A stretch of DNA of 34,287 nt from a virus (IMGVR_UViG_3300001533_001818:1-34287), one strand, 5' to 3'; shown: positions 1 to 34,287, numbered from the stretch's first letter. A program made the numbers and translations. Notes: generated by a model not told the origin, from the sequence alone.

Positions 1-71
1 TTGTTTGCACCAATGGTGAAACCGCGTGGAGGATTGCTGCTCCTAATGCTATCAGTGGGAGCTGTCCGTAA
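1..71 (+). CDS. 3' end of an unrecognised gene cut by the window edge
   Basis: An open frame enters at the left edge (codons from position 3) and ends with TAA at 69-71. The last residues read NGETAWRIAAPNAISGSCP. The stop overlaps the ATG of the next gene as TAATG, the same coupling seen at 4211-4215 and 9142-9146, which supports a real gene end. Only about 22 residues are visible, so no family can be assigned. The next genes are virion-type, so a structural role is likely but is inference only. Confidence 0.5.
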   Translation, partial: VCTNGETAWRIAAPNAISGSCP

Positions 72-870
72 TGAGTTGGATAATCCCTATCATCGGGTGT
101 TGTTGTTCGCGTTTGGCAAATGTCTGGCGCGTGGACGAAACCACCGGTAAGGTGGTTATGTCCTGGCATAGCGGCATGGCACGTAGTTATGCCGTCGCAA
201 CAGACGGAATCAATTGCTGGATAGTAGGCGACCGCAACATCAATTGGGAAGGTGGCGACGGGTCAACTTATGCGTCGGTGTGGAAGCTGGATAGTGATGG
301 TAATGTCGTCTGGTCATGGGATAGTGGATCGTACACTTGGGGAGTGGCGACAGACGGGACCAATTGTTGGGCTGTAGGCAACCGCACCCAGAATTGGGAA
401 GGTGGCGACGGGTCAACTTATGCGTCGGTTTGGAAGCTAGATAGCAATGGAAACGTGGTATGGCACCACGATGCAATGGGTGATGTACGCTGTGTCGCAA
501 CTAGTGGGGGAAATTGTTGGATCGGCGCATATGGCTCAGTGTGGAAGTTGAATAGTGACGGCAATGTCGTCTGGTCATGGGATAGTAGGGATAGGATTTG
601 GGGAGTGGCGACAGACGGGACCAATTGTTGGGCTGTAGGCGACCGCACCCAGAATTGGGAAGGTGGCGACGGGTCAACTTATGCGTCGGTGTGGAAGCTG
701 GATAGTGATGGTAATGTCGTCTGGTCATGGGATAGTGGAATGGAAATGTCGTCTACTCATGGAACAGTGGTAGTAATGGTGAGGGCCGTGGTGTGGCCGT
801 CGATGGTGATAACGTGTGGTTTGTGGGTTACCATTCCGATGATTACGCAAAGAGTATTAATGTGTCGTGA
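71..870 (+). CDS. Beta-propeller repeat protein, interrupted by a frameshift near 740
   Basis: The protein is built from repeated blades with the pattern VWKLDSDGNVVWSWDSG followed by GVATDGTNCWAVG, typical of PQQ-like or WD-like beta-propellers with Trp and Gly at fixed places. Such proteins in phages are usually part of virion tips or host-binding structures; that role is inferred. The start is the ATG in the TAATG overlap at 69-73. The frame beginning at 71 encodes blades up to about 739, then turns to non-blade sequence. From 736 the frame one base back encodes another good blade (GNVVYSW, then NVWFVG) and ends with TGA at 868-870. Read without correction, the first frame runs on to 1114 and fuses with the next gene. 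The N-terminus contains IIGCCC, but a lipoprotein signal is not convincing. Confidence 0.7.
242..739 (+). repeat. Near-identical direct repeats inside the propeller gene
   Basis: The 87 bases at 242-328 recur without a mismatch at 653-739. A second block at 337-429 recurs at 598-690 with one difference (offset 261 bases). A 38-base core starting AATTGGGAAGG is present three times, at 242, 392 and 653. The repeats encode blades of the propeller. Such nucleotide identity, beyond what protein conservation needs, points to recent duplication or gene conversion. The end of the 87-base repeat at 739 coincides with the frameshift breakpoint of the gene. Confidence 0.9.
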
Positions 871-1114
871 CCCAAACACAAACCGTAATGGACGATTTGG
901 GCAGATCCGACATATCGGCCAAATCTGCCGGGCGTGTCAAGATCGGCTGAAACACCCGAATATATCTGAAGCTGAAGCAATCGTTATTGAAGATTGTGAT
1001 TTCATAAGACTTTCTTCGTGCCGTCGGCGTAGATTGATTAAGCAAGGTAAAGCCAGGTGCCCTTTGAATAGACCCATCTTTGAAGAACAGGTGGCCAACG
1101 ATGAAACGAAATGA
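860..1114 (+). CDS. Small cysteine-containing protein, 84 aa, unknown
   Basis: This frame starts at ATG 860, overlaps the propeller stop (868-870) by 11 bases and ends at 1114. It carries Cys23-x2-Cys26, then Cys46, Cys54 and Cys67, an arrangement that could bind a metal. The part around ISEAEAIVIEDCDFIRLSS is regular and protein-like, followed by an Arg-rich run (SCRRRRLIKQGKARCP). In the raw sequence this frame is joined to the propeller gene because of the frameshift there, so automatic annotation is likely to merge the two. I do not recognise the family well enough to give a function. It overlaps the next gene by 14 bases. Confidence 0.6.
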   Translation: MCRDPNTNRNGRFGQIRHIGQICRACQDRLKHPNISEAEAIVIEDCDFIRLSSCRRRRLIKQGKARCPLNRPIFEEQVANDETK

Positions 1115-1676
1115 AGCCTTTTTACGAATGGCGTTGTTGTTGACTGCCGTATCAGCGATTGGTTGTATGGGGCCATACGTAGAGCATCGGGTGGAACAAC
1201 GAAACGAGAAGACAGGTGAAATGGTTGTAGCTACGACCAAGATGCGTCCTCCCAAAGATGCGGATTTGCCTTCTAATTTGAACACAATTATTACGGAAAC
1301 AATGAAGTCGGATGGGAGTGTAGTCACAGAAACAAAAACCAATGCTGGCCTTTCGTCTGCTGGTCAACCTGATCCGGGCGTAGGAGCTTTGTGGATGCTG
1401 CCTTGGGCTGGCATTGTATTATTCTCCATTGGATTAATAGGTTGGGGATTGCATTTTAAGTACAGGAGTATCCCGTTGGGTTGGCAGCCGTTCGTTATCA
1501 TCGGTGGTCTAGTGCTATTCTTTGTGCCTAAGATGGTGTCAGAAGTTGGGGCTGTCTTGTCTTGGATTTTGGTTGGATTAGCAATAGCAACTATTATAGG
1601 ATTCATCTTTAGTTGGTGGCACAATCGACGTTCCTTCAAGAGTTTGTTAGGCTTGGAAAAAGAAGAAACGAAGTAG
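1101..1676 (+). CDS. Predicted membrane lipoprotein, 191 aa
   Basis: The start at ATG 1101 is chosen because AGGTGG lies just upstream; a longer TTG start at 1080 has no such site. The N-terminus is a signal sequence of the lipoprotein type: MKRNEAF, a hydrophobic stretch, then SAIGC as lipobox with the Cys as lipidation site. A polar segment of about 70 residues follows, then three hydrophobic helices (around VGALWMLPWAGIVLFSIGLI, PFVIIGGLVLFFVP and LSWILVGLAIATIIGFIF) and a basic tail. It lies between virion genes and next but one to an XhlA-like protein, so a role in lysis or envelope interaction is possible. I know no specific family for it. Confidence 0.75.
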   Translation: MKRNEAFLRMALLLTAVSAIGCMGPYVEHRVEQRNEKTGEMVVATTKMRPPKDADLPSNLNTIITETMKSDGSVVTETKTNAGLSSAGQPDPGVGALWMLPWAGIVLFSIGLIGWGLHFKYRSIPLGWQPFVIIGGLVLFFVPKMVSEVGAVLSWILVGLAIATIIGFIFSWWHNRRSFKSLLGLEKEETK

Positions 1677-1679
1677 GCC

Positions 1680-2255
1680 ATGGAAATTGTAACTGATTTT
1701 ACAGTGTCGTGGACGGCTTCGGACGAAATTACCATCAGTTGGGATGGTGGTGAATCGTCTAAGACTTGGATTTTGCTATTAGACGGGGAACAAAAAGCTG
1801 AAATTACGGGGTCAGGTTCTTTGTCTAAAAGTTTGAAATTGTTTTCTTTTCGCAATCATAGTTTGATGTTGTTATCCCATGATGGAACTGAAATCTTAAA
1901 TTATGAACTGATTCCGGCACCACTTATTCAGTCAGTAGTTACTTGGGTGGCTGTAGAAAAAGCCTATGAATACTTAATTGTGGAAACGGATGAAGACGGA
2001 AATGAATTCAACCTTTATGTAGAACGTGAACGAAAAGATGCTTTGGAAGTATATTCCTATACATGCCCGTCTTCTGGATGGGATTCTGTGTTAGACGTTC
2101 GTTCGTTTCAAGTATACGCTAGGAGCAGTTTCGGATTGAGTGCCATACCATCTTTTGTTCTAGCTAATACTGTGGGGCTTCCTCCACTTCCCCGCAAGAT
2201 TGAAAGTGCTGAGGGAAGTGATGGCTCTTTATCAATTACCATTTCTGTGAATTGA
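1680..2255 (+). CDS. Virion-type protein with Fn3-like domains, 191 aa
   Basis: The sequence alternates beta-strand-like segments. Its N-terminus has the shape of a fibronectin type III fold (DFTVSWTASDEITISWDGG), and a second similar domain begins around VVTWVAVEKAYEYLIVETDEDG. Fn3-like domains are common on phage tail proteins, where they help surface attachment; that function is inferred from context. The gene follows the lipoprotein gene after 3 bases and is followed by a closely spaced XhlA-like gene. There is no signal peptide or membrane segment. The specific role is unknown. Confidence 0.65.
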   Translation: MEIVTDFTVSWTASDEITISWDGGESSKTWILLLDGEQKAEITGSGSLSKSLKLFSFRNHSLMLLSHDGTEILNYELIPAPLIQSVVTWVAVEKAYEYLIVETDEDGNEFNLYVERERKDALEVYSYTCPSSGWDSVLDVRSFQVYARSSFGLSAIPSFVLANTVGLPPLPRKIESAEGSDGSLSITISVN

Positions 2256-2263
2256 GGAAGAAC

Positions 2264-2587
2264 ATGAGTGATGACAAGATGCGTCCTGATTGTGAAGGAC
2301 GGTTTAGTACCATAGAAGCTGAATTAAGTCATGGTAGCGAAAGATTTATCTTTATACAAAACCAATTGGAAGATATTCGATCTATCGTTAGTGGGAAAGG
2401 AAATGGTTCCCCTGGAATAAATGAGCAATTGCGATTTCTTCAACGAGAAATATCAGGAGTGAAGGAAGATGTTTCAGAATTGAAGAATCGCGGTTGGAAG
2501 CGTTGGGAAAAGGTAGCTGGTATTTTGTTAATCCTAATTGCTTTGGCTTCTTTAATTTCAAAATGGGTTCCTTATGCATCCGAGTGA
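2264..2587 (+). CDS. XhlA-like coiled coil with C-terminal membrane anchor
   Basis: The start at ATG 2264 follows GAGGAAG; an in-frame TTG at 2252 is less likely. The 107-residue protein has a helical, charged middle (around EGRFSTIEAELSHGSERF and INEQLRFLQREISGVKEDV) followed by basic residues and one hydrophobic helix near the end (KVAGILLILIALASLISKW). This layout, soluble coiled coil then one C-terminal TM helix, is that of haemolysin XhlA-type proteins, which assist holin-endolysin lysis in some phages. The neighbouring lipoprotein is the other lysis candidate. No endolysin is visible in the window. An alternative is a general virion-anchoring coiled coil. Confidence 0.65.
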   Translation: MSDDKMRPDCEGRFSTIEAELSHGSERFIFIQNQLEDIRSIVSGKGNGSPGINEQLRFLQREISGVKEDVSELKNRGWKRWEKVAGILLILIALASLISKWVPYASE

Positions 2588-3815
2588 TATAACATTTTGG
2601 TATCCTTCAGCGGACCTAAGCGCAGACGGAGATTCTTTGCCTCAGTTCACAGTGGAATCTGGTTCTACGACTCAGACAATTTCGTGGACAGATGCGAGTG
2701 GTAAAGATTGGTCCTATGCTATAGGTTTCTTTGATTCTCATACGGAGACAACACAGCTCCAAAACGTAGTGTTTTCAGTTTCATCTTCTACGGCTTCGGT
2801 CTTGTCGTTAGCTTCAATTCTACCTACAGCCCCTGCGGCTGGAGATACTTTTAGATTAGTAAGAGGTTTGAAGTTTCGTTCCAATGTTGAAATACCACTT
2901 ACTAAAGTAAATGGCCGATTGCCAGAGCTAGAAGGTGGCGTGGAGTTGTATGCTATTTCCGGTGTTTCTATCACTCGTGCTTATTCGGAATCAAATTTGT
3001 ATATCAAGTTTGATGCAAACGCCGAAACCTTAGCTATTTCTACGGACAATGACACCTATGGAAATGTCGTTAGTGTTTCGGATTCCCTAGGAGAATCCTT
3101 TCAACGAACTTTGGAAACAGGTGATGGTGAGTTTGTTGTTGTAAATGTAGAAACGGCTTCTTTGCCATCGGAAACAACAACCGAACTTTTGCTTGTTTCT
3201 TATTCCAACTTGTGTTGGTTGCCGTTGGTTTGGATAGATAGTTCAAATTCGGGGGACGTGCTTTGCTATAGTGTTATTCTACGAAACGACTCCTTGTTAA
3301 CAATAGCCGTTACATTGAGTGAATCTTCAGCTTCTCAGTCGTCTTCCGTTTCGGATTATGGAGATGATTATATAGACGTGGCGGATGGTTCTAATTTGCC
3401 GTATCGTGATTTTTGGTTGTATAGTGACTCAGAAGATATTCGATATATCACGCGTCGGACTGGCAATCGTTGTTACGTATTGGACGATGAAGAAACAAGC
3501 ACCCTACGTGGATATACTCAATTAGCTTTGTCTTCTTGGAATGGTTCCGACGTTTTTGTTTACCCCGATTATGATGTGTTGGTATATTCTCCGTCCAGCG
3601 GGTCAGAGTTTGACGAAATATCTATTATTGATGATTCATCTGACCCTTCTTTGGACAGTCCTTGTTGGACTTTGAATAGTGATGGAGTTACGTGGGATGG
3701 TCCAAGTATCAGTGGAATGGGATATCAAGATTTAAGGGCAATTGTTGTGCGACGTTTGCTGTTTTCAGATATGGAAGGAAATGAAGATATTAGTTTTGAT
3801 CTTTCCTTTGCTTGA
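2574..3815 (+). CDS. Virion-type structural protein, 413 aa
   Basis: The ATG at 2574 overlaps the preceding gene by 14 bases, which suggests translational coupling. The protein is rich in Ser, Thr, Asp and Val with many short beta segments, no signal peptide and no membrane helix. The start region (ITFWYPSADLSADGDSLP) and strings such as WTDASGKDWSYAIGFF resemble tail or baseplate components by composition, but I recognise no exact family. It lies in the virion block between the XhlA-like gene and a small gene that precedes the beta-helix protein. Calling it a structural protein rests on context and composition. Confidence 0.6.
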   Translation: MHPSDITFWYPSADLSADGDSLPQFTVESGSTTQTISWTDASGKDWSYAIGFFDSHTETTQLQNVVFSVSSSTASVLSLASILPTAPAAGDTFRLVRGLKFRSNVEIPLTKVNGRLPELEGGVELYAISGVSITRAYSESNLYIKFDANAETLAISTDNDTYGNVVSVSDSLGESFQRTLETGDGEFVVVNVETASLPSETTTELLLVSYSNLCWLPLVWIDSSNSGDVLCYSVILRNDSLLTIAVTLSESSASQSSSVSDYGDDYIDVADGSNLPYRDFWLYSDSEDIRYITRRTGNRCYVLDDEETSTLRGYTQLALSSWNGSDVFVYPDYDVLVYSPSSGSEFDEISIIDDSSDPSLDSPCWTLNSDGVTWDGPSISGMGYQDLRAIVVRRLLFSDMEGNEDISFDLSFA

Positions 3816-3829
3816 TAGGAGACAAGAAA

Positions 3830-4213
3830 ATGCGTGAATTCGTTAATCAGAATCTTTCGGCAATGACACCACTTACTCCTTTGAATCCGGATGAGCCTTG
3901 CCGATATGTTCGTTGTAATTTGGTTAACAGATTAGTCCACCCAGACAGTGAAATCGTAGAATGCAATATTAGCCAAAATCTGTTTGAGGCACGGGATGAG
4001 ACCGAATCTGATTTTATGGATGATAGAGGTTTTGCGAAACAAGGTGAGAAGTTGGTCGACAAAGGCTTGGGAAAGCTCACTGTTGATCGCAAGGCAGTAT
4101 CGCAAGCCTATTCAATAGGAGCAGGAGTTAAGGGGGAAATCACTGCCCAGCAGGTGGGGGCTGTACGAATGAAAATGGGGCTTAAGGAAGCTTCGTTGAT
4201 TGGAGACAAATAA
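3830..4213 (+). CDS. Unrecognised virion-region protein, 127 aa
   Basis: ATG 3830 is preceded by AGGAGA at the right distance; a TTG at 3812 would start before that site. The protein begins MREFVNQNLSAMTPLTPLNP and contains CRYVRCNLVNRLVHP, with Cys-x3-Cys, and a helical C-terminal part with repeated Gly (VDKGLGKL, IGAGVKGEITAQQVGA). It could be a small structural or assembly protein. Its stop overlaps the start of the beta-helix gene as TAATG, so the two are probably translated together. No function is assigned. Confidence 0.55.
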   Translation: MREFVNQNLSAMTPLTPLNPDEPCRYVRCNLVNRLVHPDSEIVECNISQNLFEARDETESDFMDDRGFAKQGEKLVDKGLGKLTVDRKAVSQAYSIGAGVKGEITAQQVGAVRMKMGLKEASLIGDK

Positions 4214-5541
4214 TGGCGGACACCTATTACATTGATATGTCGGCAGCCTACGTTCACAATGCCAATAGTGGTAAATCCCAAGGTGAATGTTGGAATGGTC
4301 CTGGGGGGTTTCAACGAGCTATTGAAAATGCTTCAGCGGGCGATACAATCTTGCTTCGGAATGGCTCAACTCCTGCCAATAATATTCCTGTGAGTCGTTT
4401 GTGGATGGTTGATTCTACTGTATCCTCAGTCGGCGATGTATTGGAGAATCTGGATACAGGCGCGACTGGCATCGTGGTGGCCGTTTATGACTTATACGGT
4501 TTGGTTATGGTTGAAGATGATGGGACGATGGATTGGAATAACGGTGATGAGTACACTGTCAATGGTAGTGGTTCTTATACTTTCAGCCTATTCCCATACA
4601 CCTGCGGTATTCAATTAGATGCTATGGGTGGATCTATGGAAGATGGAGATACCACGGATGGAAGAATAACAGTTCAAGGAGTTGCTTCTGATTGGAGCAC
4701 AGATGAACTAGCCTATTTGAACGGAAATAGTTTGGTTGACTATATCTTTACCACTGGGGACGACTTTGGGGATTATTGGTGCTTCAAGAATCTTTTAATG
4801 ATCAATGCTAGTTCATGTGGCTTTCAATTCGCAAATGCTGTTGCTGATAGCAAAGGTTGGGTATTAGAGAATGTCCATATTAAGAATTCTGGATACTATG
4901 CTGTTAATATGGGTTCTAGATTAACCCAATCTCTTTTCATCAACGTCTGGATCGAAGATTCGACGACAGAAGGTTTTCATTTTGTACCTACAAGTTCTCT
5001 GTTTGTTGGTTGCGTCTTTACAGGTAATGGGTCTTATGCAGCATATAAGCCTTCTAATTCAATGTTTGTTAATTGCCTTTTTCACAATAATAGTGGTCCA
5101 GCAATCTCCAATGGTATTAATACGTTCTGGGCTGTGATGAATAGTGTGTTGGATGGGAATGCAATTAACGTTCACTCTACATCTGCTCCCGTCTTGGCCT
5201 TTATGATGTTTAATCGTAATACCAATGCATCTGAGACGGGAGTATCTTGCAGTGCCGCATATCCTACGTTCTATGCCGATTACAATGCTTATTACAATAC
5301 TTCTCAGTTTTCCAATTTTACTCCTGGTGATAACTCTCATGGATCGGGCACCAACAACGATGACATGACGGAAGATGGATATATGGATAAAGCGAATGAT
5401 GATTTTTCGTTAAAGCCCGTTGCGATTGGGAGGGAGGTTGTTTGGGACCTTCCAGATAGTATCAATCAAATGGTTACGGCAATGGGATTACTGCCAGCAG
5501 AAATACGAGCAAGGGTTTTTGATAGTCCCTTTATCAAATAG
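4213..5541 (+). CDS. Parallel beta-helix protein, probable tailspike or receptor-binding protein
   Basis: The N-terminal segment (GGFQRAIENASAGDTILLRNG) is the typical entry of pectate-lyase-like right-handed beta-helix proteins, where an amphipathic helix caps the first coil. Downstream are repeated coil-like segments with Asn and small residues (NCLFHNNSGPAISNGINTF, AIN, NSVLDGN) up to about residue 400. In phages this fold is typical of tailspikes that bind or cut surface polysaccharides. No catalytic residues can be assigned by eye. The ATG is coupled to the previous stop as TAATG and GGAGA lies upstream. The 442-aa length is modest for a tailspike, so it could be a tail accessory protein instead. 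Confidence 0.7.
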   Translation: MADTYYIDMSAAYVHNANSGKSQGECWNGPGGFQRAIENASAGDTILLRNGSTPANNIPVSRLWMVDSTVSSVGDVLENLDTGATGIVVAVYDLYGLVMVEDDGTMDWNNGDEYTVNGSGSYTFSLFPYTCGIQLDAMGGSMEDGDTTDGRITVQGVASDWSTDELAYLNGNSLVDYIFTTGDDFGDYWCFKNLLMINASSCGFQFANAVADSKGWVLENVHIKNSGYYAVNMGSRLTQSLFINVWIEDSTTEGFHFVPTSSLFVGCVFTGNGSYAAYKPSNSMFVNCLFHNNSGPAISNGINTFWAVMNSVLDGNAINVHSTSAPVLAFMMFNRNTNASETGVSCSAAYPTFYADYNAYYNTSQFSNFTPGDNSHGSGTNNDDMTEDGYMDKANDDFSLKPVAIGREVVWDLPDSINQMVTAMGLLPAEIRARVFDSPFIK

Positions 5542-5550
5542 GAGACAGCG

Positions 5551-6096
5551 ATGTTTTTGAAACCAAATACGACGTTTCGTTGGGTGTTTCATACGTTTGA
5601 TAGTACAGGTACTCTGGCTGATGCTGATAGCACTCCTACTGTTTCCATTACGGTAGATGGGGTATCTGATGATTGGTCTGAATCAGTTAGCAAACTATCT
5701 ACGGGCACCTATTTGATCTCAGGAACCGTTCCCAATGATTTAGCAGCGGGTGAATGGGCTGTCGTTTCTGTCTCAGCAGAGGTCGATGGGTTGAGTGCCA
5801 CTAAGACTTGGAATTTCCTAATTGATACCAAACGGGTGTCTGATCTTCTAGATGTTTCCGCTGAGGACGTAGCAACTGAGTTGGGGTTTGATGATATTGA
5901 TTCTACGGAAACAGAAACGATTACCGCGTCCAATGCATTGGAAATCATCTTTGCGTTTTTAGCAGGCAACGCTACGTACGACAGTGACACCAATACGTGG
6001 ACGGTCTATGGACGTGATGGCACGACATCTCTGTTGACCATCCAGCCTAGCGAAACAACGCCAGGGACTCGTACGAACAGCGCCTTGCCTTCATAG
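5551..6096 (+). CDS. Tail-type protein with beta-sandwich domain, 181 aa
   Basis: AGGAGA precedes ATG 5551. The first 95 residues look like one beta-sandwich domain (TFRWVFHTFDSTGTLADAD, TYLISGTVPNDLAAGEWAVV). A linker with VSAEDVATELG follows. The C-terminal part (ALEIIFAFLAGNATYDSD then WTVYGRDGTTSLLTI) resembles a short motif found near the ends of several phage tail and baseplate proteins. The exact role is not known. It sits directly after the beta-helix gene and before the YWP-repeat protein, which suggests it is part of the same tail or host-contact complex. Confidence 0.6.
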   Translation: MFLKPNTTFRWVFHTFDSTGTLADADSTPTVSITVDGVSDDWSESVSKLSTGTYLISGTVPNDLAAGEWAVVSVSAEVDGLSATKTWNFLIDTKRVSDLLDVSAEDVATELGFDDIDSTETETITASNALEIIFAFLAGNATYDSDTNTWTVYGRDGTTSLLTIQPSETTPGTRTNSALPS

Positions 6097-6106
6097 GGAG
6101 TTTGAG

Positions 6107-6781
6107 ATGCTCTATTGGCCTGAGAACTATTGGCCCACGTATTATTGGCCTGCGATGCATTGGCCTGCCGGGTTTGATTTTCCATCAATTTCTATTCGGA
6201 CAACTAGGTTATTAAAGAGCATTTGGCGTGTGGTGTTGGAAGACGAAAATGGCGTTCAGTATGATCTAGGAAAGCAATCTATTGTAAGTGATTCAGCTAC
6301 GTTCTCAATCCCCCCTTCTGTTCCAGACGGCGCCTATACGATATTGGTTTATTCTAGGGGTGGTCTATGGAAAGAAGATGATTTACTAGCTGCCAGTCAA
6401 ATGTCCGTGACGATAGATCGAACATCGTCTGAAGCTATGTTAGTAAACACACCAAAACCTTTGAACTTGCGATACGAAATTGATGAAGGGCAATTGAAGC
6501 TTCTGTGGGAGTGTGCCGTGCCGGTGGGCACCAGTTCCGGTTTGGTCTCCGCTGGAATTTGGTTAACGCAATCAGTCCCTGATTTCAACACTGATCCGGA
6601 CGTCACGCTCCCACTTTTTTCTTTCAATTCTACGCATTCTTACTTCGTTCGTGTTCAAGAGTCAATTTCGTATGCTGGCGTGGCTTTGAAGTTCGGAGAA
6701 GGGAATTATGGAGAAGGTCAATATATAACAGTTCCGGACCGAAGTGCGGTGCGCCCATCGTTTACGGCTACTCAAGGTTAA
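6107..6781 (+). CDS. Virion-type protein with N-terminal YWP repeats, 224 aa
   Basis: The protein begins MLYWPENYWPTYYWPAMHWP: four aromatic-Trp-Pro units spaced five residues apart. After this comes a beta-rich region (SISIRTTRLLKSIWRVVLED, DGAYTILVYSRGG) and another with Fn3-like look (LNLRYEIDEGQLKLLWECA). Comparable YWP-type runs occur in small proteins of phage tail regions, but their function is not established to my knowledge. The stop at 6779-6781 lies directly before the hairpin terminator, so this is the last gene of the virion block. No signal peptide or membrane segment is seen. Confidence 0.6.
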   Translation: MLYWPENYWPTYYWPAMHWPAGFDFPSISIRTTRLLKSIWRVVLEDENGVQYDLGKQSIVSDSATFSIPPSVPDGAYTILVYSRGGLWKEDDLLAASQMSVTIDRTSSEAMLVNTPKPLNLRYEIDEGQLKLLWECAVPVGTSSGLVSAGIWLTQSVPDFNTDPDVTLPLFSFNSTHSYFVRVQESISYAGVALKFGEGNYGEGQYITVPDRSAVRPSFTATQG

Positions 6782-6828
6782 CGAAAACACCGTAGAAGCT
6801 TAGCAAACACACTTCTACGGTGTTTTCG
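6782..6828 (+). terminator. Strong hairpin terminator after the virion block
   Basis: A perfect 17-bp inverted repeat begins right after the stop codon: arm 6782-6798, loop 6799-6811, arm 6812-6828 (CTTCTACGGTGTTTTCG). The T run is inside the second arm and the A run inside the first, so the hairpin can serve both strands. It separates the virion block from the replication block. Confidence 0.8.
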
Positions 6829-7048
6829 CGCACTTCGATGGGTCTTTCCCCACGTTTGGACAATTCAATGGCTTATAAGCCCATCTAGGAAAAAATTATA
6901 AGCCTTTTATTTTTCTTCTTTACGTCCAGTTATTCGGTCGATATAGGAAAGGTTAGATTTATATCTGTCTTGAATCTATCGGGCGAAAATAAAGAAACGT
7001 ACGGCATTCGTACGTCGCTGTGGGTCTTTTCAAATCGGGAGAACGGGT
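6829..7048 (+). promoter_or_regulatory. Intergenic control region before the replication block
   Basis: This is the longest gap without a gene. It is AT-rich in the middle. It holds a 12-base palindrome GGCTTATAAGCC at 6870-6881, a second TTATAAGCC at 6896-6904, and an inverted repeat ACGTACG-GCATT-CGTACGT at 6997-7015, about 30 bases before the SD (GGGAGA) of the sigma-like gene. I find no convincing -35/-10 pair for the host sigma factor. Either the promoter is for a phage-specific sigma or it is too divergent to call. A role as origin region is possible but not shown. Confidence 0.45.
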
Positions 7049-7603
7049 ATGGGAAAACTACAGCAGCAGGCCATGTCTGAGACGTTGGGGGACACAACAG
7101 GAACGATTCATCAAGCCGTAAGAAATTTCTTGCGCCGGTACGGTAGGATGTTTGATATTACGTATGAAGAAGTTTTGTCAGTAGCCTACGAAGCTTGGGT
7201 GGAACTTTATCATTCTTACAATTCACATCGTGGTGTTCTTTTTAACAGTTACTTGACCCGCTATTTAAATTATCGGTTGCTCGATTATGCTCAAGAGCGG
7301 ATAAATCAACGGCGCCATGAGATCCAAGACGAATTCAATTTAGAGTGGGCTCAAAGTGAGGCAGAAGCACCGAACTTATTTTGGGAAATGTTTTACAAAA
7401 GTTTAGGACGTGATGCCAGGCGAGTCTGTCGACTGGTGTTAAATACTCCTTCTGAGTTGGCTTCAGTGATTAGACGAAAGGGAAATAGCAACGATAATAT
7501 TAGGTCCAGCGTCCGGGATTATTTGAGAACGAAAGGTTGGAAGCCGATTCGTATCACGTATGCTTTCATGGAGATTCAGCAAAGGTTAGAAAACGATGAG
7601 TGA
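7049..7603 (+). CDS. RNA polymerase sigma-factor-like protein, 184 aa
   Basis: The segment ITYEEVLSVAYEAWVELYHS followed by RGVLFNSYLTRYLNYRLLDY matches the layout of sigma-70 region 2: a DDLxQEG-like helix, then the FxxYxxxxxRxxLxD core that contacts core polymerase and the -10 element. The C-terminal third (LGRDARRVCRLVL, then SSVRDYLRTKGW) could be a reduced region 4. If so, the protein redirects host RNA polymerase to phage promoters. GGGAGA at 7038 supports ATG 7049; an ATG at 7073 lacks such a site. It is the first gene after the intergenic region and overlaps the helicase gene by 8 bases. Confidence 0.65.
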   Translation: MGKLQQQAMSETLGDTTGTIHQAVRNFLRRYGRMFDITYEEVLSVAYEAWVELYHSYNSHRGVLFNSYLTRYLNYRLLDYAQERINQRRHEIQDEFNLEWAQSEAEAPNLFWEMFYKSLGRDARRVCRLVLNTPSELASVIRRKGNSNDNIRSSVRDYLRTKGWKPIRITYAFMEIQQRLENDE

Positions 7604-8978
7604 TCTCTATCCGTACCAATTCAAAGGTGTTCGCAAGATAAATCATTTTGCTGGTCGTGTTGTACTTGCTGACGATATGGGATTAGGTAAGACTCGTCAA
7701 GCCCTAGCCTACATTCGGAACTACGATGGAACGCTACCTGCTATTGCTATCGTTCCAGCTCACTTGAAATGGATGTGGGAACGAGAAGCTAGTGTTTTGG
7801 GCTTACGAAGTCGGGTATTGGAAGGCACTAAGCCGCAACGAAAGGGTTTGGGCGTTCGGGAAACATTGATTATTGTCAATTATGATATTCTTCAAAGTCG
7901 TTACAAAGAACTTAAGGGCATGAGAGCCAAGACGGTAATCATAGATGAATCCCATTATATTAAAACGCGGCATGGTTGTAAACGCACTGAATTTACAATA
8001 CGATTAGCTAGTCATTCGGACCACGTAATTGCTATTTCAGGCACACCACTTTTATCACGTCCTGCTGAGTTATGGACGACGTTGAACGTTGTTCGCCCAG
8101 ATAAGTTTCCTGGGTGGTGGGAGTATGCTAAAACTTATTGTAATCCTACGTTAAAACATTATGGTGGCAGAACGGTATGGGAATACAAAGGAGCTGAACA
8201 CCTAGACCAACTCCATCAGATTCTTCGACGCCATATGATGATTAGACGTAAGAAAGAAGACGTTTTGAAGGACTTGCCTAAAAAGGTGAGAACGGTTGTA
8301 CCAATAGATGTACCGATGAAAGAATATTACGATGCTCAAAATGATTTTATTAGGTGGCTATCCAATCGTTCGGTCGTTAAAGCCAAACGAGCACAAAAGG
8401 CTGTAGAACTAACTAAGTTGGGATACTTGCTTCGACTGGCTGCTGAGTTGAAAAGGGAAAAAATTAAGCAATGGATAGACGACTATTTGGAATCGTCGGA
8501 TAGCAAATTAGTAGTGTTTGGTGTTCATAAAAAGGTCATACGAGCTTTGGGTGATTTGTATCCGAAGATTGGTATGACAGTAGATGGAGAGTCTACCAAG
8601 AAAGAACGACGTAATGCTGAAAACACATTTCAAAAGAATCCTAAGATTCGGGTGCTTTTCGGAAATATAACTGCTGCCGGAACGGGATTGACGTTAACGG
8701 CAGCAGACCACGTTTTGTTTGCTGAGTTGGATTGGACTCCTGGAAACTTGATTCAGGCTGAAGATCGCATTCATCGGATAGGTCAGCGTAAAACAGCGCA
8801 CATAATTTACATGGTAGCTCGTAACACGATTGAAGAACGTTTGTCTGAATTACTCCAACGAAAACAGCGAATTTTGGATGCTACGTTAGATGGTAAAACA
8901 GATTCCGAAGACTTTAACTTACACCAGAAACTATTAAATTCCTTTTTGGAGGTTCCGGGCAATGGCGAAAATAGATAG
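7596..8978 (+). CDS. SNF2-family DNA helicase/translocase
   Basis: This 460-aa protein shows the SNF2 motifs in order: motif I LADDMGLGKT (about residues 28-37), motif II DEAH-type as IIDESHYIKT, motif III SGTPLLSRPAELW, then in the C-terminal RecA lobe motif V AAGTGLTLTAADHVLF and motif VI QAEDRIHRIGQRKT. The HRIGQ form is diagnostic for SNF2/SMARCAL1-like enzymes. In phages such proteins remodel replication forks or recombination intermediates. The length corresponds to the bare two-lobe engine with no large extra domain. It starts inside the sigma-like gene (8-base overlap) and is followed by a small ribbon-helix-helix gene and the primase. Confidence 0.9.
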   Translation: MSDLYPYQFKGVRKINHFAGRVVLADDMGLGKTRQALAYIRNYDGTLPAIAIVPAHLKWMWEREASVLGLRSRVLEGTKPQRKGLGVRETLIIVNYDILQSRYKELKGMRAKTVIIDESHYIKTRHGCKRTEFTIRLASHSDHVIAISGTPLLSRPAELWTTLNVVRPDKFPGWWEYAKTYCNPTLKHYGGRTVWEYKGAEHLDQLHQILRRHMMIRRKKEDVLKDLPKKVRTVVPIDVPMKEYYDAQNDFIRWLSNRSVVKAKRAQKAVELTKLGYLLRLAAELKREKIKQWIDDYLESSDSKLVVFGVHKKVIRALGDLYPKIGMTVDGESTKKERRNAENTFQKNPKIRVLFGNITAAGTGLTLTAADHVLFAELDWTPGNLIQAEDRIHRIGQRKTAHIIYMVARNTIEERLSELLQRKQRILDATLDGKTDSEDFNLHQKLLNSFLEVPGNGENR

Positions 8979-9144
8979 ACGGGTTAGCGACATTTTTGTT
9001 AAGGGCATAGACCCTGAAGATTATGCAGCTTTCAAGGCCATGTGCGCTTATCATGGTAAGACGATCAAGCAAGCTATTTGCGATTTTATTCACGAACAAG
9101 CTGAAGCTTTTCGAGAAGTTAAAAATATGGAGTTGGAAGACTAA
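8962..9144 (+). CDS. Small ribbon-helix-helix-like protein, 60 aa
   Basis: The sequence RRVSDIFVKGIDPEDYAAFK followed by AMCAYHGKTIKQAICDFI has the beta-strand then two-helix pattern of Arc/CopG/MetJ-type DNA-binding dimers, with the short strand VSDIFVKGI and the turn HGKT between helices. GGAGG at 8947-8951 precedes the ATG. It overlaps the helicase end by 17 bases and joins the primase gene via TAATG at 9142-9146. It might regulate the phage operon or bind replication DNA; the specific target is unknown. Without the strand residues being tested, a general small helical protein is the alternative. Confidence 0.6.
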   Translation: MAKIDRRVSDIFVKGIDPEDYAAFKAMCAYHGKTIKQAICDFIHEQAEAFREVKNMELED

Positions 9145-10019
9145 TGACGATTATAGAACTGCTCAAGCAATTGGGTGTGGAATACCGAACAGAAGGTACC
9201 CCACATTGCCGTCCTGGTTGGGTTCAAATTGATTGCCCTTATTGTGGTCGTGGTAGTCACAAGTGGCATCTAGGAATTAACATCAATCGTCGGTATGCCC
9301 ACTGTTGGAAATGTGGTAGTAAAAACCTGTTCCACGTTTTGACGATAGTTAGCAAAGTTCCTCCCAGTGAAATTAGTCATAAACTCAAAGATGTAGAATA
9401 TCAACTAGCTCCTTTTGAACCCAAGCGGACAGGACGATTGGCACTGCCAAGGGGTCTTGGCCTTATGACTAGGGCTCATCGAGATTACTTGCATCGTCGT
9501 GGTTTTAATTCACATCAATTGACGACGTTGTGGGGTTTAAGGGGAATTGGATTATCACGGGATTTACCTTGGCGGATATTCATTCCAATCAAACTAAATG
9601 GTCAAACAGTTAGTTGGACTACTCGTTCAATTGGAAATCGAGAACCGAAGTACATTAGCGCTGCGATAGAACAGGAAGACGTTCCTCACAAGTCTCTATT
9701 GTATGGAGAAGACCTAGCTGGAATAGCTGTTGTGGTAGTAGAGGGCCCAACAGATGTGTGGAGAATCGGACCAGGTGCTGTGGCAACGTTTGGAACATCC
9801 TATTCGTCGGCGCAGGTGCTACGATTGAGTCATTACCCAGTTCGTTACATTTGGTTTGACAACGAACCGATAGCCCAACGACAAGCTGCTAGATTAGCAA
9901 GTAGTCTATCAGTTTTTGCTGGAGAAACCCATATTGTTCGGTCTGATGCGCCTGATCCAGGTGTTGCAGATGAAAACGAGATAAATCAAATTCGAGAATG
10001 GATCAAAAGAAGTGCCTAA
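9144..10019 (+). CDS. DnaG-type DNA primase (zinc finger plus TOPRIM)
   Basis: The N-terminus has a zinc ribbon of CHC2 type: CPYCGRGSHKWHL at about residues 31-43, then AHCWKCGSKN around residues 53-62. A linker follows, then the TOPRIM domain with VVVEGPTDVWRIG (catalytic Glu in VEG) and the acidic strand YIWFDNEPI, ending in VADENEINQI. The protein makes RNA primers for the lagging strand. At 291 residues it is shorter than bacterial DnaG, as expected for a phage primase without the helicase-binding C-terminal domain. It is translationally coupled to the preceding small gene; the DnaB-like helicase gene is two genes downstream. Confidence 0.85.
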   Translation: MTIIELLKQLGVEYRTEGTPHCRPGWVQIDCPYCGRGSHKWHLGININRRYAHCWKCGSKNLFHVLTIVSKVPPSEISHKLKDVEYQLAPFEPKRTGRLALPRGLGLMTRAHRDYLHRRGFNSHQLTTLWGLRGIGLSRDLPWRIFIPIKLNGQTVSWTTRSIGNREPKYISAAIEQEDVPHKSLLYGEDLAGIAVVVVEGPTDVWRIGPGAVATFGTSYSSAQVLRLSHYPVRYIWFDNEPIAQRQAARLASSLSVFAGETHIVRSDAPDPGVADENEINQIREWIKRSA

Positions 10020-10105
10020 ACCTATTATTGAAGAAAGAACACCCCTATCCCCCCTAAAGGGGATAGATAGGGGTGGGATTCTTCCTCCAATGATAAAATA
10101 GGTTT
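10018..10105 (+). promoter_or_regulatory. Large imperfect hairpin between the primase gene and the next gene
   Basis: Outer arms AAACCTATT (10018-10026) and AATAGGTTT (10097-10105) are exact reverse complements. Inner arms CACCCCTATC (10040-10049) and GATAGGGGTG (10066-10075) also pair exactly, with further C/G pairing inside. GAAGAA and TTCTTC can pair between them. The stem does not end in a T run, so it is not a classical terminator. It may be an RNA stability or attenuation element, or a DNA cruciform at an origin. Confidence 0.6.
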
Positions 10106-10119
10106 GGGAGTTTAGAATA

Positions 10120-10869
10120 ATGTCTCAACCGTTCTTCGACAATTTGAATGGAAAACAACAGGCTAAATCGTCAAAAGGCCGAACGTTCGCCATTCAATTG
10201 TCTAAAATCCTAAAACGTCATGGTAAACTTAAACGTCATTCCATTCATAAGTGGGAAAAGGAATTCGGTCAGCTTGAGAAGAAGGTTGGTTTCCAACGTA
10301 TTCAAAACGTCTTGAAATGGTATGATGTTCATTTGAAATCACCTTACGTTCCTCAAGCCTTCAGTGGGGGAAGTTTCCACCGTAAATTTGAACGGTTGGA
10401 AGAAGCAATGGAACGTCAACAAGGTCCTACGCCGAAAAACACGGAGAATCGACGTAGAGCCATTGAAATCGTTTTAGGGCAGGTAGACCCATTGGGATGG
10501 GCTTGGATGTCTCTAGACACACTTTGCTCAACGATTTCGGTGTGTCTAGAACGTTACGATGAGTGGGTTAGACGGTTTTACGATGCGAAAGCCCATTTAA
10601 CACCAGATCAATCACGTTTACAATCTTTTGCTGACTACGTGTCTCGTCAACTACCTTCTGCTACGTCATTGGTAGTAGATTGGTTGAAATACATTCATGG
10701 AGTAAGCCCCTATGGAACGGAACCAGGTAGAGCTGTTTGGGATGCTGGTAGTAATTGGTGGAACGGTATAGGAAGGGTTTGGTCAGTTCAATACTGTGGT
10801 CGTCCAAAATTATGGATTCAATTGGTTGATGAGGTTATAGATGAGAGCGGAACGACTGGATGCGAATAG
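10120..10869 (+). CDS. Putative replication protein, possible helicase loader, 249 aa
   Basis: The N-terminal basic part contains QRIQNVLKWYDVHLKSPY followed by SGGSFHRKFERLEEAM. This resembles the pattern seen at the end of phage replisome-organiser and DnaD-like proteins, where a tryptophan segment is followed by a K/R-rich helix with F..L. The C-terminal half (SYV-rich and Trp-rich: WDAGSNWWNGIGRVW) is not recognised. GGGAG at 10106-10110 precedes the ATG. The gene lies between primase and DnaB-like helicase and overlaps the latter by 29 bases, which fits a helicase loader or accessory factor. This call is mainly from context and weak similarity. Confidence 0.45.
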   Translation: MSQPFFDNLNGKQQAKSSKGRTFAIQLSKILKRHGKLKRHSIHKWEKEFGQLEKKVGFQRIQNVLKWYDVHLKSPYVPQAFSGGSFHRKFERLEEAMERQQGPTPKNTENRRRAIEIVLGQVDPLGWAWMSLDTLCSTISVCLERYDEWVRRFYDAKAHLTPDQSRLQSFADYVSRQLPSATSLVVDWLKYIHGVSPYGTEPGRAVWDAGSNWWNGIGRVWSVQYCGRPKLWIQLVDEVIDESGTTGCE

Positions 10870-12238
10870 GGAACGGTCGATATTGACGGCTATGATCGTC
10901 AATCGGATCGTTTGTGCCCGAATCGCAGCACGCTGGGACGGTCGAATGTTTCGCAATGATTGGTCGAATTTGATAGGTGGTTGGTGTGTAGATTATGTAC
11001 GCCGCTATGGTCGGGCACCTAGAGGTCAAATACAAACGTTGTTCACGTCTTGGGCAGAGGATCACCCAGATGATAAGGTTGTTCAGTTGGTGGAACGTTT
11101 CTTGGAGGAACTCAGCGACGACTACAAGCAAACGAATAGAGAAATCAATCCAGATCATATGACGGATATGGCTGGAGATTATTTTACACGTGTCCGGTTG
11201 GAACGGTTGGCGGATAGTATCCAAGGTGATTTGAGTGTTGGTCGTCCAGATGAAGCGGAAAAGCGTGTGGTTCAATGGGGGTCTGTACGGTTGGGTCGCA
11301 GTGAGTGGGTGGATGTTTTATCGGACGAAGATGCGATGCGTGAGGCATTGGATCAAGATGATACAGAAGTATTAGTACGGTATCCTGGAGCGTTGGGTCA
11401 GTTTTGGGGTGATGCCTTAGAGCGTGATGGATTCATTGCTTTAGAAGGTCCGGAAAAACGTGGGAAAACGTTTTGGCTTTTGGACATCGCGTTTCGAGCA
11501 GCCATCCAACGTCGTCGGGTGGCGTTTTTTGAAGCTGGTGATATGAGTCGTCGTCAGATCATGCGGCGATTTCTAACGCGGATAGCACGTGCTCCACGGA
11601 AGCCTGGAAAGATTTTGTATCCAATCAGTATAGAACGGGATGAGAATAGTGAAGTGGCTGCTGTGGAATGTGAGGAACGAGAATTCAAAAGCAGGTTATC
11701 ATGGCGGAGGGCAGCGAAGGCAGCAAGGCAAATTCGTCGTCGGAGGATTCACAGTCAAGATTCCTTCCTGCGGTTGTCGGTCCATCCAGGTGATTTGACG
11801 GTCGAAACGATACATGATATTTGCTTGGGATGGGAACGAGAGGATTGGGTGCCGGACGTTATTGTGATTGATTATGCGGACCTATTGGAGCACACCAACG
11901 GTCGATTAGATCGGCGTGATCAGATCAACGACATTTGGCGCCGTCTTCGGGGATTGAGCCAGTTGTTTCACTGCCTAGTTTTGACGGCCACGCAAACCGA
12001 TTCCAAGAGCTACAACGTCAATACAATCGGACGCCAGAATTTTTCGGAGGACAAGCGCAAGCATGCTCACGTGACGGGCATCGTTGGACTCAACCAGACG
12101 ATTGAAGAGCGGGAACAAGTTGGCGCCATGCGGTTGAATTGGGTGCTGCGGCGAGAGTCCGCGTACCAAGAAACCCGTTGCGTCCACGTAGCCTACTGCC
12201 TGCCGATAGCAAACATGGCCGTACGTTCTTGTTGGTAA
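10841..12238 (+). CDS. DnaB-like replicative helicase
   Basis: The N-terminal third (SILTAMIVNRIVCARIAARW, then CVDYVRRYGRAPRG) looks like the DnaB N-terminal helical domain. The ATPase core has Walker A GPEKRGKTF (about residue 204), FFEAGDMSRRQIMRRFL like the DnaB motif after H1, and Walker B VIVIDYADLL (about 345). TATQTDSK fits the H3 motif region. The protein unwinds the fork as a hexamer together with the upstream primase. Length is normal (465 aa). The start at ATG 10841 overlaps the previous gene by 29 bases. Base composition becomes more G+C-rich towards the 3' end. Alternatively it is an RecA-like ATPase of the KaiC type, but the DnaB N-domain argues against that. Confidence 0.75.
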   Translation: MRAERLDANRERSILTAMIVNRIVCARIAARWDGRMFRNDWSNLIGGWCVDYVRRYGRAPRGQIQTLFTSWAEDHPDDKVVQLVERFLEELSDDYKQTNREINPDHMTDMAGDYFTRVRLERLADSIQGDLSVGRPDEAEKRVVQWGSVRLGRSEWVDVLSDEDAMREALDQDDTEVLVRYPGALGQFWGDALERDGFIALEGPEKRGKTFWLLDIAFRAAIQRRRVAFFEAGDMSRRQIMRRFLTRIARAPRKPGKILYPISIERDENSEVAAVECEEREFKSRLSWRRAAKAARQIRRRRIHSQDSFLRLSVHPGDLTVETIHDICLGWEREDWVPDVIVIDYADLLEHTNGRLDRRDQINDIWRRLRGLSQLFHCLVLTATQTDSKSYNVNTIGRQNFSEDKRKHAHVTGIVGLNQTIEEREQVGAMRLNWVLRRESAYQETRCVHVAYCLPIANMAVRSCW

Positions 12239-12287
12239 AGGGGTTACGGCACTTCAAAAAAAGGCTTGAAAATTTCCGTTTTTCCTC

Positions 12288-12316
12288 TTGACCTATATCG
12301 GTCTAGCCGATATAAT
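12288..12316 (+). promoter_or_regulatory. Strong sigma-70 promoter
   Basis: TTGACC (12288-12293) and TATAAT (12311-12316) are separated by 17 bases, a near-consensus host-type promoter and the best in the window. It drives the G+C-rich block that begins at ATG 12347. The leader is only about 25 bases. Confidence 0.85.
12294..12314 (+). promoter_or_regulatory. Operator-like palindrome between -35 and -10
   Basis: TATATCGG (12294-12301) and CCGATATA (12307-12314) are exact reverse complements around TCTAG. The palindrome fills the promoter spacer and enters the -10 box, so a bound protein would block RNA polymerase. Candidate binders in the window are the XRE-type protein on the minus strand (33130-33348) or the ribbon-helix-helix protein (8962-9144); this link is inference. 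Confidence 0.65.
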
Positions 12317-12346
12317 GACTATTGACGGTTGGGAAAGGAACGAACG

Positions 12347-12580
12347 ATGAAGACAAACGAAAGGACCCAAACGATGAACGAAAACCAACCCAATGACCTT
12401 AAGGCTATCTACCGCAAGTGGGGACTCGTCACCGGACAGCGGGTGCGGGTGGACGGAACTGCCCAACGTGGCTACGTCGGCAACCTGGTCCGCATCGACG
12501 CGGACGAAACCGCCTTCGTCCGATGGGAGCACAACGATCTGGTGGGCCAGTACCCCGTGAGCCAACTGAGGAAAGTGTAG
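12347..12580 (+). CDS. Small SH3-like/KOW-like protein, 77 aa
   Basis: ATG 12347 is the first start after the promoter, with AAAGGAA a few bases upstream; an internal ATG at 12374 is the alternative. After a polar N-terminus the core (GLVTGQRVRVDGTAQRGYVG then RIDADETAFVRWEHN and LVGQYPVSQLRKV) has the strand pattern of a small SH3-like barrel, as in KOW or Tudor-type nucleic acid or protein binding domains. The promoter position and G+C-rich codons suggest early, strong expression. The function is unknown; such early genes often act on host processes. Confidence 0.65.
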   Translation: MKTNERTQTMNENQPNDLKAIYRKWGLVTGQRVRVDGTAQRGYVGNLVRIDADETAFVRWEHNDLVGQYPVSQLRKV

Positions 12581-12618
12581 TGGGCCAGCCCCCAACCAAC
12601 CGAACAGGAGAACGAACG

Positions 12619-12816
12619 GTGGAAAAAACGAACACTTCAAGATTCGCTGGTCGTTTCTGTGCTACACCAGTTGCTGGCGTCGATTACAAGAACATCATCT
12701 GGGATCGGAGAACTGGTGCGGCAGTTGCCATAGACGTTCTGGACAGCCAGGTGAATCGCGTCATCGAGTGGAAGGAAGTTTTTGGACCCAACAGCTTTCC
12801 ACCCCCGATGGAATAA
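12619..12816 (+). CDS. Small unknown protein, 65 aa, GTG start
   Basis: GTG 12619 follows AGGAGA (12607-12612) at a good distance. A longer reading of the frame from 12418 would overlap the previous gene entirely and lacks a site. The protein (TSRFAGRFCATPVAGVDYKN, then WDRRTGAAVAIDVLDSQVN) has two short beta-like segments and no membrane part. It shares with the next gene a repeated leader of the form ACCNAACAGGAGAAC and a GTG start. It is part of the promoter-driven G+C-rich block. No function is recognised. Confidence 0.6.
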   Translation: MEKTNTSRFAGRFCATPVAGVDYKNIIWDRRTGAAVAIDVLDSQVNRVIEWKEVFGPNSFPPPME

Positions 12817-12825
12817 CAAGCCGAA

Positions 12826-12843
12826 ACGCGCCTGCGGGCGCGT
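12826..12843 (+). promoter_or_regulatory. Short GC-rich hairpin between two small genes
   Basis: ACGCGCC (12826-12832) and GGCGCGT (12837-12843) pair around TGCG, 10 bases after the preceding stop. There is no T run, so it may be an RNA stability or attenuation element rather than a terminator. Confidence 0.4.
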
Positions 12844-12895
12844 CCACGTGGGTGGTTCCTACGTGCTGATGAGGCAACCAAACAGGAGAACAGTG

Positions 12896-13087
12896 GTGGA
12901 GCAGAGAACGTTAGACGAATTTGTTGAGGATTTGGTCAGCGACGGTCGGACGGCTGAGCATGTGAGAATCGTCGCCACCCAAACCCGATGGGCTGATCGG
13001 TCAGACAAGGCATTTCGGATGGCCGAACACCTGTGGAAACGATTTCACCGACCAAGCAAGAAAAGGAGGGTGCGAAGAAAAAACTGA
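12896..13087 (+). CDS. Small basic protein, 63 aa, GTG start
   Basis: GTG 12896 is placed 7 bases after AGGAG; GTG 12893 is only 4 bases away and less likely. The protein is helical (RTLDEFVEDLVSDGRTAEHV, then KAFRMAEHLWKRF) and ends in a very basic tail (HRPSKKRRVRRKN) that could bind nucleic acid. It overlaps no neighbour and lies between the hairpin at 12826 and a second putative promoter. It may be another early protein. I do not recognise the family. Confidence 0.55.
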   Translation: MEQRTLDEFVEDLVSDGRTAEHVRIVATQTRWADRSDKAFRMAEHLWKRFHRPSKKRRVRRKN

Positions 13088-13088
13088 A

Positions 13089-13116
13089 TTTGACGTCACG
13101 GTCGTCTATAATACCG
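13089..13116 (+). promoter_or_regulatory. Possible second promoter with unusual spacing
   Basis: A perfect -10 box TATAAT lies at 13106-13111. TTGACG at 13089-13094 is only 11 bases upstream, too close for standard sigma-70; at 17 bases there is only CTGAAT. ACGGT (13097-13101) and ACCGT (13112-13116) are reverse complements flanking the -10. This could be a weak or specially regulated promoter for the histone-like gene. Confidence 0.4.
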
Positions 13117-13164
13117 TTGTATGGATGAGTTGATTTCGGAAACCACTTTTCTAGGAGACTGGTG

Positions 13165-13797
13165 ATGAAGGCTACGAAGACACAACTGGTTGAGCTGTTC
13201 GCCGATCTGGGATTCAAGAGCGCGGGCAAGTGGTCCGCACACAAGATGAACAGCAAGATTGACGCGATGGCCGAGATGGCTGAGGACCCGGCGGAACTGG
13301 ATCTGACTGAAGATCAGAGCAAGCTTTTGGCGGACCTGCTGGATGCCCTGGAGGACAATGAGGACATCGAGCTGGAGGGTTACGCCGACGAAGCTGCTGA
13401 CAAGCCCAAGGCCAAGACCCGTTCCAAGAAGGCCGGCAAGGCCAAGGGCAAGACGGAGAATGCCAGCAAGGCCCAGACCCGTTCCAAGAAGGCTGGCAAG
13501 GGCAAGGGCAAGCCCAAGGGCAAGACGGAGAAGGACGAAGCTGCTGACAAGCCCAAGACGGAGAAGGGCGAAAGGAAGCCCAGCCGTCAGGCGACCGTCA
13601 TCAGGTACGTCAGGGACAGCAAGAAGAAGACCCTGACAGTTGACGAAATCGCTGAGGGCAGCAACGAAGCCTACGTTGCTGTTGGTGGCAAGGACAACGC
13701 CAAGGATGCCCGATTTTACGTCGGGCGCATCGGACAGCTGATGGCTGAGCTCGGATACGCCGAGTGGGACGGCAAGACGCTGCGGAAGATTTCGTAA
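13165..13797 (+). CDS. Lysine-rich histone-like DNA-binding protein, 210 aa
   Basis: ATG 13165 follows AGGAGA; a GTG at 13162 is the alternative. Residues 1-70 are helical and acidic-amphipathic (TKTQLVELFADLGFKSAGKW). Residues about 78-145 are lysine, alanine and glycine rich with near-repeats of the form TRSKKAGKAKGK, like histone H1 tails and bacterial Hc1-type proteins. The C-terminal 65 residues (ATVIRYVRDSKKKTLTVDEI, ELGYAEWDGKTLRKIS) look like a small winged-helix domain. The gene is clearly G+C-rich and uses CTG, GGC and AAG heavily, unlike its neighbours, consistent with high expression or recent transfer. It may coat phage DNA or bind the host chromosome. Confidence 0.6.
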   Translation: MKATKTQLVELFADLGFKSAGKWSAHKMNSKIDAMAEMAEDPAELDLTEDQSKLLADLLDALEDNEDIELEGYADEAADKPKAKTRSKKAGKAKGKTENASKAQTRSKKAGKGKGKPKGKTEKDEAADKPKTEKGERKPSRQATVIRYVRDSKKKTLTVDEIAEGSNEAYVAVGGKDNAKDARFYVGRIGQLMAELGYAEWDGKTLRKIS

Positions 13798-13801
13798 CGG
13801 C

Positions 13802-13829
13802 TTGACATCTAGGAGTACTCCGATAATAC
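13802..13829 (+). promoter_or_regulatory. Putative promoter overlapping the terminator
   Basis: TTGACA (13802-13807), 16 bases, then TAATAC (13824-13829). The spacer contains a perfect 10-base palindrome GGAGTACTCC (13812-13821), and CCGATAAT echoes the CCGATATAAT of the promoter at 12288. Transcription would start inside the following terminator hairpin, which would therefore act only on read-through from upstream. It could drive the radical SAM cassette. Confidence 0.45.
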
Positions 13830-13860
13830 GGTCAGGTACAACACCTGGCCGTATTTTTTT
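13826..13860 (+). terminator. Rho-independent terminator of the early block
   Basis: Stem ATACGGTCAGGT (13826-13837) and ACCTGGCCGTAT (13843-13854) pair over 12 bases with one G-U, with a 5-base loop, followed by seven T at 13854-13860. It ends the G+C-rich block just after the histone-like gene. Confidence 0.9.
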
Positions 13861-13880
13861 GTGAAGGTGGTTGTTATAAG

Positions 13881-13931
13881 CCATCGTTTCTCTGCCAATG
13901 GTGAAATAGACCATTGGCAGAGAAACGATGG
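13881..13931 (+). repeat. Perfect 21-bp inverted repeat in the leader of the radical SAM genes
   Basis: Left arm 13881-13901 and right arm 13911-13931 (begins CCATTGGCAG) are exact reverse complements, with the 9-base loop TGAAATAGA. No T run follows, so it is not a standard terminator. It lies 38 bases before ATG 13970 and is preceded by TTATAAGCC. It may be an RNase III target, a translational control hairpin or a protein-binding site. Confidence 0.85.
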
Positions 13932-13969
13932 ATTAGAAGTGGGTTTATTTAATGATACGGTGTGATTAG

Positions 13970-15025
13970 ATGAAATCTTATAAGGCAGCCGTAGGATTAC
14001 GTGGTGATTGTTTGTATTGTCCTTTGCCGTTGTCGGTCGATAGTTATTGGAATTGCTTAACCGATTGCCACCATTGTTGTTTTCGTCGGCTAAATCGCAC
14101 GTGGGGGATGGATTTGCGCCCAGCTGATCCTGAAAGTGTGGGCCGGAAGTTAGAGAACGGATTGAATAATAAAAATCCAAGGAGCAGTTTGGCTTGGGCT
14201 TTGTCATTGAAAAAAACAATACGAATAGGGAGTAGGACCGATCCATTTCAAGACGCGGAGAGGACACATCGTATCACTCATCAAATTCTTCCCATCTTGA
14301 GGCATCTACAGTGGTCTTATGTGATTCAGACTAGGCATTTGAGGAACGTATTGGCTGAAGAATCTGAGTTGGCTAAAGCTCACAAGCTCGGCCTTCTTAC
14401 TGCCCTGCCAATTATTTCTCCTGGAGCAGAATGGGATTGGGAATATTTGGAACGAAAGCGGACAACTCCTATAGAAAAACGATTGAGAATCATTCGACGT
14501 TGGGTGGGTAAAGGATGGAGTGTGGGAGTTAATGGAGAACCATTTATTCCAGGAGTTCATTCGATTGATCAATTTCGAGATATTCTTCGGCGCTTGAAGT
14601 CCGTGGGCGTAAGGAATTATAACACTTACAACCTTCATTTTAATGATCACGTGGCACGTCGGCTTCATTCTATAGGAATTGATATAGAGAAGGTTTGGGA
14701 AATGAATCAAGATGATCGTTGGCGTCCGATTCAATTGAAGCTTTGTGAGGTGTCAGAGGAAGAAGGAGTAGTGCTTGGTTGCCCTGACTTTGTTAATACG
14801 GGATTATCAAATAAACAATGTACTAATACTTGTTGTGGTATCAACGTGCCGAACCCAAGCAGGTACAACGCACACACTTGGAAGATTAAGCTTCAACACG
14901 GTGAGCGGCCGGAAGACGTAGAGGAAAACACGTGGGAAGGGATTGGTGATCGTGATCAGGGACGTGACGTGCTTTTTGGGAATAAAAGTAAGTTTTATAC
15001 AATGAAAGATGCTGGTTTGTTATGA
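13970..15025 (+). CDS. Radical SAM protein, spore-photoproduct-lyase-like, 351 aa
   Basis: Cys29-x3-Cys33-x2-Cys36 (in YWNCLTDCHHCCFRR) is the [4Fe-4S]-binding signature of radical SAM enzymes. The later segment RIGSRTDPFQDAERTHRITH resembles the conserved GxxTDPYQPxE region of the spore photoproduct lyase branch. The C-terminal part has four more Cys (LGCPDF, QCTNTCCG) that could hold a second cluster. Two early Cys (14, 17) form a CxxC. The enzyme would use S-adenosylmethionine to make radicals; the substrate is unknown and may be damaged or modified nucleic acid. The start is ATG 13970, with a weak SD. It heads a cassette containing a second radical SAM gene. Confidence 0.75.
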   Translation: MKSYKAAVGLRGDCLYCPLPLSVDSYWNCLTDCHHCCFRRLNRTWGMDLRPADPESVGRKLENGLNNKNPRSSLAWALSLKKTIRIGSRTDPFQDAERTHRITHQILPILRHLQWSYVIQTRHLRNVLAEESELAKAHKLGLLTALPIISPGAEWDWEYLERKRTTPIEKRLRIIRRWVGKGWSVGVNGEPFIPGVHSIDQFRDILRRLKSVGVRNYNTYNLHFNDHVARRLHSIGIDIEKVWEMNQDDRWRPIQLKLCEVSEEEGVVLGCPDFVNTGLSNKQCTNTCCGINVPNPSRYNAHTWKIKLQHGERPEDVEENTWEGIGDRDQGRDVLFGNKSKFYTMKDAGLL

Positions 15026-15049
15026 GTTAAATCTTTTAGGAGACCAGTC

Positions 15050-15592
15050 GTGAGTATTCGCAACATTGAGCCGAATGCTTTGACAGCGGAGGAATTGAAA
15101 GCTGTTGAAGTCTTACAGAAGGATAGTATTTGGTATGGGTTCCCTTTTGAATGGCGCCGATATATAACACCACGTCCTTTTGGAATTACATTTAAGGATG
15201 AGGTAGGCCGAACTGTTATGGCTTTGCTTTTTCCGAAGCCTGATTACCGATTGTTAGTTGTTCATCAAGCTAGCGCAAATTACCAAGCCGAAACATCACT
15301 GAATGATAAAGGTTTTGGTTTGCTGTGGAAGACGGCTTCGGACGTTCGGCCTTTATTCCTAAGCCGAATCATTCGGCGCATGGAAGAACTGGTTGGAGCA
15401 ATTCGTTTTGGGCATCCGAGTTACATTCAGCGGCGTAGGGATTTGTTTTTCAATATGGAACAGTTAGCTTTGAATCCGAAAGCAAATCCTGATTTTCAAA
15501 AGATGAGAGGATTAGTGTGGAATATTTTGGATTCGGAAGGCTTGGTTGATTGGGCTGTTGTAAGTCTTATGGAAGAATTTTTGAAATTTTAG
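15050..15592 (+). CDS. Unknown protein, 180 aa, GTG start
   Basis: GTG 15050 follows AGGAGACCAGTC. The protein contains WRRYITPRPFGITFKDEVG then MALLFPKPDYRLLVVHQA, and a helical C-terminal half (LFLSRIIRRMEELVGAIRF, GLVDWAVVSLMEEF). No Cys cluster, membrane segment or known motif is seen. It is positioned between the two radical SAM genes, so it might be a partner protein of that cassette. No function is assigned. Confidence 0.55.
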   Translation: MSIRNIEPNALTAEELKAVEVLQKDSIWYGFPFEWRRYITPRPFGITFKDEVGRTVMALLFPKPDYRLLVVHQASANYQAETSLNDKGFGLLWKTASDVRPLFLSRIIRRMEELVGAIRFGHPSYIQRRRDLFFNMEQLALNPKANPDFQKMRGLVWNILDSEGLVDWAVVSLMEEFLKF

Positions 15593-15605
15593 GATTGAGG
15601 TAGAA

Positions 15606-15830
15606 ATGGGTGTAACTTTCAAACCAATTGAAGACAAGAACAAAGAGCGTGATTGTATTCAAAAGGCGCTGCTAAAGGTTAGACGTGAGGTTGAGAAGTT
15701 GGGAGGGCCGAATGCCTTTCCAAATTCGGCTGTTTTGTCTCCATTGGAGCAGGAAACTATTTCTGAGCTTCGAGAATCTTTGTATTTTCTTGTGACTTCT
15801 CTTAACCTACGATTGAAGCGTGGCACATGA
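15606..15830 (+). CDS. Small helical protein, 74 aa, unknown
   Basis: The protein starts MGVTFKPIEDKNKERDCIQK and is almost entirely helical, ending ESLYFLVTSLNLRLKRGT. It overlaps the second radical SAM gene by 4 bases (ATGA), so the two are probably translated together. A role as an accessory subunit is possible. No family is recognised. Confidence 0.55.
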   Translation: MGVTFKPIEDKNKERDCIQKALLKVRREVEKLGGPNAFPNSAVLSPLEQETISELRESLYFLVTSLNLRLKRGT

Positions 15831-17242
15831 ATTATTATGAACTTCGAACAATTGTCAGTAAGTTGGTTCCACGCATCCAGCGTTTTGGACGACCAGTTGG
15901 AATAGCTGGTCCAGTGAAGGAAAAGGGACGAAAGCGTAATTATTCAGAGTTCAAGCTGTGGGAGCAGGAATGGGTGCCGCAGGAACGATTGTTGAACTTA
16001 GATGAGGTTAATAGCTTTGTCGAAGTTTCGTGCCGTGCGCCAGCTTGTCCGATGCCCTTGAATATTGATACGTGGGACGGTTTGCTTTGTCCTTTTGGTT
16101 GTAAATATTGTTATGCGAATGCATTTAGGGCTTCTCTTTATACTGCGTTTTTCGACAATTCTAAGACGATGGGTTTTCGTCATTGCAAACCGGATAAGTA
16201 TAAGCGTGAATTGGACGCTCTGATGAAATTGCGTCGGACTGATCCCCATTCTCTGAATGGTAAAAGTCCTGTAGCAAGGGCAATTGCGTTGGAGATTCCG
16301 ATGCGATTTGGAATTCGTTTTGAGGACTTTTTGAAGGCCGAAGCTGAATTGGGTATTAGTTTGGAGTTGTTAAACTACTTGGCTGATATTGGTTATCCTG
16401 TTATGATCAATACGAAATCAGCTTTGATAGGTAGGGACGATTATGTAGAAGCATTGGCTAGAAACATTGGGAAGGCTGCTGTTCATATTACATTGATTTC
16501 GTCCAATAATCGTTTGTTGAAACGATTAGAACCTGGAGCACCATCTTATCGTGCTCGGTTGAAGGCTATGAAGAAATTAGTTGCTGCTGGCGTACGTGTG
16601 GTGGCAAGGATAGAACCATATTTGGTATTCTTGACCGATGAACCGGCTGATGTTGAACAGTATATTCACGATCTTTTGAATATCGGAGTTCGGAATATTA
16701 CTTTTGATACGTACTCTTACACGGCTAAGAATCCAGGTATTCGCGGCAGTTTTGCCCGATTAGGATATGATTGGGATAGGTTGTTCTTGTTGGGGGCGGA
16801 CAGCCAGCCGTTAGGGTCCTTGTTGTTGGGGAAATTTATGGATCTATTCCGTGCCCATGGAATTAAGTGTTCCACCTTTGATATGGGGAACGTCCCCGAT
16901 AATGACCAAGATATTTGTTGCGAAGTTGGAGACTGGTTTGAAGGTGGATGGAACAATGGATGTGAAGTAATGGCCAGTCGTTTTATTCGGTCTAGAGAAG
17001 GCAAGCCGACGTGTTGGAAGGATTTTCAACAGTTCGTAGATGAACAAGGTGGTTTTCTTTCGAACTCTTTGCGAGAACAGGTACATGTTCTTTGGAATGG
17101 AGAAGGAAGTCAAGTGGCTTATTCTCATCTTTGGAGTCGGGGAATTCGCCCAGTAGGATGGGACGAAGATGGGATGATTTGGGCTTATGATGGAACGGAC
17201 TTTCGTCAAGAACTACTAAATGATTTGGTGAGTGAATTATGA
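15827..17242 (+). CDS. Second radical SAM protein, spore-photoproduct-lyase-like, 471 aa
   Basis: Cys88-x3-Cys92-x2-Cys95 (LLCPFGCKYCYANAF) is the radical SAM cluster site, in the C-x3-C-x2-C-Y form common in the SPL group. Downstream are GYPVMINTKSALIGRDDYVE, HITLISSNNRLLKRLEPG and AAGVRVVARIEPYLVF, which match the SPL-type barrel strands. The C-terminal third has FDMGNVPDNDQDICCEVGDW, with a Cys-Cys pair as in the first radical SAM protein. Two additional Cys at 69 and 74 lie before the core. Substrate unknown; DNA photolesion repair or base modification are the main options. It overlaps both neighbours by 4 bases. Confidence 0.8.
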   Translation: MNYYELRTIVSKLVPRIQRFGRPVGIAGPVKEKGRKRNYSEFKLWEQEWVPQERLLNLDEVNSFVEVSCRAPACPMPLNIDTWDGLLCPFGCKYCYANAFRASLYTAFFDNSKTMGFRHCKPDKYKRELDALMKLRRTDPHSLNGKSPVARAIALEIPMRFGIRFEDFLKAEAELGISLELLNYLADIGYPVMINTKSALIGRDDYVEALARNIGKAAVHITLISSNNRLLKRLEPGAPSYRARLKAMKKLVAAGVRVVARIEPYLVFLTDEPADVEQYIHDLLNIGVRNITFDTYSYTAKNPGIRGSFARLGYDWDRLFLLGADSQPLGSLLLGKFMDLFRAHGIKCSTFDMGNVPDNDQDICCEVGDWFEGGWNNGCEVMASRFIRSREGKPTCWKDFQQFVDEQGGFLSNSLREQVHVLWNGEGSQVAYSHLWSRGIRPVGWDEDGMIWAYDGTDFRQELLNDLVSEL

Positions 17243-18024
17243 GCAAGCAACGACGGGATGAAAAATCAGTAAGACGTATTGAACGTATCTTTGCGCATGC
17301 GGCTGCTTTGTCGCAGAACAGTCAATCGAAAAATACGATCTATTGTTTGGGTCGTTATGTATATGTTGTTAATCAAGATCAAACCGTTCTTTTGCGTTTT
17401 CATGTTCCAAAATCTGAAGCATTTTCTCATCCTGTTTCGTTTAGGGCCGATGATTACGAGAGTCCTGATTTTCAAGAAAAGGATGGGCGCATTGAGTTTC
17501 GGACTGAGACAGATGAATACGAGCGGGTGAAAAGTTGTGGGACTCCGGACCGTAAACCAGAGGATATTCAAACGTTGTTTAAGACAATTCTCAAAAACAG
17601 CAATGAAACGGATAGTTGGGGAGAAGCTGTTTTGTCTTCGGAAGTGATTGGGTTGTTGGAAGAATCATTGAGTCACGTAGAGTTCTCTAGCAGAAAAGGG
17701 AAACTTCGGTTGGTTCAACGAAATATCTATTCTGGAGCGACAGTAACAGTTCGCCCAAAGACATTGAAACAACGTGGTGGATTTGCTGAGTTGGACCCTA
17801 ATAGTAAGAGCGGGGATTTTGAGCCATTGGGGATGAGAACCAATGATTTTGCAGCCCTGTTTTTGTTTACATTATCAATTCGTTTTACGTTCAAACCTAA
17901 TATTGTGTTGGTGGAAAGCTCTGATCTTAGAGTAGAAATGGAAGGCTTTGTGAGCCAGTGCGTGTATGATCAGCTAGGAGAAGACCCTGATGGGCGGAAA
18001 AAGTCGAAAGAGCGGCGGAGTTAG
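17239..18024 (+). CDS. Unknown protein, possible second clamp-like protein, 261 aa
   Basis: The chain shows an N-terminal helix (RRIERIFAHAAALSQNS) followed by strands IYCLGRYVYVVNQDQTVLLRF, then a repeat of the pattern: helix VIGLLEESLSHVEF and strands KLRLVQRNIYSGATVTVRP, later FKPNIVLVESSDLRVEMEG. This helix-plus-strand order twice is what a PCNA/gp45-like two-domain clamp shows, and the gene lies two genes before the DnaN-like clamp. The similarity is only structural in pattern and I would not rely on it. Start ATG 17239 overlaps the previous gene (ATGA). Confidence 0.4.
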   Translation: MSKQRRDEKSVRRIERIFAHAAALSQNSQSKNTIYCLGRYVYVVNQDQTVLLRFHVPKSEAFSHPVSFRADDYESPDFQEKDGRIEFRTETDEYERVKSCGTPDRKPEDIQTLFKTILKNSNETDSWGEAVLSSEVIGLLEESLSHVEFSSRKGKLRLVQRNIYSGATVTVRPKTLKQRGGFAELDPNSKSGDFEPLGMRTNDFAALFLFTLSIRFTFKPNIVLVESSDLRVEMEGFVSQCVYDQLGEDPDGRKKSKERRS

Positions 18025-18151
18025 CAAAGCATTGATTAATCGTATCAAGAGTGAGAAAGGTGGTAAGTCCGGTGGACTCAAGAAAGCCGATGACGGACGA
18101 AAGAAACCAACTCTATTTGAGACGATTACAAAATCATCTGATTCCGATTAA
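17990..18151 (+). CDS. Small basic protein hidden in an overlap, 53 aa
   Basis: ATG 17990 lies 9 bases after CTAGGAGA and opens a frame of 53 codons to TAA 18149-18151. The product is Lys/Gly/Ser rich (GGKSRKSGGVSKALINRIKS, then KGGKSGGLKKADDGRKKP) and ends LFETITKSSDSD. It overlaps the end of the preceding gene and the start of the next one and fills the gap that otherwise lies at 18025-18089. The good SD and the biased composition argue that it is real. It is too short for most gene finders. Function unknown; nucleic-acid binding is a guess from its charge. Confidence 0.55.
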   Translation: MGGKSRKSGGVSKALINRIKSEKGGKSGGLKKADDGRKKPTLFETITKSSDSD

Positions 18152-18908
18152 TCCTAACTTTTGGATGTCGGATGAATATATAGACAAAGCTGGTTTGGTT
18201 CTTCAACGAAAAGGAGGTTGGTTTGGCCTGGCGTTTCCGGACGACGGTGATTGGGTGTTTCCACCACTTGAGGAAGACGTGGATGGGTTGCGTTTTGGCT
18301 CAGAGTACTGGGCTGGATTTTCTTGCGATTGTACGTTTTCTGATTCTGTGGAGGTTTTAGATCGTCAATACATTTATGATTCGGATTCATTTCACGATCT
18401 AAGAGGTCATCATTGGTCTGTATTTCGTAAGAACATTCGCAAGTGGCCGAAGTACAACTATGGTAGTTTTATACAATATTCGCCGATCTTCGGTGATTTT
18501 GAGCACAATCAAATTTCGGACCTATTAACGAAATGGGCTGATAGAATGGGGGACATTCAAGACCCAGAAGTGTTAGTTCGTTTCGTTCTTTATGGCAATA
18601 ATCGTTGGGGGTTATTTCGCAATCGGGAATTGGTGGGATTAAATGTCGCTGATTTCAATTGGCGGTACGTCAACTATCGGTACTGTATTGATAATGGAGA
18701 ACCTTTTGTTCAAGAATATCTTCGTTATCGGTTTTACATGAGTAGTTGGGTGTGGAAAGCTCGTCATCAAGCTAAATTACTAGTGAACGATGGCGGAGAT
18801 TTAGATAATGAAGGGCTGGCTCGATTTAAGAGAAAGTTGAATCCAGTTCAAGTTTTGTGGGTTCCTACAAGTAAGGAGATCAAAGACGATGCAGAAGGTA
18901 AATCGTGA
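18090..18908 (+). CDS. Acyltransferase-like (DUF2156/GNAT-like) protein, 272 aa
   Basis: The segment SVEVLDRQYIYDSDSFHDLR followed by GHHWSVFRKNIRKW matches the DUF2156 pattern, in which a tyrosine/aspartate stretch precedes LxGxxxxxxRxxIxxF. Further on, YGNNRWGLFRNRELVGLNVA looks like the strand-turn-strand that binds acyl-CoA or aminoacyl-tRNA in GNAT folds. Such proteins transfer aminoacyl or acyl groups. The substrate here is unknown. The start is ATG 18090; GTG 18051 would overlap the small basic gene more deeply. It closes the radical SAM cassette and overlaps the clamp gene by 20 bases. Confidence 0.5.
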   Translation: MTDERNQLYLRRLQNHLIPINPNFWMSDEYIDKAGLVLQRKGGWFGLAFPDDGDWVFPPLEEDVDGLRFGSEYWAGFSCDCTFSDSVEVLDRQYIYDSDSFHDLRGHHWSVFRKNIRKWPKYNYGSFIQYSPIFGDFEHNQISDLLTKWADRMGDIQDPEVLVRFVLYGNNRWGLFRNRELVGLNVADFNWRYVNYRYCIDNGEPFVQEYLRYRFYMSSWVWKARHQAKLLVNDGGDLDNEGLARFKRKLNPVQVLWVPTSKEIKDDAEGKS

Positions 18909-19923
18909 AGAACTGTTGAATCAATTGGAAATGGTTCAACCAGGGTTAAGCCCTAAAGACGTAGTGGAGCAGTCATCTTGTGTAGTGTTTGAAGACGGTC
19001 GGGTGTTTACGTTTAATGATGAAGTCTTTTGTTCGATGGATTGTTGCCTGGACGTTACAGGTGCCGTTCCAGCCAAGCCCCTTCTTGCTATTCTTCACAA
19101 GATGCCGGAAGAAACATTGAGCATTGAGGTGGCTGACGAAACGTTGGTTATCAAAGGGAAGCGTCGTCGGGCAAAACTCCGAATGGAAGCAGAAATTACG
19201 TTGCCCAAAGATTCAGTGGAGATGCCGAAGGAGGATCGTTGGAAGGAATTGCCGGAAGATTTCTGCACGGCTGTAGAAACGGTGCGAGAGTGCGCTGGTA
19301 GTGATGAAACGCATTTCAGTCTTACTTGTGTTCACGTCCATCCGGAATGGGTGGAGGCTTGCGACAATTTTCAAGTCACTCGATTCAATATTGAAACAGG
19401 CTTGAAGAAACCTGTTTTGGTTCGGAGTAAGAGTTTGATGTACGTGAGCACACTTTCCGTGGCTGAGTGGGCGAGTACAAAAGCTTGGTTACACTTCCGT
19501 ACATCTAAGGGTTTGGTTATTTCGTGCCGGAAGTATCGTGAGGATTATCCAGACCTTCAGCGCATCTTGGATGTGTCTGGTTCGCCGGCATCGTTGCCGA
19601 AGGGTTTGGCTGAAGCGGCTTCATTGGCGGAAGTTTTCAGTGCTGAAGATGCTGATAACAACGAAGTAGAAGTAAGTTTGCTTCCAGGCAAAGTGAAGAT
19701 CAAGGGTGAGGGTGCTGCTGGAAGTTATATCGAAACTAAGAAAATGTCTTATAAGGGACCATCTTTGAAGTTTACGATTTCTCCGAAGCTGTTGGTGACA
19801 ATTACCAAGCGGCATCACGAGTGTGAAGTAACGTCAGGCGCGTTGAAGGTGGATGGTGGTCGGTTCGTCTACGTTACGAGCTTGGGCCAGGTGGGCGACG
19901 GAGAAACGGAAGGCGATGAATAA
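18889..19923 (+). CDS. DnaN-like sliding clamp, 344 aa
   Basis: The protein shows the three-domain beta-clamp layout with repeated beta segments. Examples are SIEVADETLVIKGKRRRAKL with METEITLP-type strands (here RMEAEITLP), TRFNIETGLKKPVLV, and EVSLLPGKVKIKGEGAAG. DnaN-type clamps (about 360-380 aa) usually form rings that hold the polymerase on DNA; the length here is slightly short. The next genes encode DNA methyltransferase, exonuclease and polymerase, and the clamp loader follows at 24155, which fits a replisome cluster. Sequence divergence from bacterial DnaN is large, so the call rests on pattern and neighbourhood. Confidence 0.7.
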   Translation: MQKVNREELLNQLEMVQPGLSPKDVVEQSSCVVFEDGRVFTFNDEVFCSMDCCLDVTGAVPAKPLLAILHKMPEETLSIEVADETLVIKGKRRRAKLRMEAEITLPKDSVEMPKEDRWKELPEDFCTAVETVRECAGSDETHFSLTCVHVHPEWVEACDNFQVTRFNIETGLKKPVLVRSKSLMYVSTLSVAEWASTKAWLHFRTSKGLVISCRKYREDYPDLQRILDVSGSPASLPKGLAEAASLAEVFSAEDADNNEVEVSLLPGKVKIKGEGAAGSYIETKKMSYKGPSLKFTISPKLLVTITKRHHECEVTSGALKVDGGRFVYVTSLGQVGDGETEGDE

Positions 19924-20692
19924 AGGATTCTTTAGAAGTGACGAACTGGAGCACGACGCGCCTGCGCCGGATGGATGGACCGCGCCTAAGCTTCCAGATG
20001 GTTTGCCGAAGCCGACGTGGCGGGATGACCGTGCAGGAGTTGCTTTGTACTGTGGGGATTCGTTGAAGATTGTTCCAACGTTGCCCAAGGTGGATGCGGT
20101 AGTGACTGATCCGCCGTATGGTGTAGATTTGGGTGTTAATAATAATCAACACAAAGACAATACCCATCTTGGTAAACAGGGATATGATAATTACGTAGAT
20201 ACGTATGAGTCGTTTGTTTCAAAAGTGGTGCCTATTGTTAATTTGTGTCTTGATAATTGTAAATGTGGGGTTGTTTTTACTGGTCCTAATATTCATGAGC
20301 AACGAAAACCGAATGCCATGGGTGGTATTTACTGCCCAGCTGCAATTGGAAGGACGCCATGGGGGAGTAAAAACCTTCTTTCTTCGTTATTTTATGGTAT
20401 TCCTCCCAATCCAGGACGACACAGGCCTACAGTAATTCAATCTACTAGTGTATCGGAGAAGAATGGTCATCCTGTTTCGAAGCCACTAGAATGGATGGAG
20501 TGGGCGGTGGGTTTGGGAAGTTGTGTGGGTGACATCATCCTTGATCCATTCATGGGTTCGGGCACGACGGGCGTGGCGTGCGTGAATCTAGGTCGTGCTT
20601 TTATCGGCATTGAGATCAGTCCCGAATACTTTGAAATAGCTAAGCGGCGGATTCGTAAGGCTATCAATCAAAGGCTTAGGAAGGTGCGATGA
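19916..20692 (+). CDS. DNA methyltransferase, beta class (N4-cytosine or N6-adenine)
   Basis: The catalytic motif DPPYGVD (motif IV) precedes the SAM-binding DPFMGSGTTGVA (motif I), which defines the beta class of amino-methyltransferases. GKQGYDNYV and PTVIQSTSVSEKNGHPVSKP fit the region with target recognition and motif-like VxxxxxxHPxxKP. It probably modifies phage DNA to evade host restriction, since no partner nuclease is present. The start is ATG 19916, which overlaps the clamp stop; a longer frame from 19853 lies inside the clamp gene. The N-terminus MNKGFFRSDEL closely resembles that of the next gene. 258 aa is typical for an orphan phage enzyme. Confidence 0.85.
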   Translation: MNKGFFRSDELEHDAPAPDGWTAPKLPDGLPKPTWRDDRAGVALYCGDSLKIVPTLPKVDAVVTDPPYGVDLGVNNNQHKDNTHLGKQGYDNYVDTYESFVSKVVPIVNLCLDNCKCGVVFTGPNIHEQRKPNAMGGIYCPAAIGRTPWGSKNLLSSLFYGIPPNPGRHRPTVIQSTSVSEKNGHPVSKPLEWMEWAVGLGSCVGDIILDPFMGSGTTGVACVNLGRAFIGIEISPEYFEIAKRRIRKAINQRLRKVR

Positions 20693-21909
20693 GTAAAGGC
20701 TTTTTTCAGTCTTCATCTTTAGCGTCTGATCATCGTAACTACCTTCACCGACTGCCTAAGTGCGGCACTTGCGGTTTGAACCGAAATTGTCATTCGCCTA
20801 AGATGAAGCCGGATGGAGAAGGCCGCAAGCGGATTCTTATAGTAGGAGAATCCCCTGGGAAGGAGGAAGATCGTCAAGGCAAAGCTTTGGTAGGTGATAG
20901 TGGTAAATTTCTCCGTAAGCAACTAGCCAAGCTCAACGTGGACTTGAATAGGGATTGTTGGAAAACGAATGCTATACGGTGTCATCCACCGAAGAATGTT
21001 ACACCTACTAAAGAACAGCTTCAGGCTTGTCAGCCATTGTTGTGGCAGACGATTGAAGAACTAGACCCTACTGTCATCATAACGTTAGGTGGGTCGGCGT
21101 TATTCTCCGTGGTGGAACCGTTGTGGCTAGAAGACCCAGGAGCTGTGTCTAGATGGGTCGGATGGGTTATACCGGTAAGGGAACCCAACGTGAGGGTAAT
21201 GCCCACGTATCACCCAGCGTACCTGTTGCGAGAAGATCGGAATAAACCTTTACATCTTTGGTTTAAGAAGCATTTGAGGCAAGCGGTGTCTTTCGTAGGA
21301 ACCCGTCCGACTGTGCGGGACTACGAGAGTGAAGTTGAAGTGGTGATGAGTCCTCACGAAGCCGCTTTGATTCTTAAGGATTTTCGTAAGCATAAGGGTG
21401 TGATTGCTTTCGATTACGAAACGAATTGCCTTAAATGTGAACATCCAAAAGCTCGTATTTACACGTGTTCGGTTTGTTCCAATGGGGGTCGGACCATAGC
21501 TTTTCCTTGGCATGGGGAAGTTATTGACGAAATGCGAAAGTTGTTGAAGACGAAAAGCGTTGGCAAGGTAGCAGCTAATCTTAAGTTTGAGGATCGTTGG
21601 ACCCGTAGGTTTTTAGGTTATTCGGTTCGTAATTGGATTTGGGATACGATGGTGGCTGCCCACGTATTAGATTGCCGATCAGGAATTACAAGTTTGAAGT
21701 TCCAAGCGTTCGTACGATTAGGAATGAAGCCATATGATCGTCATATCCAGCCATATTTGAAAGCTTCTGATAAGAGTCAGATAAATCGGATTCATCAATT
21801 GGACCTACGAGAGTTGTTATTGTACAACGGATTGGATTCATTATTAGAATATGAGATGTATCGGCTTCAAGTTAATCAAATTAGTTCTTGGAAGCCTGGA
21901 AAATTATGA
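20689..21909 (+). CDS. Family-4 uracil-DNA glycosylase fused to 3'-5' exonuclease
   Basis: Residues about 20-190 form a family-4 UDG: Cys25-x2-Cys28, GESPGKEEDRQGKALVGDSG (residues 53-72), Cys98 and Cys114 (cluster ligands in family 4), ITLGG, and HPAYLLR (175-181). Residues about 205-395 form a DnaQ/PolA-type exonuclease: FDYETNC with Asp242 and Glu244, NLKFED (298-303), WDTMVAAH (318-324) and NGLDSLLEYEM with Asp383. It matches the N-terminal half of SPO1-type DNA polymerases, in which a UDG-like domain precedes exonuclease and polymerase. Here the polymerase is a separate downstream gene coupled through ATGA. It should remove uracil and proofread. The N-terminal MSKGFF resembles the previous gene. 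Confidence 0.8.
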   Translation: MSKGFFQSSSLASDHRNYLHRLPKCGTCGLNRNCHSPKMKPDGEGRKRILIVGESPGKEEDRQGKALVGDSGKFLRKQLAKLNVDLNRDCWKTNAIRCHPPKNVTPTKEQLQACQPLLWQTIEELDPTVIITLGGSALFSVVEPLWLEDPGAVSRWVGWVIPVREPNVRVMPTYHPAYLLREDRNKPLHLWFKKHLRQAVSFVGTRPTVRDYESEVEVVMSPHEAALILKDFRKHKGVIAFDYETNCLKCEHPKARIYTCSVCSNGGRTIAFPWHGEVIDEMRKLLKTKSVGKVAANLKFEDRWTRRFLGYSVRNWIWDTMVAAHVLDCRSGITSLKFQAFVRLGMKPYDRHIQPYLKASDKSQINRIHQLDLRELLLYNGLDSLLEYEMYRLQVNQISSWKPGKL

Positions 21910-23288
21910 AACCGACGACCAAAGAAGCTTATCAATTACTTCACGATGGCGTTTTGGCTTTGAGCGAAGTTGAAGCTAACGGCATTCGGATAGATACAGC
22001 TTACTTGCGGCATGCTATTCGGAAAACGACCAAGCGGATAGATCAAGGCGAGAAACGGCTGAGGCAAAGTTCGGTAGCGCGGGAATGGAGAAAGGCTTTT
22101 GGTAGGAAGACCAATTTTGGCAGCTACGATCAACTAGGTACGGTTCTTTTTGAGAAGATGGGTTATCTGGTTAAAGATCGGACGGCGACTGGTCGGCCTA
22201 GGACTGACGAAGAATCTTTAGGCAAAATAGACATTCCGTTTGTAAAACGTTGGTTGAAATTAGCTAAGTTGAAAAAGGCTAGAAGCACTTATTTACAGGG
22301 GATTCTACGAGAAGTTCATAACGGTTATCTTCATCCGGTTTTTTCGTTACACTTAGCTCGTACTTATCGGTCATCGTCGGATTCTCCGAATTTTCAAAAT
22401 ATTCCTAATCGCATACCTTGGATTATGAAGTTGGTGCGGCGTGCTTTTATTCCACGTCCAGGACATGCTATTGTAGAAATAGACTATGATGGTGCGGAAG
22501 TCCGAGTCTCTTGTTGTTACAACAAAGACCCTAGGTTGATAGCTTACGTCTGCGATAAAAGTTTGGATATGCATCGGGACGTGGCGAGCGAAGCATTTTT
22601 CGTTCCAGTAGAATTTGTGGATAAACCATTACGGCATATTGGTAAGAATAAGTTCGTATTCCCGCAATTTTATGGTGATTACTACATCAATTGCGCTAGG
22701 AATATGTGGGAAGCTGCGGAGCAACTACGTTGGAAATTGCCGGATGGAACGTCAATTTTTGATCACTTGCTAAAGAATGGCATTCGCAAGTTAGGTCAAC
22801 TAGATCCAGACCAAAAACCGAAGAAGCACACATTTGAAAAACATATTCAAGAAATCGAACACGCTTTTTGGTACGAACGGTTTAAGGTCTACACGGCTTG
22901 GAAAGATAAATGGTGGAATGCTTATCAGCGCAAAGGTGGTTTTCGGACCTTAACAGGATTCGTAGTAAATGGGGTTTTTAGCAAGAACGAAGTAATCAAT
23001 TCACCAGTTCAAGGTTCAGCTTTTCATTGCTTACTTTGGTCTTTGATTCGTTTGGTTTGGTGGGTTCGGAAGCATAAGAGTGGAGCAAAGATCATAGGTC
23101 AAATTCACGATAGTATCGTGGCCGACGTGCCAGAGAAGGAACTACCGGAATTCTTGGCAGTGGCTCAGCAGATTATGACTCAAGATATTCGGCGTGATTG
23201 GAAGTGGATTATTATACCGATGGAAGTAGAAGTCGAAGTAAGTCATGATGGACAAACATGGGCTGATAAGGAAAAGGTAGAGATATGA
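21906..23288 (+). CDS. polA-like: Family A DNA polymerase (polymerase domain only)
   Basis: ATG 21906 overlaps the exonuclease stop as ATGA; an upstream TTG at 21888 is unlikely. Motif A is VEIDYDGAEVR (190-200, catalytic Asp193), replacing the common DYSQIELR. Motif B is RHIGKNKFVFPQFYG (243-257), one residue longer between Lys and the YG than E. coli Pol I. Motif C is HDSIVADVP (401-409), with Ser instead of Glu after HD. TATGRPRTDEESL matches the usual TPTG-PSTNEEVL region. The 460-residue chain lacks any exonuclease domain, which is in the preceding gene. It is the replicative polymerase of this phage. Confidence 0.9.
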   Translation: MKPTTKEAYQLLHDGVLALSEVEANGIRIDTAYLRHAIRKTTKRIDQGEKRLRQSSVAREWRKAFGRKTNFGSYDQLGTVLFEKMGYLVKDRTATGRPRTDEESLGKIDIPFVKRWLKLAKLKKARSTYLQGILREVHNGYLHPVFSLHLARTYRSSSDSPNFQNIPNRIPWIMKLVRRAFIPRPGHAIVEIDYDGAEVRVSCCYNKDPRLIAYVCDKSLDMHRDVASEAFFVPVEFVDKPLRHIGKNKFVFPQFYGDYYINCARNMWEAAEQLRWKLPDGTSIFDHLLKNGIRKLGQLDPDQKPKKHTFEKHIQEIEHAFWYERFKVYTAWKDKWWNAYQRKGGFRTLTGFVVNGVFSKNEVINSPVQGSAFHCLLWSLIRLVWWVRKHKSGAKIIGQIHDSIVADVPEKELPEFLAVAQQIMTQDIRRDWKWIIIPMEVEVEVSHDGQTWADKEKVEI

Positions 23289-24145
23289 CAGTGCGTGCTC
23301 CATTTCGTTGGTTTGGAGGTAAGGGTGCGTTGGTAGCGAAATTAATACCCTTGATTCCGTATGGGGTATCGTACGTGGAGCCGTTTTTTGGGGCTGGTAA
23401 TGTCTTTTGGAATAGAAAACGAAGTTTAATAGAAACCATAAATGATACGGATGGGCGTATTATAAATTTGATGCGTTGTTTGCAAGATGAAACACGTCGA
23501 AATAAGTTGCTGGAACGAATAAGTTTGACGATGTATTCACGCCAGGAATTTGACGAAGCTTGTAGGATTATGTTTGATACGAAGGACCCTGATCCTGACG
23601 ATTTGGCTTGGGCGTTTTACGTTAAAATGAATCAAGGGTTTGGGGGTCTTCCTAAAAGCCGAAGTTGGAGCTATTCGATAGGACATTCTCTAAAAGGGTT
23701 ATCATTGGTTGTCTCCACTTGGCTTACTCGGTTGGATCATTTTTCTATTTGGTTTGAAAGATTGAGAGGGGTTCAAATAGAGTGTCGAAATGCTTTGAAG
23801 GTGATTTCTACATACGATGCTAAAGATACTGTTTTCTACTTGGATCCACCGTATGTGCCTAGTACTAGGGTAAGTGTCGGAGAATACGAAAAAGATCAAG
23901 ATGTTTTGTTTCACCGTCGTTTGGTTAAGCGTATTTTGAAGGTAAAGGGTGCGGTGGTATTGAGTGGCTATGATAGTCCTTATTATGCTCCTTTGGAAAA
24001 GAACGGGTGGGATCGTGTAGAGTTTGATGTGCCTACGAGTGTTCACAATACTATGGGTGTACGAAATCGTCGTGTTGAAGTTGTTTGGAGAAATCCACGG
24101 TGTATGGAAATGTTAGATAATAGAACAGGTTTTGGATTACTTTAG
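23285..24145 (+). CDS. dam: Dam-type N6-adenine DNA methyltransferase (D12 class)
   Basis: The protein begins with the diagnostic PFRWFGGKG and has EPFFGAGNVFW (SAM-binding motif I) and FYLDPPYVPSTR (motif IV, catalytic DPPY), in the order of D12-class enzymes such as Dam and T4 Dam. The length (286 aa) is usual. It would methylate adenine in a short site such as GATC, although the recognition site is not deducible. No matching restriction enzyme is present, so the role is probably protection of phage DNA. It overlaps the polymerase stop as ATGA and is followed by the clamp loader. Confidence 0.9.
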   Translation: MTVRAPFRWFGGKGALVAKLIPLIPYGVSYVEPFFGAGNVFWNRKRSLIETINDTDGRIINLMRCLQDETRRNKLLERISLTMYSRQEFDEACRIMFDTKDPDPDDLAWAFYVKMNQGFGGLPKSRSWSYSIGHSLKGLSLVVSTWLTRLDHFSIWFERLRGVQIECRNALKVISTYDAKDTVFYLDPPYVPSTRVSVGEYEKDQDVLFHRRLVKRILKVKGAVVLSGYDSPYYAPLEKNGWDRVEFDVPTSVHNTMGVRNRRVEVVWRNPRCMEMLDNRTGFGLL

Positions 24146-24154
24146 GAGACTATT

Positions 24155-25078
24155 GTGAACGACGAATTGTACAAGAAGTACAGGCCCAAACGGCTTAAGC
24201 ATGTAGAAGGGCAAGAACGGGCAGTAGCTGTTCTTCAAGGTCTATTGGATGGTAATAAGGTTCCTCACACTATTCTTCTTTCCGGACCATCGGGCACAGG
24301 CAAAACTACAATAGCTCGTATCATTAAGCGTGAGTTGAAGTGCTCTGATGCCGATTGGCAGGAAAAGAATTGCGCCGACTTTCGTGGTATTGATATGGTT
24401 CGTCAACTTCGTTCGCAGGTGGGTATGGCGCCTATGGATGGTCCTTGTCGTATTTTTTACATCGACGAATGCCACCGACTGACTGGTGAGGCTCAAGACG
24501 CTTTTCTCAAGCTCTTGGAAGATACTCCTTCTCACGTGTACTTCTTGTTAGCTACGACTGAACCGAACAAATTGAAAAAGACGATTCTCACTCGGTCCAC
24601 CAAGGTACAATTGAATTCGTTGGATATGGAAGCGTTACAATCTGTTTTAAGACGTGTGATAAAGCGGGAAAAGTTGGACGTGAGTGAAGAAGTGATTGAA
24701 AGAATATCGGACGTTGCTGACGGTAGCGCTAGAGATGCTTTAGTAATTCTTAATCAAGTATCAGGCCTGTCGGAAGATGAACAACTGGATGCGGTTCAAA
24801 AGGCTTCCGTTCGTCAGCAAGCTATTGAAATAGCTCGTGCTCTTATCAATCCTAAAACTAAGTGGAATCAGATGGCTAAGATTCTGCGTGAAGTAGATGA
24901 TGAGCCAGAAGGCATACGTTATTTGGTTTTGGCGTATGCTACGAGCGTCTTATTGAAAGGTGGTGGTAAAATGGCAGATCGAGCTTATTTGATCATAGAT
25001 GCTTTTAGCGACAATTTCTTTGATAGTAAACGAGCTGGTTTGGTGGCTGCTTGTTACGAAGTCTTAATGGGCGCGTGA
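24155..25078 (+). CDS. Clamp loader ATPase (DnaX/RFC-like)
   Basis: GTG 24155 follows AGGAGAC. The N-terminus (YKKYRPKRLKHVEGQ) is the typical start of DnaX/RFC subunits. Walker A is GPSGTGKTT, Walker B FYIDECHR, sensor 1 LATTEP, followed by TILTRSTKVQL in place of the usual SRC stretch. The C-terminal collar is short. At 307 aa it resembles RFC small subunits or T4 gp44. It loads the sliding clamp encoded at 18889. No second small loader subunit is recognised in the window. The enzyme sits between Dam and the UvsY-like gene. Confidence 0.9.
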   Translation: MNDELYKKYRPKRLKHVEGQERAVAVLQGLLDGNKVPHTILLSGPSGTGKTTIARIIKRELKCSDADWQEKNCADFRGIDMVRQLRSQVGMAPMDGPCRIFYIDECHRLTGEAQDAFLKLLEDTPSHVYFLLATTEPNKLKKTILTRSTKVQLNSLDMEALQSVLRRVIKREKLDVSEEVIERISDVADGSARDALVILNQVSGLSEDEQLDAVQKASVRQQAIEIARALINPKTKWNQMAKILREVDDEPEGIRYLVLAYATSVLLKGGGKMADRAYLIIDAFSDNFFDSKRAGLVAACYEVLMGA

Positions 25079-25117
25079 TAATCCTTTTCGGACGATAATA
25101 ATAGAGTGGAGATAGAT

Positions 25118-25618
25118 ATGGCTAAGAAGACCAAACGAGAACGAAACAAGCCTGATTTAGACATCTTTGATCTTAGTCCAGATGAGCTAGATCGGCTTTG
25201 GTTAGAACATCCAAGAATCGTTGCGGAACAAGCTGTTCAACATGTAGATTACCAAGATGACTGCGAACGGGCAAAAGCTGCTTTGGAAGTAGTGAGGGCC
25301 GAATTGGATGGAGAGATTCGGCGCAATCCTGAAGACTACGGCGTTGAAAAGATTACTGAAACAGTCGTTCAAAACACAGTAGTGCTTCAAGCGGCTTATA
25401 AACGCGCTTTGGAGAAAGTCTTGGAAGCTAGTCGTTGTATGAAAATGTCGTCGGCTATGTTGAAATCTTTGGATGATCGCAAAAAGGCATTAGAGAATTT
25501 GGTTCAACTGCACGGCCAAAATTATTTCTCAGTGCCTAGATCGAAAGGAGTGGGCAAAGAAGTAGCAGAAGAAATTCAAAAGGCAGGTGCCCGTCGTCGG
25601 GGCAAACGGAGAAGTTAG
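25118..25618 (+). CDS. UvsY-like recombination mediator, 166 aa
   Basis: The core (HVDYQDDCERAKAALEVVRA, then VQNTVVLQAAYKRALEKVLE and DDRKKALENLVQLHGQNYFS) is a long helical bundle that ends in LVxLxxxxYFSxP, a pattern of phage UvsY-type mediators, which load UvsX on SSB-coated DNA. Its place beside gp32-like and UvsX-like genes fits the T4 set. The start is ATG 25118, with GGAGA before it; GTG 25106 would add four residues. The N-terminus and C-terminus are basic. Confidence is moderate because helical proteins are easily confused. Confidence 0.5.
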   Translation: MAKKTKRERNKPDLDIFDLSPDELDRLWLEHPRIVAEQAVQHVDYQDDCERAKAALEVVRAELDGEIRRNPEDYGVEKITETVVQNTVVLQAAYKRALEKVLEASRCMKMSSAMLKSLDDRKKALENLVQLHGQNYFSVPRSKGVGKEVAEEIQKAGARRRGKRRS

Positions 25619-25619
25619 T

Positions 25620-25781
25620 ATGAGTTGGATTCAATTATTGTTAATCTTAATCGGTTTACCTACGATGTTTGTTTTGATTAAGATTTACACGTATGCCTTT
25701 TACAAAGGTAAATTTCAGGCTGAATTGGACTTTTTCAAGGAGATGTTAGACGATGGCCAAACGAAGAAAGAAAAGTCGTAG
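25620..25781 (+). CDS. Small membrane protein, 53 aa
   Basis: ATG 25620 follows GGAGAAG. The chain is MSWIQ, one hydrophobic helix (LLLILIGLPTMFVLIKIYTY), and a charged tail (FYKGKFQAELDFFKEMLDDG). It overlaps the start of the SSB gene by 29 bases. Single-TM microproteins of this type are common in phages and mostly of unknown function. The frame also opens at 25587, but the SD favours this start. Confidence 0.6.
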   Translation: MSWIQLLLILIGLPTMFVLIKIYTYAFYKGKFQAELDFFKEMLDDGQTKKEKS

Positions 25782-26673
25782 TAGTAACAGTGTTCGTGAT
25801 CGCGCACGTCGTCGTGCAGCAGAACACAAGACTGGATTTGAGCGGACCAGTATTGAATTGCCAGAAGGTGTTCAATCATTCCAGCTCAAGCAGTCCGGAA
25901 CCAAGCGGATTGATATTATCCCTTTCCGCGCAGGTGATGGCAATCCGTGGGCAGACAAGGGTGAGGTTTACTATGAACGAACGTTCTTTGTTCATCGTGG
26001 AATCGGACCGAACCAAGACAGTTACGTTTGCCCAGCTAAGACGGCAGGTAAACGATGCCCCATTTGTGACTATCGGGCGAAGTTGACCAAAGACCCTGAA
26101 GCCGATGAGGACTTGATCAAGGACCTAGCGCCAAAGGAACGTCAGTTGTTCTTGGTTATGGATACGTCCGATCGTGATAAGGGTGTTCAGTTGTGGGACA
26201 TTTCCTTCCATCTGTTTGGAAAGGCTTTGGATCGCAAGATCAACAACCAAGACGATGACGATGATTATGATCGTTTTGCGGACTTGGAGGATGGGCTGAC
26301 GTTGAAGCTAGGCGTAGAAGAAAAGAGCTTCGGTGGGAATACATTCTATGCTGTGGAGGATGTTGAGTTCAAGCCACGCAAGAAGCAGTATGATGAATCC
26401 TTGCTCGATGAGGTTCCGTGTTTGGATGACTTACTGAAGATTCTGGACTACGATGAACTCAAGTCTATTTTCCTTCAGACGGAAGAAGATGATGATGAGG
26501 ATGACGATGAGCCTAAGAAGTCAAAAAAGGGCAAGAAGGGTCAAGCTTCTTCCAAGAAATCTGAACCGGACGAAGATGAAGATGAAGCCGATGACGAAGC
26601 CGATGACGAAGCCGATGACGAAGCCGATGACGAAGCCGATGACGAAGCCGATGACGATGATGAGGGACGATGA
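25753..26673 (+). CDS. gp32-like single-stranded DNA-binding protein (as read; frameshifted)
   Basis: The N-terminus is basic (MAKRRKKSRSSNSVRDRARR). A core resembling T4 gp32 follows: GDGNPWADKGEVYYERTFFV, His81, then Cys93, Cys102 and Cys105 (YVCPAKTAGKRCPICDYRAK), a zinc site of H-x11-C-x8-C-x2-C form. The C-terminal part is acidic and ends in tandem ADDE units. This fits phage SSBs that coat single strands during replication. The frame stops at 26671-26673 because GGG at 26664-26666 has one G too many; the neighbouring frame continues the acidic and then basic tail to 27028. The start is ATG 25753, overlapping the small membrane gene. Confidence 0.85.
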   Translation: MAKRRKKSRSSNSVRDRARRRAAEHKTGFERTSIELPEGVQSFQLKQSGTKRIDIIPFRAGDGNPWADKGEVYYERTFFVHRGIGPNQDSYVCPAKTAGKRCPICDYRAKLTKDPEADEDLIKDLAPKERQLFLVMDTSDRDKGVQLWDISFHLFGKALDRKINNQDDDDDYDRFADLEDGLTLKLGVEEKSFGGNTFYAVEDVEFKPRKKQYDESLLDEVPCLDDLLKILDYDELKSIFLQTEEDDDEDDDEPKKSKKGKKGQASSKKSEPDEDEDEADDEADDEADDEADDEADDEADDDDEGR

Positions 26674-26790
26674 TGAGGACGATGACGATGATGAAGCCGA
26701 TGACGAAGATGAAGATGAAGCCGATGACGAAGCCGATGACGAAGCCGATGACGATGACGAAGATGAAGCCGATGACGATGAGCCCAAGAA
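26569..26790 (+). repeat. Tandem acidic-codon repeat in the SSB gene
   Basis: A 12-base unit GCCGATGACGAA repeats several times from about 26587 to 26655, followed by degenerate GAT/GAC/GAA runs to about 26790. It encodes a poly-acidic ADDE tail. Such simple sequence is prone to slippage, and the frameshift at 26664-26666 lies inside it. Confidence 0.9.
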
Positions 26791-27028
26791 GTCAAAGCCT
26801 AAGAAGTCAAAGGCCAAGACTGCTAAGAAGGTAAAAGCAAAAAAGTCCTCACCACGCAAGAAATCCAAGACTACTGGGAAAAAGTCAAAGTCCCAGAAAT
26901 CCAAGCGTGGGAAGAAAGGGCAAAAATGTCCCCACGGACACAAGTTCGGAAAAGACTGCGATAACTATCCAGAATGTGACGACTGTGAGTTGTGGGACGA
27001 ATGTGACGACGCTAAGCATGAAGGATAA
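26666..27028 (+). CDS. C-terminal continuation of the gp32-like SSB in the shifted frame
   Basis: If one G of GGG 26664-26666 is removed, the SSB reads on for 120 codons. It gains an acidic stretch, a lysine-rich segment with repeats of PKKSKAKTAKKVKAKK type, and a final Cys-rich domain (KCPHGHKFGKDCDNYPECDD then CELWDECDDAKHEG). The last domain has CPHG-x5-DxD-x-Y-x-x-C form and resembles the C-terminal end of some phage SSBs. As read, this piece could only be made by frameshifting or from an internal ATG pair at 26657 and 26660 without SD. A genuine single protein 25753-27028 is more likely than two genes. Confidence 0.65.
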   Translation, partial: DDDEDDDDDEADDEDEDEADDEADDEADDDDEDEADDDEPKKSKPKKSKAKTAKKVKAKKSSPRKKSKTTGKKSKSQKSKRGKKGQKCPHGHKFGKDCDNYPECDDCELWDECDDAKHEG

Positions 27029-27043
27029 GATGGGCGCTGGAGT

Positions 27044-27071
27044 GGGAGTGGGGTCTTTTGGCCCCACTCCC
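27044..27071 (+). terminator. GC-rich hairpin between SSB and recombinase genes
   Basis: GGGAGTGGGG (27044-27053) and CCCCACTCCC (27062-27071) pair exactly around TCTTTTGG, 15 bases after the SSB stop. A clear T run is absent (AAATTATT), so it is a weak terminator or attenuator. It also occupies the place where the next gene would have its SD. Confidence 0.6.
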
Positions 27072-27079
27072 AAATTATT

Positions 27080-28162
27080 ATGAACGATACCGAACGGATG
27101 AAACAGCAATTGACTCGTAAGAAAAAGGTCCATAAGATTTCAAGGCGTGATTGGCTTAGCTCTGGCAGTACGCTATTGAATTTGGCTTGTTCTGGTAACG
27201 TTCGGCGTGGTTTTTTGAAGGGTAAATACTATTGGTTGGTGGGGGACTCAGAAAGTGGAAAAACGTTTTTGAGCCTCACCTGTTTGGCTGAAGCTTCTAT
27301 CAATAGTAACTTTGATGATTACCGTTTCATTTACGATGATGTTGAAGGTGGGGCGTTGATGGACTTGGAAAAGTTCTTTGGACGGAAAGTGGCTGAACGT
27401 TTAGAATCTCCTGGATCAGATGAAGAAGGCCGTCCAGTAACGTCCTCTACAGCTGAAGAATTCTATTATCATGTAGACGATGCTATTGAGGATGGTCGGC
27501 CATTCATCTACGTGTTGGATTCGATGGACGCTCTTAGTAGTGCTCAAGAACAAGATAAGTTTCAAGAAACCAAGACGGCTTATCGTAAGGGGACATCTAC
27601 AACAGGCAGCTACGGGGACGGGAAAGCCAAGAAAAACAGTAGTGGAATCCGTCAACTTTTGCCACACTTGCGTAGGTCTGGAAGTATCTTAATCATCATT
27701 TCTCAGACCCGTGATAACTTGGGTTTCGGTTTTGAAAATAAGACGGTGAGTGGTGGACGTGCTCCGAAGTTCTATGCTACACTCCAAATTTGGAGCAGTG
27801 TCGTAGGTCAAATTAAGAAAACTGTAAAGGGCAAACCACGTCATATTGGTTCTCGTATCAAAGTTGTGGTAAAGAAGAATCGACAAACAGGTCAACATCC
27901 TCCTGTTAAGATCGTTTTTTATCATTCTTACGGTATTGACGATTTAGAGAGTTGTGTGGACTTTTTGGTAGAAGAAGGGCATTGGAAGAAGAAAGGAGCT
28001 AGGATCAATGCGGACGAATTTGACTTATGTGCTACCAAAGAGAAGATTATCCAACACGTGGAAGCGAACGGGGAGGAACGCCAATTACGGCGGCTGGTCC
28101 AACAGACGTGGGACGAAATTCAAGAAGCAATGATCGTTCAGCGGAAGAAACGATATGAGTAA
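27080..28162 (+). CDS. uvsX-like: UvsX/RecA-like recombinase
   Basis: Walker A is GDSESGKTFLSL, Walker B region YVLDSMDALSS, and the later segment IIISQTRDNLGFG with GGRAPKFYATLQIW matches the L1/L2 and C-terminal motifs of the RecA/UvsX family. It should form filaments on single-stranded DNA and pair homologous strands, helped by the UvsY-like and gp32-like proteins encoded just before. The length (360 aa) is close to UvsX. No Shine-Dalgarno site lies before ATG 27080, because a hairpin fills that space; ATG 27098 has none either. It overlaps the exonuclease gene by 8 bases. Confidence 0.85.
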   Translation: MNDTERMKQQLTRKKKVHKISRRDWLSSGSTLLNLACSGNVRRGFLKGKYYWLVGDSESGKTFLSLTCLAEASINSNFDDYRFIYDDVEGGALMDLEKFFGRKVAERLESPGSDEEGRPVTSSTAEEFYYHVDDAIEDGRPFIYVLDSMDALSSAQEQDKFQETKTAYRKGTSTTGSYGDGKAKKNSSGIRQLLPHLRRSGSILIIISQTRDNLGFGFENKTVSGGRAPKFYATLQIWSSVVGQIKKTVKGKPRHIGSRIKVVVKKNRQTGQHPPVKIVFYHSYGIDDLESCVDFLVEEGHWKKKGARINADEFDLCATKEKIIQHVEANGEERQLRRLVQQTWDEIQEAMIVQRKKRYE

Positions 28163-29000
28163 GACTTGGCTTGTAATTGACTGTAATTATCTGTGTCATC
28201 GGGCACTTCATTCGACTCATTCGTTATCGCATAATGGGAAACCTACTGGAGTGGCCTTTGGGTTTTTTTCTACGGTCCTTTCAATACAAGAAACGTTTCG
28301 CACGCCGTACGTAGTATTTTGTTGGGATCAAGGACCGTCTGTGCGGAAGACCTTTCTGCCAACGTACAAAGCTAGGCGATATAGGAACGATGACGAAGAA
28401 GCTCGAAAGTTAGCCAAGCAATATCGTTTTGAAGCTCGTGCTATTCGTACTCAGTATTTGCCAGCAGTGGGGTTTGCTAATAATTTGTACCAGCTTGGTT
28501 TGGAGGCTGACGATTGGATGGCAGCGACGGCGAGAGTTATTGAAGATCGTGGGGACCAAGCTGTGTTAGTTACGGCTGATCAGGATTTGTTTCAATGTAT
28601 TAGTCCTTACGTTCGTTTCTACAATCCTGCTACGAATAAAACAATTACTCTTCAATCCTTTACAAAGGCATATGGAATAGGACCGTGGCAATGGGCTGAC
28701 GTTAAGTCGATTGCTGGGTGTTCATCGGATAATGTTCCTGGTGTTCGTGGAGTGGGTGAAAAAACGGCTATTAAGTTCTTACTTGGTAAATTGAAGCCTA
28801 CGTCTAAGAAGCATCAGAGTATCGTCAATTCGATGGACGTACGAAAGCGCAATAGCCGATTGGTTCGGTTGCCCTGGTCGGAAACGCCAAAAGTGAAGTT
28901 GAAGGAATCGTTGCCGAGTCGGAAGGCGTGGCGGAATTTGATGGATGAACTTGGAATGAAAATGTTAAGGAACCAAGGACCCTTTTTAGGACGACGATGA
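28155..29000 (+). CDS. 5'-3' exonuclease / flap endonuclease
   Basis: The protein has the PIN-type FEN motifs: VIDCNYLCHRA at the N-terminus (first Asp), FCWDQGPSVRKTFLPTYKAR (arch and Asp region), LEADDWMAA, VLVTADQDLFQCIS, and the helix-three-turn-helix VRGVGEKTAIKFL. This is the family of T5/T4 RNase H and the Pol I 5' nuclease, which removes RNA primers and flaps. Since the polymerase gene has no 5'-3' domain, this protein supplies that activity. Length 281 aa is typical. It overlaps both neighbours by 4-8 bases. Confidence 0.9.
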   Translation: MSKTWLVIDCNYLCHRALHSTHSLSHNGKPTGVAFGFFSTVLSIQETFRTPYVVFCWDQGPSVRKTFLPTYKARRYRNDDEEARKLAKQYRFEARAIRTQYLPAVGFANNLYQLGLEADDWMAATARVIEDRGDQAVLVTADQDLFQCISPYVRFYNPATNKTITLQSFTKAYGIGPWQWADVKSIAGCSSDNVPGVRGVGEKTAIKFLLGKLKPTSKKHQSIVNSMDVRKRNSRLVRLPWSETPKVKLKESLPSRKAWRNLMDELGMKMLRNQGPFLGRR

Positions 29001-29605
29001 TGCTTACGAGTTACATCAATCAAGCTATTCGGACCGAAAGCCGTGATTGGGATTCAATCCAATTTCGTTTGAAAAATCGGATGCTTCTTCGATTGGCCCA
29101 CTCGGCTTTGGGATTGGCTAACGAAATTGGGGAACTTCAAGAAGCTTTTTCGGTAATAGAGCGGCGACGAATTGAAGGCGGGAAGATTTCTAGAGGTGAT
29201 TGGGTTCCTATTCAAGAAGAAGTTGGGGACTTGTGGTGGTACACAGCTATTGGTTTTAACGTTCTTGGAATCAAAACCCAGATTTATCCTGGCAACTATT
29301 CTGGATTGTCTTATCAGCTTTTGGCTGACATTGTTTGGGTGATAGGGGATATTGCTGGGGAAATCAAAGCTGCTGTGTACTACGGTCGTGAGATTAATCT
29401 TAAGCCTGGAGGAAGTTTAGCAACATCGTATATTCATTTGGCCAAGCTGTTATCGGAGTTGTCGTTGATAGTAGGTTCAGATTGGCGTAAGATTACAGAG
29501 CAAAATATTCGTAAGCTTCGGCAACGGTATCCTAGAAAGTTTTCAGAAGCCGACGCAAATGATAGGGACTTGGAAGCAGAGGACAAAGCTTTGCGTGGAG
29601 AATGA
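28997..29605 (+). CDS. MazG-like nucleotide pyrophosphohydrolase
   Basis: The helical motif LANEIGELQEAF followed later by IQEEVGDLWWYTAIGFN gives the ExxE-x(n)-ExxD metal-binding pattern of MazG-like enzymes. The region before the end (NIRKLRQRYPRKFSEADAND) matches the conserved NxxKLxxRYPxxF of this family. Such enzymes hydrolyse NTPs or dNTPs and in phages may adjust nucleotide pools or (p)ppGpp signalling. The start may be either ATG 28997 or 29000. The protein is 202 aa with an insertion between the two halves (around SRGDWVPIQEE). Neighbours are replication genes. Confidence 0.85.
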   Translation: MMLTSYINQAIRTESRDWDSIQFRLKNRMLLRLAHSALGLANEIGELQEAFSVIERRRIEGGKISRGDWVPIQEEVGDLWWYTAIGFNVLGIKTQIYPGNYSGLSYQLLADIVWVIGDIAGEIKAAVYYGREINLKPGGSLATSYIHLAKLLSELSLIVGSDWRKITEQNIRKLRQRYPRKFSEADANDRDLEAEDKALRGE

Positions 29606-29608
29606 TTC

Positions 29609-30175
29609 ATGGCTAATAAGGGACGACCGTTTGAATGTCAGATGAGCAGGCAGTTGAGTCTTTGGTGGACTGAGGGGCTTCGTGACGACGTATTTTGGCA
29701 TACACATGCTAGTGGAGCTATTGCGACGAACTGGGCAAAGAAGGGCAGAAAGTCCATTGGTCACGCGGGTGATATTCAAGCAGTTGATCCTATCGGTTCT
29801 CCTTTTTTACGTGCTTTTGCGTTGGAGCTTAAGAAGGGTTATCCAAAGGCTGTGCCGTCTGACGTAGTGGATTTTAACGGTAAGAAGTTGACAGTTTGGG
29901 AAAGATTTGTTGAGCAAGCTTCAGAATCTCAATCACAGGCTAATTCCCTTTATTGGATGGTTATTCACAAGCGGGACTTTAAGCGTATTACAGTAGCAAT
30001 GCCTGTAAAAGCTGCTCGTCATATTCAGAATCAAGTTCGGAGTCGTTTTTTGAGTTTGCCCAATTCGATTCGCATTTCTACGTCTAAGCATCAAGTATTT
30101 ATTTGTCGTTGGGAAGATTTTGTTAAGCAAGTTCGTCCACGGGATATTGAAAAGCTTTCAGAGGGCATAGGATGA
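29609..30175 (+). CDS. PD-(D/E)XK nuclease, possible Holliday-junction resolvase
   Basis: GRPFECQMSRQLSLWWTEGL at the start, then GHAGDIQAVDPIG (Asp55) and LELKKGYP (Glu73-x-Lys75) give the PD-(D/E)XK active-site layout. The conserved N-terminal Glu region and the GD/ExK spacing resemble RecU/Hjc-type resolvases and VRR-type nucleases. It probably cuts recombination intermediates or branched DNA. The gene lies between MazG-like and SbcC-like genes, a recombination context. The stop overlaps the next ATG (ATGA). The exact nuclease type is not certain. Confidence 0.65.
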   Translation: MANKGRPFECQMSRQLSLWWTEGLRDDVFWHTHASGAIATNWAKKGRKSIGHAGDIQAVDPIGSPFLRAFALELKKGYPKAVPSDVVDFNGKKLTVWERFVEQASESQSQANSLYWMVIHKRDFKRITVAMPVKAARHIQNQVRSRFLSLPNSIRISTSKHQVFICRWEDFVKQVRPRDIEKLSEGIG

Positions 30176-30393
30176 AACGAAAGTGTGTGTACAAGATTTT
30201 GAAGCGTTACGTTTCTGGTCGATTAACAGTTACTGCTGTGGAGAGTACATCGGAAGATCAAGTCATTAGAGTCGTTGAAAAATCTATGCAGGAGAATGGT
30301 GGGCCAGATCATGTCGTGGTCTATCGGTTAGAGGATAATGGGGAGGAAACGACTGTGTTTGCGGATGGAAATCTATGTTACGGAAGTTTCTAA
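30172..30393 (+). CDS. Small unknown protein, 73 aa
   Basis: The chain reads KRKCVYKILKRYVSGRLTVT, then VIRVVEKSMQENGGPDHVVV, with alternating strands and one helix. Overlaps at both ends (4 bases with the nuclease gene, 19 bases with the SbcC-like gene) suggest an expressed operon gene. No motif identifies its role. It could assist the recombination proteins that flank it. Confidence 0.5.
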   Translation: MKRKCVYKILKRYVSGRLTVTAVESTSEDQVIRVVEKSMQENGGPDHVVVYRLEDNGEETTVFADGNLCYGSF

Positions 30394-31406
30394 TTCGTAA
30401 TTTCCAATCACATCGTCGGCTATCGTTGGATTTGGACCCAAGGATAACTACGTTGATTGGACCGTCTGATATAGGTAAGAGTGCTGTACTTCGAGCACTT
30501 CGTTGGGCATTGATGAATGTTCCAGCAGGCCAAGCGTTCGTTCACGATGGAACGTCAACAACTTCTGTTACAATCATCTTTGATGAAGGAAGTATTAAGC
30601 GTTCTGTTTCTAAGGGGTCCCATGTTTATCAAGTAAACGATTCGGAGTATCGTGCGTTTGGTCGAAATGTACCAGAAGCTGTTCAGTCTGTAGCACGTGT
30701 TAGTAGTTTGAATTTTTTGGGCCAGCACGATTCTCCATTATGGTTTTCGGAGTCGGCTGGACAGGTAGCACAGCAGCTGAATGAGATAGTAGACCTATCA
30801 TTAATTGATCGAACAGCGTCTAATTTGGCTAGGGCTTTGCGGGAAGCTCGGACGGTGTTAGCTGAACGAGAACGAAACCAACAGGAAGCACGAGAATCCT
30901 TGCGGACCTATGACCAGGTGCCTCAAATTCGAGAAGACTACGGACGGTTAATGGGTCTATTTCGTGAAAACGCCGAGAAGGGCAGCAAAGTGTGTTCTCT
31001 CACATCCGTCGTTTCCGGCGTATCGGAAGCCATCGAGAGGTTAGATCGTGTGCGAGAAGTGTGTTTGCGTGGGAATTCTACGGTGGAAAAGGGTGAGAAG
31101 GCTGTTGAAACGGGCAAATCGGTTCGTAGGCTGGCTAAATTGGTGAAAAACGTTGTACGATTGCGAAAGTCATTACAACGTCCGATTCCGGATATGAAAG
31201 CGTTGGAAATGCGAAAAGTCAATTATCTAACGGCTGACGAAGTTGCTCAACGGCTATCGAATTTTATTGAGTTGACGTCAGTGTCTGCTAATCAAGCTGC
31301 TGAAGGTGCTAGACGTTTTAATCAGGAAATGGATCGTATTGCAAAAATTACTAAGGGTCGATGTCCACTATGCAATCAGAAGGTAAACCATTCCCAGTTG
31401 CGTTAG
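30375..31406 (+). CDS. N-terminal half of SbcC/Rad50 (gp46-like) ATPase with zinc hook
   Basis: MLRKFLIRNFQSHRRLSLDL with Walker A GPSDIGKSAVLRAL (residues 29-42) is the N-lobe of an SMC/Rad50/SbcC ATPase. A Q-loop-like FLGQHDSPLWF and coiled-coil follow to the end, where GRCPLCNQKV (Cys330, Cys333) is a zinc-hook CxxC only ten residues before the stop. The C-lobe with signature and Walker B is not here; it is in the separate gene at 32525. The nuclease partner (SbcD/gp47-like) lies in between. The complex should resect DNA ends to start recombination. Length 343 aa equals half of a normal gp46. Confidence 0.8.
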   Translation: MLRKFLIRNFQSHRRLSLDLDPRITTLIGPSDIGKSAVLRALRWALMNVPAGQAFVHDGTSTTSVTIIFDEGSIKRSVSKGSHVYQVNDSEYRAFGRNVPEAVQSVARVSSLNFLGQHDSPLWFSESAGQVAQQLNEIVDLSLIDRTASNLARALREARTVLAERERNQQEARESLRTYDQVPQIREDYGRLMGLFRENAEKGSKVCSLTSVVSGVSEAIERLDRVREVCLRGNSTVEKGEKAVETGKSVRRLAKLVKNVVRLRKSLQRPIPDMKALEMRKVNYLTADEVAQRLSNFIELTSVSANQAAEGARRFNQEMDRIAKITKGRCPLCNQKVNHSQLR

Positions 31407-32293
31407 CTATTGCTGATTTACATTTGTCCCATCGCCCACCACGTGCTAGATCTGTAGAACCGAATTGGTATGCTGCGATGGAACGGGGAATTTACGAACT
31501 ACGACAATCGCAAGAGCATTATAGTGTTCCGGTTCTTTGCGCTGGGGACGTTTTTGATCGTTGGCAAGAAATACCAGAATTAGTCAATTGGGCTTTAGAA
31601 CAACTACCGATGATGTACGCTGTTCCCGGGCAGCATGATCTTCCTAATCATAATTATGAAGAACGTTTCCGTTGTTCGTACGAAACATTGGTGCGAGCAG
31701 GTAAGATCATTCCTTTGAATCCAAATCCTACATTTATTGATTCGAATATTCCTTTGATGGTTTGCGGATTTCCTTGGGGAACGGAAATAACAAAACCGAA
31801 GTTAGAAGAAGACGTTTTTAAGATAGCTATAGCACATCAATATGCTTGGATTCCTTCTGCCAAATATCCACACGCTCCTAAAGAAGCTCGAATAAGACGA
31901 AAACGGAATAAGCTGTTGAATTTCGATGTCGTGGTGTTTGGTGATAATCATATTGGTTTCCAAAGACGAATAGGAAGTACCACAGTTTACAATTGTGGCA
32001 CGTTCTTCCGACGCACCACAGACGACATCGAGTACAGGCCACGTATGGGTTTGATCTTATCGGACGGCACTGTGCGTGAGATTCCATTGACTATTTGGGG
32101 AGATAAGATCGAAGCGTTGGAATCGGAGTTGTCTTCGGCTCACGGGCGTTTAGATGCTGACGAATTTTTGAGAGAATTGGAAGGCTTGCGTGAGAGGCCA
32201 GTAGACTACCGAGAGGCTATCACACGGTATGTTTCGGACCGTCCAATCAGTTTATTGGCTAAACGGGCATTATTAAAGGCTATGGACGAATGA
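31361..32293 (+). CDS. SbcD/gp47-like metallophosphoesterase nuclease
   Basis: Metal-binding motifs of calcineurin-like nucleases appear in order: ADLHLSH, CAGDVFDRW, VPGQHDLPNHNYEE (family usually GNHD, here GQHD), IAHQYAW and GDNHIGFQRR. This is the Mre11/SbcD/gp47 group that partners Rad50/SbcC. The start may be ATG 31361 or 31370; both overlap the ATPase half by 37-46 bases, implying coupling. 310 aa is typical. Residues after GDNHIG form the DNA-binding or capping part, with a helical C-terminus (SLLAKRALLKAMDE) that could bind the ATPase. Confidence 0.85.
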   Translation: MSTMQSEGKPFPVALAIADLHLSHRPPRARSVEPNWYAAMERGIYELRQSQEHYSVPVLCAGDVFDRWQEIPELVNWALEQLPMMYAVPGQHDLPNHNYEERFRCSYETLVRAGKIIPLNPNPTFIDSNIPLMVCGFPWGTEITKPKLEEDVFKIAIAHQYAWIPSAKYPHAPKEARIRRKRNKLLNFDVVVFGDNHIGFQRRIGSTTVYNCGTFFRRTTDDIEYRPRMGLILSDGTVREIPLTIWGDKIEALESELSSAHGRLDADEFLRELEGLRERPVDYREAITRYVSDRPISLLAKRALLKAMDE

Positions 32294-32541
32294 GTAAAGA
32301 TATTCTACAACGATACCAAAAAGCCAAGGCCGCAGCTGAACGATTTCGAGATCAAAAGGTGCGAGCAGAAGGTGCTTTGGAAGAAGCTCTTAAGCAATTG
32401 AAGGATGAGTTTAATTGTGATTCTTTGAAAGAAGCAAAAGTCCTATTGAAGAAATTACGTGTGGAAGCTGATAAGGCAGAAGACGAATTTGAAGAAGCGT
32501 TGGAAAGTTTCGAGAAGGAATGGGGTGAGACGATTGGCTGA
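32290..32541 (+). CDS. Coiled-coil protein, 83 aa
   Basis: The sequence is almost wholly helical and charged (KDILQRYQKAKAAAERFRDQ, LEEALKQLKDEF, KLRVEADKAEDEFEEALESF), with heptad-like spacing and one Cys. It overlaps the SbcD-like stop as ATGA and the C-lobe gene by 17 bases. It lies exactly where the descending coiled-coil arm of Rad50 would be expected between hook and C-lobe, so it may supply part of that arm or bridge the halves. A separate regulatory role is the alternative. Confidence 0.6.
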   Translation: MSKDILQRYQKAKAAAERFRDQKVRAEGALEEALKQLKDEFNCDSLKEAKVLLKKLRVEADKAEDEFEEALESFEKEWGETIG

Positions 32542-33133
32542 AATACCATCTAAGCTATCGCGCTTTGGGCAGAAGCTTGCTGTTTTGGAAGTTAATCGTC
32601 ACGCTGCTCGCACGTCGTTCCAAGCTGCCCGCCGATCTACAAAGCAGGCGCGTCGTTGCATATCGGCCATTGTCGAAGCGCAGGAAGTGGCGCAGGCCGT
32701 CGCCCAATCCGTCCAGGACCGAGTTCACCAGCACTTGGCTACAGTAGTGAGTCGGTGCTTGGAAGCCGTATTTGAACGTCCATACCGTTTCCGAATTATA
32801 TTTGAGCGCAAACGGGGACGCACTGGAGCACGATTGGTCTTTGAGAGGAATGGATTGGAAGTAGACCCAATGACATCGAGTGGCGGTGGTGTGGTAGATG
32901 TTGCGTCGTTTGCTTTGAGGATAGCTTGTTTGATGATTCGTCGTCCTCCGTTGCGTAGGATTTTGATATTGGACGAACCATTCAAGAGTCCATCCCCGCA
33001 CTACAGGGAACGGGTGAGGATGCTGATGGAGGAATTATCAGAGGAATTGGCCGTTCAGTTTATCATTGTGACAAACATAGACGAATTGGCCGCAGGGAAG
33101 ATCGTGGACCTATCCCTGCGGCCAATTCGTTAA
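32525..33133 (+). CDS. C-terminal half of SbcC/Rad50-like ATPase
   Basis: GTG 32525 follows AAGGA at a suitable distance; the frame upstream to 32459 has no such site. Residues 1-85 form a helix (coiled-coil remnant), then the signature motif TSSGGGVVDVASFALRIA (residues 117-134), Walker B ILILDEPFKSP (146-156, Asp150 Glu151), and IIVTNIDELA where the usual switch His is Asn. These are the C-lobe motifs missing from the gene at 30375. Together the two genes make a whole ATPase. The last 18 codons also form a perfect hairpin, and the stop meets the end of a minus-strand gene. The product is 202 aa. Confidence 0.8.
   Translation: MRRLAEIPSKLSRFGQKLAVLEVNRHAARTSFQAARRSTKQARRCISAIVEAQEVAQAVAQSVQDRVHQHLATVVSRCLEAVFERPYRFRIIFERKRGRTGARLVFERNGLEVDPMTSSGGGVVDVASFALRIACLMIRRPPLRRILILDEPFKSPSPHYRERVRMLMEELSEELAVQFIIVTNIDELAAGKIVDLSLRPIR
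33081..33130 (+). repeat. Perfect 18-bp inverted repeat inside the coding end, between convergent genes
   Basis: ACGAATTGGCCGCAGGGA (33081-33098) and TCCCTGCGGCCAATTCGT (33113-33130) are exact reverse complements with a 14-base loop. The repeat codes for DELAAGKIVDLSLRPIR of the ATPase half and ends at its stop codon, where the minus-strand gene also ends. It could act as a two-way transcription stop despite lacking a T run. Confidence 0.85.
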
Positions 33134-33348
33134 GAAGGCAGAATGTCTTCTATGGGAATGATAAGGAATTCTGCTAATATCCGTATCCGTTTAGCAGAAG
33201 GCCAGTATTCAGCATTTTCCCATTCACTCACAGTACTTTGACTCACACCGCAAGTTTCGGCTACTTCCAACTGGGTTATTCCTAGTTCCATTCGACGTTT
33301 TCGAATGGTTCTTGCCAATCGTACTAGGTTTTTTAAGTCATTGTTCAT
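33130..33348 (-). CDS. XRE/Cro-type HTH regulator, 72 aa
   Basis: The chain RTIRKRRMELGITQLEVAET followed by CGVSQSTVSEWENAEYWP and RIRILAEFLIIP is the five-helix XRE/lambda-Cro fold, with the recognition helix at SQSTVSEWE. Such proteins bind palindromic operators. The ATG at 33348 gives the standard start; a TTG at 33360 would overlap the next minus-strand gene. It is convergent with the ATPase-half gene and shares its last four bases. Candidate operators in the window include the palindrome at 12294-12314; this is untested. Confidence 0.85.
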   Translation of the reverse strand: MNNDLKNLVRLARTIRKRRMELGITQLEVAETCGVSQSTVSEWENAEYWPSAKRIRILAEFLIIPIEDILPS

Positions 33349-33356
33349 AGCCGTTA

Positions 33357-33605
33357 TCAAGCGCTTTTGCGAGTGCGAGTGCGTCGGGTTTTCGTTCCCA
33401 TCAATCCTCTGATGGAATCTTGTGCTTCCTTGGTTTCTCCGTTGCGATACGAACGGATGCTAATGCCGGCCTTTCGTAACGTCCTGTAGATCGTGGACAG
33501 GCTGTATGTTTTGCCTTCGTAGTTTTGAACCGTTTGTTGGATGGCTTTGGCCGAAAAGCCCCAAATGCCCAGCAGTTCAATTCTCCATTTGGCACTACTC
33601 AACAT
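33357..33605 (-). CDS. Small HTH-like DNA-binding protein, 82 aa
   Basis: The ATG (33603-33605 on the minus strand) has AGGAGA 6 bases upstream. The central part (ELLGIWGFSAKAIQQTVQNY then YSLSTIYRTLRKAGISIRSY) has the helix-turn-helix look of small regulators or resolvase-type domains, with TIYRTLRKAG as likely recognition helix. The C-terminus is basic (KTRRTRTRKSA). It lies between a zinc-finger gene and the XRE gene. The exact family is not recognised. Confidence 0.65.
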   Translation of the reverse strand: MLSSAKWRIELLGIWGFSAKAIQQTVQNYEGKTYSLSTIYRTLRKAGISIRSYRNGETKEAQDSIRGLMGTKTRRTRTRKSA

Positions 33606-33646
33606 TGTTAATCTCCTATGGTATCGGAAAGATTGTCTTTCCTAGG

Positions 33647-34012
33647 TTACATCATTTCCATGGCCATTGCGATCTTTTGAAGTTCAAGACCACACTCTGG
33701 ACAGAACTTCGTTGGTGTGCCGGTCTTCAGTAGGGCTTCCAGGGACATTCCACAATTTGGGCAGAAGCGTACCTGGACTGGGTGTGGTTCGGACCCTTTT
33801 TGCTCCAAATGGGTCATTCGTTCTCCGATGGCATCTGTCAATTCGGTTGACGGTTGATTGGGTTTCTTGAATTCCAATTCCTGTTCTTTTCTCTTACGTG
33901 TTTCGGCGGGCATGTGTGAAGGGTGCTCACGATAGTGATTGCTGAGTCCTACGGCACTTCGTCCACGATACCCGCAAGTCTTACATGTCCACTTGCTCTT
34001 TTTACGTGCCAT
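33647..34012 (-). CDS. Zinc-finger protein, 121 aa
   Basis: The N-terminal part is a C2H2-like finger: WTCKTCGYRGRSAVGLSNHY followed by REH (Cys-x2-Cys then His). The C-terminal part is a zinc ribbon: FCPNCGMSLEALLKTGTPTK then FCPECGLEL (two Cys-x2-Cys knuckles). The two are joined by a charged linker. Minus-strand AGGAGA precedes the ATG. Proteins with such fingers in phages bind DNA or host proteins; no exact partner is seen. It belongs to the minus-strand regulator group. Confidence 0.75.
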   Translation of the reverse strand: MARKKSKWTCKTCGYRGRSAVGLSNHYREHPSHMPAETRKRKEQELEFKKPNQPSTELTDAIGERMTHLEQKGSEPHPVQVRFCPNCGMSLEALLKTGTPTKFCPECGLELQKIAMAMEMM

Positions 34013-34033
34013 CGTTCGTTCTCCTAGGTTGAG

Positions 34034-34287
34034 TTATTCTTCAGGAAGCTTGGTTAAGGTTTCTTGTTGCTTTTCGCTGGCTATTTTAGTTTGCTTAGAC
34101 TTTAGGTTGGGGTATTTCCGCCAAACCTCTCTTCTGGCTCTGGTTATGGTTTCACTGGTAGTCGCCTTGGCTATGTCTGAATACTTTTTAATCTTATCAT
34201 ATTTTCTCCAGTAGAGCATTGCCAGAGTGTTGTCAAGTGTCCGAGCTTTGGGGTAGTCTCTCATTAATTTTTCAACTTTCTTCTCTA
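34034..34287 (-). CDS. HTH-like protein, N-terminus beyond the window edge
   Basis: An ATG lies at 34264 on the minus strand, but the frame stays open to the edge (preceding residues EKKVEKL), and the visible start resembles the middle of a family with pattern LMRDYPKARTLDNTLAMLYW. So the true start is probably outside. The C-terminal half (YSDIAKATTSETITRARREV then WRKYPNL) has an HTH character with TSETITRARR as the likely recognition helix; such small proteins occur commonly in phages. Only 76 residues after the ATG are certain. It is the most upstream visible gene of the minus-strand group. Confidence 0.55.
   Translation of the reverse strand, partial: EKKVEKLMRDYPKARTLDNTLAMLYWRKYDKIKKYSDIAKATTSETITRARREVWRKYPNLKSKQTKIASEKQQETLTKLPEE

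What the first reader, a model, noticed from the sequence alone, without database searches (positions are those of the whole stretch)
13970..18908. Twin radical SAM cassette: candidate undescribed DNA repair or modification system
Two different SPL-like radical SAM proteins (Cys29/33/36 and Cys88/92/95), each with a C-terminal Cys-Cys motif, enclose two unknown genes and are followed by a clamp-like protein, a hidden basic 53-aa protein and an acyltransferase-like protein, all overlapping or closely spaced. Radical SAM enzymes in the SPL branch repair DNA photolesions; other phages use radical SAM and acyltransferases in base hypermodification. Two paralogs together next to the replisome genes suggests a two-step chemistry or a heterodimer on nucleic acid. 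The specific chemistry is unknown.
Basis: partly seen in the sequence, partly recalled or inferred. Interest (0 to 1): 0.75.

Follow-up and report, generated by a model that had tools for sequence, protein, structure and literature searches.

The report
Twin-radical-SAM phage DNA-modification cassette
An uncultivated virus, like at least 55 distinct relatives, carries a fixed block of genes that most likely decorates its DNA bases with an amino-acid-derived group at the replication fork, using two radical enzymes instead of the starting steps known from laboratory phages, which would be a new way to hide viral DNA from bacterial defences.

Summary
Two divergent paralogous radical SAM (rSAM) genes enclose two unknown genes and are followed by a clamp-fold protein, a tiny basic protein and an aminoacyl-transferase-fold protein. 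The block recurs in about 70 distinct environmental contigs. Where enough sequence is held, a second rSAM lies upstream in 51/51, and clamp-fold protein, basic protein, transferase and true beta clamp lie downstream in 55/55. None of 50,697 phage records holds the rSAMs or the transferase as a clear relative. Between the rSAMs sit exchangeable tailoring enzymes (PLP, aldo/keto reductase, FAD, DUF362, methyltransferases). The PLP family's tblastn relatives among those phages are 65 records of M6/YuA type as far as listed; the FAD family's are PaMx11/Ab18-type phages. In M6 and PaMx11 these genes lie inside the thymidine-hypermodification cluster. Yet its entry enzymes (5-hmdU kinase, aGPT-PPlase, mostly the thymidylate-synthase-like hydroxymethylase) were not found in the twin-rSAM contigs, with positive controls. 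Best reading: a clamp-associated DNA base hypermodification system with twin rSAMs and an aminoacyl-tRNA-transferase-like enzyme as its core, not photolyase repair. Base and product are unknown. Novelty: new variant of a known kind.

The parts
13825..13862 (+). terminator-like hairpin plus T run closing the upstream transcription unit
   Evidence: inverted repeat 13825-13837/13843-13855 followed by a T run
13874..13938 (.). 29-nt, 93% inverted repeat with 7-nt loop directly upstream of the cassette; role unknown
13970..15025 (+). rSAM1, radical SAM protein 351 aa; seven (near-)invariant Cys (17, 29, 33, 36, 271, 288, 289); C-terminal ..DAGLL
15050..15592 (+). u180, unknown 180-aa protein in the exchangeable 'tailoring' position; no relative in the other loci
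15606..15830 (+). u74, unknown 74-aa protein in the exchangeable position; no relative found
15827..17242 (+). rSAM2, radical SAM protein 471 aa; Cys 74, 88, 92, 95, 364, 365 invariant (348 in 48/53)
   Evidence: inteins inserted at this Cys motif in relatives
17239..18024 (+). u261, PCNA/9-1-1-fold protein (second clamp-fold protein, helices not basic)
   Evidence: AF2 pLDDT 87.5; Foldseek 2.8e-9; Z 15.2, rmsd 4.2, to 1plq over 217 residues
17990..18151 (+). b53, basic 53-aa protein, near-invariant N-terminus (M)GGKSRK[STA]G, variable linker, LF-type hydrophobic C-terminal motif
18090..18908 (+). ACY, dual-GNAT protein of the DUF2156/MprF/FemX aminoacyl-tRNA-dependent transferase fold
   Evidence: AF2 pLDDT 93.2; 2hqy Z 20.1 (rmsd 3.8, 244 res), MprF Z 15.2, FemX Z 12.3
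18889..19923 (+). replication sliding clamp (bacterial beta/DnaN type), always downstream of ACY in the order
   Evidence: phrog_947 4.9e-31; PDB DnaN 1.7e-22
19916..20692 (+). N6/N4 DNA methyltransferase with N-terminal MNKGFF motif
   Evidence: PF01555 8.8e-26; sequence read
20689..21909 (+). family-4-like uracil-DNA glycosylase fused to 3'-5' exonuclease, N-terminal MSKGFF motif
21906..23288 (+). family A DNA polymerase domain
   Evidence: PF00476 5.5e-50

Best explanation
This is a phage DNA base hypermodification system, tied to the replisome, that builds an amino-acid-derived group on a base (thymine most likely) after or during replication. The fixed core is rSAM1 + rSAM2 + u261 (a clamp-fold scaffold) + b53 (a small basic adaptor) + ACY (an aminoacyl-tRNA-transferase-fold enzyme). 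Steps, all inferred except where marked: (1) The two rSAM enzymes use 5'-deoxyadenosyl radicals to open an unreactive position of the base or to rearrange the adduct (shown: the rSAM cysteine motifs; inferred: an auxiliary Fe-S cluster, and the reaction). (2) ACY transfers an amino acid from aminoacyl-tRNA to the modified base (shown: fold; inferred: donor and acceptor). (3) Exchangeable enzymes encoded in the block sculpt the group: a PLP enzyme of the M6 family, or an AKR with a methyltransferase or an FAD enzyme, or DUF362; a TET-associated glycosyltransferase in some (shown: gene content and homology). In the window this place is taken by u180/u74, of unknown activity. (4) b53, and in relatives some tailoring methyltransferases, carry terminal GFF/GLF/LF peptides like the N-terminal peptide of the phage polymerase, so they probably dock on the beta clamp and bring the chemistry to new DNA; u261 probably serves as an assembly platform and not as a DNA-encircling ring. 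The purpose would be protection of virion DNA from restriction and similar defences.
For: Linkage: second rSAM upstream in 51/51 and u261, ACY, CLAMP downstream in 55/55 distinct contigs; b53 in 50 by the strict motif plus 5 with a GTG or extended start. Independent scans with b53 and u261 hit only twin-rSAM contigs or two truncated pieces of the same block. DNA as substrate: the PLP family (23/47 contigs) equals the PLP enzyme of phage M6 (HMM 5.7e-85, 37.5% identity; Schiff-base Lys conserved in all 32), whose DNA contains 5-(2-aminoethyl)dU (PMC6449724) and whose rSAM and PLP genes belong to the modification cassette (PMC9476957). The 65 phage records with a relative are of M6/YuA-like type as far as listed. 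The FAD family matches the PaMx11 enzyme beside aGPT-PPlase, acetyltransferase, 5-hmdU kinase and thymidylate-synthase-like genes. TAGT glycosyltransferase 1.2e-47 in a relative. M6 rSAM aligns with rSAM1 over 255 columns, 97%, 1.4e-10. Near-exclusive tailoring sets: PLP 23, AKR 10, DUF362 6 of 47, one overlap. Replisome coupling: DnaB upstream and beta clamp, polymerase and clamp loader downstream; u261 has a clamp fold; terminal peptides concentrate on polymerase, DNA methyltransferases, tailoring methyltransferase and b53. ACY fold.
Against: No chemistry was measured. The window itself lacks the PLP/FAD/AKR enzymes that give the best link to DNA; the link comes from relatives. M6 and PaMx11 tailoring enzymes act on adducts derived from 5-hmdU, and the 5-hmdU route was not found here, so the substrate base could differ. 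An MprF/FemX fold can also act on peptides, lipids or protein N-termini. u261's helices are not basic, so it is not shown to touch DNA. The terminal-peptide pattern was defined after inspection. Most contigs are fragments, so absences are weaker than presences.
Confidence: 0.68

Rival explanations
1. Peptide or protein modification: b53 (or u261) is the substrate. The rSAMs, the FemX-like transferase and the tailoring enzymes decorate the small basic protein, as in RiPP or scaffold-peptide pathways, to make a protein tag or a small molecule.
For: b53 is small, its first ~10 residues are near-invariant and it lies next to ACY in nearly all contigs. rSAM + aminoacyl-tRNA-dependent transferase + methyltransferase/FAD sets also occur in peptide natural-product pathways (own knowledge). 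ACY resembles the aminoacyl-tRNA-dependent peptide synthase Sbb17 (Z 12.1, rmsd 3.8 over 222 residues).
Against: The C-terminus of b53 is not conserved as a C-terminal scaffold would be, and the start varies (M, V, MA). The tailoring PLP and FAD enzymes are those of DNA hypermodification phages, TAGT is a DNA-type glycosyltransferase family, and the block is embedded between DnaB and clamp/polymerase.
Confidence: 0.1
2. DNA repair: two SPL-like rSAM enzymes repair UV photoproducts or other base lesions of the viral genome, tethered to a special clamp.
For: Both rSAMs lie in the broad SPL-like branch (PA0069/Rv2578c relatives; one relative scores 0.0014 with Pfam SPL). A 9-1-1-like clamp fold and replisome context fit repair.
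Against: No SPL family match in the window proteins. Four further conserved Cys in rSAM1 and three in rSAM2, whereas SPL has one cluster (own knowledge). Repair does not explain the conserved aminoacyl-transferase fold or the exchangeable PLP, FAD, AKR, methyl- and glycosyltransferase genes. M6's own rSAM, annotated 'DNA repair photolyase', belongs to its modification cassette.
Confidence: 0.07
3. tRNA hypermodification: the rSAM pair, methyltransferases and aminoacyl transferase modify a tRNA, as in wybutosine-like pathways.
For: rSAM, methyl- and aminocarboxypropyl-type steps build hypermodified tRNA bases (own knowledge); ACY's fold class binds aminoacyl-tRNA.
Against: Fixed place in the replication operon, clamp fold and clamp-type peptides, and the M6/PaMx11-type enzymes, which act in DNA pathways.
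Confidence: 0.05
4. Variant thymidine hypermodification that still starts from 5-hmdU: the hydroxymethylase, kinase and aGPT-PPlase are too divergent to be detected or are supplied elsewhere, and the twin rSAM block only adds later steps.
For: Shared PLP and FAD enzymes and a related rSAM. A full-length thymidylate synthase lies in one contig and partial hits in two.
Against: 5-hmdU kinase and aGPT-PPlase not found in 25 records while both searches rang in M6 and PaMx11; 21/24 records, the 172-kb one included, lack any thymidylate-synthase homologue.
Confidence: 0.1

Closest known systems
Thymidine hypermodification cassette of Pseudomonas phage M6 (5-NedU) and relatives (YuA, SN1)
   Same: PLP enzyme family (37.5% identity, nearly full length), an rSAM related to rSAM1, position in the replication region upstream of DNA polymerase, amino-acid-type tailoring.
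   Different: M6 has one rSAM plus 5-hmdU hydroxymethylase, 5-hmdU kinase and aGPT-PPlase1/2. The twin-rSAM cassette lacks detectable homologues of the kinase and PPlase and mostly of the hydroxymethylase, and has rSAM1+rSAM2, u261, b53 and ACY instead.
Thymidine hypermodification cassette of Pseudomonas phage PaMx11/Ab18
   Same: FAD-dependent oxidoreductase family (PaMx11 against the FAD profile 5.7e-43), found in a minority of twin-rSAM cassettes together with AKR.
   Different: PaMx11 has aGPT-PPlase, 5-hmdU kinase and thymidylate-synthase-like genes in the cluster and no AKR is annotated there.
Spore photoproduct lyase (SPL) and the PA0069/Rv2578c radical SAM family
   Same: CxxxCxxC rSAM motif; best named matches of both proteins are PA0069/Rv2578c.
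   Different: Far below those families' cut-offs; extra conserved cysteines; different gene context.
Radical SAM mobile pair (NCBIfam TIGR04470)
   Same: rSAM2 matches it weakly (3.7e-9); the family name records a paired occurrence.
   Different: 36 bits against a cut-off of 410. Whether those pairs carry u261, b53 or ACY partners was not tested.
MprF / DUF2156 / FemX aminoacyl-tRNA-dependent transferases
   Same: ACY has the dual-GNAT fold, Z 11-20.
   Different: 8-15% identity; no membrane part; substrate unknown.
Sliding clamps (PCNA, 9-1-1, DnaN)
   Same: u261 fold Z about 14-15 over ~217 residues; weak profile similarity to the phage's own DnaN-type clamp (hhalign 61%).
   Different: The four helices that line the ring in clamps carry net negative charge in the family, and invariant polar residues (H146, E148, Q160, D203, C241) are unusual for a clamp.

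Membership tests
Radical SAM superfamily | CxxxCxxC [4Fe-4S] motif in the Radical_SAM domain | tested here: met
   rSAM2 PF04055 9e-10; C88/92/95 in 53/53. rSAM1 C29/33/36 in 56/56, related to rSAM2 by profile 1.3e-18
Spore photoproduct lyase | match to the SPL family models | tested here: not met
   no SPL model among Pfam hits at E<=1 or NCBIfam hits at E<=0.1 for the window proteins; one relative only 18 bits against a cut-off of 27
Spore photoproduct lyase | a single Fe-S cluster (no further conserved cysteine set) | tested here: not met
   rSAM1 has (near-)invariant C17, C271, C288, C289; rSAM2 C74, C364, C365, mostly C348; that these bind a second cluster is inferred
5-hmdU-based thymidine hypermodification (M6/ViI/PaMx11 type) | 5-hmdU DNA kinase (PF18723) | tested here: not met
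   0 of 25 records incl. the window; controls M6, ViI, PaMx11 positive; records may be incomplete
5-hmdU-based thymidine hypermodification (M6/ViI/PaMx11 type) | aGPT-PPlase amino-acid transferase | tested here: not met
   M6 gp51 finds M6 and PaMx11 (3.9e-93) but no twin-rSAM record; it also misses ViI, so divergent forms could escape
5-hmdU-based thymidine hypermodification (M6/ViI/PaMx11 type) | thymidylate-synthase-like hydroxymethylase | tested here: not met
   absent from the window record and 20 of 23 relatives; one full-length and two partial hits
5-hmdU-based thymidine hypermodification (M6/ViI/PaMx11 type) | amino-acid tailoring enzymes (PLP, FAD, rSAM, acyltransferase) | tested here: met
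   in relatives: PLP 23/47, FAD 2/47; rSAM in all; the window itself has rSAM and ACY but neither PLP nor FAD
DNA hypermodification system in general | non-canonical nucleoside in virion DNA | not testable with these tools
   needs virion DNA or heterologous expression and LC-MS
MprF/FemX/DUF2156 aminoacyl-tRNA-dependent transferases | dual-GNAT fold | tested here: met
   pLDDT 93; Z 20.1 (2hqy), 15.2 (MprF), 12.3 (FemX); HMM 1.1e-4 to 2hqy
MprF/FemX/DUF2156 aminoacyl-tRNA-dependent transferases | uses aminoacyl-tRNA as donor | not testable with these tools
   biochemistry needed
Sliding clamp (u261) | PCNA-type fold | tested here: met
   Foldseek 2.8e-9; Z 15.2, rmsd 4.2 over 217 residues
Sliding clamp (u261) | basic helices lining a DNA-encircling ring | tested here: not met
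   mean helix charges -1.1, -0.8, -0.1, -0.8 over 54 sequences; ring formation not tested
Sliding clamp (18889-19923) | DnaN/beta family match | tested here: met
   1.7e-22 to DnaN structures; phrog_947
RiPP precursor / scaffold peptide (b53) | conserved leader plus modified core or conserved attachment end | tested here: inconclusive
   N-terminus near-invariant, C-terminus variable with LF-type motif in 35/53; no modification data

The most novel reading that the evidence does not exclude
A third route into phage DNA hypermodification, besides hydroxymethylated dNTPs and TET/JBP oxidation: twin radical SAM enzymes functionalise a C-H bond of an ordinary base directly in DNA. An aminoacyl-tRNA-using transferase then attaches an amino acid, so that DNA is aminoacylated from the translation machinery. 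The complex is assembled on a repurposed clamp-fold protein and recruited to the replication clamp by a 50-residue adaptor.
Probability: 0.33. Interest if true: 0.92.

Novelty: new variant of a known kind. Interest (0 to 1): 0.8.

Why it matters
If true, it reveals a widespread hypermodification chemistry that is missing from cultured phages: its rSAMs and its transferase have no clear relative among 50,697 phage records. It would replace the 5-hmdU/kinase/pyrophosphorylase entry steps by radical chemistry and possibly by aminoacyl-tRNA. It shows a fixed core with swappable tailoring enzymes, predicting several distinct modified nucleosides that can be looked for by mass spectrometry. It also adds a dedicated clamp-fold protein and a tiny clamp-adaptor candidate, which would tie DNA modification physically to the replication fork. 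For phage-host defence it would be a new way to make DNA unreadable to restriction enzymes and other nucleases.

Tried and rejected
Photolesion repair by SPL was rejected as the main reading (extra conserved cysteines, no SPL family match, tailoring genes).

'u261 is an ordinary second sliding clamp' was weakened: the helices are acidic, not basic. Its profile finds no clamp by sequence in the PDB, only weak similarity to the phage's own beta clamp.

N-terminal glycine acylation of b53 (an NMT-like idea from MGGKS) was set aside because several relatives start MAGGKSRK or with GTG.

A 5-hmdU start was tested and not found. TET/JBP was searched but nothing rang anywhere, so that absence is not evidence.

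rSAM profiles find no solved rSAM structure. Phage-collection searches with the rSAMs and ACY gave nothing, or weak partial hits in two unannotated human-fecal phage records without the rest of the block. Genome contigs gave only two MAG contigs that carry the same phage block.

u180 and u74 gave no hit in Pfam, PHROGs or the other loci. Alignment A8 contained a stray one-residue row and was replaced by A9. A b53 DNA pattern and a 54-row u261 alignment could not be scanned and were replaced by A5 and A4. The central paper on thymidine hypermodification pathways (PMC8989533) is not held.


Full report
1. The observation. Everything is on the + strand with several stop/start overlaps. The stated cysteines are present. 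The block begins after a terminator-like hairpin and a 29-nt inverted repeat. It runs straight into the replisome: DnaN-type clamp, DNA methyltransferase, UDG-exonuclease, DNA polymerase A, Dam-type methyltransferase and clamp loader. The record is an IMG/VR virus contig of 34,287 bases, probably a fragment.

2. It is conserved. Profile scans of viral contigs with four- and five-row alignments of rSAM2 and rSAM1 returned 76 and 55 loci; the bacterial/archaeal genome collection gave only two contigs, both carrying the phage block. After collapsing near-identical contigs, 70 distinct ones remain. The usual order is DnaB - rSAM1 - variable genes - rSAM2 - u261 - b53 - ACY - CLAMP - polymerase - clamp loader. 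With at least 6 kb upstream of rSAM2, 51/51 have a second rSAM. Of the 55 contigs with at least 6 kb downstream or a visible clamp, all have u261, ACY and CLAMP; b53 is found by the strict motif in 50, and the other five encode it with a GTG or MAGG start. Scans with b53 and u261 as independent queries return only contigs of this set plus two truncated ones that again show u261, ACY and CLAMP around b53. The hidden 53-aa protein is therefore a real, conserved gene. Among 50,697 phage records there is no ACY relative and only weak partial rSAM hits in two unannotated fecal phages.

3. The core proteins. The rSAMs are ancient paralogues (hhalign 99%, 1.3e-18). Their nearest named families are PA0069/Rv2578c, and for rSAM2 also the 'radical SAM mobile pair B', far below all cut-offs. 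In 56 rSAM1 sequences seven cysteines are (near-)invariant (17, 29, 33, 36, 271, 288, 289). In 53 rSAM2 sequences 74, 88, 92, 95, 364 and 365 are invariant and 348 is in 48. The positions correspond between the two proteins (CP[LM]PL ... CxxxCxxC ... C ... CC), which suggests an auxiliary cluster (inference). ACY, modelled at pLDDT 93, is a dual-GNAT protein: Z 20.1 to a DUF2156 protein, 15.2 to MprF, 12.3 to FemX, 12.1 to the aminoacyl-tRNA-dependent peptide synthase Sbb17. The folds that use aminoacyl-tRNA are thus the best guess for its donor. u261, pLDDT 87.5, has the PCNA/9-1-1 fold (Foldseek 2.8e-9; Z 15.2 over 217 residues). Yet the helices that line the hole in clamps are net negative across 54 sequences, so a scaffold role is more likely than DNA encirclement.

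4. The exchangeable middle. In 47 contigs that span the block, the genes between DnaB and clamp include PLP fold-II enzymes (23), a methyltransferase-like family f11 (14), aldo/keto reductase (10), DUF362 (6), FAD oxidoreductase (2), GNAT, glycosyltransferases including TAGT (PF20691, 1.2e-47 in L050), and DNA methyltransferases. PLP, AKR and DUF362 exclude each other with one exception. The window carries u180 and u74 here, without known relatives. A fixed core with swappable tailoring enzymes is the pattern of modification pathways, not of repair.

5. The link to DNA. The PLP profile matches the PLP enzyme of Pseudomonas phage M6 over its full length (5.7e-85). tblastn finds this family in 65 phage records; those listed are Pseudomonas phages of the M6/YuA type and Sphaerotilus phage SN1, and the tallies add Bordetella, Rhizobium, Stenotrophomonas and Pseudanabaena phages. 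The Schiff-base lysine (M6 K36) is conserved in all 32 aligned. M6 DNA contains 5-(2-aminoethyl)deoxyuridine (PMC6449724), and the SN1 genome paper lists rSAM and PLP genes in the M6-type modification cassette (PMC9476957). The FAD profile matches PaMx11 gp47 (5.7e-43), which lies beside aGPT-PPlase, acetyltransferase, 5-hmdU kinase and thymidylate-synthase-like genes. M6's rSAM, annotated 'DNA repair photolyase', aligns with rSAM1 over 255 columns (97%, 1.4e-10).

6. What is missing. The 5-hmdU kinase was not found in 25 twin-rSAM records and the M6 aGPT-PPlase finds nothing in them, while the controls rang in M6 and PaMx11. Thymidylate-synthase homologues are absent in 21 of 24. So the late enzymes are shared with thymidine hypermodification, but the known entry steps are not seen. 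The twin rSAMs and ACY are the obvious candidates to replace them (inference).

7. Coupling to replication. A terminal peptide of the form [GPN][FL]F or GLL occurs at the N-terminus of UDG-polymerase (35 of 83 proteins of that family, which includes the separate polymerase halves). It also occurs at the C-terminus of the f11 methyltransferase (7/16), DNA methyltransferases and some rSAMs, but in 0/60 ACY, 0/58 CLAMP, 0/57 DnaB and 0/34 PLP proteins. b53 has an [LF][LF] pair in its last 22 residues in 35 of 53 distinct sequences, against 8.4 expected by shuffling and never above 18 in 2,000 shuffles. I read these as clamp-binding peptides. The pattern was chosen after looking, and binding is not shown. 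In the window: rSAM1 ends ..DAGLL, b53 has KKPTLFETI.., the methyltransferase begins MNKGFF, UDG-exo begins MSKGFF.

8. Verdict. The most likely function is an amino-acid-type DNA base hypermodification made at the fork by a new enzymatic entry route. Shown: gene order, predicted folds, motifs, family links and the absence pattern. Inferred: substrate base, radical reaction, donor, docking. Which base is modified cannot be told; thymine is favoured only through the PLP and FAD families. It should not be filed as a member of the 5-hmdU-based family, because defining genes were tested and not found, though it probably works like one in its later steps.

Noticed in passing
L061:7292-10125, L066:8320-10113, L052:7543-8076, L055:7730-10125, L068:8428-10125: rSAM2 is interrupted by inteins at or next to its CxxxCxxC motif (breaks at about profile positions 87-98) in these and several more contigs; in L061 and L055 the intein halves lie on two separate ORFs, which looks like split, trans-splicing inteins.
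   Followed up: partly
window 13874-13938: 29-nt, 93% inverted repeat with a 7-nt loop between a terminator-like hairpin and rSAM1; possible regulatory site.
   Followed up: no
L019:11754-13268 and L138 (between ACY and CLAMP): A third, rSAM2-like radical SAM gene in two contigs.
   Followed up: no
window 20689-23288: Uracil-DNA glycosylase + 3'-5' exonuclease and the polymerase A domain are two overlapping genes here but one fused protein in several relatives.
   Followed up: no
L050:16742-17870, L131, L026, L015: TET-associated glycosyltransferase with a constant ~98-aa partner in contigs of this set without a TET/JBP hit; the TET/JBP search had no positive control.
   Followed up: partly
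L012, L026, L040, L073, L076, L078: Contigs with DUF362 in place of PLP/AKR carry a divergent, longer rSAM1 (about 377-409 aa), perhaps a different substrate.
   Followed up: no
window 30375-33133: SMC-like ATPase halves and a Mre11-like nuclease ORF (SbcCD-like, read from sequence only) further downstream in the same operon direction.
   Followed up: no
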